This document shows, piece after piece, positions 1-55,925 of a stretch of 55,925 nt of DNA (the first letter of the stretch is position 1; each line of letters begins with the position of its first letter). The translations under genes and the position numbers were made by a program. The stretch comes from Candidatus Nitrosopumilus salarius BD31 (GTDB taxonomy: Archaea; Thermoproteota; Nitrososphaeria; Nitrososphaerales; Nitrosopumilaceae): the NCBI RefSeq assembly GCF_000242875.2, contig NZ_AEXL02000138.1:1-55925 (forward strand), read 5' to 3'. The notes beneath the pieces are model-generated. The model was not told where the DNA came from. It did no database searches and saw nothing but the letters and a program-made list of their open reading frames with translations.

Positions 1-256
1 TTATTTTTGCAAATCAGTATTTAGGATATACTGATAATTTCTACGTGTCTGCACTATTCATTAATTAGGAAAAATTTCAAACTAATCATAGATAATTTCT
101 ACTTGAAGTTTATATCAAAATTATCGCTATCTAATTTATGTTTCGTCTAAAAAAGAAAAGAGAATTTGTATTCATTCCTATTCCGTCAATCTCACGCATA
201 CACCCACAAGACTAGTTTTTGGTAAAAATAAAAGACACAACTTGCTCTAATTTCTG
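1..256. other. Non-coding region before the sensor kinase
   Basis: No convincing gene is seen here on either strand. The 12-mer GATAATTTCTAC occurs twice in direct orientation (33-44 and 91-102). An AT-rich stretch at 223-233 lies about 29 bp before the kinase start and may be its TATA box. Confidence 0.4.
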
Positions 257-1495
257 TTGAATGTAAAGCAAAAAATTATACTCATTGTATCCGTACAAAT
301 TGCTCTAATCATCGGTAGTTTTACGTTTAATGTATATCTTGAATCTGAATGGCTTGAATTTGGACAATCAATTAATCGTGCAGGATTAAACCGATTTTTG
401 ACTAGTGAGACGCATCTACAAGTACAAAATTTAATTATTCAAAAAAATTTTGATGAAATACCACAATCGCTTGAAAAACTGAAAAATAATTTGTTGGTAA
501 TAAAAGATGGTGGCACAATTGAAAATGTCCCTCTAAAGCCGTTACCTGAAGAATTACAAAAGGATTGGAATAAAGTATATGCTGACTATTTGATCTTTGA
601 AAAAGATATCTCAAGTTTATCTGATGTGGATCCTCAAAAGATCTCAAATTTTCAAATATCTGTTGATGAATCTTCAAATAATCTAATTGAAAGCTCAGAT
701 CATTTTGTTTTTAAAATTACTATATTTCTTGAAAAATTACATACAATGCTAATTAAATTACAAATTGTTTTGTTATTTACAAATACGCTAGTTCATCTGT
801 TAATGATATATCTAATATTTTTAATTTTAAACAGAGATGCAGAAGAAAAAATTCAATTAGAACGATTTGCAATTATAGGCAAAATAGGAGCAACTATTAT
901 ACATGATTTAAGAAATTCTTTAACCGTGATAAAAGGATCTATCGATATCTTAAAACTACAAAAAAATAATACTGAAGATAAATTTAAAGAAAAACAATTT
1001 CAAAAGATTGATGATTCTATTCGTAAAATAAAATACCTGACAAGTGATATTCTAGATTACACTAGAATCACAAAACTAAATAAAGAAGAATTTATTTTTT
1101 CTGAAATTGTTCAAAAATCTCTTGATGAGGTTGATGTTCCAAATCAAATAATAATTACATTGCCGTTAAATGATTACAAAATTAACGCTGATAAAATAAA
1201 ACTTCAAACTGTAATTTCAAATTTAATTAAAAACTCAATAGATGCGATTGGTGATAAAGGAACAATTATAATGGATTTAAAGAAAAATATTAATTTTTTT
1301 ATATTTTCAATAACTGATTCAGGAAATAGTTCTCTTATGAATACGTCCAAAATTTTTACACCACTATACACTACAAAACAAGAGGGAACAGGTTTAGGAT
1401 TGGCAAGCTGTAAAAGAATCATGAAGGAACATGGAGGAGAAATCACTGTTAGTACAAATCCTACAAAATTTACCCTGTTTATCCCTAGAAAATAA
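257..1495 (+). CDS. Membrane-bound sensor histidine kinase
   Basis: This predicted two-component sensor kinase autophosphorylates on a His and passes the phosphate to a receiver protein. The 412-residue protein has a membrane helix at about 7-27, an extracytoplasmic region of about 135 residues that I do not recognise, and a second helix at about 168-191. The H-box has His216 in IIHDLRNSLT, the N-box has Asn322 and Asn326, and the G2-box is GTGLGL (377-382). The G1 box (DSGNSS) is weak. Only a TTG start is available; no in-frame ATG lies near it. It ends 11 bp from the convergent receiver gene at 1507-1878, a likely partner. The signal it senses cannot be told. Confidence 0.85.
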   Translation: MNVKQKIILIVSVQIALIIGSFTFNVYLESEWLEFGQSINRAGLNRFLTSETHLQVQNLIIQKNFDEIPQSLEKLKNNLLVIKDGGTIENVPLKPLPEELQKDWNKVYADYLIFEKDISSLSDVDPQKISNFQISVDESSNNLIESSDHFVFKITIFLEKLHTMLIKLQIVLLFTNTLVHLLMIYLIFLILNRDAEEKIQLERFAIIGKIGATIIHDLRNSLTVIKGSIDILKLQKNNTEDKFKEKQFQKIDDSIRKIKYLTSDILDYTRITKLNKEEFIFSEIVQKSLDEVDVPNQIIITLPLNDYKINADKIKLQTVISNLIKNSIDAIGDKGTIIMDLKKNINFFIFSITDSGNSSLMNTSKIFTPLYTTKQEGTGLGLASCKRIMKEHGGEITVSTNPTKFTLFIPRK

Positions 1496-1506
1496 AAATT
1501 TAGAGC

Positions 1507-1878
1507 CTATTTTTTAGCATAAAATTTTTTTGCAAGCTCTTTTAATTTTTCAGCAGAATATGGTTTCTCAATTAATTCCAAGGCATTTTTACTTTTTGCC
1601 TTTTGCCATTCTGAATAATCAGCATGTGCAGTCATAAATATGATTTTTGCATCTGGAAATTCTTTTTCGATCTCGAAAAATGTTCTATATCCATCCAACT
1701 TTGGCATTTTTACATCAAGAAAAACTAATCCTGGTTTGTGTTCTTTATATTTTGATATTGTCTCTAAACCATTTCTAGCTTGAACCACATCAAATCCGAA
1801 TAATTCTAACAACGTACTAGTTGTATCTAATACTGCAGAATCATCATCCGCTACTAGAATTGTTCCTTTTTTATTCAT
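1507..1878 (-). CDS. Stand-alone response-regulator receiver (CheY/Spo0F-like)
   Basis: This 123-residue protein is a single receiver domain with no output domain. It shows the acidic pocket Asp11-Asp13 (VADDDSA), the phospho-acceptor Asp55 in VFLDVKMP, Thr83 in FMTAHAD, and Lys105 in IEKPYS. Such proteins pass signals by binding a partner rather than DNA. It converges on the histidine kinase at 257-1495 with 11 bp between stop codons, so the two are probably a pair, although they are transcribed separately. Confidence 0.9.
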   Translation of the reverse strand: MNKKGTILVADDDSAVLDTTSTLLELFGFDVVQARNGLETISKYKEHKPGLVFLDVKMPKLDGYRTFFEIEKEFPDAKIIFMTAHADYSEWQKAKSKNALELIEKPYSAEKLKELAKKFYAKK

Positions 1879-1927
1879 ACCTAATAATTTTAATAATGAC
1901 TTTAAATTTAAACAATTGAAATATCCT

Positions 1928-2755
1928 CTAATTTTTTTGAGCGTTGTTTATAGAAATTCTTTGCTTCTGAAAGAAAATCTGAGAACCATGTTTGTAATTC
2001 ATGATCTTTTCTAAGAACTTTGTAAAGAATTTTTTCATTCCTTTTATTTTTTTATCTTCCATTAAATTTGGAAAATATAACATTGTAACATAAAACCATA
2101 GAGAAATTGCTTCTCCAATTTTTTGTTCATTAAACGATTCTGTAAGTGTATTCACTTTAATTCCAAAAAATGAAATTAACTCATAAAATTCATCTTTTTC
2201 AATACTTATGATGTTTAAATTGTCAAATAGTAATCCTTTTCCAAGTAATGAAATGTTGTATACATATTTGCCTATAACTGATTTCAAAAATCCCCACTTA
2301 CCAAAAACCAATGGGAGAATGATTTCATAATTTTTTGCTACTCTATCTACTTCTTTTTCACTAAAATTCATTTGATCTAAACAATAAAGAATACCAAAAA
2401 GAGATAACCTATACCTATTTCCAGAATTCCTTTTTGTAGATATGCTATCAACTAATACTAGATTTAGATCAATTATTCCGTCTGAATGTGTGCCTCTGTC
2501 TGTTCTACCTATTAACAAACGTCGATATTCTTTTTCTTTAGAACGAATTTTTGAATTATCAGTTGCAAATCTAATCTTTGCCATCTCCCATGTAGTCATA
2601 GGTCCTTCCAAAGCCAATATTTTAATAATTCTCTGGACATTTTGATGATGTTTTGATTTTGAGGATTTGTTTCCGTATAATTGATGAGCAGTTGGACGAA
2701 TATAGTACTTGTATGAAAGCAAATTTGGCATTTTTCCTTCATTAAGAATAACCAT
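1928..2755 (-). CDS. Hypothetical protein with a possible N-terminal winged helix
   Basis: I do not recognise this 275-residue family. Residues about 30-115 look like a helix-rich winged-helix fold (RIIKILALEGPMTTWEMAK, then a short wing-like YRLSLFGILY). The C-terminal half is helical and hydrophobic without a clear membrane segment. An ATG start at 2755 suits a leaderless transcript, because a TATA-like box at 2775-2786 is about 26 bp away; an inner Met is at codon 9. The start codon lies inside an 18-bp dyad shared with the divergent RHH gene at 2809. It is possibly a transcription regulator, but this is inference. Confidence 0.6.
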   Translation of the reverse strand: MVILNEGKMPNLLSYKYYIRPTAHQLYGNKSSKSKHHQNVQRIIKILALEGPMTTWEMAKIRFATDNSKIRSKEKEYRRLLIGRTDRGTHSDGIIDLNLVLVDSISTKRNSGNRYRLSLFGILYCLDQMNFSEKEVDRVAKNYEIILPLVFGKWGFLKSVIGKYVYNISLLGKGLLFDNLNIISIEKDEFYELISFFGIKVNTLTESFNEQKIGEAISLWFYVTMLYFPNLMEDKKIKGMKKFFTKFLEKIMNYKHGSQIFFQKQRISINNAQKN

Positions 2756-2786
2756 ACCGCAAGTGGTATGATAATTTAATATAAAA
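2753..2786. promoter_or_regulatory. Divergent promoter with shared TATA box and operator-like dyad
   Basis: The AT-rich box TTTAATATAAAA (2775-2786) is centred about 28 bp before the plus-strand ATG at 2809 and about 26 bp before the minus-strand ATG at 2755. It reads as a TATA box in both directions. The dyad CATACCGCAAGTGGTATG (2753-2770, 8-bp arms with one mismatch) covers the start of the minus-strand gene. This is an operator-like layout. Confidence 0.55.
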
Positions 2787-2808
2787 ATTCGTATTTACAT
2801 AAATTGAG

Positions 2809-2958
2809 ATGTCAAGACGAGTGACAATTATGCTTGAAGACGATTTGGTAAAGAAGCTTAGAGTTAAGCAATCTAAAATGCTTCAAGAAACAAATGATAC
2901 TGTTAGCTTCTCACATGTGATAAATGAAACATTACGAACTTGCTTAAAGATGAAATAA
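2809..2958 (+). CDS. Small ribbon-helix-helix (CopG/Arc-like) protein
   Basis: This 49-residue protein begins with a beta-strand and then helices (MSRRVTIMLEDDLVKKLR, then SFSHVINETLR). That is the layout of ribbon-helix-helix DNA-binding proteins, which act as dimers on short palindromes. It sits 53 bp from a divergent gene. The 18-bp dyad between them (2753-2770) could be its operator. The ATG lies about 28 bp after a TATA-like box, consistent with a leaderless mRNA. Confidence 0.7.
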   Translation: MSRRVTIMLEDDLVKKLRVKQSKMLQETNDTVSFSHVINETLRTCLKMK

Positions 2959-2971
2959 TTTTCTCTGAATC

Positions 2972-4447
2972 TTAAATCTCGATTCTGATAAATCCGTTAT
3001 TTATAATCCATTGTATACTTTTTACGAATTCATCATCTGATAACAATCCCTGACTCCACCATCCAGCATTTTTCCGTAACCATGAAGGCAAGTTTGACTG
3101 AGAATCCTCATTTGATACTGTATCTTTTGGTATGGTGATTATTTCTTGCTTTACGAGGTATTCAAGACCTACTACAAAATCCTTATCTGAAATTTGTGTT
3201 AGAGACCACCACTTTGCATTTTTTCTTACCCAATCTGGTATCTTTGTGATCTGTTCTACAAAGTACTTACCATCTTCGGTTCTACACTGTCTTGGATATG
3301 ATTCCATTATTGGATTTCCAGCAGATATACAATCATCAAAATTATCTATTGGTTCATCTAATGGAACAATTCGAAGAATTCTATCATCATTTGTATCTGG
3401 AGATCCTCGTCCATCTTGATTACTAGTAAGAATATACAAAAACCCATCAGGCCCAGTCCTTACATCTCGTAATCTTCCAAACTCATCTTGAAATAATTTT
3501 TCGTGAGAAATTACTCTGTTGTTTTGTAAATCAAAATCTATCATGTGTAAATGATTTCCTCTTAATGTTGCAACAAAAAACTTACCCGTCCATTGTGGAA
3601 TTTTATCGCCATAGTAAAATTCGGCCCCTGATGGTGCCCATGTTTCATCCCCCGTATGTAGAATTGGATTTTGTAGTCCTTCTGCAGTATCATCACCAAT
3701 AATGTCAGGCCAACCATAATTTGTACCTGGAATAATCACATTAACTTCATCATGGGCAACTCCTCTCCAACCAGAAGGACCGTGTTCTGTTGCAACAAGA
3801 TTTCCTGAACTATCCCAGTCAATACCTTGTGGATTTCTGTGCCCAATTGAATAAATCGGAGACTCTTTCCATGGGTTGTCTTTTGGATTTGTTCCATCAG
3901 AATTAATTCTTAAAATCTTCCCTCCCAAAGAATTCAGATCTTGTGATAATACTGGATTTCCAGCTTCACCTGTTGTAATGTAGAGTTTCCCATCTGGCCC
4001 AAACTTTATTCTGCCACCGTCATGGAATGGTCCTCCTGGAATTCCATCAAGCAATACCTTGTCCTCAATAATCTGTCCATCTGATAGTTGATAACGAACT
4101 AATTTGTTTGTAATTGATAAAAATTCATTGTATGTGTAATACAGATAGATGTATTTGTTTTCATCATAATTTGGATCCACAGCAATACCTAGTAATCCTC
4201 CTTCCACACCTCCAACATTGACTGATAATAGTGGTTCTTTTAATAATTGACCATCTTCAATAATTCTGAGATGTCCGTTTCTTTCAGTGAACAGCATTGT
4301 TTTGTCAGAAATCCAATCAATACTCCATGGAATGTTTAGATTCTCAGCTACTGTTTCTACGCTTACACCGTATTCTGGATAATCTTCTGCATATGCTGCT
4401 GGAAAAATAAATAGTGAAATGAAAAAAATTATTTTCTTCAATATCAT
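2972..4447 (-). CDS. Secreted PQQ-dependent sugar dehydrogenase-like beta-propeller
   Basis: This is a 491-residue protein of the glucose/sorbosone dehydrogenase family, whose members oxidise sugars with PQQ. A signal peptide spans 1-20 and ends AYA. The propeller spans about 25-370 with family landmarks such as NIPWSIDWI, GGLLGIAVDPNY, FHDGGRIKFGPDG and IGHRNPQGIDW. The C-terminus adds two copies of a roughly 40-residue module (about 402-440 and 452-491) with W-[VL]-R-K-N-A-x-W-W and D-x-[DE]-F-V cores. I know this module from other thaumarchaeal exported proteins. The substrate is unknown, and no PQQ synthesis genes are in the window. Confidence 0.8.
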   Translation of the reverse strand: MILKKIIFFISLFIFPAAYAEDYPEYGVSVETVAENLNIPWSIDWISDKTMLFTERNGHLRIIEDGQLLKEPLLSVNVGGVEGGLLGIAVDPNYDENKYIYLYYTYNEFLSITNKLVRYQLSDGQIIEDKVLLDGIPGGPFHDGGRIKFGPDGKLYITTGEAGNPVLSQDLNSLGGKILRINSDGTNPKDNPWKESPIYSIGHRNPQGIDWDSSGNLVATEHGPSGWRGVAHDEVNVIIPGTNYGWPDIIGDDTAEGLQNPILHTGDETWAPSGAEFYYGDKIPQWTGKFFVATLRGNHLHMIDFDLQNNRVISHEKLFQDEFGRLRDVRTGPDGFLYILTSNQDGRGSPDTNDDRILRIVPLDEPIDNFDDCISAGNPIMESYPRQCRTEDGKYFVEQITKIPDWVRKNAKWWSLTQISDKDFVVGLEYLVKQEIITIPKDTVSNEDSQSNLPSWLRKNAGWWSQGLLSDDEFVKSIQWIINNGFIRIEI

Positions 4448-4734
4448 TATGTATTCTTTTTACAATTAATGTTGATTGTTATTGCAATAAAAAAACGAGG
4501 AATGCTGGAAGACAACACAATTTTAGATGTTCCCATCTTTTCTTGCGTCTTCCTTTTTCCTATCTGCCTGCCTCCTCAAAGCATATTCTTCAAATTTCGG
4601 CTGGTATGATAGTCCTCGTCAAATATATGATGTGACGATAGAATTTAAACTGATCTTAATTAAATCTTAACATTTGTTTATTATTTAAATCAAAATCAGT
4701 ACAAACATAAATGTTAATGGGATATAAATGATCT
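4448..4734. other. Intergenic region with a possible gene remnant
   Basis: This 287-bp gap holds no complete gene. On the minus strand, 4618-4523 is open and reads as a charged helix-like peptide (PKFEEYALRRQADRKKEDAR, then KDGNI and stop). It has no usable start. A TTG at about 27 bp after a TATA-like box is one nucleotide out of frame. It may be a decayed or frameshifted small gene. Confidence 0.3.
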
Positions 4735-5391
4735 CTATCTTGTGAGTCTTTTTGCTCTTTGAAATACTTCCGACCACTGACTCCAAGTGAGTCTTCCTGT
4801 CTGTGTATTTTGTTTAGAAGGATGATATGATGTAAGAATTTTGATTTTATCATATCGGAATAATTTATTATGTCCAAACTTTTCTGATTTTACCTTATAC
4901 AATTTGCATGATGCATCATATGCAATTTTTCCAAGACATAAAACGGTTGTAATATTTTTTAGAATTTCTTTTTCTTGCACTAAATATTCAAAACAAGTTT
5001 GCATCTCTTCTCTTGATGGTTTGTTTTGAGGTGGCGCACATCTTACTGTAGCAGTAATGTATGCATTTTTTAACACCAAACCATCATGTATATTCTGACT
5101 AGTTGGAATTGAAGCAAATCCATATCTGTGCATTGCTTTTGCTAGCCAATCCCCTGACGAATCCCCTGTAAACATTCTCCCTGTTCTGTTTCCGCCATGA
5201 GCTGCAGGAGCTAACCCTACAATTAGCAATTTGGCATTTATATCACCAAACCCTGATAGTGGTTTACCATAATATTTTTCATCTTTGAATCGCCTAACTT
5301 TGTTTTTTGCAATATCTCTAATGTACACTGATAATCTTGGACATTTTTTACAAGATGCAATTTTTTTGTTTAGTGATTCAATTTGCTTCAA
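4735..5391 (-). CDS. Family 5 (UDGb-type) uracil-DNA glycosylase
   Basis: This base-excision enzyme removes uracil and some other deaminated bases from DNA. The 218-residue protein carries motif A as GLAPAAHGGNRTGRMFTGD (59-77), typical of family 5 rather than family 4. The second motif is HPSKQNTQTGR (190-200). Four cysteines (14, 17, 118, 133) are placed to hold a 4Fe-4S cluster. The start is TTG. The gene overlaps the end of a 52-codon gene upstream by 14 nt, which suggests translational coupling. Confidence 0.88.
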   Translation of the reverse strand: MKQIESLNKKIASCKKCPRLSVYIRDIAKNKVRRFKDEKYYGKPLSGFGDINAKLLIVGLAPAAHGGNRTGRMFTGDSSGDWLAKAMHRYGFASIPTSQNIHDGLVLKNAYITATVRCAPPQNKPSREEMQTCFEYLVQEKEILKNITTVLCLGKIAYDASCKLYKVKSEKFGHNKLFRYDKIKILTSYHPSKQNTQTGRLTWSQWSEVFQRAKRLTR

Positions 5392-5536
5392 CTATTTGGT
5401 TTTGTCTGGTGTTAATAATACCTTTTTCTAAATCATTTTCTACAAAAACTGATTCTATGTTTCCATGTCTGTTTGAATAATGCATTACTATTCCATATGG
5501 TAGTTTAGTTTGTCCGATATATTTCATACTTTTCAT
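5378..5536 (-). CDS. Small hypothetical protein upstream of the glycosylase
   Basis: This is an open frame of 52 codons starting MKSMKYIGQTKLPYGIVM, with mixed, non-repetitive composition that looks coding. Its stop lies 14 nt inside the glycosylase gene, an arrangement common in co-transcribed genes. A second Met at codon 4 could also start it. No domain is recognised. Confidence 0.5.
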   Translation of the reverse strand: MKSMKYIGQTKLPYGIVMHYSNRHGNIESVFVENDLEKGIINTRQNQIVEAN

Positions 5537-5573
5537 TCCAAATTTTATACTTAACAAAATGTATGTTCAAAAA

Positions 5574-5669
5574 CTACACTTGCACCGGATCCCTATCAAG
5601 ATTGATTCCAATTGATTCGGCCCATCTTGCAATCTGTTCTACAAATTCATTTTCATTTTGTAACTTCAT
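5574..5669 (-). CDS. Putative micro-protein, 31 residues
   Basis: This short frame reads MKLQNENEFVEQIARWAESI and then GINLDRDPVQV. It looks like an amphipathic helix with a structured tail. The frame stays open for 15 more codons upstream but without a start codon. Its position just upstream of the 52-codon gene on the same strand is compatible with an operon. Nothing else supports it. Confidence 0.35.
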   Translation of the reverse strand: MKLQNENEFVEQIARWAESIGINLDRDPVQV

Positions 5670-5731
5670 GAGAAAACTATCTATTTTTCTATAAAAGAAA
5701 TTACTATCAATTTATCTATTATTTAGGAAAT

Positions 5732-5827
5732 ATGCTTACTAGGCACAAATTTGACAAAAAATGTCTTATTTGTAATAAAGTATACTACGATCTGATCCGT
5801 TATTCTTTATATGTCAAAATCAAATAA
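5732..5827 (+). CDS. Putative 31-residue CxxC micro-protein
   Basis: The frame reads MLTRHKFDKKCLICNKVYYD and then 11 more residues. The single C-x2-C knuckle resembles half of a zinc ribbon. Its 3' end overlaps the promoter of the next gene. The evidence is only the open frame and the CxxC motif, so this is tentative. Confidence 0.28.
   Translation: MLTRHKFDKKCLICNKVYYDLIRYSLYVKIK
5804..5812 (+). promoter_or_regulatory. TATA box for the secreted repeat protein
   Basis: TCTTTATAT is centred about 27 bp before the ATG at 5835. The upstream ATG at 5811 lies inside this box, so it is unlikely to be in the mRNA. Confidence 0.6.
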
Positions 5828-5834
5828 TCTTGTA

Positions 5835-7211
5835 ATGAAAAATAGACAACTTCTAAGCATTGTTTTTTCATTGATCATGTTTACCGGCGTTACTGCTGGT
5901 AGTGCAGCATTTGCTGATTCAGATGATCTTGATGAAACAGATGAAGTAACTTCTGAATTAAGAGATATTGAAGACAACTCTGAAACTGAAGATGAAACTG
6001 AAGATGAAACTGAAGGTGAAACTGAAGGTGAATTAGATGATAATAGTAAAAGCCTTGATGATAGACTAGAAAGATTTTGTGATATGAATGACGAAGATAA
6101 ACGTCAATTATTTGCAGATCATCCTAGACTAAAAGACTTCGTTGATAGATTAACAAAATCTTGCCAAATGTCTGAAGATGAAAGAGAAATAGCAATCGAT
6201 GCTTTAATCAAAGAACACTTTCCTGGAGAACTAGAACGTCATCAACTCAGAGAATATTCAGATGAATACCACATGAATCCTGAAAAAGATATGAGAGTTA
6301 TGCTTGACAAATACTGTGAATTGTCTGATGAAGACAAGAGAGCATTTGTTGCAGAACATGACAAAGCCGAAGATCATGTTGAGAAAATGAATCAATACTG
6401 TGTACTAACTGATGAAACAGATAGAATGAATTTCATTAAAGAACACAGAGATGAGCACATTGCTCAAATGGATAAACAAATGATGGACAATATGTCTGAT
6501 CATATGGATTATGATCGACTTTGTACACTCTCAGAAACAGACAGAGCTTCTGAAATTACTGATGTTGCAAAACTTGATAGAATTTCTGCTTGGTGTCAAA
6601 TGACTCCTGATGAGCGAGAAGACTACTTGAAAGAGTATCATGATGACAAAATACATGACTTTGATGGAATGTCAGATATGGCAAAAGACAAACTTCATGA
6701 AAATAAAATTAAGATGTCTGATAAATCTGATCGTCTAAAAGCAATGATCATGGATAAACGTGATATTTCTGATGAGAGACAAGATGAAATCAGAATGAAA
6801 TACATTGAGAAACATGGTGATTTAGACGAGAAAAAGTCTGCACTCAAAATGAAATTCAAAGAATACATGAAAGAAATGAGAGTCAAAATTTCTGATGAGA
6901 GAAAAGCTTCAATTCATGATAGATTGGCAGAGATGAAAGCCTTCAAGGCAGAACTCCGCGAACGAGCATCTGATATGACAGACGAAGAAAAACAACAACT
7001 TAGAGAAGATTTCATTGAAAAGGCAAAAGATATGCAATTAGCATGGATTTCCCCACGTACCCAAATAACTGCTGGCGTTGACGCCGCAGAAGTTGAGTGT
7101 CGTGAAGGATACAGCCTTGTAATGAAAGCATCAAATGGCGTTCCAATATGTCTTAAAGCAGATACTGCACTTAAGATGATAGATAGGGGAATTGTAGTTC
7201 CTGCTAACTAA
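5835..7211 (+). CDS. Secreted acidic protein with six single-Cys repeats
   Basis: No named family is recognised. I start it at the ATG at 5835, which gives a clean signal peptide (MKNRQLLSIVF to GSAAFA, cut near residue 27) and fits a leaderless mRNA. An acidic Asp/Glu/Thr-rich linker follows. Then come six repeats of roughly 25-35 residues, each with one Cys followed by acidic and Arg residues (CDMNDEDKR, CQMSEDERE, CELSDEDKR, CVLTDETDR, CTLSETDRA, CQMTPDERE). Between repeats four and five is a Met/His/Asp-rich stretch (MDKQMMDNMSDHMDYD). A long charged coiled-coil-like region follows. The last 45 residues form a Cys-pair module (VECREGYSLVMKASNG, then ICL) that I recall from other thaumarchaeal exported proteins. 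Metal binding is possible but unproven. Confidence 0.7.
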   Translation: MKNRQLLSIVFSLIMFTGVTAGSAAFADSDDLDETDEVTSELRDIEDNSETEDETEDETEGETEGELDDNSKSLDDRLERFCDMNDEDKRQLFADHPRLKDFVDRLTKSCQMSEDEREIAIDALIKEHFPGELERHQLREYSDEYHMNPEKDMRVMLDKYCELSDEDKRAFVAEHDKAEDHVEKMNQYCVLTDETDRMNFIKEHRDEHIAQMDKQMMDNMSDHMDYDRLCTLSETDRASEITDVAKLDRISAWCQMTPDEREDYLKEYHDDKIHDFDGMSDMAKDKLHENKIKMSDKSDRLKAMIMDKRDISDERQDEIRMKYIEKHGDLDEKKSALKMKFKEYMKEMRVKISDERKASIHDRLAEMKAFKAELRERASDMTDEEKQQLREDFIEKAKDMQLAWISPRTQITAGVDAAEVECREGYSLVMKASNGVPICLKADTALKMIDRGIVVPAN

Positions 7212-7331
7212 CCTTTCTTTTTTATTTCCAAAAATTTCTATAAATTACAGCTAAATTATTTTTGCAAGGTATGCACACTTTGTTAACTAGTGATGTAATC
7301 AATAATTAAATTCTAAATTTATCTGATTGCA

Positions 7332-7442
7332 ATGATTTTCCATGACGAAGAATTAAACAATAATGACTTTTTTGAAGCGCTTGAAAAATTATTAGATCCT
7401 AAAGATATTGAATTGATGAGGCAAGAATATCAAAATGATTGA
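7332..7442 (+). CDS. Putative acidic micro-protein, 36 residues
   Basis: The frame reads MIFHDEELNNNDFFEALEKL and then 16 residues ending RQEYQND. It looks like an acidic helical peptide. Its stop overlaps the start of the next small gene by 8 nt (7435-7442), which is the main support for both being real and co-translated. Confidence 0.45.
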   Translation: MIFHDEELNNNDFFEALEKLLDPKDIELMRQEYQND

Positions 7443-7587
7443 TTCGGAAAAATTATATACAAAAATTGAAATCTATATCCAAAAATGTCTTAGAGGAAAA
7501 ACTCCATTTAAAGACACATCTGATTTTATCCAATATATTGCAAGAAAAGAACAGGCAAAAAAGTCAAAACTGGAAAATCAGTCATAA
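7435..7587 (+). CDS. Small basic hypothetical protein, 50 residues
   Basis: The frame starts MIDSEKLYTKIEIYIQKCLR and ends in a Lys-rich tail. It is predicted mainly helical and of opposite charge to the 36-residue product upstream, with which it overlaps by 8 nt. An acidic/basic pair translated together could form a complex, but no toxin-antitoxin family is recognised. Confidence 0.5.
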   Translation: MIDSEKLYTKIEIYIQKCLRGKTPFKDTSDFIQYIARKEQAKKSKLENQS

Positions 7588-7653
7588 AGTTTGAGAATAC
7601 CTGATTTCATCTACTAGAAAGATTCTTAGATATTTGTACACTAATACTTCATT

Positions 7654-7848
7654 ATGGATAATCCGACTGAAATCAATTCTGTATATTGGGATGAGAAGAC
7701 AAAATCATGGAAGTATAGGATGGTTAAAGTTGAAGAATATCATGGGTTTGTACAATGTCAATACTGTCACCAACCGATATCTCATAATATCAAAACTGAC
7801 GGTGAATTCAAAGTAGTATATGTAAAATGTAGATGCTCTAGAAGCTGA
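7654..7848 (+). CDS. Small zinc-ribbon-like protein, 64 residues
   Basis: The protein starts MDNPTEINSVYWDEKTKSWK and carries C-x2-C (CQYCHQPI, residues 36-39) and C-x-C (KCRCSRS) near the end. This fits one zinc knuckle. The ATG at 7654 follows 66 bp after the 50-residue gene. A longer overlapping frame from 7634 lacks these features and is a shadow. Function is unknown. Confidence 0.6.
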   Translation: MDNPTEINSVYWDEKTKSWKYRMVKVEEYHGFVQCQYCHQPISHNIKTDGEFKVVYVKCRCSRS

Positions 7849-7955
7849 ATTTCTTCTAAAATGGTTATAGTATGCTATTTTTACCAAAAATAAGCTAGTT
7901 GCCACTAGATGAGAATTTAGATCAATTTTAAATATCATTTTCACGTATAGATTAT

Positions 7956-8086
7956 GACGAGAAGCCGTTATTCTGCGTAGTAGAATGAATGGTTGGAAAA
8001 CACATCATGTTAGGTATACGTCCTAGAATTGGTGTTTTCCATGTATCTCGTTGTTTTAAGAAACAAACTTTATTCTATATAGAATA
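7956..8086 (+). ncRNA. Candidate structured RNA or hairpin cluster
   Basis: This lies in the 297-bp gap 7849-8145. It has four inverted repeats in about 120 bp: ATTCT/AGAAT (7970-7974, 7982-7986); TGGAAAACAC/GTGTTTTCCA (7994-8003, 8032-8041) with an inner TAGG/CCTA; TTGTTT/AAACAA (8051-8056, 8061-8066); and the perfect 16-bp palindrome TATTCTATATAGAATA (8071-8086). A TATA-like TTTTAAATAT at 7926-7935 would place a start near 7956. No known RNA family is recognised, and the strand is inferred from this box. Confidence 0.35.
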
Positions 8087-8145
8087 CGTAGATATTCATA
8101 ATTCGTACACTCTAAACCTAATACTGTTTACTTTGATGTAATATT

Positions 8146-8220
8146 ATGAAATTGTATGATTTTGATATCATCGAGTGTTATGATGATGACGATTATGACT
8201 TTGATGATGACTCAGATTAG
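8146..8220 (+). CDS. Putative Asp-rich micro-protein, 24 residues
   Basis: The frame reads MKLYDFDIIECYDDDDYDFD and then DDSD. It is extremely acidic and ends 28 bp before the convergent aldo/keto reductase stop. Composition bias alone could produce it, so the call is weak. Confidence 0.25.
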   Translation: MKLYDFDIIECYDDDDYDFDDDSD

Positions 8221-8248
8221 TTCATAGATTTTTTAATTAAATTACAGT

Positions 8249-9280
8249 TTACCTGTATTCATCACCACAATCTCCAATGACATTAAACAAGTCATTTGAT
8301 CTTGTAGTAATTTCATCTATTGATAAAATGTCATCCGAGTCTAATTTTACCTCAAAAATTTTAGCATTATCTTCTCTGTGATTAATGATTCCTAGTCTTG
8401 CTCCTATAATTACTCCTGCAACTTGAGGTTTGTCTAAAATAAATCTCGTTGCAATATTTGCAATACTACACTGGTGTTTTTTTGCAATACCATCCAAGAT
8501 ATTCAGTAATTCTTGAAATAATTTCCATCCACCCCAAGCATCTATCATATTTTTGTATTTTTGCAGACTGGGTGTGGATAGTTCCCCTCTATGTGGCTCA
8601 TCTACTCCCAAATATTTTTCTGAGAAAAATCCACCAAGTAATGTTCCATATGTTAGAATCTTTATTCCATGTTTTGTAAAAAATGATGTCATAAGTTTTT
8701 GTGGTCTTTGATCTAAAATAGAATATTGAACCTGATTTGATACAATCTTAAAACCATTTTCTATCATTATTCTTACTCGCTCAGTATCAAAGTTCGTTAG
8801 TCCCAGATGTTTAATTTTTTGCTCGTTTTGTAATTTTGATAAATGATTTAACGCATCAAGATAGCTTACATTATTGTAATCCCACCAATGAAATTGTAGT
8901 AAATCAATACAATTAGTATCCATTTTTTTTAATGATTGGTCGATATAATGAGTTACAATGCTATTGCTCATTGGTCCTGGATTTGGGACAAATTTGGTTA
9001 ATGCTTGAAATTTTTCTTCCTTACCTATCTTTCTTCTAAAATTACCAATAAGTGACTCTGCTGGGCCATAAATGTCTGCAAGATCCCACGTTGTAAATCC
9101 ACACTTTTGATATTTTTCCATATCGTTAATTGCTAATTCTGAATCAATTTGACCGTGACCTCCTGACACTTGCCACATTCCATTTAAGATTCTGCAAATC
9201 TCAAAATCATTTGCAAGACTAGTCTTCTCTATTGCTGGGTGAGAATCACCATCAGATATTTTTTCTGACAAACAATACAC
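8249..9280 (-). CDS. Aldo/keto reductase family oxidoreductase
   Basis: This is a predicted NAD(P)H-dependent reductase of carbonyl compounds with a TIM-barrel fold, 343 residues long. The catalytic tetrad is visible: Asp66 and Tyr71 in WDLADIYGPAE, Lys96 in LTKFVP, and His131 in QFHWWD. The cofactor loop near the C-terminus is GVIIGARLG. A non-conserved extension of about 25 residues precedes the barrel, so an internal start is possible. It is transcribed alone, and the substrate cannot be inferred. Confidence 0.87.
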   Translation of the reverse strand: MYCLSEKISDGDSHPAIEKTSLANDFEICRILNGMWQVSGGHGQIDSELAINDMEKYQKCGFTTWDLADIYGPAESLIGNFRRKIGKEEKFQALTKFVPNPGPMSNSIVTHYIDQSLKKMDTNCIDLLQFHWWDYNNVSYLDALNHLSKLQNEQKIKHLGLTNFDTERVRIMIENGFKIVSNQVQYSILDQRPQKLMTSFFTKHGIKILTYGTLLGGFFSEKYLGVDEPHRGELSTPSLQKYKNMIDAWGGWKLFQELLNILDGIAKKHQCSIANIATRFILDKPQVAGVIIGARLGIINHREDNAKIFEVKLDSDDILSIDEITTRSNDLFNVIGDCGDEYR

Positions 9281-9389
9281 ATAGTATCTCTAGTGTATAA
9301 ATTTCCAATGTAATTTGGAAATTCTCAAACTGTATATTTCAGAAATTGTTTTCCAATATACTTAATTCCATTAATTTTATTAAAATCAT

Positions 9390-9659
9390 ATGAATAATAA
9401 AATTGAAGACAAGATCCAATCAATCATTATTGAAACATTTCAAGACGTAGAGTCTGAGTGGATAAGCTATTTTCAACATAAAGCAGAACAAATGCATTTG
9501 GACAAAAAGTCCTTCTTTATTGGAATGATGTATCCAAAAATCACAAAGAATCTAGAAGATAATAATATCCACATTAGGATAAAATCTGATTCTTGGGGTG
9601 ATCATGAAAATCAAAGAATCAACTCAATGCTTGATGAATTATATGAAAAATATGTGTGA
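9390..9659 (+). CDS. Hypothetical protein, 89 residues
   Basis: The protein starts MNNKIEDKIQSIIIETFQ and is soluble and mixed alpha/beta, with no motif that I recognise. It begins 109 bp from the divergent aldo/keto reductase and ends 68 bp before hisS, in the same direction. Codon use resembles the neighbours, so it looks like a resident gene. Confidence 0.55.
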   Translation: MNNKIEDKIQSIIIETFQDVESEWISYFQHKAEQMHLDKKSFFIGMMYPKITKNLEDNNIHIRIKSDSWGDHENQRINSMLDELYEKYV

Positions 9660-9727
9660 TTTTCAAAAATCTATATTTTTTTACTAACAGAAATATCTAA
9701 ATCATAACCATCTAAGAGATAATCATC

Positions 9728-11011
9728 ATGGAACTCCCTAGAGGAATGAAAGATTTTGATGGTCAAGAAAATGCCAACATTGAACATATTAGATATCACT
9801 TTAAACAATTATCCAATTTGTATGGTTTTTCATTTATGGATCCATCTCCAATTGAACTACTTTCAACTCTGGAAACTAAATCAGGTCCAGGAATTAGAGA
9901 TGAAATTTACTATTTCAAAGATAAAGGGGATAGAGAAGTTGCACTGCGATTTGACTTTACCATGGGATTGACAAGATATATCGCATCACAAAAATCAATG
10001 AAGCTTCCAGCTAAACTCTCGGCATTTGGTGGTGTATTCAGATATGACGAACCACAAAAGGGAAGATACAGGTATTTTCACCAATGGGATATTGAAATAT
10101 ATGGTAAAGCTAGCCTTGAATCAGAATCTGAAATCATAGAAATCACATCTCGTTTATTTGATTCTCTTTTACTCAAAGATATAGTTATTGACATAAATCA
10201 TAGAAATTTGGTAGAGTCATACATTAACAAAGTTTTCAACTCTAAAGATCCAGAATTGGTATCTGATATTTTACGGGCTGTAGATAAGATAGCAAAAAAA
10301 TCAAAAAATGAAATCTTGAAAGAATTTCAATTAAAAGGATACGAATCAGAAAAATTAGAAAAAATTTTAGAGTTTTCACAAATCAAAGGTTCAATTCAAG
10401 ATGTTGAAAAATTATTTGATATTACTCAGTTGGAATCATGGGGTGAACTAAAACAAGTTATTGATTCCCTAGAAAACAGAGGTGTATCAAACGTACGAAT
10501 TAATTTTGGAATTGTACGTGGGCTTGATTATTACTCCGGAATTGTCTTTGAAGTATTTGATAAAAACTCAACTCTTGGTGCTCTTGCTGGTGGAGGAAGA
10601 TATGACACACTAACAAAAGCTTTCAACAGAGAAGATATTGGTGCTACTGGAGTTGCAGGAGGGGTGGAGAGAATTATTCTTACAATGCAAGAACAAAATA
10701 TTATTCCTGAAATGTTACAAAAACGAGTTGCAGTGTTATACATTAATGAAGAGATGCAAAAAGTAGCACATTCAATTACATCTCTGTTGAGACTTAACAA
10801 CATTCCAACTGATATTGACTTAGCTGGACGCAACATGAAAAAACAGATGGATATTGCAAATAATGCAAGATTCTCAATTATAGTTGGACCTCAAGAACTA
10901 GAGCAAGGAAATGTTGTTCTCAAAGACATGATTAATGGTACAGAAGGAACCATCTCTCTAGAAAAACTCACAGAGGATCCCAAATCTATTCTTAATTTAG
11001 AAAAGCTCTAG
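9728..11011 (+). CDS. hisS: Histidyl-tRNA synthetase
   Basis: This class II synthetase charges tRNA-His. The 427-residue protein shows class II motif 2 (FRYDEPQKGRYRYFHQWDIE, about 102-121), the histidine-specific LDYYSGIVFEVF and GGGRYD, motif 3 in GVAGGVERI, and a C-terminal anticodon-binding domain from about 335. Length is normal for archaeal HisRS. Its last 20 nt overlap the convergent aIF6 gene. Confidence 0.95.
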   Translation: MELPRGMKDFDGQENANIEHIRYHFKQLSNLYGFSFMDPSPIELLSTLETKSGPGIRDEIYYFKDKGDREVALRFDFTMGLTRYIASQKSMKLPAKLSAFGGVFRYDEPQKGRYRYFHQWDIEIYGKASLESESEIIEITSRLFDSLLLKDIVIDINHRNLVESYINKVFNSKDPELVSDILRAVDKIAKKSKNEILKEFQLKGYESEKLEKILEFSQIKGSIQDVEKLFDITQLESWGELKQVIDSLENRGVSNVRINFGIVRGLDYYSGIVFEVFDKNSTLGALAGGGRYDTLTKAFNREDIGATGVAGGVERIILTMQEQNIIPEMLQKRVAVLYINEEMQKVAHSITSLLRLNNIPTDIDLAGRNMKKQMDIANNARFSIIVGPQELEQGNVVLKDMINGTEGTISLEKLTEDPKSILNLEKL

Positions 11012-11657
11012 TTAACATCATTATTTCAGGACCTGTAGTTAGTGACCCTACCACAACATTGTGATTATTTACAAGAATTCCTGATGAAACATATGGAATG
11101 CCATTGTTAATGGTACTGTGTTCAATTTTCACGCCTAGTACATTTGCCATCATTTTCATATCCTCCTCATCAGCTTCTGGATGGATTACCCCCCCGGTAG
11201 CATTTGCAACAAGTACAACTCCTGTTTGATTGAATCCAGCTATTTTTTTCTGAATTACCTCAACTCCAAGTACATCTGAAATTGTTTTACATGATTCTTT
11301 AGATAACCATGGAGAGACTATTGCACCTTTATCATTTGCACATATGACATTCCCAAGTGCATTAAATTTTGTATCAAGAACACCTATTTCTAAATCAGTC
11401 TCTTTTTTCAAATAATCATATTCATTTTGATAAGCAGTAGTTGGCAATAAGATTCCCTTATTGTTCATCACACATAGTGCACCAATTAATCTTGTATTTG
11501 CAATTGAAGTGTAATGAACATCCACATCAAGATATTTTGCAAGATTATCTGCTTTTGTTTTGGCAAATCCCATTGGAACTAAAATTATACTGTCATTTAC
11601 TTTGATGTAGACTCCAAGGTTCGGGCCACGATATACATCATACTTGATAATATCCAT
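10992..11657 (-). CDS. eif6: Translation initiation factor 6 (aIF6)
   Basis: This factor binds the large ribosomal subunit and blocks premature joining of the subunits. The 221-residue protein shows the pentein repeat pattern, with recurring strands such as GVYIKVND, NTRLIGALCVMNNKGILLP, NVICANDKGAIVSP, GVVLVANATGGVIHPEA and SGILVNNHNVVVG. Length matches the family. It overlaps the 3' end of hisS by 20 nt and diverges from the ferredoxin gene at 11787. Confidence 0.95.
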   Translation of the reverse strand: MDIIKYDVYRGPNLGVYIKVNDSIILVPMGFAKTKADNLAKYLDVDVHYTSIANTRLIGALCVMNNKGILLPTTAYQNEYDYLKKETDLEIGVLDTKFNALGNVICANDKGAIVSPWLSKESCKTISDVLGVEVIQKKIAGFNQTGVVLVANATGGVIHPEADEEDMKMMANVLGVKIEHSTINNGIPYVSSGILVNNHNVVVGSLTTGPEIMMLTRAFLN

Positions 11658-11756
11658 ATCAGCAGTATTGATCGTTCAGCGTTATGAACGTAAGGAAATT
11701 TTCATTCCTAATTTGATCTGATACTAACAAATGTCTTCCTACTGCCTCCATCTAGC

Positions 11757-11764
11757 TTTAAATA
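11757..11764 (+). promoter_or_regulatory. TATA box of the first ferredoxin gene
   Basis: TTTAAATA is centred about 26 bp before the ATG at 11787, which fits a leaderless transcript. Confidence 0.65.
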
Positions 11765-11768
11765 ATAA

Positions 11769-12296
<528 letters not shown>

Positions 12297-12300
12297 GATT

Positions 12301-12349
12301 TTAAATTCCCTTATAACTAGAAATTTTTCTTTTCTCTTATTTTTTATAC
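12301..12349 (+). terminator. T-rich terminator of ferredoxin copy 1
   Basis: Several T-runs follow the stop codon (AATTTTTCTTTTCTC, then TTATTTTTTATAC), typical of archaeal oligo-T termination. No hairpin is needed or seen. Confidence 0.4.
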
Positions 12350-12384
12350 TCTTTCACATTTAGTCCCAACTAATTATATCTAGA

Positions 12385-12392
12385 TTTAAATA
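12385..12392 (+). promoter_or_regulatory. TATA box of the second ferredoxin gene
   Basis: TTTAAATA, identical to the box of copy 1, is centred about 26 bp before the ATG at 12414. The second gene therefore has its own leaderless promoter. Confidence 0.65.
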
Positions 12393-12413
12393 ATATTCTG
12401 AGGCAATCTCATC

Positions 12414-12962
12414 ATGGTAGATCTAGTTATACCAGAAGACTTTTGTCACAACGATGTAAAACCAGTAGGAAAGACAAGTCATGCAGATGGCGAGAATTTT
12501 CACTGGATCTGGGGCAAAGGAAATCCAAATGGTGCAGCATTCTCAAATGAAGATGTAAAGGCAGCCTATGAAGCAAGAGGAGAAAAACAAGTTCCTCTTG
12601 GAATTCATGGTACTACCGTTGCAGTCGATTGGGATTCATGTGTTGCAGCTGGTGCATGTATGAGTGTATGTCCAGTTCAAACATTCCAATGGTACAGAAC
12701 CGAAAAAGATATTCCAGCAGAAAAATGTCTGGGTGAAACTTTTGATGGTACTGGTAAAACAGAACAAGATGAAAGATTAGATTATACAGACAAATCACAG
12801 CCAATCAGAGAACATGATTGCACTGTTTGTATGGCCTGTCAAGAAATTTGTCCTGAAGGAGCTATTCGAATTGAATCAGCTAACCAAGAATGGCACGAGA
12901 AAGCAGCCGGAACATTTGTACTAATGAAATCCGGTTCTGAAAATCCTCACGCACACGATTAA
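12414..12962 (+). CDS. Di-cluster ferredoxin, zinc-ferredoxin family, copy 2
   Basis: This 182-residue paralogue of copy 1 is very similar around [11 protein letters not shown] and PIREHDC. Site II is Cys136, Cys139, Cys142, Cys146 (CTVCMACQEICP). Site I is Cys76, Cys82, Cys86, but the Asp of copy 1 is Ala79 (CVAAGAC), so site I should hold only a 3Fe-4S cluster. It keeps three His (23, 30, 65) near the Sulfolobus zinc-ligand positions, while the Asp ligand position is Gln129. An extra Cys105 and a His-containing tail (NPHAHD) are unique to it. The two copies probably differ in potential or partner. Confidence 0.88.
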   Translation: MVDLVIPEDFCHNDVKPVGKTSHADGENFHWIWGKGNPNGAAFSNEDVKAAYEARGEKQVPLGIHGTTVAVDWDSCVAAGACMSVCPVQTFQWYRTEKDIPAEKCLGETFDGTGKTEQDERLDYTDKSQPIREHDCTVCMACQEICPEGAIRIESANQEWHEKAAGTFVLMKSGSENPHAHD

Positions 12963-12963
12963 A

Positions 12964-13002
12964 GAAACTTTTTCTTTTTTCTTATTTTTCTATTTTACAT
13001 CA
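12964..13002 (+). terminator. T-rich terminator of ferredoxin copy 2
   Basis: Repeated T-runs (CTTTTTCTTTTTTC, then TTATTTTTC) start 2 nt after the stop codon and precede tRNA-Ser. Confidence 0.45.
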
Positions 13003-13035
13003 ACAAATTTTAATCACTGTTATCCAAGAATTTTT

Positions 13036-13119
13036 GCAGAGGTCGCCTAGCTCGGTAGGGCGCGGGCCTTGAGAGCCTGTGTGCGCAAGCATACGGGGGT
13101 TCAAATCCCTCTCTCTGCG
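13036..13119 (+). tRNA. tRNA-Ser (UGA)
   Basis: The gene is 84 nt long. The acceptor stem is GCAGAGG/TCTCTGC with discriminator G, as expected for Ser. The anticodon arm is CGGGC-CTTGAGA-GCCTG with anticodon TGA. A long class II variable arm (GTGTGC, loop GCAA, GCATAC) marks it as Ser. The T-arm is GGGGG-TTCAAAT-CCCTC. CCA is not encoded and no intron is seen. Confidence 0.95.
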
Positions 13120-13121
13120 TT

Positions 13122-14072
13122 TTAATTTTCTATTTTTGCAAGCTCTGCAAGCATTGCTGAGAGCTGAATCTCAGAATTTGCTCCAACTAAAACTCTATAA
13201 TCGTACTTTGCAATAACTTCTAAAATATCTGCCAATTTCTCGTGCTTTGATTTGAAAACTGCAGAGTTGAGATATTTTAGAAAATCTGATTCAGACATTC
13301 CGTAAACTTTGATTAACTCAATCATTTTTTCTCTTGCTTCTAGAACTTTTCCAGAAAGTGCAATTTTTAAAACCATATCAACGTCACTAGTTTTTGTCAA
13401 TCCTGCAGATGCTTTTACATGCTCTTCAGTAATTCCGCCAAGACTTGCAGTTGCCTGCATTAGATTGATGGCATGTCTCATATCTCCTTCAGAATAATCA
13501 TAAATTACTTTGAGACCCTTTTTGTCAGTCTTGACCTTCTCTTTTTTTGCAATCTCTTCTAGTCTATTGATGATATCTTCCTCAGGTATTGATGTGAACT
13601 TGAATGTAGCACATCTACTCTGAATGGGGTCAATAATCTTTGAAATGTTATTTGCAATGAAAATAAATCTACATATTTTTGCAGTATCTTCTATTATTCG
13701 TCTAAGTGCGGTCTGAGCATCGGCAGTCATTTCGTCTGCCTCATCTAAAATAATGATTTTAAATGGAACATCTACCATCCCTGCAAATCTTGAAAACTTT
13801 TTTACTTTTTCTCTGACCATTCCAATTCCTCTCTCGTCAGATGCGTTTAGTTCAAGAGTGTAATCTTTGGCATTTTCTCCTAAAATTTGTCTTGCAATAC
13901 ATAATGCTGCAGTGGTCTTTCCAACTCCCGCAGAACCTGAAAACATCAAGTGGGGCATATCTGTTGGATCTTTGATAAGAGCTTCCAAACTGTTGATAAT
14001 TTCTGTCTGGTTTACAATTTCAGAAAGTTTTGTAGGTCGATATTTTTCTACCCACATACCTGTTGCAGACAT
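13122..14072 (-). CDS. rfcS: Replication factor C small subunit (clamp loader)
   Basis: This AAA+ ATPase loads the PCNA sliding clamp onto primed DNA together with RfcL (39019-40188). It shows WVEKYRPTKLSEIV at the start, Walker A GSAGVGKTTAA, Walker B IILDEADEM and the SRC motif in PIQSRCATFKF, followed by the C-terminal collar helices. The frame opens at 14096, but a TATTAA-type box covers that ATG. The ATG at 14072 (MSATGMWVEKYRP) lies about 27 bp after the box and fits a leaderless start, giving 316 residues. The stop lies 2 bp from tRNA-Ser. Confidence 0.93.
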   Translation of the reverse strand: MSATGMWVEKYRPTKLSEIVNQTEIINSLEALIKDPTDMPHLMFSGSAGVGKTTAALCIARQILGENAKDYTLELNASDERGIGMVREKVKKFSRFAGMVDVPFKIIILDEADEMTADAQTALRRIIEDTAKICRFIFIANNISKIIDPIQSRCATFKFTSIPEEDIINRLEEIAKKEKVKTDKKGLKVIYDYSEGDMRHAINLMQATASLGGITEEHVKASAGLTKTSDVDMVLKIALSGKVLEAREKMIELIKVYGMSESDFLKYLNSAVFKSKHEKLADILEVIAKYDYRVLVGANSEIQLSAMLAELAKIEN

Positions 14073-14265
14073 GAGTATCAAAGGATTAATCCCCATTAAT
14101 AAATCCGAATTGGTTATTATGGAATACTATATTTTAAAATCAAAATTTTGCCTAATCTACATGCGATCAGCCTGAGATTAATTAGGATCAATTGATCTAA
14201 CTAAATTGTTAAGAGAATTGATCGATCCCACACTTGAGGATCTTAATGACCATAAGTGATCTTAC

Positions 14266-14784
14266 ATGGAAATAGAAAAAATAGAAAAAGTACATTCAAT
14301 TGGATACCGCCTAAAGGATGCTAAGGTTACAGTTAATCAGGATTTTAAATTTAATGTGGCAGGAGTAAAAATTGAGGGAACTCAGGGTGATACTAATAAC
14401 ATGCCTCAATGGGTGGGAAAGATTCTATCTGATAATAACTTGGGGGTGATGGATACTCCTGATATGATAACTGAACTAAAGCAAGCTCTATCCAAAGAAA
14501 AGATGGTTGGAGAATATCAAATATCTACACTTGATCCACACTTTTACATAAAATTAAGAGAGTCTATGAAAGAATTGAATCGTGATGATTTTGATAAAGT
14601 TGAAAGCATGATGTTAGAATTATTTAGAATGAGAAGAGGTAAGCTTGTGAAGATAGCAGATTCTATCAAACTAAATTCTGAATTATACAATAAACTAACT
14701 GTTGAGGAAAATGTTTTCTATAAAACTATCTATGATAACAGTATCGAGTTTGAAAGACAAATAACAGGTGTTCTAAATGAGTAA
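14266..14784 (+). CDS. GINS complex subunit, probably Gins23-like
   Basis: GINS joins MCM and a GAN/Cdc45-like protein in the replicative helicase. The 172-residue protein has a beta-rich N-terminal part (about 1-60, with MPQWVGKIL near 50) and a helical C-terminal part (DPHFYIKLRESM, then FRMRRGKLVKIADS). The small domain comes first, which is the Gins23 order; I cannot exclude a Gins51-type protein. It overlaps mcm by 8 nt (14777-14784) and heads the GINS-mcm-hel308 operon, which strongly supports the role. Confidence 0.8.
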   Translation: MEIEKIEKVHSIGYRLKDAKVTVNQDFKFNVAGVKIEGTQGDTNNMPQWVGKILSDNNLGVMDTPDMITELKQALSKEKMVGEYQISTLDPHFYIKLRESMKELNRDDFDKVESMMLELFRMRRGKLVKIADSIKLNSELYNKLTVEENVFYKTIYDNSIEFERQITGVLNE

Positions 14785-16864
14785 CGCTCAAGCTAGTACC
14801 TTTACAGATTCTGCACTATCAGATAAAGTAAAAGAATTTCTAACTAGATTCAAAGACAGACAAGGGAATTACAAGTATGTAGACGCAATTGACGAAATGA
14901 TGCCGAAAAATACAAAATTCATCATCGTTGATTATAATGACTTGGTAATAGAACCTGAAATTGAAGTTATCTTCTCTAAAAATCCTGATAGAATATTTGA
15001 TGCATTTTCTAGAGCTATAAAAGAAGCATTACAAACTAGATTTCCTGATTATGCAGAAAAAATCAAAGATGAAGTTCGCGTACGATTAATTAATTTTCCA
15101 CTTGAAAGAAGTCTAAGACAAATCAATGCTGAAACTATTGGACACATTACCAGTGTTTCGGGGATGGTTGTTAGAGCATCAGAGGTAAAACCACTTGCAA
15201 AAGAATTGGTCTTTGTATGTCCTGATGAACACAAAACCAAAGTAATTCAACTAAAAGGAATGGATGTAAAAATGCCAGTAGTTTGTGACAATCCAAGTTG
15301 TAAACACAGAGACTTTGAGCTAAAACCAGAAGAAAGCAAATTCATCGATTTTCAAATTTTAAGATTACAGGAACTTCCTGAGGATTTACCGCCAGGGCAG
15401 CTTCCACACTATATTGATGTCACAATTAGGCAGGATTTAGTTGATAATTCAAGACCCGGTGATAGAATTATTCTCACAGGAGTAGTAAGAGTAGAACAAG
15501 AATCAGTTGCAGGAGTTCAAAGAGGCCATAGCGGATTATACCGATTAAGAATTGAAGGAAACAATATTGAATTTTTGAGTGGTCGTGGTTCAAAGACTGA
15601 TAGAAAAATAGGGAGAGAAGAGATCTCCCCCGAAGAAGAAAAAAGGATCATCGCACTAAGTCAAAGCTCTGATGTATATCAAAGACTAATTGATTCATTT
15701 GCTCCTCACATTCAAGGTCAATCATTAATCAAAGAAGCAATTTTGTTGCTCATTGTAGGTTCTAATCAGAGATTGTTAGGTGATGGAAGTAAAATCAGAG
15801 GAGACATTAATGTATTTTTAGTTGGTGATCCAGGTACTGCAAAATCCGAGATGCTAAAATTCTGTGCGAGAATTGCACCGAGAGGACTGTATACTTCAGG
15901 TAGAGGTTCAACAGCTGCAGGCCTTACAGCTGCTGTAGTTCGAGATAAAACTGGAATTATGATGTTAGAAGCTGGTGCAGTAGTACTTGGTGATCAAGGC
16001 CTTGTAAGCATCGATGAATTTGATAAGATGAAACCTGAAGATAGAAGTGCTTTGCACGAAGTCATGGAGCAACAATCAGCAAGTATTGCAAAAGGTGGTA
16101 TTGTAGCTACTCTAAATGCTAGAACTTCAATTTTAGCAGCAGCAAATCCAATGTATGGAAAATATGATCCATTCAAAAATATTACAGAAAATGTAAATTT
16201 GCCTATTCCTTTGCTTACTAGATTTGATCTCATTTTTGTTGTTAGAGATATCCCTACTAAAGAACGAGATGAAAAGATTGCAAGACACATTATTCAAAGA
16301 AACACAACCCAAGGAACAGACAAAAAATCTGTCATTGAAGTTGACTTACTAACAAAATATCTTTCATATGCAAAACGTGGGATTCCTGATTTGACAAAAG
16401 AAGCAGAAGAGAAAATTCTATCTTACTATCTTCAAATGAGAAATGTAGAATCTGAAGAAATGATCACTGTCACTCCTAGACAACTTGAGGGAATAATACG
16501 ACTTTCAACTGCAAGGGCAAGATTACTTATGAAAGACAAGGTGGATGAAGAAGATGCTGACCGTGCTATATTTCTGATTCAGAGCATGCTTCAGGATGCG
16601 GGGGTTGATGTTAATACTGGTAAAGTTGATCTTGGAGTCTTACAAGGAAAGCCAAGAAGTGAAGTTTCAAAGATGCAATTATTCATGGATGTTCTCAAAA
16701 GTCTTGAAGGTGACAATAAGGTTCCAGTAGATGAGAGAACATTTGTCAAAGAACTTGAAAAGAGTGAAAAATTCACAGAAGAAGAAGCAAGAAACTATAT
16801 CAGAAGAATGCTCAGAGAAGCATCTATTTATGAATCAAAACCCGGTCATTATAACCGAGTATGA
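14777..16864 (+). CDS. mcm: Replicative DNA helicase MCM
   Basis: This homohexameric 3'-5' helicase unwinds DNA at the fork. The 695-residue protein has an N-terminal OB domain with zinc-site candidates Cys148, His152, Cys170 and Cys175, a C3H pattern. The AAA+ core has Walker A GDPGTAKSE (350-358), Walker B SIDEFDKM (411-418) and arginine finger LTRFDL. A winged-helix C-terminus follows. It overlaps GINS upstream by 8 nt and hel308 downstream by 4 nt (ATGA), so the three are translationally coupled. Confidence 0.97.
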   Translation: MSNAQASTFTDSALSDKVKEFLTRFKDRQGNYKYVDAIDEMMPKNTKFIIVDYNDLVIEPEIEVIFSKNPDRIFDAFSRAIKEALQTRFPDYAEKIKDEVRVRLINFPLERSLRQINAETIGHITSVSGMVVRASEVKPLAKELVFVCPDEHKTKVIQLKGMDVKMPVVCDNPSCKHRDFELKPEESKFIDFQILRLQELPEDLPPGQLPHYIDVTIRQDLVDNSRPGDRIILTGVVRVEQESVAGVQRGHSGLYRLRIEGNNIEFLSGRGSKTDRKIGREEISPEEEKRIIALSQSSDVYQRLIDSFAPHIQGQSLIKEAILLLIVGSNQRLLGDGSKIRGDINVFLVGDPGTAKSEMLKFCARIAPRGLYTSGRGSTAAGLTAAVVRDKTGIMMLEAGAVVLGDQGLVSIDEFDKMKPEDRSALHEVMEQQSASIAKGGIVATLNARTSILAAANPMYGKYDPFKNITENVNLPIPLLTRFDLIFVVRDIPTKERDEKIARHIIQRNTTQGTDKKSVIEVDLLTKYLSYAKRGIPDLTKEAEEKILSYYLQMRNVESEEMITVTPRQLEGIIRLSTARARLLMKDKVDEEDADRAIFLIQSMLQDAGVDVNTGKVDLGVLQGKPRSEVSKMQLFMDVLKSLEGDNKVPVDERTFVKELEKSEKFTEEEARNYIRRMLREASIYESKPGHYNRV

Positions 16865-18987
16865 AAATAGAGAAATTAAAACTTCCTGATCCTGTAATTG
16901 ATTTTTTAAAATCACAAGGTTTTGAAACACTGTATCCTCCACAAGCAGATAGTGTAAAAGCTGGGTTGCTTGATGGAAAAAGTATTCTGGTTTCAGCTCC
17001 CACTGCAAGTGGAAAGACATTGATTGCAATACTTGCATTGCTTAGTTATCTTTCAAAAAATAATGGGAAGGTCATTTATCTCAGTCCGTTGCGTGCCTTA
17101 GCTGCTGAAAAATTTTCAGAATTTAAAAAATTAGAGAAAATTCCTCTAGGTAAAAAAATTAAAGTTGGTATATCTACTGGTGATTTTGAAAATATTGAAA
17201 AAAATTTAGAGACTAGTAATGTATTAATTTTAACAAATGAAAAAATGGATTCCATTATTAGACACGGTATAGAATGGGTTGAAGAAATTGGATTGGTTAT
17301 TTCTGATGAAGTGCATCTAATTGGTGATGAAAGTAGGGGTCCAACACTAGAGATGATTCTTACTCAGCTAAAACTATTGGATACCAAACCTCAGATTGTA
17401 GGTCTTAGTGCAACAATTATGAACTCTGATGAGATTGCTGATTGGCTTGGGTGTACACTTGTAAAAAATGACTGGAGGCCGGTTCCACTTTCAGAAGGCG
17501 TGTGTGATGGAGGTGAGGTGACTATGAATGACGGTAAAACCTTTGAAGTTGAGCGTAGTTTACGTGGAACCCCTATAGATTTAGGCATACAATCTGTAAA
17601 AGAAGGAGGTCAATCACTTGTATTTGCAGAAACTAGAACTCGTTCAAAATCACTTGCAACAAAGGCTGCAGATGCTATTGCTGAAATTTTAGAAAAGAAG
17701 GAACTGACAGAATTAGAAAAAACATCAAAAAAAATTTTATCTGAAAATGAACATACAGAATTAGTAAAAACATTATCTTTACTTGTAAAAAAAGGAGTTG
17801 CATTTCATCATGCTGGATTGAATCAAAAATGTAGAGAGATTATTGAGACAGAATTTCGTAAGGGTACAATCAAACTTCTTTCGTCTACTCCTACTTTAGC
17901 TGCTGGAGTTAATCTTCCTGCAAGAAGAGTTGTAATTTCAAATATTAATCGATACAATGCTAAAGTTGGAGCGAACAGACCAATCAGTGTCTTAGAATAC
18001 AAACAACTTTGCGGAAGAGCTGGCAGACCACAATACGATGATTATGGAGAATCAATAATTGTTGGAAATGGAAACACTAAGGAATTAATCGAGTATTACA
18101 TCAATGGAGAACCTGAACCGATCATTTCAAAAATTACCGACGATAAATCTTTGAGAACTCATATTCTTAGTGTTATAGTAACTCATCCTGGAATTAAAAA
18201 AGAAGAGATTTTAGAATTCTTTTTGGAAACGTTAGGAGGATTACAATCTAGAAAACTAACAATAAAATTTGCAATTGACATTTCACTTCGTTTTCTTTCA
18301 AGTCAATATTTGATTGTTAAAAAAGGTGAGCGATATGCAGCTACTGAATTTGGAAAAAAGACATCTATGCTATACATTGATCCTCTCACTGCTACATACT
18401 TTCGAGATGCTATTGAAAACATTTCTCAAAAAAGAAAACACACATTTGGATTTTTACATTTGATTACAAGTTGTGAGGAGTTTTTTCCAAAATTTTCACT
18501 TCGCCAAAAAGACTATGAATCAGCTAGTCTGATGATTGAAAATAATTCTTCAGAATTACTAGAACCTATATCAGAATATGATTGCTCAAGAAGTCTTTTG
18601 GCCTTACAGGCGTGGATTACAGAATCTAGTGAATTATCTCTGTCTGATAACCTTGGAATCGAGTCTGGAGACATGCATAGAATGACTGAAAATGCAGATT
18701 GGCTTGCATATTGTCTTAGAGAGATCTCAAAGCATGTTGAGAGGGCTGACTTGCTTGAAGAATTAAGTGATCTAAGGAAACGAATAGCTTATGGAATAAG
18801 GGAAGATCTACTTGATTTAGTAAGAGTAAAAGGGATAGGACGGGTTAGATCTAGAATTCTTTACAAACATGGGATAAAGAATTTAGATGATTTGGCAAAA
18901 ATTCCTGTGAACAAATTAGCAGAGATTGATAAAATTGGTTCAACCATTGCAGATAACATAAAAGCAGAGTTACGAAAGGTTAGATAA
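16861..18987 (+). CDS. hel308: Hel308 (Ski2-like superfamily 2) DNA helicase
   Basis: This ATP-dependent 3'-5' helicase acts on stalled forks. The 708-residue protein shows motif I APTASGKT (46-53), motif Ia SPLRALAAEK, motif II DEVH (150-153), motif III GLSATI, motif IV-V features (STPTLAAGVNLPARRV) and motif VI QLCGRAGRP. A helix-hairpin-helix DNA-binding region is near the end (VKGIGRVRSRILYKHGI). Its ATG overlaps the mcm stop, placing a fork-repair helicase in the replicative-helicase operon. Confidence 0.93.
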   Translation: MKIEKLKLPDPVIDFLKSQGFETLYPPQADSVKAGLLDGKSILVSAPTASGKTLIAILALLSYLSKNNGKVIYLSPLRALAAEKFSEFKKLEKIPLGKKIKVGISTGDFENIEKNLETSNVLILTNEKMDSIIRHGIEWVEEIGLVISDEVHLIGDESRGPTLEMILTQLKLLDTKPQIVGLSATIMNSDEIADWLGCTLVKNDWRPVPLSEGVCDGGEVTMNDGKTFEVERSLRGTPIDLGIQSVKEGGQSLVFAETRTRSKSLATKAADAIAEILEKKELTELEKTSKKILSENEHTELVKTLSLLVKKGVAFHHAGLNQKCREIIETEFRKGTIKLLSSTPTLAAGVNLPARRVVISNINRYNAKVGANRPISVLEYKQLCGRAGRPQYDDYGESIIVGNGNTKELIEYYINGEPEPIISKITDDKSLRTHILSVIVTHPGIKKEEILEFFLETLGGLQSRKLTIKFAIDISLRFLSSQYLIVKKGERYAATEFGKKTSMLYIDPLTATYFRDAIENISQKRKHTFGFLHLITSCEEFFPKFSLRQKDYESASLMIENNSSELLEPISEYDCSRSLLALQAWITESSELSLSDNLGIESGDMHRMTENADWLAYCLREISKHVERADLLEELSDLRKRIAYGIREDLLDLVRVKGIGRVRSRILYKHGIKNLDDLAKIPVNKLAEIDKIGSTIADNIKAELRKVR

Positions 18988-19980
18988 TTGATTGAATTAA
19001 TATTTCCAACAATACTTTCTTGCATTACTGCATTCTTTGTTGTATTTCTAACTACTCCACCACTAATCAAATTCCTGAAAAAAAGAAATCTAGCTGTAAA
19101 AGACATGAATAAAAAAGAAGATGTAATGGTGGTTAGACCTGGTGGTCCTTCAATAATTGCTGGAATCATTGTATCAGAAATTATACTCTATGCATTTTTA
19201 CAAATGAATGAAATTCTTGCAATAATCATTACAACTACAGCTGCTTTTACAATAGGTTATGTTGATGACCGAAAAGTAATGGGAGGCTGGTTTAAACCTG
19301 TAGCACTTGCGATTGCAGCAATCCCAATTATTGTATTTGGTGCGTATGATTCAGATCTTGCATTTCCAATTTTTGGAACAGTACAAATTCCTGTATTGTA
19401 TCTTGCATTGATAATTTTTATGATTCCTATTACCGGAAACACAATCAACTCAATTGATGTTCTTAATGGTGTTGCTAGTGGTTTTATGGTGATTGCAAGC
19501 TTTTCGTTATCAATCTGTTTGTTAATTGTTCAAAATTATGAAATTGCAATAGTTAGTTTGCCTCTTGGATTTGTTTCATTAGCATTTTACAAATATCATA
19601 AAATTCCAAGTAAAATTTTTCCTGGTGATTCTGGAGCCCTGACATTAGGTGCAATGTATGGCGCGATTGCTATAGTAGGAGGTGTAGAAATAATTGCAGC
19701 AGTTGCACTATTGCCTGCTGTGATAAACTCATTTTTGTTCTTATCAAGTGTAAAGCGAATTGTAGAGCATAGACAAGTCAAAGGTAAACCCGTAGATCAC
19801 ACTGATGATTTTAGGCTAAAAGCAACTGATGATAAAACTGCTCCTGTAACTTTGGTAAGGCTAATTCTTGCAGGAGGTTCATTATCTGAAAAGCAGGTAG
19901 GGCATGCAATTTTTAAACTAGCCATTTTTTCAGGAATCTTGGCTGTGATTACTGCGTTTATGATGGGGGTATCATTTTGA
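18988..19980 (+). CDS. Polyprenyl-phosphate sugar-1-phosphate transferase (MraY/WecA/AglH-like)
   Basis: This integral membrane glycosyltransferase of family 4 moves a sugar-1-phosphate from UDP-sugar to a lipid phosphate, the first step of N-glycan or surface polysaccharide assembly. The 330 residues have about ten hydrophobic segments. Catalytic landmarks are the acidic pair in GYVDDRKVMGGW, the NTINSIDVLNG motif, FPGDSGAL and the cytoplasmic His motif HRQVKGKPVDHTDD. It starts with TTG directly after the hel308 stop codon and is followed with a 4-nt overlap by a small membrane protein. Confidence 0.88.
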   Translation: MIELIFPTILSCITAFFVVFLTTPPLIKFLKKRNLAVKDMNKKEDVMVVRPGGPSIIAGIIVSEIILYAFLQMNEILAIIITTTAAFTIGYVDDRKVMGGWFKPVALAIAAIPIIVFGAYDSDLAFPIFGTVQIPVLYLALIIFMIPITGNTINSIDVLNGVASGFMVIASFSLSICLLIVQNYEIAIVSLPLGFVSLAFYKYHKIPSKIFPGDSGALTLGAMYGAIAIVGGVEIIAAVALLPAVINSFLFLSSVKRIVEHRQVKGKPVDHTDDFRLKATDDKTAPVTLVRLILAGGSLSEKQVGHAIFKLAIFSGILAVITAFMMGVSF

Positions 19981-20207
19981 AATCTGGTTTGTTTGGATTT
20001 TTGTTTGCAATGTGGATTTTGATTATTGCTGGTGGTGGTATTGTTGTTACTCTTCTAGGACCAATATCGATTTCTGGTTTTGGTGAACTTGATTGGTTTA
20101 TCTCATCTATTATCAAAGCAATAATTGCTATAGTTTTAGTTGTGATTTGGATTTTGATTCTGTCAAAATTAAAAAATATGATTTTTAGAAAAGAAATTAA
20201 ATCCTAG
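19977..20207 (+). CDS. Small two-helix membrane protein
   Basis: This 76-residue protein has two hydrophobic segments, about 5-28 and 38-62, with a short linker and a basic tail (FRKEIKS). The TTG start overlaps the stop of the glycosyltransferase (TTGA, 4 nt), so the two are coupled, and it may help that enzyme in the membrane. No family is recognised. It overlaps the convergent acetyltransferase stop by 4 nt. Confidence 0.65.
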   Translation: MKSGLFGFLFAMWILIIAGGGIVVTLLGPISISGFGELDWFISSIIKAIIAIVLVVIWILILSKLKNMIFRKEIKS

Positions 20208-20680
20208 CTTTCTTTCCATTGTCTTTGTTTTTTATCATATTCATCTCTTGTATATCTTATAGTTGCAGGAGAACCAATAACAACTGAATTTTCTGGAACA
20301 TCTCTTGTTACAACTGCACCCATCGCAACCACACTGTTTCTTCCAACAGTTACACCTGCTTTGATAACTGCACGTGCACCAATAACTGCATTGTCCTCAA
20401 TTGTAACTCCTATCATTTTATCACACATAGGATATGGATCATTTGTTAACACTACGGCAGGACCAATGAATACATTCTTCCCAATTCTTGATAGTGGTGG
20501 AAGGTATGCTTGACCTTCAATTTTTGTATCGGCACCAATCTTTACATTATAATCAATATGGGCAAGAGAACCGATTTTGACATTATCCCCAATTTCTACA
20601 TCATCTCCAACATATGAAAAATGCCAAATCTGCACATTTTTACCAATTTTGGCTTTTTCAGAAATAAAATTTGTAATCAT
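20204..20680 (-). CDS. Left-handed beta-helix N-acetyltransferase (WlbB-like)
   Basis: This 158-residue protein is built almost wholly of hexapeptide repeats of a left-handed beta-helix (for example IGKNVQIWHFSYVGDDVEIG, then GDNVKIGSLAHI). This fold binds acetyl-CoA in trimeric acyltransferases. It resembles enzymes that acetylate a UDP-3-amino sugar acid. The Gfo/Idh/MocA dehydrogenase two genes upstream (20951-21886) would make the matching keto-sugar, so both probably serve surface glycan synthesis. The 3-amino step would need an aminotransferase from elsewhere. Confidence 0.82.
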   Translation of the reverse strand: MITNFISEKAKIGKNVQIWHFSYVGDDVEIGDNVKIGSLAHIDYNVKIGADTKIEGQAYLPPLSRIGKNVFIGPAVVLTNDPYPMCDKMIGVTIEDNAVIGARAVIKAGVTVGRNSVVAMGAVVTRDVPENSVVIGSPATIRYTRDEYDKKQRQWKES

Positions 20681-20684
20681 TATA

Positions 20685-20954
20685 TCACAAATGCCATGGG
20701 TTTGCCTTTGTAATAATTTTTTCAGGCAGTGTATTTTTATTATTTTTTAAAAAATCCATTTCTTGTTTTTTATCTCGTAATTCATCAGGAAGCATAATCG
20801 GAATTTCTTCAATTATAGGATAAAATCTAGAACATTTTGTACAGAATAATGCCCCTTCTGATACTACATTATCTTTTTCATTAATTTCAAATAATTCTAA
20901 AGGATGATTCTTGTCAATTGGACATGCCAAAATATCCATCATTGTTTTGTTCAT
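20685..20954 (-). CDS. Trm112-like zinc-binding protein
   Basis: This 89-residue protein has two Cys sites (LACPIDKNHPL, then FCTKCSRFYPIIEEIPIMLP) typical of the Trm112/YcaR family. Trm112 activates tRNA and protein methyltransferases, although short paralogues occur in sugar gene clusters. Its start overlaps the stop of the upstream dehydrogenase by 4 nt, and 4 bp separate it from the acetyltransferase, so it belongs to this operon. Which methyltransferase it serves cannot be seen here. Confidence 0.78.
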   Translation of the reverse strand: MNKTMMDILACPIDKNHPLELFEINEKDNVVSEGALFCTKCSRFYPIIEEIPIMLPDELRDKKQEMDFLKNNKNTLPEKIITKANPWHL

Positions 20955-21886
20955 TTTAGATCCAGATAGATTGGTATGCCCTTTTGGCTAGATAAAAGTG
21001 CAGCTTCAGCTATTTTTGTAACATTAACTGCTTCTTGAGATTTAACAACCTGTTCATTTTTCCCTTCGATGGCCCCTAGGAAACTCTGAATTTCTAACAA
21101 CAATGGTTCTTGTTTTTCATTTTGCACTGTTTGAGTTTCATCATCCTTTTCTACGATAATTTCTTGGGTGATAAAGTCTGAAGAAATTATCGCATCCGTA
21201 CAAACTGCATTGAATTTCCTCAGTTTTTTTGGTGTGATCCAGTTTGAGGAAATAATTGCAACCCTGTCATTTTTGTATCCTAGCATGATACTTGTAAAAT
21301 CTTCATGTTCGTGTTTTATTTTTCCTGCTCTTGCAAATACTACATGAGGCATATCATCAAACAACCAATTGGCTGTATCGATATCGTGAACAGATGTATC
21401 ATAAATAATTCCAACATCTTTAATGTGTAGAGGCATCCTATTTTCACGGTGAAATTCTAGCATTACTAGATCTCCAAATTTCTTTTCTTTAACCATTTTT
21501 TTTACAACATCTACTGCTGGATTAAATCGCTCAATATATCCACATGTGAGAATTACCTTGTTTTTTTCTGCAAGTTTTGCAAGTTTTTCACCCTCTTCTG
21601 ATTTGTATGTCATTGGTTTTTCAACAAATACATGCTTTTTTGCCTCTAGTAATTTTTCTGCAATCTTTGTGTGTGTTGAAGTAGGTGTAACCACAAAAGC
21701 ACCATCAAAATCTTCAGAATTTAATAATTTATCTAATGTTTCATAATGGTTTACAGAATATTTTTCTCCATATTCTTTGCTTTTTTCAGAATCAGTGTCA
21801 CATACTGCAACTAAAACTCCTAATTGTGATAAAATTCTAGTGTGATTTTTACCCCACCCACCAGTACCAATTTGAACAATCCTCAT
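20951..21886 (-). CDS. Gfo/Idh/MocA-family sugar dehydrogenase (WlbA-like)
   Basis: This is a 311-residue NAD(P)-dependent dehydrogenase. The Rossmann loop is GTGGWGKNHTRIL (7-19), the EKP motif is in KHVFVEKPM, and the substrate domain contains RFNPAVDV and YDTSVHDIDTANWL. It is most like enzymes that oxidise C3 of UDP-GlcNAc-derived uronic acid, and the adjacent hexapeptide acetyltransferase fits that pathway. It starts directly after the ilvE stop codon. Confidence 0.85.
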   Translation of the reverse strand: MRIVQIGTGGWGKNHTRILSQLGVLVAVCDTDSEKSKEYGEKYSVNHYETLDKLLNSEDFDGAFVVTPTSTHTKIAEKLLEAKKHVFVEKPMTYKSEEGEKLAKLAEKNKVILTCGYIERFNPAVDVVKKMVKEKKFGDLVMLEFHRENRMPLHIKDVGIIYDTSVHDIDTANWLFDDMPHVVFARAGKIKHEHEDFTSIMLGYKNDRVAIISSNWITPKKLRKFNAVCTDAIISSDFITQEIIVEKDDETQTVQNEKQEPLLLEIQSFLGAIEGKNEQVVKSQEAVNVTKIAEAALLSSQKGIPIYLDLK

Positions 21887-22804
21887 CTAATACACCTTAG
21901 TTAACCAATGAGAATAGTCATTGTTTTTGTTCATTACTATATCTGTATACTCTTGCATCATCTTCATTGTTATATCTCCGGGTTTTCCTTTTCCTATCTT
22001 TTTTGAATCAATTTCTATTACTGGAGTAACCTCGGCTGCTGTTCCAGTTAGGAAAATCTCATCTGATATAATTAATTCACTTCTTGCAATGTCTCTTTCA
22101 ATAACATCAATATCCAAATCTTTTGCAATTTTGATAATTGCATCTCGTGTAATTCCTTCAAGTGCTGATGATGTTAGTGCTGGTGTCAATAATTGACCTT
22201 CTCTTACAATGAAGATATTCTCACCAGGTGCTTCACTAACATTTCCGTTATGATCTAGTAAAATTGCTTCATCAACACCATTTCTTTTTGCTTCTTGTGT
22301 TGCAATTATGGAATTTAGATAATTTCCCCCCATTTTTGCTTGTGGAGGTGTTGACATATCTGAAAATTTTTTCCATGATACTACTCCCGCTGTTATTCCG
22401 TTTTTATTGAATAAATCCCCAAAAGGAAATGTAAAAATTGCAACATTTGTTGGAGCCTTTTCAGTTACATGTAGATTAATTCCGTAATCTCCAACAAAAT
22501 AAAATGGTCTAATGTAGCATGATTTTTTGATCTTATTTTTTTTACAAATCCCTATGATTGCATCTGTAATTTTATTATCAGAGAAATTCAACGAGATATT
22601 ATAAAATTGACCTGATCTTCTAAATCGTTTAACATGTTCATCTAATCTAAAAATATAGAGATTTTCCCCATTCCAATATGCTCTAATTCCTTCAAAGACT
22701 GATGTTCCATAATGAATCGCATGAGTAGTGATTGGTACATTGGCTTTTTCCACTAAAACATATTTTCCGTCAAACCAGACATATTTTGAAAGTGGAAGTT
22801 TCAT
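21887..22804 (-). CDS. ilvE: Branched-chain amino acid aminotransferase
   Basis: This PLP enzyme carries out the last step of Val, Leu and Ile synthesis. The 305-residue class IV aminotransferase shows HYGTSVFEGIRAYW, the PLP-binding Lys157 in QAKMGGNY, and the signature running from DEAILLDHNGNVSEAPGENI. It is the first gene of a four-gene minus-strand run with abutting or overlapping junctions. The sugar genes that follow are functionally unrelated, so the coupling may simply be genome compaction. Confidence 0.93.
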   Translation of the reverse strand: MKLPLSKYVWFDGKYVLVEKANVPITTHAIHYGTSVFEGIRAYWNGENLYIFRLDEHVKRFRRSGQFYNISLNFSDNKITDAIIGICKKNKIKKSCYIRPFYFVGDYGINLHVTEKAPTNVAIFTFPFGDLFNKNGITAGVVSWKKFSDMSTPPQAKMGGNYLNSIIATQEAKRNGVDEAILLDHNGNVSEAPGENIFIVREGQLLTPALTSSALEGITRDAIIKIAKDLDIDVIERDIARSELIISDEIFLTGTAAEVTPVIEIDSKKIGKGKPGDITMKMMQEYTDIVMNKNNDYSHWLTKVY

Positions 22805-22867
22805 AGGACACTTTTACGTGGTGTGTATTAATCTATTTTCAATTATGTCTTAGGTTTAGTATGACTG

Positions 22868-23476
22868 TTAAGTTTTTTCTGAATACCCTTCTTTAGGAAA
22901 TTTCATTCCTGCAACTCTTCTAGTTGTATCCTCTGAATTGGCAAATTTTTTCACCGTTTCCCAATCATCCTCGATTATTTTTGCTATGCTCTCTGGAACA
23001 TCTTCTTTCCATGCTGATTTTTTACCTAGTGCTGCATCAAACAATTTTTCTTTAACTGATGATGCTGAAAGTATCTTTCTTTCACCAATTCTAGGTTTTA
23101 ATCTGTAAATTTTTAGCATATACCCTTCAGCCTTATCTCCTGTATATGAGAAAAAATCCCCCTCAACTCCACGAAGAATCTGCTTTCGTAATTGCCATGA
23201 TTTTGGAGCTAATAATGGAGGCAAGTACTTTTTGAATGGAGCAAAAAATGCATAATCATCAGTAATCTGAATTGAATTACCAAAAACCGACATTAGCATT
23301 TTTTTTCTAATTTCAAAGTTAAATGGGAAACTCTTACTGTTGATTTCTCTTTCACCATCTTTGAAAACTACAGGCATTACTTTAACAATATCTGCCTCTT
23401 TTTTTAGATCCGAAATTATTTCCACATGTGCGTTAGTTACTGGATTTAGATGAGCAAGATATAATGCGGTAATCAA
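22868..23476 (-). CDS. Cytidylyltransferase-fold nucleotidyltransferase
   Basis: This 202-residue protein opens with a degenerate nucleotidyltransferase signature (YLAHLNPVTNAHVEII) in place of the usual G-R-F-x-P-x-H-x-G-H. It also has a second region like the ISS-x-x-R motif (LSASSVKEKL). It may be a nicotinamide-nucleotide or pantetheine adenylyltransferase relative, but the nucleotide and acceptor are unclear. The start is TTG. It stands alone between ilvE and the flavin reductase on the same strand. Confidence 0.65.
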   Translation of the reverse strand: MITALYLAHLNPVTNAHVEIISDLKKEADIVKVMPVVFKDGEREINSKSFPFNFEIRKKMLMSVFGNSIQITDDYAFFAPFKKYLPPLLAPKSWQLRKQILRGVEGDFFSYTGDKAEGYMLKIYRLKPRIGERKILSASSVKEKLFDAALGKKSAWKEDVPESIAKIIEDDWETVKKFANSEDTTRRVAGMKFPKEGYSEKT

Positions 23477-23544
23477 TTACTATACCCTGATTAAATCTCA
23501 TATTTCAATGATTGATTTGGAAAAAATTATCTTTTTTAAAAATC

Positions 23545-24390
23545 TCATCCGTATGATTCGTATTTAACTTCAAAACTACCATCTTCTCGTTTGTCATGTT
23601 CTGTGGCAAAACCTTTTGGCTTTAAGAAGTCCATTACACCATCAATTGTTCCTTGCCAACCACAAACATAGAACATTGTATTTTCTTTAGTAATTTTATC
23701 GCCGATCAATTCTTCAAGTGGTGACATTCCGCTCTCTCTTGGTCTTAGGAAAGTTTCAACTCTTCCAACTTGACCCGCCCATGATCTGTTAAACCATTCT
23801 TGCGGTCTACTAATTGCAGCTCTATATTTAAAATTCCATTCATCCTTGCCTCTTTTCTCACTTTCATACTCTAAATTAGTTAGCAAATCTTTGTAACTCA
23901 ATTCGTCTACATAACTTGCTCCATGTAAAACTATGATTTCACGTTTATCTCCAACGTCATGAAGATGTTGTGCATAGCTTACAAATGGTGCAAGACCTGT
24001 ACCTCCGCCAATACAAATAATTCTTCTATTATCTTTTTCACCATTTGGCAGTTCTTCATTAATCAATAAAGCTCTACCTGTAGGCTTTAACCAAAGAATT
24101 TCATCTCCTTCTTTTGCATTAAAAATCTGTGTAGTTAATCTCCCTGGAAGTGGTTTTCTTACCCATCTAATTACTAGCTCAATGTATTCTCTATTTTCTG
24201 GATGAGATGCAATTGAATAAGCACGTCTAACAATTTTACCACCTTCTGCAGGATTTGGCAATCCTAATGTGATGAATTGACCTGCTTTGTATTCTGGAAC
24301 AGGACCATCTTTTGGGACTAATCTAATAATTACGAGATCTTCTTTTAATAATTGAACATAAGTGATAGTTGCTTTGTTATCTACTACCAT
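23545..24390 (-). CDS. Ferredoxin-NADP reductase-like flavoprotein, copy 1
   Basis: This 281-residue member of the FNR superfamily moves electrons between NAD(P)H and a one-electron carrier. The FAD site is RRAYSIAS, the pyrophosphate and nicotinamide region GGGTGLAPFVSYA, and the C-terminal motif CGWQGTIDGVMDFL. No ferredoxin domain is fused. A close paralogue lies at 36048-36890; the two share most of the sequence, including the final KYESYG. A TATATTTA box is about 30 bp upstream of the ATG. Partners could be the ferredoxins at 11.8-13.0 kb. Confidence 0.85.
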   Translation of the reverse strand: MVVDNKATITYVQLLKEDLVIIRLVPKDGPVPEYKAGQFITLGLPNPAEGGKIVRRAYSIASHPENREYIELVIRWVRKPLPGRLTTQIFNAKEGDEILWLKPTGRALLINEELPNGEKDNRRIICIGGGTGLAPFVSYAQHLHDVGDKREIIVLHGASYVDELSYKDLLTNLEYESEKRGKDEWNFKYRAAISRPQEWFNRSWAGQVGRVETFLRPRESGMSPLEELIGDKITKENTMFYVCGWQGTIDGVMDFLKPKGFATEHDKREDGSFEVKYESYG

Positions 24391-24515
24391 AACGATTGAA
24401 TCAATATTTCCACGGTTAAATATATTGTGTTAATTTCATACTTGGATTTTCTTTCATACCGCTAAACGTTAATAACCAATTTGAAAAACGTATTTCGATC
24501 AGAATCCTGATAATT

Positions 24516-24589
24516 GGGCCGGTCGTCTAGTCTGGTAGGATAGGTGCATGGCATGCATCGGATCAAGGGTTCAAATCCCTTCCGGTCCA
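24516..24589 (+). tRNA. tRNA-Ala (GGC)
   Basis: The gene is 74 nt long. The acceptor GGGCCGG/CCGGTCC contains the G3-U70 pair that identifies Ala tRNAs. The anticodon arm is GGTGC-ATGGCAT-GCATC with anticodon GGC. The T-arm is AAGGG-TTCAAAT-CCCTT and the discriminator is A. CCA is not encoded. Its last 19 nt are antisense to the end of the HEAT-repeat gene. Confidence 0.95.
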
Positions 24590-25125
24590 CTTTTTCTTAA
24601 TTGTGAAATCATTTTTTCAATTTCATGATCTTTTTCTTTCAGAATTCTATTGATTTCTTCTTCTGAAATACTCATATTTAGTTCAATAATTGCTTGAAGC
24701 GCACTTTTTCTCACTTCTAAATTTGAATCAGAAAGTGAATTTAGAAAAATCGTTTTGGCTTCTTGGGCTTTAAGATGGCCTAATGCGCCAAGTGCACATG
24801 ATCTAACAATGGAACGTTCATCTTTTACAAGTTTCATTATTTCTGTTATTGATGATTTCTCATTTCTATTTGCTAATACTAATGATGTGTAACCTCTAAT
24901 GTTTTCACTTGTGGAATTCAAACTTTTGATTAATATCTTCAAAATATCATTTTTATTTAATATGAGCGAACTAAATGCTTCCCCTCTAACTTGAATATCT
25001 TCATCATTTAACTTTGAAATTATTTTTTCTAAAATATCTTGATTATCTGTCTGTTCTACAGATTCCAAAATTTTGATTTTTTCTTCACTACTGCCTGATT
25101 CTAAAACTTTTAAAATATTTTCCAA
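24571..25125 (-). CDS. HEAT-repeat protein
   Basis: This 184-residue protein is made of about five helical HEAT repeats of roughly 31 residues, with recurring D-x-x-[VI]-R and A-L-x-x-L patterns (NDEDIQVRGEAFSSLI, KDERSIVRSCALGALGHL, SDSNLEVRKSALQAII). These usually form protein-binding scaffolds, and related proteins act as phycobilin-type lyases in some lineages. No catalytic residue is visible. Its 3' end overlaps tRNA-Ala by 19 nt on the opposite strand. Confidence 0.8.
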   Translation of the reverse strand: MENILKVLESGSSEEKIKILESVEQTDNQDILEKIISKLNDEDIQVRGEAFSSLILNKNDILKILIKSLNSTSENIRGYTSLVLANRNEKSSITEIMKLVKDERSIVRSCALGALGHLKAQEAKTIFLNSLSDSNLEVRKSALQAIIELNMSISEEEINRILKEKDHEIEKMISQLRKSGPEGI

Positions 25126-25210
25126 GTTATGAGGAAATTCATTTTTTCAGGTTAATATTAGTTCAAATCTTTGAAATTCCATTTATTTGATTCAATAAAA
25201 CCCTCCTAGC

Positions 25211-25219
25211 TTTAAATTA
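25211..25219 (+). promoter_or_regulatory. TATA box of alba
   Basis: TTTAAATTA is centred about 26 bp before the alba ATG at 25241. Spacing and sequence match the ferredoxin boxes, indicating a leaderless mRNA. Confidence 0.6.
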
Positions 25220-25240
25220 TCGTTAAATAGTAAATGCAAC

Positions 25241-25528
25241 ATGTCAAATGAAACCCGAGACACCGTATTCATTGGTAAGAAACCATTGATGGCATATGTA
25301 ACATCAGCGCTAATTCAATTGGCAAACTTACCTTCCGTCAACATCAAAGCTAGAGGACTCAGCATAGGTCGTGCTGTGGATGTAGCTCAAATCATTGCAA
25401 GAAAAACTGAAAATGCAGGCTACTCTATCGGAGAAATCAAAATTGGCTCAGAATCATTAGAGTCTCAAGACGGTAGAACTAGAAACGTTTCAACAATAGA
25501 AATTGAAGTAAAGAGAGTTACATCTTAA
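25241..25528 (+). CDS. albA: Chromatin protein Alba
   Basis: This abundant archaeal DNA- and RNA-binding protein of 95 residues is normal in length. It shows VFIGKKPLMAYVTSALIQL with the Lys at about 14 that binds nucleic acid, then VNIKARGLSIGRAVDVAQII, GEIKIGSESLESQDGR and the closing strand NVSTIEIEVKRV. It is monocistronic with its own TATA box. Confidence 0.95.
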   Translation: MSNETRDTVFIGKKPLMAYVTSALIQLANLPSVNIKARGLSIGRAVDVAQIIARKTENAGYSIGEIKIGSESLESQDGRTRNVSTIEIEVKRVTS

Positions 25529-25554
25529 CCGTGCTTTACTTGAAATTTTTTATT

Positions 25555-26421
25555 TTATCCTCTTTTTGTAAATCCGTATCGTTTTTCCATTTTTCTAAAC
25601 TTTGGCAAATCTACTAAATCATTAAACTGATCAAAATTTACAACTTTTTGTTTGAATTTTGCAGTAGTTCCAGTCTTCTTTAATTCTTCTAAAATATTCA
25701 TTGTTGCAAACGTATTTGCAAATAACACTGAAAGTGGATAGAGTATTATCTTAAATCCAATTTTGTTTAATGTTTCAGAAGAGCTTAATGGTGTAGCTCC
25801 ACCTTCTATCATATTCGCAACTAAAGGTGCTTTGATTGATTTTCCAATTATTTTCATTTCATCTAATGATCTAGGAGCCTCAATAAATATAGCATCTGCA
25901 CCTGTTTTTTTATTTTTAATACCTCGCTCAATTGCAGCATCTAATCCTTCTGTAGCTCTTGCATCTGTTCTTGCAACAATAATGAAATTTTTATTTTCTC
26001 TTGCATCCAATGCGGCTCCTAATTTTTCTGTGTACTCTTCTTGTGGAACCACTTCTTTTCCTTGCATGTGTCCACATCTCTTAGGCCATTTTTGATCTTC
26101 TAGAAAAATACCGGAAGCTCCTGCAGCCTCTAGTTCTTTAACTAATTTCCAAACACTTAGAGCATTTCCATAACCTGTATCCGAATCAACAATTACTGGA
26201 ACTGAAACTGCTCTGCAAATTCTTCTTGCATTATCTACTGTTTCAGTTGCACCGATGAATCCGTAATCTGGCATTCCAAATAAAGTTGCAGACGTTCCAT
26301 AACCTGTTTGAAACATTGCATCAAATCCTACTTTTTCTGCAATTTTAGCACCGATAGCATCATAGACTCCTGGAATAACGAGCGGTTTACTTGACTTTAA
26401 CATATTACGTAAATTTTTCAT
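25555..26421 (-). CDS. Isocitrate lyase/PEP mutase family enzyme
   Basis: This 288-residue TIM-barrel enzyme makes or breaks C-C or C-P bonds next to a carboxylate. The metal loop is VDSDTGYGNALSV, and the catalytic Cys loop is PKRCGHMQGKEVV, which suits 2-methylisocitrate lyase or a lyase of similar substrates rather than PEP mutase or oxaloacetate decarboxylase. IVARTDARA and FIEAPRS follow. It lies 43 bp from the MFS transporter on the same strand, so both may handle one organic acid. Confidence 0.83.
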   Translation of the reverse strand: MKNLRNMLKSSKPLVIPGVYDAIGAKIAEKVGFDAMFQTGYGTSATLFGMPDYGFIGATETVDNARRICRAVSVPVIVDSDTGYGNALSVWKLVKELEAAGASGIFLEDQKWPKRCGHMQGKEVVPQEEYTEKLGAALDARENKNFIIVARTDARATEGLDAAIERGIKNKKTGADAIFIEAPRSLDEMKIIGKSIKAPLVANMIEGGATPLSSSETLNKIGFKIILYPLSVLFANTFATMNILEELKKTGTTAKFKQKVVNFDQFNDLVDLPKFRKMEKRYGFTKRG

Positions 26422-26464
26422 GAATCTATTTTTTCTATGAATTATTTATGATTTTAAAAGAATG

Positions 26465-27754
26465 TTATAGAGCAATATCCACATCTTTTGTTTCGGGATT
26501 AATTTTAGCACCAATCAAAATAATCACCGAACCGATAATTACGTTGATTCCCAATAAAATTGGAATTAATCCTGTATCTTTTGATAACATTGTTACTGCA
26601 ATTAGAGGGGCCCATGAACCAAAAATCAACCCTCCGTTATAGATAAAACCACTTGCACTGTTTCTAACTTCAGTTGGAAATCTTTCAGATAAAAACGCTG
26701 GAATTGGTCCAAAACCTGTAGTTGCAACAACTATCAAAACTACTGTATATGTTATTCTCTCATATGCTGACTCTGCACTGTATAATCCGTAAAATGTTGG
26801 GATTGCTACAATCATCGCTGCTATTGCAAAAAATGCTATTGTTTTCCTTCTTCCAATTTTTTGACTAAGAAATCCTGTAAAAATTTGACCAAACAAGGAC
26901 GTTGTAGTTCCCACAATCATCAATATTGATACTTCAGATTTTTCAATTTCCACATAATTTTGTAAAAATGTTGGATAAAACCCAATTGATGTATAGTATG
27001 CATACATAAGTCCTGTCATCAAAATTAAAGAAAAAAAGAATCTTTTTCTTCCATCTTTACTGGAAAGAAGTTTTTTTAATGGTGATTTTTCAGTTTTCTT
27101 TTGTTTTTGTTTTGCAAGCCATACATGTGATTCATTCATTCTAAATCTCACAAATAATGCTACAAGTCCAGGAATTATTCCTGTAAAGAACATGATTCTC
27201 CAACCAATCTCTACAAATTGCTCATCTGGAAACATAGAAACTGCCACAAAAAATACAACTGATGCGATTACAAAACCAAAATTAAATCCACTTTGCAAAA
27301 ATCCAGACAGAATACCTCTCCTTTCTTTTGGAACTGTCTCCATTGTAATTACAGCACCACTTCCCCACTCTCCCCCAGCAAAGAATCCCTGCATTAATCG
27401 TAATCCAATTAACAAAATTGGTGCCATGAATCCTACCATCTGCCATGTTGGTAGCAATCCTGTCGCAAATGTTGCACCAGAAAATCCCATAATTGTAATG
27501 ATCATTGCTTTTCTTCTTCCATGTGTATCGCCAAAATTTCCAAAAAATGCACCACCGAATGGTCGCATAATTAATGTGATGATATACGCCGCAAATGTTG
27601 CTAAAAGTGAAAACGTTGTATCTTCAGCAGGAAAAAATAATATGCTAATTAATGGAATCACAAGCAGCATCAAAACTAGATCATAACCATCAAGTGACCA
27701 ACCAAGCCATGATCCAAAAACTATGGATTTTTGTTCTTTGGTAAGTGATACCAC
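26465..27754 (-). CDS. MFS transporter, metabolite:H+ symporter type
   Basis: This 429-residue protein has about twelve membrane helices. The conserved loops are GDTHGRRKAMIITIMGF between helices 2 and 3, RLMQGFFAGGEWGSG in helix 4, and SQKIGRRKTIAFFA in the second half. This pattern matches carriers of dicarboxylates, sialate, shikimate or similar organic acids. It is followed by the lyase at 25555-26421 and sits 41 bp downstream of the PadR regulator gene. Confidence 0.87.
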   Translation of the reverse strand: MVSLTKEQKSIVFGSWLGWSLDGYDLVLMLLVIPLISILFFPAEDTTFSLLATFAAYIITLIMRPFGGAFFGNFGDTHGRRKAMIITIMGFSGATFATGLLPTWQMVGFMAPILLIGLRLMQGFFAGGEWGSGAVITMETVPKERRGILSGFLQSGFNFGFVIASVVFFVAVSMFPDEQFVEIGWRIMFFTGIIPGLVALFVRFRMNESHVWLAKQKQKKTEKSPLKKLLSSKDGRKRFFFSLILMTGLMYAYYTSIGFYPTFLQNYVEIEKSEVSILMIVGTTTSLFGQIFTGFLSQKIGRRKTIAFFAIAAMIVAIPTFYGLYSAESAYERITYTVVLIVVATTGFGPIPAFLSERFPTEVRNSASGFIYNGGLIFGSWAPLIAVTMLSKDTGLIPILLGINVIIGSVIILIGAKINPETKDVDIAL

Positions 27755-27795
27755 AATATTTCTAAAAATTAGATTAATTTCAACTTTTTAAAAAA

Positions 27796-28304
27796 TTATT
27801 CTATTTTGATTTCTTTTCCTTTCTTCTTTGAACTTTTTTCATCCACTTTCTTTAATTCCTCTTGAAGAAATTTTCTATATTTTGCAGTCTCTTCATCAGT
27901 CATGTTTGATATGTTTGAGCTAAGAATTGATCCCATGCTGGATATTTTCTCTAGTAAATCCAACGCAACAAACCTACCCACATTTCCTAATCTGAAAAGA
28001 ACATCTAACTGCTTTTTTACGATGTCATTGACCTTGTCAACATCTTGTGCCGTTTCAACTCCTTTTTTTGTCAGTTGGTATCTACCATCTTTTGTCTCTT
28101 CGATTAATTTTTCATCTAACAATCTTCCTAACAATGGATAAATCAACCCTGGAGATGGTTTCCATATTCCGTTGCTCTGCTCTGATGCATAACTAATAAT
28201 TTCTGTACCTGTATGGGGTTTTTTTGTAATAGTTCTAAAATGAAATATCGTGAAAATCCTCTTGGAACTGAACTTCCTACTCTTTGAAACCACTCCGATA
28301 TCAT
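27796..28304 (-). CDS. PadR-family regulator with an N-terminal frameshift
   Basis: The C-terminal frame holds a PadR winged helix (HTGTEIISYASEQS, SPGLIYPLLGRLLDEKLIEE, GRYQLTKKG) and a dimerisation helix. This frame continues upstream only into non-family sequence from a TTG at 28335. The proper PadR N-terminus is in another frame from the ATG at 28304 (MISEWFQRVGSSVPRGFSRY, then FILELLQKN). The frames join at 28215-28226, where the minus strand reads C-A7-C4. A -1 slip on the heptamer A AAA AAC, or one extra A, gives LLQK[NK]PHTGTEII, a normal PadR. It could be programmed frameshifting, phase variation, a recent mutation or a sequence error. It is divergent from sdhA and upstream of the MFS and lyase genes. 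Confidence 0.8.
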
Positions 28305-28332
28305 CACTAGCGATATCACTAGCGATATATTT
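28302..28332 (-). promoter_or_regulatory. PadR promoter with tandem 12-bp repeat
   Basis: Two exact head-to-tail copies of ATATCGCTAGTG (28328-28317 and 28316-28305) end at the ATG of padR. The first copy plus the next four bases form a near-perfect dyad, ATATCGCTAGTGATAT. The AAATATAT box (28332-28325) lies about 25 bp before the ATG and overlaps the first copy. This looks like an autoregulatory operator. Confidence 0.55.
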
Positions 28333-28398
28333 CAATATTTCGGATCATGCCTGACAATTACTACATATTTAACTCACCTACAGCAAGTTTGACTAAAA

Positions 28399-30111
28399 AT
28401 GGTAGAATCTCTTGAATTTGATTTGATAATTTGTGGCTCTGGTCTTGCTGGATTAAGAGCAGCAATAGCTGCTGCAAAAAAGGGACCCAATCTCAAAATT
28501 GGAGTTGTTTCAAAAGTGCAAGTAATGCGTTCTCATTCTGTTTCTGCAGAGGGAGGAACTGCAGCAGTACTTTTTGAGGAGGAAGGAGACACAATTGAAT
28601 CTCATGTTTATGATACTGTAAAAGGAAGTGATTTTCTAGCAGACCAAGATGTTGCTGAAAGATTATGTGTTGAAATGCCTCAAGAAATTCATCAATTAGA
28701 TCATTGGGGAATGCCATGGTCTAGAAGACCAGATGGGAGAATAGATCAACGAAACTTTGGTGGTTATAGTTTTCCGAGAGCAACATATGCATCAGACAAA
28801 GTAGGTTTCTTCGAAATGCAAACTTTGTATGACACATGTCAAAAATTTGAAAATATTGAATACCTTAACGAATGGTTTGTATCCTCAATAATTCATGATG
28901 GAAAAAAATTCATGGGAGTCACTGCCATAGAATTATCATCTGGTACATTTTACACTATCAAAGGAAAAGCCCTCATCATTGCTACTGGTGGTGCTGGGAG
29001 ATTGTACAGCTTTTCAACTTATGCCCTTTCATCAACTCCTGATGGTTTGGACATGGGATTACGTGCTGGTATGGCATTAAAGGATATGGAATTCGTACAA
29101 TTTCATCCAACAGGAATTTTACCATCTGGAATTTTGATTACGGAAGGTGCAAGAGGAGAAGGTGGGTATCTTCTTAACAATAAAGGTGAACGATTTATGA
29201 AAACATATGCTGCTGGTAAGATGGAGTTAGCTCCACGTGATATTGTATCTCGATCAATTATGACTGAAATTCAGGAAGGTCGTGGATTCAAACATGAAAC
29301 TGGTGTTGATTGTATGAAACTTGATTTGAGACATCTTGGAGATGAAAAAATTAAAGAAAAATTAGGTGGTATTAGAGAAATATCTATAAAATTTTCTGGC
29401 ATTGATCCTGCTGATGATCTACTTGACATCAGACCTGTTTGTCATTATATGATGGGAGGGCTTCATACAAATATTGATGGTGCAACTGAAATTCAAGGAG
29501 TCTGGGCTGCAGGTGAGGCTGCATGCAACAGTGTTCACGGTTCAAATCGATTAGGTGCAAATTCCACCTCTGAATGTATCGTTTGGGGTAAAATCACAGG
29601 TGAATTGGCAGCAGAGTACGCTATGAACAATACATCCTCAAATCCTTGGCCACATCACTTAGTTTCAGCAGAAGAAAAAAGAATCTATGATGGAATCTTT
29701 AGAGGTAATGGTGATGTCAATCCCTATGAGATTAGACAGCAACTTACTGATACTATGAATGAAAAGGCATATGTCTACAGAAATGAGACTAATCTTGTAG
29801 AAGGTCTTAAGAAAATTCGTGAGCTAAAAAAACAGACTTGGAAACATGTAGATGATAAAGCAAAAGAGTACAATACCAACTTTTCAAATGTAATGGAACT
29901 TGATTCTATGTTTAGAGTAGCAGAAATTGTATTGCTTGGTGCAATCAATAGAAAGGAATCCCGTGGAGCACATGCAAGAACTGATTATACTAAACGTGAT
30001 GATGCAAACTTTTTACATCATACACTTGCTTACTATGATCCTAATGAACCAATCATGAAAACATATCCAGTTACAATTACAAAATATCAACCAGTGGAGA
30101 GGAAGTACTAG
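28399..30111 (+). CDS. sdhA: Succinate dehydrogenase flavoprotein subunit
   Basis: This subunit oxidises succinate to fumarate with covalently bound FAD. The 570-residue protein has the dinucleotide fold CGSGLAGLRAAIAA, the FAD His region RSHSVSAEGGTAA, the substrate and catalytic segments QFHPTGILPSG and TEGARGEGGYLLN, HYMMGGLHTNIDG, and SNRLGANSTSE. It is the first gene of sdhACDB with abutting junctions. A TATTTAAC box lies about 30 bp upstream. Confidence 0.96.
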   Translation: MVESLEFDLIICGSGLAGLRAAIAAAKKGPNLKIGVVSKVQVMRSHSVSAEGGTAAVLFEEEGDTIESHVYDTVKGSDFLADQDVAERLCVEMPQEIHQLDHWGMPWSRRPDGRIDQRNFGGYSFPRATYASDKVGFFEMQTLYDTCQKFENIEYLNEWFVSSIIHDGKKFMGVTAIELSSGTFYTIKGKALIIATGGAGRLYSFSTYALSSTPDGLDMGLRAGMALKDMEFVQFHPTGILPSGILITEGARGEGGYLLNNKGERFMKTYAAGKMELAPRDIVSRSIMTEIQEGRGFKHETGVDCMKLDLRHLGDEKIKEKLGGIREISIKFSGIDPADDLLDIRPVCHYMMGGLHTNIDGATEIQGVWAAGEAACNSVHGSNRLGANSTSECIVWGKITGELAAEYAMNNTSSNPWPHHLVSAEEKRIYDGIFRGNGDVNPYEIRQQLTDTMNEKAYVYRNETNLVEGLKKIRELKKQTWKHVDDKAKEYNTNFSNVMELDSMFRVAEIVLLGAINRKESRGAHARTDYTKRDDANFLHHTLAYYDPNEPIMKTYPVTITKYQPVERKY

Positions 30112-30543
30112 ATGACTCAAGACGAACACAAAGAAGGAATTAAAGGAATGGTAAATCCTGGTAGATATGGAATTGAACGTGTTGCATACTGGTTAATGCG
30201 ATTAAGTGGCTTGGGGTTATTAGCATATTTTATTGGTCATATTTATGAAACAAGTAATATTCTGAGAGGACAAGTAGGATGGACTGAATTTCTTGAATTA
30301 ACTCAAACTACTGAGGGACACGCAATTTTAGCAATTGTAATTGCGATGTGTGTTTTTCATACTGTTAATGGAATTAGAGTGATGTTAGGGCATGGTGGAA
30401 TTGGTGTAGGAAAACCTGCAAGACCTGATTACCCCTATGATCCAGCATCCCAAAATTACAGACATAAAATAGGAATTTACTCAGCAATCGTTCTTGCAGC
30501 AGTTGCAATGATGTATGGATTAGCGGTAATGTTTGGTGAATGA
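30112..30543 (+). CDS. sdhC: Succinate dehydrogenase membrane subunit C
   Basis: This is a 143-residue membrane anchor with three hydrophobic segments (about 26-45, 71-91 and 118-140). His residues in YFIGHIYE and CVFHTVNGIR are placed to bind haem b, as in SdhC. Its ATG follows the sdhA stop directly. It overlaps sdhD by 11 nt. It anchors the complex and helps form the quinone site. Confidence 0.85.
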   Translation: MTQDEHKEGIKGMVNPGRYGIERVAYWLMRLSGLGLLAYFIGHIYETSNILRGQVGWTEFLELTQTTEGHAILAIVIAMCVFHTVNGIRVMLGHGGIGVGKPARPDYPYDPASQNYRHKIGIYSAIVLAAVAMMYGLAVMFGE

Positions 30544-30889
30544 TATGAGAGAAAGCACGATTATGAAAATTCATTATGGTACTGCCCTAGCTGCAGTAGC
30601 ATTAGTGGCAGTTCACATTTTGATGCGTCTCACTCAGGGATTTGCAGAATCTTTAGAATATGAAAGCGTTCTTGCCAACTACAAATTCATTCCATATGCT
30701 GCAATGTTGGAATTGATTCTCATTTTGCTTGCTGTTCATGGATTTAATGGACTAAGAGTTATTTTACTGGAGTTAAAACAAGGTAGATCTTATGAAAAAG
30801 CCGTTTCTTATGGATGTCTTGCTGCAATGATTGCATTAATAGCATATGGTTCAAGAACAATTATTATGACCAATATGGGGATGGTTTAG
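30533..30889 (+). CDS. sdhD: Succinate dehydrogenase membrane subunit D
   Basis: This 118-residue membrane protein has three hydrophobic helices. Conserved-looking His residues occur in VAVHILMRLTQGF and LLAVHGFNGLRVILLEL, the latter resembling the VFHTVNGIRVML segment of SdhC, so C and D look related by duplication. It overlaps sdhC by 11 nt and ends 2 bp before sdhB. Confidence 0.82.
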   Translation: MVNDMRESTIMKIHYGTALAAVALVAVHILMRLTQGFAESLEYESVLANYKFIPYAAMLELILILLAVHGFNGLRVILLELKQGRSYEKAVSYGCLAAMIALIAYGSRTIIMTNMGMV

Positions 30890-30891
30890 AA

Positions 30892-31659
30892 ATGGCTCAA
30901 GTATCTGGAATTGCAGATGAACAAACATCCACCCCATTATCATCTTCAAATACAATTCTTTTGAGAATTTCAAGATTTAATCCTGAACATGATGACTCTA
31001 GCCAATTCATGGAGTTTACAGTTCCTTATGAGAGATGGACTACTGTTTTAGAGGCAATTCTTGATGTGAAAAAACACTTTGACCATTCTGTAGCAGTCCG
31101 TTACTCTTGTAGACAAGCAACATGTGGTTCATGTGGTATGATGATTAATGGAAAACCAAGATTGGCATGTTTTACAAAAATTAGTGAACTAAATTCTAAT
31201 GTTGTTACAGTTGAACCGATGAATAATTTTCCAATTATTCGTGACTTGGCTGTAAAATTTGAAAGATTATTTGATACTCATCAAAAAATTAAACCATATC
31301 TAATACGAGATGATTCAGAATTAGTATCTGACGAAAGAGAATTTTTACAATCCCCTGAAGAAGTAGAACAATACATCCAATTTGCTAATTGTATCAAATG
31401 TGGTTTATGTAATTCTGCATGTCCTACGATGGCAACTGATTCTTCTTTTGTAGGGCCTCAAGCATTGGCCCAAGCATATCGATATGTTGCAGATAGTAGG
31501 GATAAAGGAAAAGATTCTAGATTAAAAATCATTGATGATTCTCATGGTATCTGGAGATGTCATTTTGCAGGTTCTTGTAGTCAAGTATGTCCAAAAGGAG
31601 TTGATCCTGCAATGGGAATTCAACTACTTCGTGGATATTTACTAGGTTTTCGAAGCTAA
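30892..31659 (+). CDS. sdhB: Succinate dehydrogenase iron-sulfur subunit
   Basis: This subunit carries electrons from FAD to quinone. Starting at the ATG at 30892 gives 255 residues. The 2Fe-2S site is SCRQATCGSCGMMINGKPRL followed by a further Cys. The C-terminal clusters are CIKCGLCNSACPT and the region CHFAGSCSQVCPKGVDP. The frame is open further upstream into sdhD, but that extension is not SdhB-like. It ends with a 4-nt convergent overlap with the MIP18-family gene. Confidence 0.95.
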   Translation: MAQVSGIADEQTSTPLSSSNTILLRISRFNPEHDDSSQFMEFTVPYERWTTVLEAILDVKKHFDHSVAVRYSCRQATCGSCGMMINGKPRLACFTKISELNSNVVTVEPMNNFPIIRDLAVKFERLFDTHQKIKPYLIRDDSELVSDEREFLQSPEEVEQYIQFANCIKCGLCNSACPTMATDSSFVGPQALAQAYRYVADSRDKGKDSRLKIIDDSHGIWRCHFAGSCSQVCPKGVDPAMGIQLLRGYLLGFRS

Positions 31660-31979
31660 CCTAATTTTTTTGGCTTTGGACTGTTGTTTACTTGATTGTT
31701 AATTTGTTCAGCCATAAAGTGGTTTGAAACATTAACTTTGACATCATCTACGCCCTCTACTTTCAAAAGGTTATCATGAATGTCTTGACAAATCTTAAAA
31801 CCAAATACTGCTGGACAGAATGGACTAGTAAGATGCAAATCAACCTTAACATTGCTGTTATTGATGTCGACCTCGTCAATTAATTCTAGTTCAACAATCG
31901 ATGTGTTGATTTCAGGATCTACAATTTTTGATAATTCATCAAATAATTTCACTCGAAGCTGTTTGATATCTTGGCTCAT
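31656..31979 (-). CDS. MIP18/DUF59-family iron-sulfur assembly protein (SufT-like)
   Basis: This 107-residue protein of the MIP18 family takes part in Fe-S cluster maturation in many organisms. It shows VDPEINTSIVELELIDEVDI and the motif TSPFCPAVFGFKI with the conserved Cys. The frame opens at 32012, but that ATG lies in the TATATATA box; the ATG at 31979 (MSQDIKQLRVK) is about 25 bp from the box and fits a leaderless start. Its neighbour sdhB is an Fe-S protein, but convergent orientation argues against co-expression. Confidence 0.85.
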   Translation of the reverse strand: MSQDIKQLRVKLFDELSKIVDPEINTSIVELELIDEVDINNSNVKVDLHLTSPFCPAVFGFKICQDIHDNLLKVEGVDDVKVNVSNHFMAEQINNQVNNSPKPKKLG

Positions 31980-31998
31980 GTCGGCAAAAGCGTCGATG

Positions 31999-32008
31999 CT
32001 ATATATAA
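31999..32008. promoter_or_regulatory. Shared TATA box of a 49-bp divergent promoter
   Basis: The self-complementary TATATATA (32000-32007) is centred 25.5 bp before the argH ATG (32029) and 24.5 bp before the MIP18 ATG (31979). One box can therefore serve two leaderless genes. Confidence 0.6.
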
Positions 32009-32028
32009 CCATTTTAGAACCTTAGATA

Positions 32029-33489
32029 ATGTATCGTTCACGTCTTGGTACTGATTTGAGTGATATTACTTTAGATTATGTTTCATCAATTAATGATGAT
32101 TCCGATATTGCATTTTATGATATTGTTGGAAGTCAAGCTCACACTTTGATGTTATTTCAAAATAATATTATTACAAAAAATGATGCAAAAAAAATCTTAT
32201 CATCATTAGAGACTCTAAAGAATGAAAAATTTGATTCAGCGTCTGGGGCAGAAGATATTCATGAATTAATTGAATCGTTGGTTATCAAAAAGGCTGGAAT
32301 GGCAAGTGGCGGAAAAATGCATACTGCAAGATCACGTAATGATCAAGTTGCCTTGGATATTCGCATGAAAATTAGAGATGATATCAATATTATCTGTAAT
32401 TGTCTTTTAGATACTGTTGAAGCCCTAGTTTCTGTTGCTAAAAATCACCAAAAAACAATCATGCCTCTTTACACACATCTTCAACAAGCTCAAGCTGGCC
32501 TACTCTCTCATTATCTTTTGGCACATGCAGATGTTTTGTTAAGAGATTTTCAAAGATTGTTTGTAACTTTTGAACGAATAAACCAAAGTCCACTTGGTGC
32601 AGGGCCTGTTGGTGGAACAAGTATTCCAATTGATAGACATACTACTGCTAAGATGCTAGGTTTTGATGGTATTGTTGAAAACTCTATTGATGCAACAAGC
32701 ACACGAGATTTTGTAGCAGAATATATTGCAATGGTTTCAATTTTAATGACTAATCTAAGTAAGATTTCTGAAGATTTTATAATTTGGTCCACCTCAGAAT
32801 TTTCTTTTATTGAATTATCTGATGAGTTTACATCACCATCAAGTGTAATGCCTCAAAAAAAGAACCCTGATATATTAGAGCTAACAAGAGGGAAAACTGC
32901 CGAAGTTATAGGAAATCTCACTGCAATTCTAACTACTATCAAAGGCCTAGCAACTGGATACGGTCGAGATCTACAACAAATAAAATCTTCTATCTGGTCT
33001 ACATCAAAAATATCTATCAGCGCATTATTAATTTTGAAATCAGTATTTCTTACAATGAAAGTAAATGAAAAACAAATGAAAAAAGTTACTGAATCAAGTA
33101 ATTTAATTGCATTAGATATTGCTGAAAAATTAGTTTTAGAAGGAATACCATTTCGTGTAACACATAAAATTGCAGGAGTATTAGTTCAATTGGCTCACAA
33201 TTCAAAAAAATCAATTTCGAAACTGACTCCAATAGAAATAACAAAATCTGTATCTGATACTAAAGTAGATCCGAAGATTGTCTCAAAAATTATCTCTACT
33301 ACAACAGTTGTTTCTTCTCTTAAAGACAGAAAATCATTTGGTTCTTCAGGTTTTGAAGAACAAAAAAGAATGATTTCTGACAGAATTCAAAAAATCAACC
33401 AATATAGAACAGATGTATCAAAAAGAGAAAATAAAATTAATTCTTCAATTGAAGACTTGAAAAAGCAAATTGATGAAATTATTAGATGA
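32029..33489 (+). CDS. argH: Argininosuccinate lyase
   Basis: This enzyme cleaves argininosuccinate to arginine and fumarate, the last step of arginine synthesis. The 486-residue protein of the fumarase/aspartase superfamily shows HTARSRNDQVALDIRM, TSIPIDRHTTAKMLGF and the signature SSVMPQKKNPDILE. Length is normal. It shares a 49-bp divergent promoter with the MIP18-family gene and is monocistronic. Confidence 0.96.
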   Translation: MYRSRLGTDLSDITLDYVSSINDDSDIAFYDIVGSQAHTLMLFQNNIITKNDAKKILSSLETLKNEKFDSASGAEDIHELIESLVIKKAGMASGGKMHTARSRNDQVALDIRMKIRDDINIICNCLLDTVEALVSVAKNHQKTIMPLYTHLQQAQAGLLSHYLLAHADVLLRDFQRLFVTFERINQSPLGAGPVGGTSIPIDRHTTAKMLGFDGIVENSIDATSTRDFVAEYIAMVSILMTNLSKISEDFIIWSTSEFSFIELSDEFTSPSSVMPQKKNPDILELTRGKTAEVIGNLTAILTTIKGLATGYGRDLQQIKSSIWSTSKISISALLILKSVFLTMKVNEKQMKKVTESSNLIALDIAEKLVLEGIPFRVTHKIAGVLVQLAHNSKKSISKLTPIEITKSVSDTKVDPKIVSKIISTTTVVSSLKDRKSFGSSGFEEQKRMISDRIQKINQYRTDVSKRENKINSSIEDLKKQIDEIIR

Positions 33490-33506
33490 ATAAAAAAGAA
33501 AAGTAG

Positions 33507-33580
33507 CGGGTCTAAAGGGATTCGGACCCTTGACAACCGGATTAAAAGTCCGGTGCGCTACCTGGCTGCGCCATAGACCC
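33507..33580 (-). tRNA. tRNA-Lys (UUU)
   Basis: The gene is 74 nt on the minus strand. The acceptor is GGGTCTA/TAGACCC with discriminator G. The anticodon arm is CCGGA-CTTTTAA-TCCGG with anticodon TTT. The T-arm is AAGGG-TCCGAAT-CCCTT. CCA is not encoded and no intron is seen. Confidence 0.95.
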
Positions 33581-33676
33581 TCACAAAAAATGCTTATCGT
33601 GTATAATTTAGTCTTTTACAAAAAATTTTGTTGTGACAGAAACTTTTAATCTGGCAATCTGACTCCATCAACTTGT

Positions 33677-33754
33677 GCCCTTGTAGTATAGCCCGGTCTA
33701 GAATTCGGCCCTGTCACGGCTGAGACGCGTGTTCAAATCCCGCCGAGGGCGCCA
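33677..33754 (+). tRNA. tRNA-Asp (GUC) with encoded CCA
   Basis: The tRNA body is 33677-33751, followed by genomic CCA at 33752-33754. The acceptor is GCCCTTG/CGAGGGC with discriminator G. The anticodon arm is CGGCC-CTGTCAC-GGCTG with anticodon GTC. The T-arm GCGTG-TTCAAAT-CCCGC has a U-C mismatch at the fourth pair, and the D-stem appears to have one A-A mismatch. None of the other three tRNAs here encodes CCA. Confidence 0.93.
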
Positions 33755-33889
33755 TTATTTCTTTTAATTCGATAATTTAGAAATTATTTTGTAACGATCA
33801 CATTTTGATTTGTTAATATTGTTCAAAAATAAGCATATTGCGTTCATCTTACAAGAATATTAAAATTCAGGCAATTTTAGTAAAATTTG

Positions 33890-34675
33890 ATGTCTGAAGA
33901 GAAAAAAGAATCTGAAATAGAAGCAATATCTGCAGAAGATTCATACTCTGAAAAAACATCTGTTGAAGAAACTCCTAAAGTTGACCCAAAAGCAGCTGAA
34001 GAAGCTACTTCAAAAACTGAGGATGCTCTAAAGGCAGCAAAAGAAGCTGAGGCTGCAGCAAAAGCAGCTGAAGAAGCAAAATCATCTGCGGAAGCAATTG
34101 CAAAGGCAGAAGCCGCAGCAAAAGCAGCTGAATCTGCAGAAGCCGCAGTTAAAGAAGCTCTTGCAAAAGCAGAAGCCGCAAGAGCTGAGGCTGAAGCTGC
34201 AGCTGAAGAAGAATACAAAGCAATTGCAGCTGAAGTAAAAGCAGATGCTGCTAAGAAACCTGATTTTACATTTAAGAGGCAAGGGGAAGAAATTTTCCGA
34301 CGAGAAATGGGTGAGCCAGAATTTTTCTTAGATAAAAAAGATAGATTTCCACGACCTATACTTACACAAGATCAACAAGAATCTCTAACCAGAGAAGCTG
34401 AGATTCCACGTGATCAAACTCCACAGTATATTCCTGAACATGTTCTTAGTCCTGAATTTGCAGGTGTTTCTAATTATGAACGAGGTGTTGATTCCTTTTT
34501 AGAAGAAACTAGACAAAAACTTGCAAAACTAAAAAATGATCCAAATACAACTGAAAAAGAAATTAAGGATGTTGAAAATGAAATTACTTATTTGGAATCA
34601 TTACATGAAAATTTCTTTATAGGAATGAATGTTTTTAGAACAGCTAAAGGTGGAAGAGACAAAATTAAAGCATAA
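33890..34675 (+). CDS. Ala/Glu/Lys-rich coiled-coil protein
   Basis: This 261-residue protein has two parts. Residues about 35-125 are a low-complexity helix of repeated A-A-K-A-A-E-E-A type units, a probable single long coiled coil or helix. Residues about 128-261 are ordinary sequence (FTFKRQGEEIFRREMGEPEF, a Pro-rich stretch, then two helices). The second codon of the open frame, ATG at 33890, is the better start; a TTG precedes it. It ends 11 bp before hemA and is probably co-transcribed. No function is recognised. Confidence 0.7.
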   Translation: MSEEKKESEIEAISAEDSYSEKTSVEETPKVDPKAAEEATSKTEDALKAAKEAEAAAKAAEEAKSSAEAIAKAEAAAKAAESAEAAVKEALAKAEAARAEAEAAAEEEYKAIAAEVKADAAKKPDFTFKRQGEEIFRREMGEPEFFLDKKDRFPRPILTQDQQESLTREAEIPRDQTPQYIPEHVLSPEFAGVSNYERGVDSFLEETRQKLAKLKNDPNTTEKEIKDVENEITYLESLHENFFIGMNVFRTAKGGRDKIKA

Positions 34676-34686
34676 GGAGTGATGAT

Positions 34687-35763
34687 TTGAGCCAAATAAA
34701 TTTTGATGTGATGAATGCGAGAGTAACTTTCAAAAATGTTCCTATTCACACAATATCTAAATTTGCTTTTAAAGATGTAGTTGCAGCTTGTAATGAATTC
34801 AAAAAAATTCCTGGTGTTGAAGAGTGTATCATTATTCAAACTGCAACTCGAGTTGAAATTTTTACTGTAAGTAATGTTGAAACCGATGATTCACCTGATG
34901 CACGAAGACCAGAAGGCAAAACTCTTGTATTAAATAAAATAAAAGATACTTGGGTATCTCTGTCTTCATTAGAACAAATTGATATTGATCATTTTGATCA
35001 AACTCTTGAAGTTTACAAAGGCGATGATGTTTATCTTAACCTTTTACGATTAGCATCTGGATTAGATTCATTAGTTGTTGGATGGCAAAGCGTATTCGAT
35101 GACATTACACAATCATTGGCAAGTGCAAAGAGTGCTGGCGTGTCTGGCAAAATTCTTAATAAATTATTTGAAAATGTTATTCGTTTAGCTACACGTATGA
35201 GAGATACTACGGGAATTGCAAAAGATGTTGTTTCACTGGGTGATGTTGCAGTAAAACTAGTTGATGAGAAGGCAGGACTTGATTCCAAGAAGAAAGTATT
35301 GCTAATTGGAACTGGTGAACCTGCTGCTATGCTAGCAAAAACTTTGGGTAAAAAAGGAATTGTATTTGATGTTACAAGCCGTTCTCTTGAACGTTCAACA
35401 GGTTTCACTACTCTCCTAGGTGGAAATCCAGTAGACTTCAATGATGTTTTGGCTGGATTTGATAAATATGATATTGTTTTTGTGGCAACGACATCTGATT
35501 ATTTCTTAATTACATTTGATAGGATTAGACTGGCAATGGAAGAAAAGAAAAAAGGTACGCTAATTTTAGATTTATCCGATCCTAGAACTGTTGATGAAGG
35601 AATTACTGCACTTCCAGGAATCAAATTGTTATTCCGAGATCAAATAACAGAAATTTATGACGAAAGCGTCAAAGCCAGAACTGGTATTGTTCCTGCAGTC
35701 GAAAAAATAATTGAAAAAGAGCTTCCCATTTTATCTGCTAGAATGAAACGAATAGATGTTTAA
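34687..35763 (+). CDS. hemA: Glutamyl-tRNA reductase homologue with altered active site
   Basis: The family reduces glutamyl-tRNA to glutamate-1-semialdehyde, the first committed step of tetrapyrrole synthesis. The 358-residue protein has the expected layout: N-terminal catalytic domain, NADP domain (KKVLLIGTGEPAAMLAKTLG, about 199-218) and a C-terminal helix. RLASGLDSLVVG and RMRDTTGIAKDVVSLGDVAV match the family. However, the usual T-C-N-R is T-A-T-R (Ala53 in place of the catalytic Cys), the H-L-F His is absent (LNLLRLASG), and G-E-x-Q-I reads GWQSVF. The start is TTG with a GGAGTGAT Shine-Dalgarno element 2-10 nt upstream. Either thaumarchaeal enzymes work differently or this copy is not catalytic. 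Confidence 0.82.
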   Translation: MSQINFDVMNARVTFKNVPIHTISKFAFKDVVAACNEFKKIPGVEECIIIQTATRVEIFTVSNVETDDSPDARRPEGKTLVLNKIKDTWVSLSSLEQIDIDHFDQTLEVYKGDDVYLNLLRLASGLDSLVVGWQSVFDDITQSLASAKSAGVSGKILNKLFENVIRLATRMRDTTGIAKDVVSLGDVAVKLVDEKAGLDSKKKVLLIGTGEPAAMLAKTLGKKGIVFDVTSRSLERSTGFTTLLGGNPVDFNDVLAGFDKYDIVFVATTSDYFLITFDRIRLAMEEKKKGTLILDLSDPRTVDEGITALPGIKLLFRDQITEIYDESVKARTGIVPAVEKIIEKELPILSARMKRIDV

Positions 35764-35767
35764 TTAT

Positions 35768-35935
35768 TTACATTCCTTGTTTTCTTAAGAGAAATTGCAT
35801 AATTGCTTCTTTAGAATAATCTATTCCATGTTCTTCATCCGTATGGTTTCTAAAATCTTCTATCACTGATTCCATTTCTCCTTCTGCTACAAAATCACAC
35901 TCAAATCCATAATCATTACACTTGAGTTTTGCCAT
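35768..35935 (-). CDS. DUF1059-family small protein
   Basis: This 55-residue protein starts MAKLKCNDYGFECDFVAEGE and continues with HTDEEHGIDYSKEAI. The paired Cys (6 and 13) and H-x5-H spacing match DUF1059, a family of small putative metal-binding proteins of unknown role. It sits between the convergent hemA (4 bp away) and the flavin reductase on the same strand. Confidence 0.75.
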   Translation of the reverse strand: MAKLKCNDYGFECDFVAEGEMESVIEDFRNHTDEEHGIDYSKEAIMQFLLRKQGM

Positions 35936-36047
35936 ATTTTGCTAAAAAATAATCAATATAAAAATCCACAGGTGAGTAATATTTAGGGCAATAAGCTTTC
36001 CGAGTCTTAAAAAATCAAAATCGAATATTGTTATTTTCTAAAAAACT

Positions 36048-36890
36048 CTATCCGTATGACTCATACTTTACTGCAAAACTGCCATCTGGCTTTTTTTCAT
36101 GCTCGGTGACAAACCCTTTTGGACCTAAATAATCTAGAACACCGTCAATTGTTCCTTGATAGCCACAAATGTAGATGATCGTATTTTCTGGGGTAATTTT
36201 CTCACCTACCATCTCCTCAACTGGAGATAATCCTGTTTTTTTATCAGGTTGGAAAAATGATTCAACTCTCCCTACATGACCATTCCATGATCTATTGAAA
36301 TATTCTTTTGGTCTACTTATTGCAGCTCTATATCTGAAGTTCCATTGATCTCTTCCTCTTTTCTCACTCTCCATTTCTAAATCCGTCAAAAGACGTTTGT
36401 AACTTAATTCATCCACATAACTTGCTCCGTGAAGTACTATCACCTCACGTTTATCGTTGGTATCATGAAAATGTTTTGCAAATGCAATAAATGGTGCTAA
36501 TCCTGTACCTCCACCTACACAAATTACCCTCCTATTGTCTTTTTGCCCATTAGGTAATTTATCACTAATTTGTAATGCAGCTCCTGTTGGATCTCCGAGA
36601 TATACTTCATCACCTACACTTAGATAAAATAATTCAGTTGTTACTCTGCCTGGAAGTGGTTTTCTTACCCATCTAATTACAAATTCAAAATAATCTCTGT
36701 TCTCTGCATGTGATGCAATAGAATATGCCCTTCTAACTATTTTTTTTTCTGATGGTATTGGAAGGCCTATTGTCAAAAATTGACCTGTCTTGTATTGTGG
36801 CATTCCTTTTTCTGGAACCAATCTGATTATTACAAGATCTTCTTTTAGTAACTCCCTATAAACGACCTTTGCTTTCATTTCAGTTACCAT
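36048..36890 (-). CDS. Ferredoxin-NADP reductase-like flavoprotein, copy 2
   Basis: This 280-residue paralogue of 23545-24390 shares motifs RRAYSIASHAENRDYFEFVI, GGGTGLAPFIAFAKHF and CGYQGTIDGVLDYLGPKG, and the same end (KYESYG). Differences include GDPTGAALQI in place of LKPTGRALLI in the FAD loop, which may change the cofactor potential. It has the same promoter layout, with a TATATTTA box about 30 bp before the ATG. Both copies are intact and probably serve different ferredoxins. Confidence 0.85.
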   Translation of the reverse strand: MVTEMKAKVVYRELLKEDLVIIRLVPEKGMPQYKTGQFLTIGLPIPSEKKIVRRAYSIASHAENRDYFEFVIRWVRKPLPGRVTTELFYLSVGDEVYLGDPTGAALQISDKLPNGQKDNRRVICVGGGTGLAPFIAFAKHFHDTNDKREVIVLHGASYVDELSYKRLLTDLEMESEKRGRDQWNFRYRAAISRPKEYFNRSWNGHVGRVESFFQPDKKTGLSPVEEMVGEKITPENTIIYICGYQGTIDGVLDYLGPKGFVTEHEKKPDGSFAVKYESYG

Positions 36891-37022
36891 ACAAGAAGTT
36901 TTTTCGTGACTTTGGATAAATATATTTCTGTTATGATTTAATTCAAAAATTAGACAATTGTTCTAAAATGACACATTAACTGTAAAATTTATGTCAATGA
37001 TTCAATTAATGTTGTTATTGAA

Positions 37023-37823
37023 TTACTGATCGATTAGTGACACTATTTCATCAAGAATTTTTTGATTTGAAGCAGCAATAAAGGACACCCTTGTTTCATA
37101 ACTCAAGTCTGCATCTAATGGATTCAAATTTGCATCTAGTAGCAATCCTCCTGCTTCTTTGATAATTAGATATCCTGCTGCGATATCTTGGATTCGAATT
37201 TTTCCTCTTAAATCAATAAAAATATCTAGCAATCCTCTTGCAAAAAGTGCCATTTCTAGAGCATTTGCTCCAAAGTGTCTGGTATGTTCATGTTTTTCAT
37301 ATATTGGAGATAATCTTTTCATCAATTCTGGTGATGCCCCAGATGTATTGATTCCAATTATTTTGTATATTGGATCTTTGTCGTGAACATTGATTTGTTC
37401 TCCATTAAAAAATGACCCATTATTTTTTGAAGCCCAATACATTTCACCATTTGTTAAATTTGTAATTACGCCCTCTGTAATGGAACTTAATTTATTTTCA
37501 GTAGCAAATGCTAATGAACTGCAAAAAAATGGTACCCCTCTAACCGCATTAGCAGAACCATCAATTGCATCCATTATGACATATCCCTTAGAATTGTTTG
37601 ATAACTCAACGTGTCCACATTCTTCACCCAAAACAATACATTCAAAATTGATTTCCTTTAGATAATCTAAAACAGTTTTTTCAGCAATAATGTCGATGTT
37701 TCTTGAAATATCCCCACCTGCACCTATGCCAAAATCTCCTGCTGCATGTTCAGTTCCTGCAAGTTCTTTTACATTTTCATAAATTTTTTTTGAAGCTTCA
37801 CGAAGAATTTCTATTACTTCCAT
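37023..37823 (-). CDS. Inositol monophosphatase / archaeal fructose-1,6-bisphosphatase family
   Basis: This 266-residue metal-dependent sugar phosphatase shows the three metal-site motifs: GEECGH, MDAIDGSANAVRG (in place of D-P-I-D-G-T-x-N) and IQDIAAGYLIIKEAGG. Archaeal members often act on both inositol phosphate and fructose bisphosphate, so it may serve gluconeogenesis or inositol lipid synthesis. It is monocistronic and divergent from the gene at 37907. Confidence 0.87.
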   Translation of the reverse strand: MEVIEILREASKKIYENVKELAGTEHAAGDFGIGAGGDISRNIDIIAEKTVLDYLKEINFECIVLGEECGHVELSNNSKGYVIMDAIDGSANAVRGVPFFCSSLAFATENKLSSITEGVITNLTNGEMYWASKNNGSFFNGEQINVHDKDPIYKIIGINTSGASPELMKRLSPIYEKHEHTRHFGANALEMALFARGLLDIFIDLRGKIRIQDIAAGYLIIKEAGGLLLDANLNPLDADLSYETRVSFIAASNQKILDEIVSLIDQ

Positions 37824-37906
37824 ATTTACAATTAAGTCATTCGTAATTTAAGTGAAGAAAATATTTGTTTTGAAAGCATAAATAACAATAAGAAAGCTAA
37901 ACGATT

Positions 37907-39022
37907 GTGAGTGGTAAAGATCAATCTGTTGTAAGCAAAGAAGCTTTGATGAGCACAAAACCTGGAAAACAAATAATGAAACAGGCTTTATTCAAATCAA
38001 AAGGTTACAAATTATTTACCAAATACAAAGAAGAAACAGAAAATGAATTTCCACACTTTGCAGAAAGATTTGCTCAAGGTTTATTGCGTGAAATAAGATC
38101 TGATTCTGATCCTAATTCTACACAGCAAGCATTTGGAAATGAAGTGGGTTCTACGGAAATAATACTTAATTCCTCTGAAATTGAGCCTATAAAATCAAAA
38201 TTAGAAAGTCTTGAAGTAATGCAAGATAGAGTAAATAGAATTTTAAATTCAAATTTTGTAAAAATGACATTTCCTGTTTTTAATGGATTGTTTGATGCTG
38301 CATCCGATTTTTCTGGAAGAAACGATCCTCAATTAAAACAAGATATGGTTGAAGGGCATATTCTGGCAATTGATCTTAGTGAACCCATGGATAGAATTGT
38401 GGATAAAGATGAAGACTTGGAATTCCTTGATGATTATAAATTAATGAATCCATATATCTTGAAATTAGCCAGAGATAAAATTTCAAAAGGTGGAGAACAA
38501 GTTCTCAAAGAATTTGAAGAAGGATTCAAAGATGCGAGAGTTGGACAATACCTTGATGAAAAATTAAAATCAAAACCAACACAAATCACAGAAGAGGAGA
38601 TGACTCTCTCTTACAAAAAATACCGTGCTGTAATGGGAACTGCTGGTAGAAATATGGCTTTGGCGGAAAGACCATTATCTGAGATTTTCTATTTGGGTAT
38701 GGCAAGAGCTGCAGAAGGCGTTGGTTGTGGAAATGAAATTGAAGATTCAATTAAAAACGGATTTGTCAAAATTCCTTCTTGGCCACTTTATTATTCATTA
38801 TTGGCGAATGACGTGAAAAAAGGATTTGAGATAACTATGGAAAAAAGTAATTTGTATTTGCAAGATGCACGACTGACTCTTGATTTGTTACCTGAAGGGT
38901 TTTCTCACAAAGAATTTTTAGAATTTTTATTTTTGACTGTGGAACATTATAACCAATTTTGGTACAATAAATTACAAAAGGCCAATAAATGGTCAGAATT
39001 TACATCTAAACTTCCAAAGTGA
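37907..39022 (+). CDS. Conserved-looking hypothetical protein upstream of rfcL
   Basis: This 371-residue soluble, mostly helical protein has no motif that I recognise (for example HFAERFAQGLLREIRSD, FSGRNDPQLKQDMVEG, YKKYRAVMGTAGRNMALAER). It starts with GTG, and a CATAAATA box about 27 bp upstream fits a leaderless mRNA. Its stop overlaps the rfcL start (GTGA), so it heads an operon with the clamp-loader large subunit and a Cys-rich protein. That context suggests a role near replication or repair; this is inference. Confidence 0.65.
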   Translation: MSGKDQSVVSKEALMSTKPGKQIMKQALFKSKGYKLFTKYKEETENEFPHFAERFAQGLLREIRSDSDPNSTQQAFGNEVGSTEIILNSSEIEPIKSKLESLEVMQDRVNRILNSNFVKMTFPVFNGLFDAASDFSGRNDPQLKQDMVEGHILAIDLSEPMDRIVDKDEDLEFLDDYKLMNPYILKLARDKISKGGEQVLKEFEEGFKDARVGQYLDEKLKSKPTQITEEEMTLSYKKYRAVMGTAGRNMALAERPLSEIFYLGMARAAEGVGCGNEIEDSIKNGFVKIPSWPLYYSLLANDVKKGFEITMEKSNLYLQDARLTLDLLPEGFSHKEFLEFLFLTVEHYNQFWYNKLQKANKWSEFTSKLPK

Positions 39023-40188
39023 TAAAATTGATGTGGTCTGAAAAATATCGACCTCAGATTATTTCTGATATGGTGGGAAATGAAGAATCACGTGCAGCCA
39101 TAATGGAATGGTTTGTAAAGTGGAAAAAAGGCACCAAGCCACTTCTTCTGGTTGGTCCTCCTGGTATAGGAAAAACTACAATTGCATATCTTGTAGCCGA
39201 ACAATTTGGATATGATATGATTGGTCTTAATGCAAGTGATGTAAGAAGTAAATCACGAATTAATGAAATTCTAATGCCTGTTTTGGCCAATGTCAGCGTT
39301 ATGGGAATTCCAATGATCTTTGTAGATGAAGTAGATGGAATTCATGGACGTAGTGATTTTGGGGGTGCTTCAGCACTTATTGATATTCTCAAAGAACCTA
39401 CAGTTCCAATAATTCTTGCAGCAAACAGTGACACATCTGATAAAATGAAGGGTATTAAAAAAGCAGTAAAAACAATTTACTTCAAAAAAATTCCTCCTCG
39501 TCTGTTACGAATTTATCTTGAAAATATTTTGAAAAAAGAAAGTGCAAAATTAAGTCCAGGTTCTTTAATCAAAGTAATTGGCAAATCACGAGGAGACATT
39601 CGTTCTATGATTAATCTTACACAATCATTTGTGACTGGATTTAACCCACAAACAGAAACAACTTTTGAAAATATTAACATTGAAGATGGAATCAATGCTT
39701 TTTTTAAAGCAAATTCAATTGAAGAAGCTAGACTTATTTTGTATTCTATGCAAATTGATCCAAGAGAAAAAATTAATGCGTTTTATTCAAGTATCATTAC
39801 AAGTAATATCGATAATTCAACACTTGCAAAATATTTAGAAATAATGTCTAATGCAGATATGCTTTTTGGAAAAATTATGAAAACTCAAAATTGGAGACTC
39901 TTAAGATATCTGAATGATATTTTAATAAAATTATATCAAAATGATGATAGAATAAGATACTCTCAATACAATCTTTCATGGCCATTACTTAATAGAATTC
40001 GTTGGGATGGTGCCAAAATAAAATCACTGTCATCCATTATGGCAAAAAAATTACATTTGTCATCAAGTTCTTTTGTAACCCTTTGTCTTCCTTTTGTTTT
40101 ATTTTGTATTAAGAATAAATCACTGGAATTGGAATTAGAAGAAACTTTTGGTGATATTATTGAAAAGGAGATTGATCTAATTCAATGA
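39019..40188 (+). CDS. rfcL: Replication factor C large subunit
   Basis: This is the large subunit of the PCNA clamp loader, partner of RfcS (13122-14072). The protein is 389 residues from GTG at 39019; an ATG at 39031 (MWSEKYRPQ) is an equally good start. It has Walker A GPPGIGKTT and Walker B MIFVDEVDGI, then NASDVRSKSRI and GDIRSMINL (sensor 2 region). It lacks the small-subunit SRC arginine finger, as expected. No obvious PCNA-binding box is seen at its C-terminus (ends EKEIDLIQ). It overlaps the genes on both sides by 4 nt. Confidence 0.92.
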   Translation: MIKLMWSEKYRPQIISDMVGNEESRAAIMEWFVKWKKGTKPLLLVGPPGIGKTTIAYLVAEQFGYDMIGLNASDVRSKSRINEILMPVLANVSVMGIPMIFVDEVDGIHGRSDFGGASALIDILKEPTVPIILAANSDTSDKMKGIKKAVKTIYFKKIPPRLLRIYLENILKKESAKLSPGSLIKVIGKSRGDIRSMINLTQSFVTGFNPQTETTFENINIEDGINAFFKANSIEEARLILYSMQIDPREKINAFYSSIITSNIDNSTLAKYLEIMSNADMLFGKIMKTQNWRLLRYLNDILIKLYQNDDRIRYSQYNLSWPLLNRIRWDGAKIKSLSSIMAKKLHLSSSSFVTLCLPFVLFCIKNKSLELELEETFGDIIEKEIDLIQ

Positions 40189-40496
40189 GCTGGCGAAAAA
40201 TTCCTATGAAATTCCCAGGAACATGTATTGTATGTAATGAAAAAATCGAGATAAATGAAATTGGATTATGGGCAAAAGGATTAGGTGTGAAACATGAAAA
40301 ATGTGCTCAAATCGATCAATTACAGTGTATTGTATGTGGAGCACCTGCAGGATGCCCCAAATGTGAATTTCTCGAAAACTGCGATATTCCAAATGTGTCC
40401 CAATTCTGTATTTGTAAAAAATGCAGTGAGGAAAAAGATGCTTTTAGTTATTATCAAAAATCCACAAACAAAAAATTCCCCATTCTCAACTCTTAA
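40185..40496 (+). CDS. Cys-rich zinc-binding hypothetical protein
   Basis: This 103-residue protein has eleven Cys in pairs (CIVCNEKIEI, KCAQ, CIVCGAPAGCPKCEFLENC, CICKKC), enough for two or three zinc sites. The first part (TCIVCNEKI to GVKHEKC) resembles small treble-clef fingers that bind DNA ends or single strands. Its ATG overlaps the rfcL stop (ATGA), so it is co-translated with the clamp loader. Function is unknown. Confidence 0.7.
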   Translation: MSWRKIPMKFPGTCIVCNEKIEINEIGLWAKGLGVKHEKCAQIDQLQCIVCGAPAGCPKCEFLENCDIPNVSQFCICKKCSEEKDAFSYYQKSTNKKFPILNS

Positions 40497-40601
40497 CCTT
40501 CTAAAATAATCAAATATCCATGAATTTTTGTAAAAATTTCATGTTGCTGAAATTCTCAAACTAAATTAATATATGAAACCGTCTTGCTTTAGGTTACTGT
40601 T

Positions 40602-42149
40602 ATGCATTCTGAAAAGATTGAAGGATATACTAAAAAGAATAATACAGCATTACAGGGTGGTGGTCAAGATAGAATCAAGGCTCAACACGATAAAGGTAAG
40701 TTAACTGCTCGTGAACGAATCGATCTTTTACTTGATGAGGGAACTTTTACAGAAATTGATCCATTAACCACACATCATTACCACGAATATGATATGCAGA
40801 AAAAGAAATTCTTTACAGATGGTGTAGTGGGAGGATATGGAAATGTTCATGGTAGACAAATCTTTGTTTTTGCATATGATTTCACTGTACTTGGTGGAAC
40901 ACTTAGTCAGATGGGAGCTAAAAAAATTACTAAATTAATGGATCATGCAGTAAAAACTGGATGTCCAATAATTGGAATAATGGATTCTGGTGGAGCAAGA
41001 ATTCAAGAAGGAATAATGAGTCTTGATGGATTTGCAGACATCTTTTATCATAATCAATTAGCTTCTGGAGTAATTCCACAAATTACTGCAAGTATTGGTC
41101 CTTCAGCAGGAGGCTCAGTATATTCACCTGCAATGACTGACTTTGTAATTATGGTGGAAAAGGTTGGAACTATGTTTGTCACAGGTCCAGATGTAGTCAA
41201 AACTGTATTGGGTGAAGAAATCTCATTTGATGATCTTGGAGGCGCAATGACACATGGTTCAAAAAGTGGTGTTGCACATTTTGTTGCACAAAATGAATAC
41301 GAATGTATGGATTACATCAAAAAATTAATTTCATATCTACCTCAAAACAACACTGAAGAGCCACCAAAAATCACAACTGATGATGATCCAAATAGATTGG
41401 ATCATAACCTGATCAATATCATTCCAGAAAATCCTTTACAACCTTATGATATGAAAGAAATTATCAATTCTATTGTTGACAATCATGAATTCTTTGAAGT
41501 ACATGAATTGTTTGCTCCAAATATTATAGTGGGTTATGGAAGAATGAATGGTAAAGTTGTAGGAATCATAGCTAATCAACCTATACATCTAGCAGGTGCA
41601 CTTGATATTGATTCTTCAAATAAGGCAGCACGTTTCATAAGATTTTGCGATGCATTTAACATTCCCCTTATCACTTTGGTAGATACTCCTGGATACATGC
41701 CAGGTTCTAATCAAGAACATAATGGAATAATTAGACATGGTAGCAAACTGCTTTATGCATACTGTGAAGCTACAGTTCCAAGAATTACATTAGTTATAGG
41801 TAAGGCATATGGTGGTGCTTACATTGCAATGGGAAGTAAAAATCTTAGAACTGATATTAATTATGCATGGCCAACTGCCAGATGTGCAGTTTTAGGTGGA
41901 GAAGCAGCTGTAAAAATCATGTATCGAAAAGATCTTGATGAAGCAGATGATCCTGAGACACTTAAAAAGCAATTAATTGATGAATTTGCAGAAAAATTTG
42001 AAAATCCATACGTTGCTGCATCTCATGGAACTGTTGATAATGTAATTGATCCTGCTGAGACTAGACCTATGTTGATTAAAGCATTAGAAATGCTTGCAAG
42101 CAAACGAGAAAAACAACTTCCAAGGAAACATGGAAATATCAATTTGTGA
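40602..42149 (+). CDS. pccB: Acetyl-/propionyl-CoA carboxylase, carboxyltransferase subunit
   Basis: This subunit transfers the carboxyl group from biotin to acetyl-CoA or propionyl-CoA. The 515-residue crotonase-fold protein has both oxyanion regions: MDSGGARIQEGIMSLDGF with SIGPSAGGSVYSPA, and VDTPGYMPGSNQEHNGIIRH with GKAYGGAYIAMGSKNL. It leads a three-gene operon with the biotin carboxylase and biotin carrier. In ammonia-oxidising archaea one such enzyme does both carboxylations of the 3-hydroxypropionate/4-hydroxybutyrate cycle, because archaeal lipids need no malonyl-CoA. A TTAATATA box lies about 32 bp upstream. Confidence 0.93.
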   Translation: MHSEKIEGYTKKNNTALQGGGQDRIKAQHDKGKLTARERIDLLLDEGTFTEIDPLTTHHYHEYDMQKKKFFTDGVVGGYGNVHGRQIFVFAYDFTVLGGTLSQMGAKKITKLMDHAVKTGCPIIGIMDSGGARIQEGIMSLDGFADIFYHNQLASGVIPQITASIGPSAGGSVYSPAMTDFVIMVEKVGTMFVTGPDVVKTVLGEEISFDDLGGAMTHGSKSGVAHFVAQNEYECMDYIKKLISYLPQNNTEEPPKITTDDDPNRLDHNLINIIPENPLQPYDMKEIINSIVDNHEFFEVHELFAPNIIVGYGRMNGKVVGIIANQPIHLAGALDIDSSNKAARFIRFCDAFNIPLITLVDTPGYMPGSNQEHNGIIRHGSKLLYAYCEATVPRITLVIGKAYGGAYIAMGSKNLRTDINYAWPTARCAVLGGEAAVKIMYRKDLDEADDPETLKKQLIDEFAEKFENPYVAASHGTVDNVIDPAETRPMLIKALEMLASKREKQLPRKHGNINL

Positions 42150-42155
42150 TTAAAT

Positions 42156-43643
42156 ATGATTGAAAAAGTACTCATCGCAAATAGAGGAGAAATTGCTTTA
42201 CGAGTTATTAGAACTTGTAAGGCCCTTGGAATCAAAACTGTTGCAGTCTACTCTGATGAGGACTATAACTCAATGCATGTAAAACAGGCATCTGAAGCAT
42301 ATCATATTGGTGAAGCGGCACCTTCAAAATCCTATCTTAATCAAGAAAAAATTCTTGAAGTAATGATGGCTTCTGGAACAGATGCAGTTCATCCTGGTTA
42401 TGGTTTTCTTTCTGAAAATGATGACTTTGCAAGACTTTGTGAAAAAAATAAAATTATTTTCATTGGCCCAAAAGCTGATTCAATGAATCTTTGTGGTGAT
42501 AAAATGAAATGTAAAGATGCAATGCTAAAAGCTAAAGTTCCAACTGTTCCTGGAAGTCCTGGTTTAGTAACAGATGCTGATGATGCAGAAAAAATTGCAA
42601 ATGAGATAGGTTACCCTGTAATGCTAAAGTCAGTTTACGGTGGTGGTGGACGTGGAATTAGAATCGTCAATAATGATAAAGAATTGCGTGAAGGCTATGA
42701 ATCTGTAACTGGTGAATCTATTGCGGCTGTGGGAAAATCTGCAATTTTAGTTGAAAAATTTCTAGAAAAAACCAGACATATTGAATATCAATTTGCTAGA
42801 GATACTCATGGTAATGTAGTTCATATCTTTGAAAGAGAATGTTCGATTCAAAGACGTAATCAAAAATTAATTGAGCAAACTCCATCACCAATAGTTGATG
42901 AGGAGACTAGATCTCGTGTAGGTGAGCTAGTTCGTAATGCTGCTACTGCAGTCGATTATACTAATTTGGGAACAGCTGAATTTTTACGAGCAGATAACGG
43001 CGAATTTTATTTTATTGAAATAAATGCAAGATTACAAGTTGAACACCCAATCACTGAATTTGTTTCTGGATTGGATTTGGTAAAATTACAATTAGATATT
43101 GCAAATGGAGAACCAATACCATTCAAACAAAGTGATCTTAAAATGAATGGTTATGCTATTGAGTGCAGAATTAATGCCGAAGACACCTTCTTGGACTTTG
43201 CTCCGTCTACCGGACCTGTACCTGATGTAACAATTCCTTCGGGACCTGGAGTTAGATGTGATACTTATCTATATCCTGGATGTACTGTATCACCATTTTA
43301 TGACTCTCTTATGGCAAAGCTCGTTACGTGGGGTCAAACATTTGAAGAATCAAGAACTAGAATGCTTGCTGCATTAAATGATTTTTACATTCAAGGTGTT
43401 GAAACATCAATTCCACTTTATAAAACAATTCTAAATTCAGAAGAATACAAAAATGGAGAACTTTCAACTGATTTCCTTAAACGTTTTGATATGATTGATA
43501 GATTAACTACTGATCTAAAGAAAGAAAAAGAAGAAAAAAGTGAAGCTGCAATAGCCGCTGCAATAATTCACTCTGAATACTTTAAAAGTCGCGTACAAAG
43601 TAATGCTGCCAATAACTCTAATTGGAAATATAATTTGGATTGA
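42156..43643 (+). CDS. accC: Biotin carboxylase subunit
   Basis: This ATP-grasp enzyme carboxylates biotin with bicarbonate. The 495-residue protein shows the N-terminal IANRGEIALRVIRTCK, the ATP loop KSVYGGGGRGIRIV, the metal and carboxyphosphate residues in ERECSIQRRNQKLIEQTPS, and EINARLQVEHPITEFVSG. The extra C-terminal 45 residues are charged and helical. It sits 6 bp after the carboxyltransferase gene and 6 bp before the biotin carrier. Confidence 0.95.
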   Translation: MIEKVLIANRGEIALRVIRTCKALGIKTVAVYSDEDYNSMHVKQASEAYHIGEAAPSKSYLNQEKILEVMMASGTDAVHPGYGFLSENDDFARLCEKNKIIFIGPKADSMNLCGDKMKCKDAMLKAKVPTVPGSPGLVTDADDAEKIANEIGYPVMLKSVYGGGGRGIRIVNNDKELREGYESVTGESIAAVGKSAILVEKFLEKTRHIEYQFARDTHGNVVHIFERECSIQRRNQKLIEQTPSPIVDEETRSRVGELVRNAATAVDYTNLGTAEFLRADNGEFYFIEINARLQVEHPITEFVSGLDLVKLQLDIANGEPIPFKQSDLKMNGYAIECRINAEDTFLDFAPSTGPVPDVTIPSGPGVRCDTYLYPGCTVSPFYDSLMAKLVTWGQTFEESRTRMLAALNDFYIQGVETSIPLYKTILNSEEYKNGELSTDFLKRFDMIDRLTTDLKKEKEEKSEAAIAAAIIHSEYFKSRVQSNAANNSNWKYNLD

Positions 43644-43649
43644 TGATTA

Positions 43650-44162
43650 ATGGATTACAAAATAACTGACATTGAAAAATCCTTTGATGGTAAGATTGTA
43701 GAAAATCTTGGAAACAATGATTATGTAATTAAGATTAATGATAATGAACATAAATTAAAAATCATATCCATGAATTCTACTGGAATTGAATTCATTTTGA
43801 ATCAAAAATATCACAAAGCAAAATATCTTGATCAATCAACTAACGAAATAAATATTGTAATTGACAATGTTCCTATTACAATTAATCGTCACACTCACTT
43901 TGATGAAGTTGTCTTCAAACATTCTGGCGGAGCTGGTGCTGGAAATGCACAATTATCATTGAAGAGTCAAATTCCTGGCAAGGTCGTATCAATTTCTGTT
44001 GCTGAAGGTGATTCTGTAAAGAAAGGCGATGTGATTTGTACATTAGAATCAATGAAAATGCAAGTATCAGTAAAAGCACACAAAGATGGAGTTGTCAAAT
44101 CCATAAAAATTAAAGAGACTGCAACTGTAGCCAAAGGCGACCCAATAGCTGATATAGAATAA
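43650..44162 (+). CDS. Biotin carboxyl carrier protein
   Basis: This 170-residue carrier subunit has a unique beta-rich N-terminal domain (about 1-90), a short Gly/Ala hinge (HSGGAGAGNAQ) and a C-terminal biotinyl domain (about 103-169) with biotin attachment at Lys136 in LESMKMQ. It is the third gene of the carboxylase operon. Together the three genes make a complete biotin-dependent acyl-CoA carboxylase. Confidence 0.93.
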   Translation: MDYKITDIEKSFDGKIVENLGNNDYVIKINDNEHKLKIISMNSTGIEFILNQKYHKAKYLDQSTNEINIVIDNVPITINRHTHFDEVVFKHSGGAGAGNAQLSLKSQIPGKVVSISVAEGDSVKKGDVICTLESMKMQVSVKAHKDGVVKSIKIKETATVAKGDPIADIE

Positions 44163-44173
44163 AAATAATTTCC

Positions 44174-44638
44174 TTATTTCAGGAAATTTTTAATCTCTTC
44201 ATAGTTTGGTTCTTTTAATGGATCTTCTGAAACCCATTTGTAACCAATTTTTCCATCTTCGTTAATAACAAAGACGGATCGTTTTGCGGCATTGTATCCT
44301 TTAATGTGAAGTAAATCCGGCATTAATATTCCATAATCACGAATTGTTTTACTACTATAATCTCCCAATAGTGGAAAATTAAAGTGATTTTTTTCTGCAA
44401 ATGCTTTATTTGCAAATGGGCCGTCATTACTGATTGCCACAACTTTTGCACCTAGATCAGATATCTCCTTCCACGAATCTCTAAAATTACATAGTTCGTT
44501 TTCGCAAACTGGAGAACTTGCAGCAACTATGAATGATAAAACTATTTTTCCGCCTTTATAGTCATCCAAAGTTCGCATCTTCAATTCTGTATCTGGAAGC
44601 TCAAAATTAGGAGCAATGTCTCCAATATTCAATGACAT
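44174..44638 (-). CDS. Peroxiredoxin (Bcp/Tpx-like)
   Basis: This thiol peroxidase reduces H2O2 and organic peroxides. Starting at the ATG at 44638 gives 154 residues (MSLNIGDIAPNFELPD), with peroxidatic Cys45 and nearby Cys50 in SSPVCENELCNFRDSW. This C-x4-C spacing suggests an atypical 2-Cys enzyme. The frame is open to 44773, but the extension would overlap nuoA and lacks family residues; a TTTATAGA box about 24 bp before 44638 supports the shorter form. Confidence 0.9.
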   Translation of the reverse strand: MSLNIGDIAPNFELPDTELKMRTLDDYKGGKIVLSFIVAASSPVCENELCNFRDSWKEISDLGAKVVAISNDGPFANKAFAEKNHFNFPLLGDYSSKTIRDYGILMPDLLHIKGYNAAKRSVFVINEDGKIGYKWVSEDPLKEPNYEEIKNFLK

Positions 44639-44720
44639 GATCGCTGTTTGACAATGTTCTATAAAGGACTTTAGAAAAATAATTTTTTTAGAAATTGATC
44701 TAAAAAAGGAAGAATACCTT

Positions 44721-44726
44721 TTTATA
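44721..44726 (+). promoter_or_regulatory. TATA box of the nuo operon
   Basis: TTTATA within CCTTTTTATAC is centred about 27 bp before the nuoA TTG at 44751. This would make the operon mRNA nearly or fully leaderless. Confidence 0.55.
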
Positions 44727-44750
44727 CAAAAATTAGGGTCAAAAGATGAA

Positions 44751-45125
44751 TTGGTCGGGGAATTAGCGGGCAATTATAGTACCGTTGTATTGATGTTTGG
44801 TTTTGCTATAGTAGCAATGGCTCCAGCGTTAGTTATTTCAAGAATGCTTTCTCCTCGAAAACGAAGTAATCCTGTTAAATTTTTGCCAATGGAATGTGGT
44901 CAAGTTCCATCTGGAGAGGGAAGAACTCATTTCATGATGCAGTACTATCCTTACATTCTGATGTTTGTTGTCTTTGATGTGATGGCAATATTCTTGTATG
45001 CTTGGGGTAGTTCTCTTTTGGAAATTCCAAAGATTGCAACTTTACCGATGATGGGCTTTTTAGGAATTATGTTTGGTGCAATGGCATTTGCATTGTATCA
45101 ATCAGGGAGACGAAGAATATGGTAG
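44751..45125 (+). CDS. nuoA: Complex I subunit A
   Basis: This small membrane subunit lies at the quinone channel of complex I. The 124-residue protein has three hydrophobic helices and the conserved loop KFLPMECGQVPSGEGRTHFM with its Cys, between helices 1 and 2. The start is TTG; an ATG 5 nt upstream is out of frame. It leads the eleven-gene nuo run. Confidence 0.92.
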   Translation: MVGELAGNYSTVVLMFGFAIVAMAPALVISRMLSPRKRSNPVKFLPMECGQVPSGEGRTHFMMQYYPYILMFVVFDVMAIFLYAWGSSLLEIPKIATLPMMGFLGIMFGAMAFALYQSGRRRIW

Positions 45126-45165
45126 TTTTTTATATAAATTGTATTTACGAGGGTAGGGGATAAGA

Positions 45166-45690
45166 TTGCTTAAAGACTTAGTTACACCAGAAAATGCAAA
45201 TGTCTTTGTAGGAAAATTAGGAGATATTTTAGAAAGAGCAATTGATAAACCCCTGGGCTATGCCATTAATTGGGGTAGAATTTGGTCATTATGGCCAGTA
45301 CACATTGAAACAGCTTGTTGCAGTGTAGAATTTGGCGCAGCATCAAGTCCTAGATATGATGTTGAAAGATTTGGTATCATTGAAGCATTTGGTTCACTTA
45401 GACAATGTGATCTTGTAGTTGTTCAAGGAACTATTACAAGAAAAATGGCACCACGCCTCAGATTAGTTTATGATCAAATGCCAGAGCCAAAATATGTGAT
45501 TGCTATGGGAGCATGTGCAATTACTGGCGGACTATATTTTGATTCATACAATGTACTTCCGGGAATTGACGGAGTGATTCCAGTTGATGTTTATGTTCCA
45601 GGTTGTCCACCTAGACCTGAAACTCTAATTCAAGGATGTATGTTACTACAAGAAAAAATTAAGAGAATGAAGGCTAGGAAGTTTGTATAA
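45166..45690 (+). CDS. nuoB: Complex I subunit B
   Basis: This subunit holds the terminal 4Fe-4S cluster N2 that reduces quinone. The 174-residue protein has the tandem Cys ligand pair in ETACCSVEFGAASSPRYDVE, then MGACAITGGLYFDSYN and PGCPPRPETLIQG. The start is TTG after a G-rich ribosome-binding stretch (GAGGGTAGGGG). A TTTATATAA box just after nuoA may give a second promoter. It overlaps nuoC by 1 nt. Confidence 0.96.
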   Translation: MLKDLVTPENANVFVGKLGDILERAIDKPLGYAINWGRIWSLWPVHIETACCSVEFGAASSPRYDVERFGIIEAFGSLRQCDLVVVQGTITRKMAPRLRLVYDQMPEPKYVIAMGACAITGGLYFDSYNVLPGIDGVIPVDVYVPGCPPRPETLIQGCMLLQEKIKRMKARKFV

Positions 45691-46271
45691 TGAGTTCTGA
45701 TTCTGAAAAACCTAATGCAGATGAAACTCCTGAAGTAAAATCAACACCGCCTGCAACAAAAAAACCCGAAGTCGAATTACCAGCATTTGAAAAGAGCATT
45801 TCTGATAAAATTGTTGAAAAGTTTGGTGATAAAGTCGAAGTTACATTTGTCAAAGAAGACAGGGTTGGAATTAAGGCTGGTAGAGAAAATGTCCATGATG
45901 TTGCTGAATTCATTCGTGATGCCCTAAACTATGATCATGTGGAATCTGTTTCAGGCGTAGATTATCCTCAAGATAAAGAAATTGAGGTTGTGTATCATAT
46001 AGGATCTTATTCTGATTCTTCATTAGCAAGACAAATTCTTGTTTTATCAACTAGAGCTCAAAGAGAAGAAAACCCAATTCCTGGAAATGATGCAACTAAA
46101 CTTCCTACTCTTAGAGATATTTTTTACAGCGTAGAATTTCATGAAAGAGAAGTTTTTGAAATGTTTGGTGTTTTCTTTGAAGGCCATCCTGATAATAGAC
46201 GATTACTTTTGCCAGAAGACTGGGCAGATTTACCTCCACTTAGAAAGGACTTTGCAATAAAGGGAAGATAG
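45690..46271 (+). CDS. nuoC: Complex I subunit C
   Basis: This is a peripheral-arm subunit of 193 residues. A variable Pro/Glu-rich N-terminal tail of about 35 residues precedes the conserved domain, which ends with the family signature VEFHEREVFEMFGVFFEGHP and LLLPEDW. It begins on the last base of the nuoB stop and ends 2 bp before nuoD. It is not fused to nuoD. Confidence 0.94.
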   Translation: MSSDSEKPNADETPEVKSTPPATKKPEVELPAFEKSISDKIVEKFGDKVEVTFVKEDRVGIKAGRENVHDVAEFIRDALNYDHVESVSGVDYPQDKEIEVVYHIGSYSDSSLARQILVLSTRAQREENPIPGNDATKLPTLRDIFYSVEFHEREVFEMFGVFFEGHPDNRRLLLPEDWADLPPLRKDFAIKGR

Positions 46272-46273
46272 AG

Positions 46274-47410
46274 ATGACCGGAGAATTACCACCTGGATTA
46301 GCACTCCAAAAAGTTGACGAGAGAATAATGACTCTCAATGTTGGACCTCAACATCCTGGCTCTGGTCATATGAGAATTATTGTTCAAATTGACGGTGATT
46401 ATATTGTTGCATGTGATCCTGATCCTGGATATGTTCACCGTGGAGAAGAAAAGATGGCTGAGTATAGAAATTACATTACAAATATTCCCCATTTAGAAAG
46501 ACCAGTAATTCATGATTCTTGTAATGTATTGTATCCATATGTTTTAGGAGTTGAAGAACTTGTTGGAATTGAAGTTCCTGAACGTGCAAAGTATGTCAGA
46601 GTCATTGCGTCTGAACTGAACAGATGTATTTACACAATGTACTGGCTTGCAATTTATGGTATCTTTTTAGGACACTCTACCATGTTTATGTGGCCAGCAG
46701 GAGATCGTGAACTCTTAATTGATCTTATGGAAAAAATGACTGGTGCAAGAGTAACTCATGCACATTTTGTTCCAGGTGGAGTAAGAAATGATTTACCACC
46801 AAACTTTGAAGATGTTTGTTTACGTCAAGTTAATTATTTTGAAAAACGTATCAAAGAATACTCTGCTGTATTTTATGATAATCCAATTCTAATTGCTAGA
46901 ACTAAAGATACTGGTATACTTTCTCGTGAAGATGCAATAAGACTTGGAACAACAGGTTCTGTACTTCGTGCAAGTGGAGTTGATTATGATCTTAGGAAGA
47001 AGGAACCATATGATGTCTATGAAGAATTAGACGTTCACACTAATGTGATGAAAGAAGGTGATTCTTATGCAAGATCCAAAGTACCATGGCTTGACATGAT
47101 GGAAAGCTGTAACATTATTAGGCAAGCATTACAAAAAATGCCAAAGTCTGGTTCTGTTAGAACGAAACTAAAACCTAATCCAAAAGGAAAGGGACTTGAT
47201 TCAGTATACAAACGTGTAGAATCAGGTAGAGGATCACTAGGTTGCTATATTGTCTCTGATGGAAAAACTGAACCGTACAGACTAAAGATGAGTGTTGGAT
47301 CATTTAGAAATTTAATTGCATTGCCATATCTTCTCAAAGGCGAAAAACTTGGTAACATGCCATCAGTTTATTGGAGTCTTAATTATTGGCCAGTGGAGGC
47401 AGACCGATAA
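46274..47410 (+). CDS. nuoD: Complex I subunit D (49-kDa homologue)
   Basis: This peripheral-arm subunit forms the quinone pocket with NuoB. The 378-residue protein shows NVGPQHPGSGHMRIIV with the conserved His, DPDPGYVHRGEEKMAE, ASELNRC, HFVPGGVRNDLPP, and the closing segment VGSFRNLIALPYLLKGEKLG. Nickel ligands of hydrogenases are absent, as expected for complex I. Confidence 0.96.
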   Translation: MTGELPPGLALQKVDERIMTLNVGPQHPGSGHMRIIVQIDGDYIVACDPDPGYVHRGEEKMAEYRNYITNIPHLERPVIHDSCNVLYPYVLGVEELVGIEVPERAKYVRVIASELNRCIYTMYWLAIYGIFLGHSTMFMWPAGDRELLIDLMEKMTGARVTHAHFVPGGVRNDLPPNFEDVCLRQVNYFEKRIKEYSAVFYDNPILIARTKDTGILSREDAIRLGTTGSVLRASGVDYDLRKKEPYDVYEELDVHTNVMKEGDSYARSKVPWLDMMESCNIIRQALQKMPKSGSVRTKLKPNPKGKGLDSVYKRVESGRGSLGCYIVSDGKTEPYRLKMSVGSFRNLIALPYLLKGEKLGNMPSVYWSLNYWPVEADR

Positions 47411-48709
47411 ATGTCAGTTATTGCACCAAAATTCAAACTAAGTGAGTTTATCAAATCATTATTAGATAATGCATTTTGGGCTGTTCTAATTCTATCTTTG
47501 ATTGGTATCCCAGCAGTTTTCATTGTTTTATTCTTCATTGAAATGCCTGTGATTAATGGTGAAATACTTACACCATTTCTTGCATTAACTTGGATTGCAG
47601 ATCCGTCTCGTACACTTCCAATAGTCAAAGCCTTCATGGCTACTGATATTTTTAGAGTGATGGTTTTTCCAGGATTTGGATTTGCTGCATTACTAGCTGC
47701 TGGAACAATATTTATTGAAAGAAAGATGCTTGCAAAATTACAATTAAGAGTTGGACCATTTTACTGTGGAAAGTTTGAAGGTATCTTACAATTAATGGGA
47801 GATGGGTTGAAATTAATTTCAAAAGAAATCATCATCCCTGCAAAGGCTGATAAACCTATTTTCTGGGCAGCTCCAGTATTATTTGTTGCAGCCGCAGCCG
47901 CATTTGTTGCGTTAATTCCTGTGGCTCCTGGTTGGGTAGTTGCAGATGTAGATTTGGGATTACTTGGTGTATTTGCAGTAATTGGATTTTTCCCAATCAT
48001 TACTATTCTTTCTGCTTGGTCTGCAAATAGTAAATTCCCATTCATTGGTGGTATCAGAGCTTTATTCCAAATGGTCTCATTTGAAATCCCTTTGATCTTG
48101 TCTTTATTGGGGGTTGTAATGCTAACAGGATCTCTTAACTTATCTGAAATTGCTGCAAGTCAATCTAGTTTCCCATGGATTGTATTTTTACCAATAGGCG
48201 CTATTGTTTTCTTCATTACTATGCTTGCAGAGCTAGAAAGAATCCCATTTGATTTGCCAGAAGCAGAAAGTGAAATTGTAGCTGGTTGGCTAACAGAATT
48301 ATCTGGAATGATGTATGGACTTGTACAATTAGGAACTTATCTGAAACTTTATGCGTTTGCAGCATTGTTTGTTGTCTTATTCCTTGGTGGTTGGAATGGC
48401 CCAATGGTTGTTCCTCCATTCCCAGCTGAAATTCTTACTGAAGGAATTGTTATGGGACCAATCACTGCACACATTCCAGGATTACCATTATTTACACAAG
48501 AGATGCTTAATGGAACCCTTTGGTTTGTTCTCAAAACAGTAGCTGTCATATTCTTCATATTATTACCAAGAGGAGTTTTCCCAAGAATCAGAGTTGACAT
48601 GTTATTGAATCTTGGATGGACTAAACTAATTGGCCTTGCTTTCGTTAACATCTTTATTGCACTTGGATTGCTTTACGCTGGAGTGCTAGGACCAGGAGGA
48701 TTACAATAA
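47411..48709 (+). CDS. nuoH: Complex I subunit H
   Basis: This membrane subunit links the quinone site to the proton pumps. The 432-residue protein has about nine helices and the conserved loops FIERKMLAKLQLRVGPFYCG, LAELERIPFDLPEAESEIVA and RGVFPRIRVDMLLNLGW. It follows nuoD directly and overlaps nuoI by 1 nt. Its first 60 residues include an extra hydrophobic segment, so it is on the long side for the family. Confidence 0.96.
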   Translation: MSVIAPKFKLSEFIKSLLDNAFWAVLILSLIGIPAVFIVLFFIEMPVINGEILTPFLALTWIADPSRTLPIVKAFMATDIFRVMVFPGFGFAALLAAGTIFIERKMLAKLQLRVGPFYCGKFEGILQLMGDGLKLISKEIIIPAKADKPIFWAAPVLFVAAAAAFVALIPVAPGWVVADVDLGLLGVFAVIGFFPIITILSAWSANSKFPFIGGIRALFQMVSFEIPLILSLLGVVMLTGSLNLSEIAASQSSFPWIVFLPIGAIVFFITMLAELERIPFDLPEAESEIVAGWLTELSGMMYGLVQLGTYLKLYAFAALFVVLFLGGWNGPMVVPPFPAEILTEGIVMGPITAHIPGLPLFTQEMLNGTLWFVLKTVAVIFFILLPRGVFPRIRVDMLLNLGWTKLIGLAFVNIFIALGLLYAGVLGPGGLQ

Positions 48710-49206
48710 TGGGAACTGCAACAGGTATTATTCGCGCATTAAACTCTGGAATAAAACACATTGCAATTAAGCGATTCACACTTCGATATCCTGAAGAGAA
48801 ACTAAAGTTTGTAGGTGATGGTTATCAATTTGATCCATCCACTGGAGTAGGAATTGCAGGACTAAAAGGTCGTCATATGCTATTCCATGATCATTGCACT
48901 GGTTGTCAGTTGTGTTCTATTGCATGTGAAGGTGTTGCTGAAGCAATTGCAATGGTAAAGGTTCCTGATCAACAAAAACAAAACAAGAAATCTATTATGC
49001 CTCAAATTGATTATGGAAAATGTGTTTTCTGTGGTCTTTGTGTTGATGCATGTCCATTTTATGCACTTTACATGACTAATGATTATGAACTATCTTCATT
49101 TTCTAAAGAAGGTTTGATTTACACTCCTGCGCAACTACAGGTAAAACCATACGTTGCACAAGATAGTGAAATCCAAATTACTAGCAGAGGTGCAACACAT
49201 GGCTGA
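48709..49206 (+). CDS. nuoI: Complex I subunit I, two 4Fe-4S clusters
   Basis: This ferredoxin-like subunit passes electrons to NuoB. The 165-residue protein has C-x2-C-x2-C-x3-C twice: CTGCQLCSIACEGVAEAI and CVFCGLCVDACPFYALYM. In the first site Glu replaces the usual Pro after the last Cys. Without NuoEFG, this subunit is the probable entry point for electrons from a soluble donor. It overlaps nuoJ by 8 nt. Confidence 0.95.
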   Translation: MGTATGIIRALNSGIKHIAIKRFTLRYPEEKLKFVGDGYQFDPSTGVGIAGLKGRHMLFHDHCTGCQLCSIACEGVAEAIAMVKVPDQQKQNKKSIMPQIDYGKCVFCGLCVDACPFYALYMTNDYELSSFSKEGLIYTPAQLQVKPYVAQDSEIQITSRGATHG

Positions 49207-49711
49207 TGCTGCATTTCTTGCATTAACAGTAATTACAATTGGATCTGCAATTGCAGCACTAGAATTAAGATCATTAATCTACGGTTCAATTGCTTTAATG
49301 GGAACGCTTGGCGGTATTGCAGGATTCTTTTTCTTGTTAGATGCACCATTTGTTGCGTTGTTTCAATTAGCAGTCTATGTTGGTTCTATTGCTGTTTTAA
49401 TTTTGTTTACTGTAATGTTGGTAAAAAGAGAATTGATATTCAAAAAAATCGAAGACAAGAGAAGAAAGTTTGCAGGAATTGGATTGATGCTTGTGATGAT
49501 GGTTGCATTAGGTGCAGTATTCCTTGATTCTGGAATCAAAACAATTACGACTGATGAGCCTGCCACTAATTTTAGAGATATAGGTACTGACTTTGTTACC
49601 TATTATTGGCCAGCACTTATCTTGATGGGATTACTTTTGACTGGCTCTGTAACAGGGGCACTAGTTTTAGCTAAACGTGAGGATGTGGAGAATGACCAAC
49701 GAGCTAATTGA
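49199..49711 (+). CDS. nuoJ: Complex I subunit J
   Basis: This is a five-helix membrane subunit. The ATG at 49199 gives 170 residues starting MADAAFLALTVITIGSAIAA, with the family segment LFQLAVYVGSIAVLILFTVM and a pi-bulge-type helix 3. The frame opens upstream at 49154, but that part overlaps nuoI and adds a non-family tail. It overlaps nuoK by 20 nt. Confidence 0.93.
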   Translation: MADAAFLALTVITIGSAIAALELRSLIYGSIALMGTLGGIAGFFFLLDAPFVALFQLAVYVGSIAVLILFTVMLVKRELIFKKIEDKRRKFAGIGLMLVMMVALGAVFLDSGIKTITTDEPATNFRDIGTDFVTYYWPALILMGLLLTGSVTGALVLAKREDVENDQRAN

Positions 49712-49997
49712 TTTTACACTTGTGTCTGTTGCTATGTTGGCAATAGGCATTTACGGTCTTGCAGTAAAACGTAATTTTATTCGAATGCTTTTTGCAGTTG
49801 AAATTATTATCAACGCTGCAAATCTTAACCTTGTTGCATTTGGTAGATTTTTACCCCACAGTGGAGGTCAAACTTTGGCATTGTTTTCAATAGCAATAGC
49901 TGCAGCAGAAGTCGCAGTTGGACTTTCATTAATTATTGTAGCATATCGCATGTATCAAAACGTCGATATTGCAGACTTTAGGAGTTTGAAAGGATAA
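49692..49997 (+). CDS. nuoK: Complex I subunit K
   Basis: This three-helix antiporter-like subunit has 101 residues from the ATG at 49692 (MTNELIDFTLVSVAMLAIGI), preceded by a GGATGTGGAG ribosome-binding stretch. The conserved membrane Glu residues are in FAVEIIINAANLNLVAF and AAAEVAVGLSLIIVAYR. It overlaps nuoJ by 20 nt and nuoM by 1 nt. Confidence 0.93.
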   Translation: MTNELIDFTLVSVAMLAIGIYGLAVKRNFIRMLFAVEIIINAANLNLVAFGRFLPHSGGQTLALFSIAIAAAEVAVGLSLIIVAYRMYQNVDIADFRSLKG

Positions 49998-51550
49998 TGG
50001 AATATGCATTATTACAGGCAGTTTTCTTGCCATTACTCTTATCTCCAATCGCATACCTAATTGGAAGAAAAGTCGGTCCTACACCAGCAATGTGGTTTAC
50101 ATTTGCAATTCTACTATACACAACAATACTTGTAATCAACGCTGCACTTTCTGGAACAGTTGAGGAACACTATCCTTGGACTGAACAATTCGGCGAGTTT
50201 GGTTTCTTGTTAGATGGTTTGGCATCGCCATTTGCAATAATTATCTATGTACTATCTACAATTTTGGCACTTTATTCAAAACCATATATGATTCATAAAT
50301 TCCATGAACAATTTGAAGAAGAACAAAAAATCAATGTCTCTTCAAGTGGTCAAAATTCCATAGTTGAATCATCATCTCTTTCAAATTATGTTAATGCTAA
50401 ATCTGGACTTTACTTTGCACTCTATCTTGTATTTGCAATGGGTATGCTTGGAACAGTTCTTTCTACAAATCTGATTGAATTTTACATATTCTTTGAGGTA
50501 ATGCTAATTCCTGGTTTCTTCTTAGTTGCTCTTTGGGGTGATGGTCCAAGAAGAAAGATCGGTTTAATGTTCTTGTTTTGGACTCATGCAGGTGCAGTCG
50601 TTTTATTGTTGGGCTTTTTGATGATTGGTTTGACCATTGGAAGTTTTAACTTTACAGATATTGACGAATCCGCAATCCCTGCTGACATTGTTATGCTTTC
50701 GGCAGTTGCAATTTCTATAGGACTTGGTGTAAAACTGGCAGTTTTTATGTTCCATATTTGGCTTCCATATGTTCACGGTTCTGCCCCAACTCCTATCAGT
50801 GCATTATTGTCACCTGCCATGATCGGAATTGGTGCTTATGGTATTTTCAGATTAATTGTTGAATTCTTACCTTTGACATTTGCAGATCTTTCAATTTGGT
50901 TCCATATCTGGGGTCTTGTTACAATGATTTATGGTGGTGCAATGGCACTCATGCAAGATGACTTGAAACGATTACTTGCATATTCTAGTATTAGTCAGAT
51001 GGGTTACATCCTATTTGGCATAGGTTCAATATCTGTACTTGGTCTTTCAGGTGCCGAGATGATGTATGTAACACATGGTATTGGTAAAGGCATCCTCTTC
51101 ATGATGGCCGGAATTATTATTGTTAAAGTTGGAACTAGAAGCATTACAAAACTAGGAGGATTGGCAGGAAAGATGCCAATAACAGCAGTATGTGCCGTTA
51201 TAGGTGCATTAACAATAATGGGCGTTCCACCAACCAGTGGATTCATGGGTGAATGGCCTCTCTTTTTCGGAGCATTACAGACTGCAATTCAAGAAGGCTC
51301 AACAATTAGAGCTGTAACCTTTGGTTTAGGTCTTGTTGCAACTGTTCTTACAATGTCTTACATGCTATGGATGCTAAAACGTGTCTTCTTTGGAAAAACT
51401 CCCGAACATCTTGAGAATGTGAAGGAAGGAAGTTGGTACATGACAGCCCCAATGATGGTGTTGGCAGGATTCTCAATTGTAGTTGGCATTTATCCAGATA
51501 TTTTCTTGAAAACAATAATCCCATACATGAACGGAGTGTTAGGAGTTTAG
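49997..51550 (+). CDS. nuoM: Complex I subunit M, proton pump
   Basis: This 517-residue antiporter-like pump has about fourteen helices. The key charged residues are the Glu in YIFFEVMLIPGFFLVALWG, the Lys in LGVKLAVFMFHIWLPYVHGS, and the Lys in DDLKRLLAYSSISQMG. The order here is M before L, the reverse of E. coli, as in other thaumarchaeal operons that I recall. Confidence 0.94.
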   Translation: MEYALLQAVFLPLLLSPIAYLIGRKVGPTPAMWFTFAILLYTTILVINAALSGTVEEHYPWTEQFGEFGFLLDGLASPFAIIIYVLSTILALYSKPYMIHKFHEQFEEEQKINVSSSGQNSIVESSSLSNYVNAKSGLYFALYLVFAMGMLGTVLSTNLIEFYIFFEVMLIPGFFLVALWGDGPRRKIGLMFLFWTHAGAVVLLLGFLMIGLTIGSFNFTDIDESAIPADIVMLSAVAISIGLGVKLAVFMFHIWLPYVHGSAPTPISALLSPAMIGIGAYGIFRLIVEFLPLTFADLSIWFHIWGLVTMIYGGAMALMQDDLKRLLAYSSISQMGYILFGIGSISVLGLSGAEMMYVTHGIGKGILFMMAGIIIVKVGTRSITKLGGLAGKMPITAVCAVIGALTIMGVPPTSGFMGEWPLFFGALQTAIQEGSTIRAVTFGLGLVATVLTMSYMLWMLKRVFFGKTPEHLENVKEGSWYMTAPMMVLAGFSIVVGIYPDIFLKTIIPYMNGVLGV

Positions 51551-51553
51551 ATT

Positions 51554-53632
51554 ATGGCAACTGAAGCTTTTGGATTACCATTTGAAGTTGGAACTCTTAG
51601 TGCTTGGTTAGTTTGGATTCTGCCATTTGCAGCAGCAATGATTATTCCTGGCGTTGGAAAACTATCAAAACATGCAACTGGTTATGTTGCAGTTGCATTT
51701 GCTTTGATGAGTGCTTTATCTGCAGCGACAATGATTCCTGTTGCTTTGGAAGCACATGAAATGCATCATCAAATTATGTGGATAGAGGCACTTGGACTTA
51801 AAGGAGGTGTATTGGCAGATCCACTTTCAATAATAATGTCAAACGTAGTTGGCTGGATTTCATTCCTCATTATGATTTACAGTACAGGATACATGAAAGG
51901 CGATAAGGACATTGCAAGATTCTGGTTCTGGATGATGTTCTTTATTGGTTCAATGCAATTGATTGTCTTATCGGATAACCTACTTCAAGTATTCTTTGGA
52001 TGGGAAGGTGTGGGACTTGCATCATACGCATTGATCAGCTTTTGGTATCGTGACAAAAAGAAAGATCATGTTGGTGTTGAAGGTAGAACTGTTCTTGGCA
52101 TGCTAGATTACTATTCACCAACACACGCTGGTATGAAGGCATTCATTATGACCAAAGTTGGTGATGTGATGATGATTGCAGGTATGCTTTTGATATTTTT
52201 GTTTGCAGGTACTTTTGGATTTAGAGAATTAATGGGTGATACTGAATGGGCAACTGCAATGGCTGCTCAAGGACTTTTAGTTCCTGCATTTGTTTTATTA
52301 TTTGGAGGAGCTGTCGGAAAATCGGCTCAATTCCCACTAAACGAATGGCTATTGGAAGCAATGACTGGCCCTACTGCAGTATCTGCTCTTATTCACGCAG
52401 CAACAATGGTCAAAGCAGGCGTGTTCTTGGTAGCAAGAATTGGCCCACTTGTATTTGCATTAGGTGCTGCAGGAATCATGGCAGACCAATTCTTTGAGGT
52501 TGTTGCTTGGGTTGGAGCAATCACTGCATTATTACTTGCAACACAAGGCATGGTAAATCCTGAAATTAAGAAAGTTCTTGCTTATTCTACTGGTTCACAA
52601 ATTGGTTACATGATGATGGCATTAGGTGTTGCTGGATTGTCTCATCAATATGTTGATGGTTATACCGCAGGATTTTTCCATTTAATTTCACACGCAATGT
52701 TTAAAGCTTCATTGTTCATGGCAGCAGGTTCTTTGTTACATATTGTAGGTTCTAGATTTATGACCGATATGGGTGGTCTGAGAAAACAGATGAAGAAAAC
52801 ATATGCATTCATGTGGGCTGCTGGACTTGGTTTAATGGGCGCTCCATTTATCACAACAGGTTTCTGGAGTAAGGATGCAATATTTGCAGCGGTTTATGAA
52901 TCTGGAAATGAATGGGCATTGCCATTGTATGTAATTGCTGTACTCACTGCAGTAATCACAACATTTTACACTACTCGAATGATTGGAATGGTTTTCTTCG
53001 GAAAGAAGAGCAGACACATTGAAAAGATGGAAGAAGAAGGTCATCATATACATGAAGCATCATTGTCAATGTGGGTTCCATATGGAATTCTCGCAGTGCT
53101 CACTATTGGAATTGGTCTTATTGGATTATCCACCGAAGAAGGACTCCACCATGTATTTGTAGAATATCTTGAAGAATCTTTTGGCATTCACACTATACAT
53201 GTTGCAGCTGAAGAATCAATTCTTCCAGAATTCTTACAGGGCCTTAATCCCGTTGCATTAGGATCATCATTAGTTGCATTTTCAACTGGTATAGGATTGG
53301 GCTACATCTTCTATATTGGAAGATGGGTTGATCCTGTCAAATTCATTAATTCGAATATTTTCTTTTATGCAATACACAAAGTTATCTTAAACAGATGGTA
53401 TCTTAATGCCATAATCTATTGGTGTTTTGTAGTAGCACCATTGTGGTTGGCAAGAGGTATTTTCAGATACTTTGAAAAGACCGCTATTGATTATGGTATG
53501 AATGACGGGGTACAGAAAGCAGTTGGATGGGGCGCAAAAGTTATCCAAGGAACTCAAACTGGTGTATCACAATCATATCTATTCGTATTTGGAGCAGGAT
53601 TACTATTTGTAGTCCTGATATTGTTGATATAG
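51554..53632 (+). CDS. nuoL: Complex I subunit L, proton pump
   Basis: This is the largest antiporter-like subunit, at 692 residues. Conserved parts are FFGWEGVGLASYALISFWY, GGAVGKSAQFPLNEWLLEAM, GPTAVSALIHAATMVKAGVF and KKVLAYSTGSQIGYMMMALG. The C-terminal part contains the long lateral helix and a last membrane helix. It starts 3 bp after nuoM and ends 12 bp before nuoN. Confidence 0.95.
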   Translation: MATEAFGLPFEVGTLSAWLVWILPFAAAMIIPGVGKLSKHATGYVAVAFALMSALSAATMIPVALEAHEMHHQIMWIEALGLKGGVLADPLSIIMSNVVGWISFLIMIYSTGYMKGDKDIARFWFWMMFFIGSMQLIVLSDNLLQVFFGWEGVGLASYALISFWYRDKKKDHVGVEGRTVLGMLDYYSPTHAGMKAFIMTKVGDVMMIAGMLLIFLFAGTFGFRELMGDTEWATAMAAQGLLVPAFVLLFGGAVGKSAQFPLNEWLLEAMTGPTAVSALIHAATMVKAGVFLVARIGPLVFALGAAGIMADQFFEVVAWVGAITALLLATQGMVNPEIKKVLAYSTGSQIGYMMMALGVAGLSHQYVDGYTAGFFHLISHAMFKASLFMAAGSLLHIVGSRFMTDMGGLRKQMKKTYAFMWAAGLGLMGAPFITTGFWSKDAIFAAVYESGNEWALPLYVIAVLTAVITTFYTTRMIGMVFFGKKSRHIEKMEEEGHHIHEASLSMWVPYGILAVLTIGIGLIGLSTEEGLHHVFVEYLEESFGIHTIHVAAEESILPEFLQGLNPVALGSSLVAFSTGIGLGYIFYIGRWVDPVKFINSNIFFYAIHKVILNRWYLNAIIYWCFVVAPLWLARGIFRYFEKTAIDYGMNDGVQKAVGWGAKVIQGTQTGVSQSYLFVFGAGLLFVVLILLI

Positions 53633-53644
53633 GAGATTGATGAG

Positions 53645-55129
53645 ATGTTAGAAATTACTTCAACCCCATTGGTCTTAATTGCAATCTTAGGAACTGTTGG
53701 CGTTTTACTTCCAATTATTAGTATTTCAAGAAAAGAGCAAGGCTCTAATTCATTTTATGCTATAATTGCATTTGCTGCATTAATTGTATCAGTTGCTTAT
53801 GTAGGCTATCAATTCATAAATGATAATGTATCCCCATCAGCTCTTTTCTCTCAAGATGTGGTGGTAGATGATGCATTTGGTGGATTCTTTGCAATAGCAA
53901 TGTTGATTGTTGCCCTCTTCACAACTGTTGGCTCTTTTAACTATATGCGAAAACAAAACTCGCCTGCTGTATACTATTCACTGATTTTACTTGCAACAAT
54001 TGGTATGGTGTTAGTTGCATATTCTACTGACTTGGTAATGTTGTTTGTTGCATGGGAACTCATGAGTATACCAACATACGTTTTAGTAGGATTTATGAAA
54101 AAGAATCCAAGCTCAAATGAGGCTGCTCTAAAATATTTCCTATTTGGTGCACTATCATCTGCAATCATAGTTTACGGAATTTCAATTTCATATGGACTAA
54201 CTGGCTCTACAAATATTGGTGAAGTCATTCAAGGATACTCTACACTTGATCCAACCTTATTCCCTCTTGCGTTACTCTCTGTTGGAATGTTTATTGCAGG
54301 ATTTGGATTCAAGATGGGACTTGTACCTTTCCATCAATGGCTTCCTGACACCTATGAAGGTGCTCCATCCCCCATTACTGCTTTGCTTGCAGCTGCAACA
54401 AAGAAAGCTGGTTTTGCGGCAACAATACGAGTTGTAGTTCTTGGAATGGTTGTTCTTAATCTTGATTGGACTTTAGCTCTAGGTGTTATTGCAGTGATGA
54501 CTATGACAATTGGAAATGTTGCTGCAATTATGCAAAAGAATCTCTCAAGAATGCTTGCATATTCTAGTATTGCCCACGCTGGATACATTTTGATTGGACT
54601 TGCAGTTGCACCTCACAGTTCACTTGGTTTACAAGGCTCTTTGTACCAAATAATGAATCATGCTATAATGAAAGGCGCTGCCTTTATTGCAATTGCAGGC
54701 ATTGTGACTACACTTGCAGTTACAAATATTGATAAACTAAAGGGGCTTGGAAGACGAATGCCAATAACTGCACTTGGTTTAGTGATTGCTTTATTTGCAT
54801 TAGCAGGAATCCCTCCACTCTCAGGATTTTGGAGTAAATTGATGTTATTTGGCAGTGCATTGGATGCTGGCTCTGTAATCTGGTGGGCACCATGGCTTGC
54901 AATTGCAGGTGTTCTTAACAGTGCATTGTCACTTGCTTACTATGGTTGGATTACAAGAAAGATGTACTTTGAAGGTGAAACAGAAAAGAGAGTTGCAGAA
55001 CCAAAATCAATTATTGCTGTGATGATCTTCTCAACAATCTTCTTGGTAGGATTTGGTGTATATCCAGATCCACTAATTAAATTTGTAGAATTTGCAACTC
55101 CAGTTATCAGTTTAGGACTTATGCCTTAA
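53645..55129 (+). CDS. nuoN: Complex I subunit N, proton pump
   Basis: This 494-residue antiporter-like pump shows MLFVAWELMSIPTYVLVGFM, FKMGLVPFHQWLPDTYEGAP and KNLSRMLAYSSIAHAGYILI. It is the last gene of nuoABCDHIJKMLN. No nuoE, nuoF or nuoG occurs before or after within the window, so the complex lacks the NADH-oxidising module, as in ammonia-oxidising archaea in general. It overlaps the convergent polyprenyl synthase stop by 11 nt. Confidence 0.94.
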   Translation: MLEITSTPLVLIAILGTVGVLLPIISISRKEQGSNSFYAIIAFAALIVSVAYVGYQFINDNVSPSALFSQDVVVDDAFGGFFAIAMLIVALFTTVGSFNYMRKQNSPAVYYSLILLATIGMVLVAYSTDLVMLFVAWELMSIPTYVLVGFMKKNPSSNEAALKYFLFGALSSAIIVYGISISYGLTGSTNIGEVIQGYSTLDPTLFPLALLSVGMFIAGFGFKMGLVPFHQWLPDTYEGAPSPITALLAAATKKAGFAATIRVVVLGMVVLNLDWTLALGVIAVMTMTIGNVAAIMQKNLSRMLAYSSIAHAGYILIGLAVAPHSSLGLQGSLYQIMNHAIMKGAAFIAIAGIVTTLAVTNIDKLKGLGRRMPITALGLVIALFALAGIPPLSGFWSKLMLFGSALDAGSVIWWAPWLAIAGVLNSALSLAYYGWITRKMYFEGETEKRVAEPKSIIAVMIFSTIFLVGFGVYPDPLIKFVEFATPVISLGLMP

Positions 55130-55925
55130 ACGAAGTAAACTTGATCAAATTATCTAAATTGGTTTTGGCGTTACTATCTGGTATTTTTCTTAATCCTTCT
55201 CTCGCTTTTTGAGCATATTCTTTTAGTAATTCTTCCATTTTATTAAAAACATCTCTTGGATCTGAACTTTTTTTGATTAGCAAATTAAACAACTTATCTT
55301 CATTTTTCCAATCCAGTAAATCATCTCTTATTTGATATGCAATTCCAATGTTTTTTCCATATTCAGTTAATGCCTCAATTTGTTCTTCAGTTCCATTTAC
55401 AATAATTGCCCCTATTCTAGCTGCAACTTCAAATGCTGTAGCAGTCTTGTATTCTATAACTTTGAGATAATCATCAAATGTAACATCCTCACTAGTCTCT
55501 AGTCGATTTTCAATCATTTCACCTTCACTCATTAGCATAGCAGTAGTGGCCAAATCTTTTGTAATTCTAGCATTGTCTAATCTAGAAGATATTGCAAGAA
55601 TTAATCCTAAAACAAAATCTCCTGTAAGGATACTGGTATTGTAACCGTATTTGATATGAAATGGATCCTTTTGTCTTCTCATAGTTTCATTATCGATAAT
55701 ATCATCATGAATGATAGATTCCATATGCAAAAATTCAACTGCACATGATGCTGCAAATGTATTTTCATCAATCTTCCCTACACTCTCAGCAGCCAAAGTC
55801 AAAATAATCGGTCTTATTCGTTTTCCACCCTCTAGAGAATACTTTAGTGGTTCAATGAATTCAGATTCAGAATATAAGGCAAGCTCATCTTCTAAAGCTT
55901 GATCTATTCTTTGAATGTACTTTCC
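55119..55925 (-). CDS. Polyprenyl (geranylgeranyl-type) diphosphate synthase, N-terminus cut by window edge
   Basis: This trans-isoprenyl diphosphate synthase makes precursors of archaeal lipids or quinones. The frame is open to the window edge, so the start lies beyond 55925; a TTG at 55802 is inside the fold and is not the start. Visible motifs are GGKRIRPIILTLAAES near the new N-terminus, the first Asp-rich motif HDDIIDNETMRR, the conserved KYGYNTSILTGDFVLG, and the second Asp-rich motif RDDLLDW. Product chain length cannot be decided from what is visible. Confidence 0.9.
   Translation of the reverse strand, partial: GKYIQRIDQALEDELALYSESEFIEPLKYSLEGGKRIRPIILTLAAESVGKIDENTFAASCAVEFLHMESIIHDDIIDNETMRRQKDPFHIKYGYNTSILTGDFVLGLILAISSRLDNARITKDLATTAMLMSEGEMIENRLETSEDVTFDDYLKVIEYKTATAFEVAARIGAIIVNGTEEQIEALTEYGKNIGIAYQIRDDLLDWKNEDKLFNLLIKKSSDPRDVFNKMEELLKEYAQKAREGLRKIPDSNAKTNLDNLIKFTSFKA

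Follow-up and report, generated by a model that had tools for sequence, protein, structure and literature searches.

A padR gene split at a seven-A run in a draft Nitrosopumilus genome: a probable homopolymer error beneath a conserved operator-like sequence

The padR locus and its upstream region

The window (the whole 55,925-nucleotide stretch of Candidatus Nitrosopumilus salarius BD31 DNA analysed here) carries on its minus strand a padR gene that lies in two reading frames (Table 1). Frame 0 opens with the N-terminus MISEWFQRVGSSVPRGFSRYFILELLQKN, and past the residues LLQKN the resemblance to the PadR family shifts one frame back, where it continues as PHTGTEII...EIKIE, and frame 0 itself loses its family likeness. 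The split is exactly where the original prediction had placed it, to the coordinate and the letter, and the codons at the junction in the starting frame are indeed CAA AAA AAC CCC (CAA AAA AAC at 28226-28218), which set an A-AAA-AAC heptamer in-frame. The heptamer is not an unusual string here, as AAAAAAC occurs 28 times in the window when both strands are counted. The A run is one A short of an intact frame; with one A added the codons become CAA AAA AAA CCC (QKKP), and a -1 slip likewise gives a match to the family, as predicted. The joined protein scores 44.2 bits against the Pfam PadR profile (PF03551; curated cut-off 27). The downstream piece alone reaches 38.4 bits, the upstream piece alone gives no match to this profile, and the intact orthologue of the complete relative G007 scores 45.9 bits. 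By this winged-helix match over the cut-off the joined protein belongs with the PadR-like transcriptional regulators (PF03551), from which the gene in the window differs solely in the missing base that interrupts it. Searched with the same profile, the window's assembly gave a single match above the cut-off, which leaves no candidate paralogue to supply PadR function. A TTG at 28335 was rejected as the start of a single -1-frame protein: it sits within the promoter and operator region, and relatives have no counterpart of the first ~38 residues it would encode. A second break suspected at 34235 was also set aside, being a low-complexity region only.

Table 1. Features of the padR locus and one-base frame breaks in other genes and genomes.
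Feature	Location	Strand	Remarks
padR N-terminal part	28216..28304	-	ATG 28304, frame 0; relatives share start
C-A7-C4 junction	28215..28226	-	C (28226), A7 (28225-28219), C4 (28218-28215); heptamer A-AAA-AAC at 28224-28218
Remainder of padR, -1 frame	27796..28218	-	PHTGTEII... to stop at 27796
Frame-0 tail beyond junction	28143..28215	-	not conserved; stop at 28143
Tandem palindromic operator-like sequence, ATCGCTAGTGAT-ATCGCTAGTGAT	28303..28326	-	overlaps padR start codon; family-conserved
TATA-like sequence, TTGAAATATA	28326..28335	-	about 26 bases upstream of ATG 28304; position conserved
G082 padR, A8 to A7 loss	L142 around 720 (G082:C1 about 872020)	+	same site as in the window
Phosphoglycerate dehydrogenase-like gene	L167 about 13779		-1; window's assembly
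Response regulator	L184 about 8135-8220		two +1 changes, extra bases within about 30 bases; window's assembly
Thaumarchaeosortase	L189 about 19776		-1; window's assembly

The operator-like tandem upstream consists of two 12-base palindromes, 2 x ATCACTAGTGAT (ATCGCTAGTGAT occurring twice in the window), and is seen at about 80 loci of the padR family; many of these carry it complete, and in some the second copy is degenerate. The palindrome pair has a single occurrence, at padR, in nine of the ten genomes tested. The spacing of the TATA-like sequence suggests that padR mRNA is probably leaderless and begins at the ATG itself, in which case the putative operator would cover the transcript start, an arrangement that points to autorepression. 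From this layout it seems likely that PadR autoregulates its own leaderless transcript through the putative tandem operator. One relative in which padR is also broken (G082) carries a second near-perfect copy of the operator sequence (L262 5086-5109; G082:C1:1563085-1563108), about 8 bases upstream of the start codon (ATG) of a nucleotidyltransferase-domain gene (PF01909).

padR in related genomes

padR was found in 90 of the 95 genomes of the genus and is a single open frame in all 90 except the window's own (G000) and G082; a TGA flagged in the padR of G071 is its normal stop. Family members among the matches listed in an order-wide search were likewise intact. The nearest relatives (L001, L003 and L004), at 84-87% DNA identity to the window's padR, encode QKKP (QKKPH) with CAA AAG AAA followed by CCT or CCA, and, with a G interrupting the run, they lack both the heptamer and a long stretch of As. 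Given that the window with one A restored would read the same QKKP, the slippery heptamer appears to be a by-product of the missing base and not an element that has been kept. More widely, the run at this site varies from A4 to A8 and its position is also not conserved; many relatives interrupt it with a G, and several intact relatives have A8 there.

The window's padR differs from that of L001 with a dN of 0.035 and a dS of 0.75 (dN/dS 0.046), similar to the values between intact relatives (0.036-0.058). By this measure of about 0.05, strong purifying selection is still acting on padR, and with selection unrelaxed, a break that is real could only have arisen very recently.

The second broken padR lies in a single-contig genome. 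G082 reads TTA AAA AAA CCC where its relative L075 has TTA AAA AAA ACC CCA, and the shortened run forms a slippery A-AAA-AAA at which a -1 slip restores the frame. The two losses are independent, as the genomes are not sisters and each is closest to different intact genomes. In the neighbourhood of padR, 3 of about 620 gene-genome pairs (~0.5%) have a genuine frame break, a rate that predicts ~0.3 broken padR genes by chance across 90 genomes; padR itself contains only some three runs of comparable length. The further case at the same site is therefore a mildly unusual coincidence and falls short of strong support for a biological cause. Another gene of G082 has lost a single base as well (L158 about 7550, GTGT to GTG).

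Frame breaks elsewhere in the assembly

The assembly from which the window comes, that of a marine archaeon that oxidises ammonia, is a draft of 171 contigs (1.57 Mb, 87% complete). When 200 of its genes (134.6 kb) were compared with G007, one-base breaks were found in four, padR included, every one in or beside A/T runs of 5-7 (Table 1). For background, two or three internal breaks were accepted in 609 kb of 80 other loci (L110 twice and perhaps L084), a count in which calling a break genuine is partly a matter of judgement; the remaining reported breaks were overextended starts. The rate in the window's assembly is about 6 to 9 times this background, with a Poisson probability of 0.001-0.005 for four or more breaks and of 0.01-0.03 for the three other genes without padR, and a stricter conditional binomial test gives a weaker result (P 0.01-0.08). 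Split detection with tblastn reported many false breaks at gene starts and missed the known padR break of G082, so the break counts are lower bounds. Counts of in-frame stops were discarded as a sign of decay, as the hits came mainly from antisense ORFs among the queries. The two breaks in L110 (about 1130 and 9605, one of them among A7-A8 runs) fall on a relative's contig, Dive96_bin2.279, that is probably of lower base quality.

Cause of the split and its meaning

There is good reason to think that the split is a homopolymer error in the draft, and we hold this to be probable, the technical cause being read from sequence comparison. padR lacks one base, its relatives are intact, and other run-associated indels occur in the same draft. 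An error of this kind should come with too many one-base indels at other runs of the assembly, and such an excess was found; both gains and losses occur at unrelated runs, a pattern that fits a technical fault. Homopolymer indel errors in draft assemblies have the same appearance, with one-base deficits or excesses at A/T runs in several genes per assembly. A literature search on such faults in the genus gave nothing of use. Against an error stands the A8 to A7 loss shared by G082, and a fresh real deletion would look identical. If the A run had instead truly lost a base in recent times, padR would be inactivated in the strain or in part of the population, with operator and coding sequence not yet decayed. 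Runs of seven or eight As, prone to replication slippage, are frequent at this site in relatives, the single-contig G082 has few other breaks, and the low dN/dS is compatible with a very recent event. Such a deletion, the runner-up among the readings, is nonetheless unlikely, given that three more genes of the draft show the same fault, that one of them, phosphoglycerate dehydrogenase-like, could be lost only at a cost, and that the whole genus conserves padR.

Full-length PadR would be made if ribosomes were programmed to shift to the -1 frame at A-AAA-AAC, or if polymerase slipped there. A programmed slippery heptamer was the headline of the four interpretations in the original prediction, and it is the part that found no support, whereas base-call error or recent mutation did. 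The heptamer has the correct X-XXY-YYZ form in the starting frame, the product of a -1 slip is a perfect family match, and the site in G082 is slippery in the same sense. There is also an archaeal precedent in the fucA1 alpha-L-fucosidase gene of Saccharolobus (Sulfolobus) solfataricus, for which -1 programmed frameshifting has been proven experimentally, with an A-AAA-AAT heptamer, a putative stem-loop and rare codons (PMC8211752). padR in the window resembles it in having an in-frame A-AAA-AAY heptamer, a second part in the -1 frame and uninterrupted relatives. As some relatives of fucA1 are likewise uninterrupted (PMC8211752), intact relatives alone do not exclude recoding. However, in contrast to fucA1, with its putative stem-loop and experimental proof, no stem-loop was found in the window's padR: no stimulatory RNA structure is predicted after the heptamer (z = -0.09; 91 of 200 shuffles fold as well), and in a fold model without pseudoknots there is none 5-9 bases past it, the first predicted stem lying >20 bases downstream. 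The slippery site and two-frame layout are not conserved, relatives being single-frame with one independent break (G082); the nearest relatives, in frame and without the heptamer because a G breaks the run, are the observation that the original prediction had named as refuting, and they count against recoding, which intact orthologues do not need, and the draft's other breaks fall at unrelated runs. Frameshifting is thus very improbable.

A phase-variable homopolymer that switches PadR between on and off states, also proposed originally, might draw on the fact that this site has twice gone independently from A8 to A7 and on the A8 in several intact relatives, but a tract of seven or eight As is short for a contingency locus, neither its length nor its position is conserved, and with ~0.3 broken genes expected by chance and about three comparable runs the coincidence is mild; it is hardly credible. 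It is similarly very doubtful that this stretch of As, which falls in the region for the DNA-binding domain of a self-regulating PadR, is a place where indels recur in Nitrosopumilus (the window and G082) and are tolerated since ribosome or polymerase slippage on A7 still yields some full-length regulator.

Were the split programmed, padR would join a very short list of archaeal cellular genes known to be recoded. Under the preferred reading, a homopolymer error, the locus would hold an ordinary conserved PadR-family repressor gene of a Nitrosopumilus species, split in appearance only: the draft has seven As where eight are needed, a length error in reads or assembly would be the cause, and the organism's padR would in reality run through about 170 codons in one frame. 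The main lesson is one of caution: in A+T-rich drafts a heptamer that looks slippery is often a homopolymer fault, and a simple check is to ask whether unrelated genes of that assembly are damaged in the same way; anyone working with this draft should be prepared for such faults. The conserved operator-like sequence before padR is a more solid lead.
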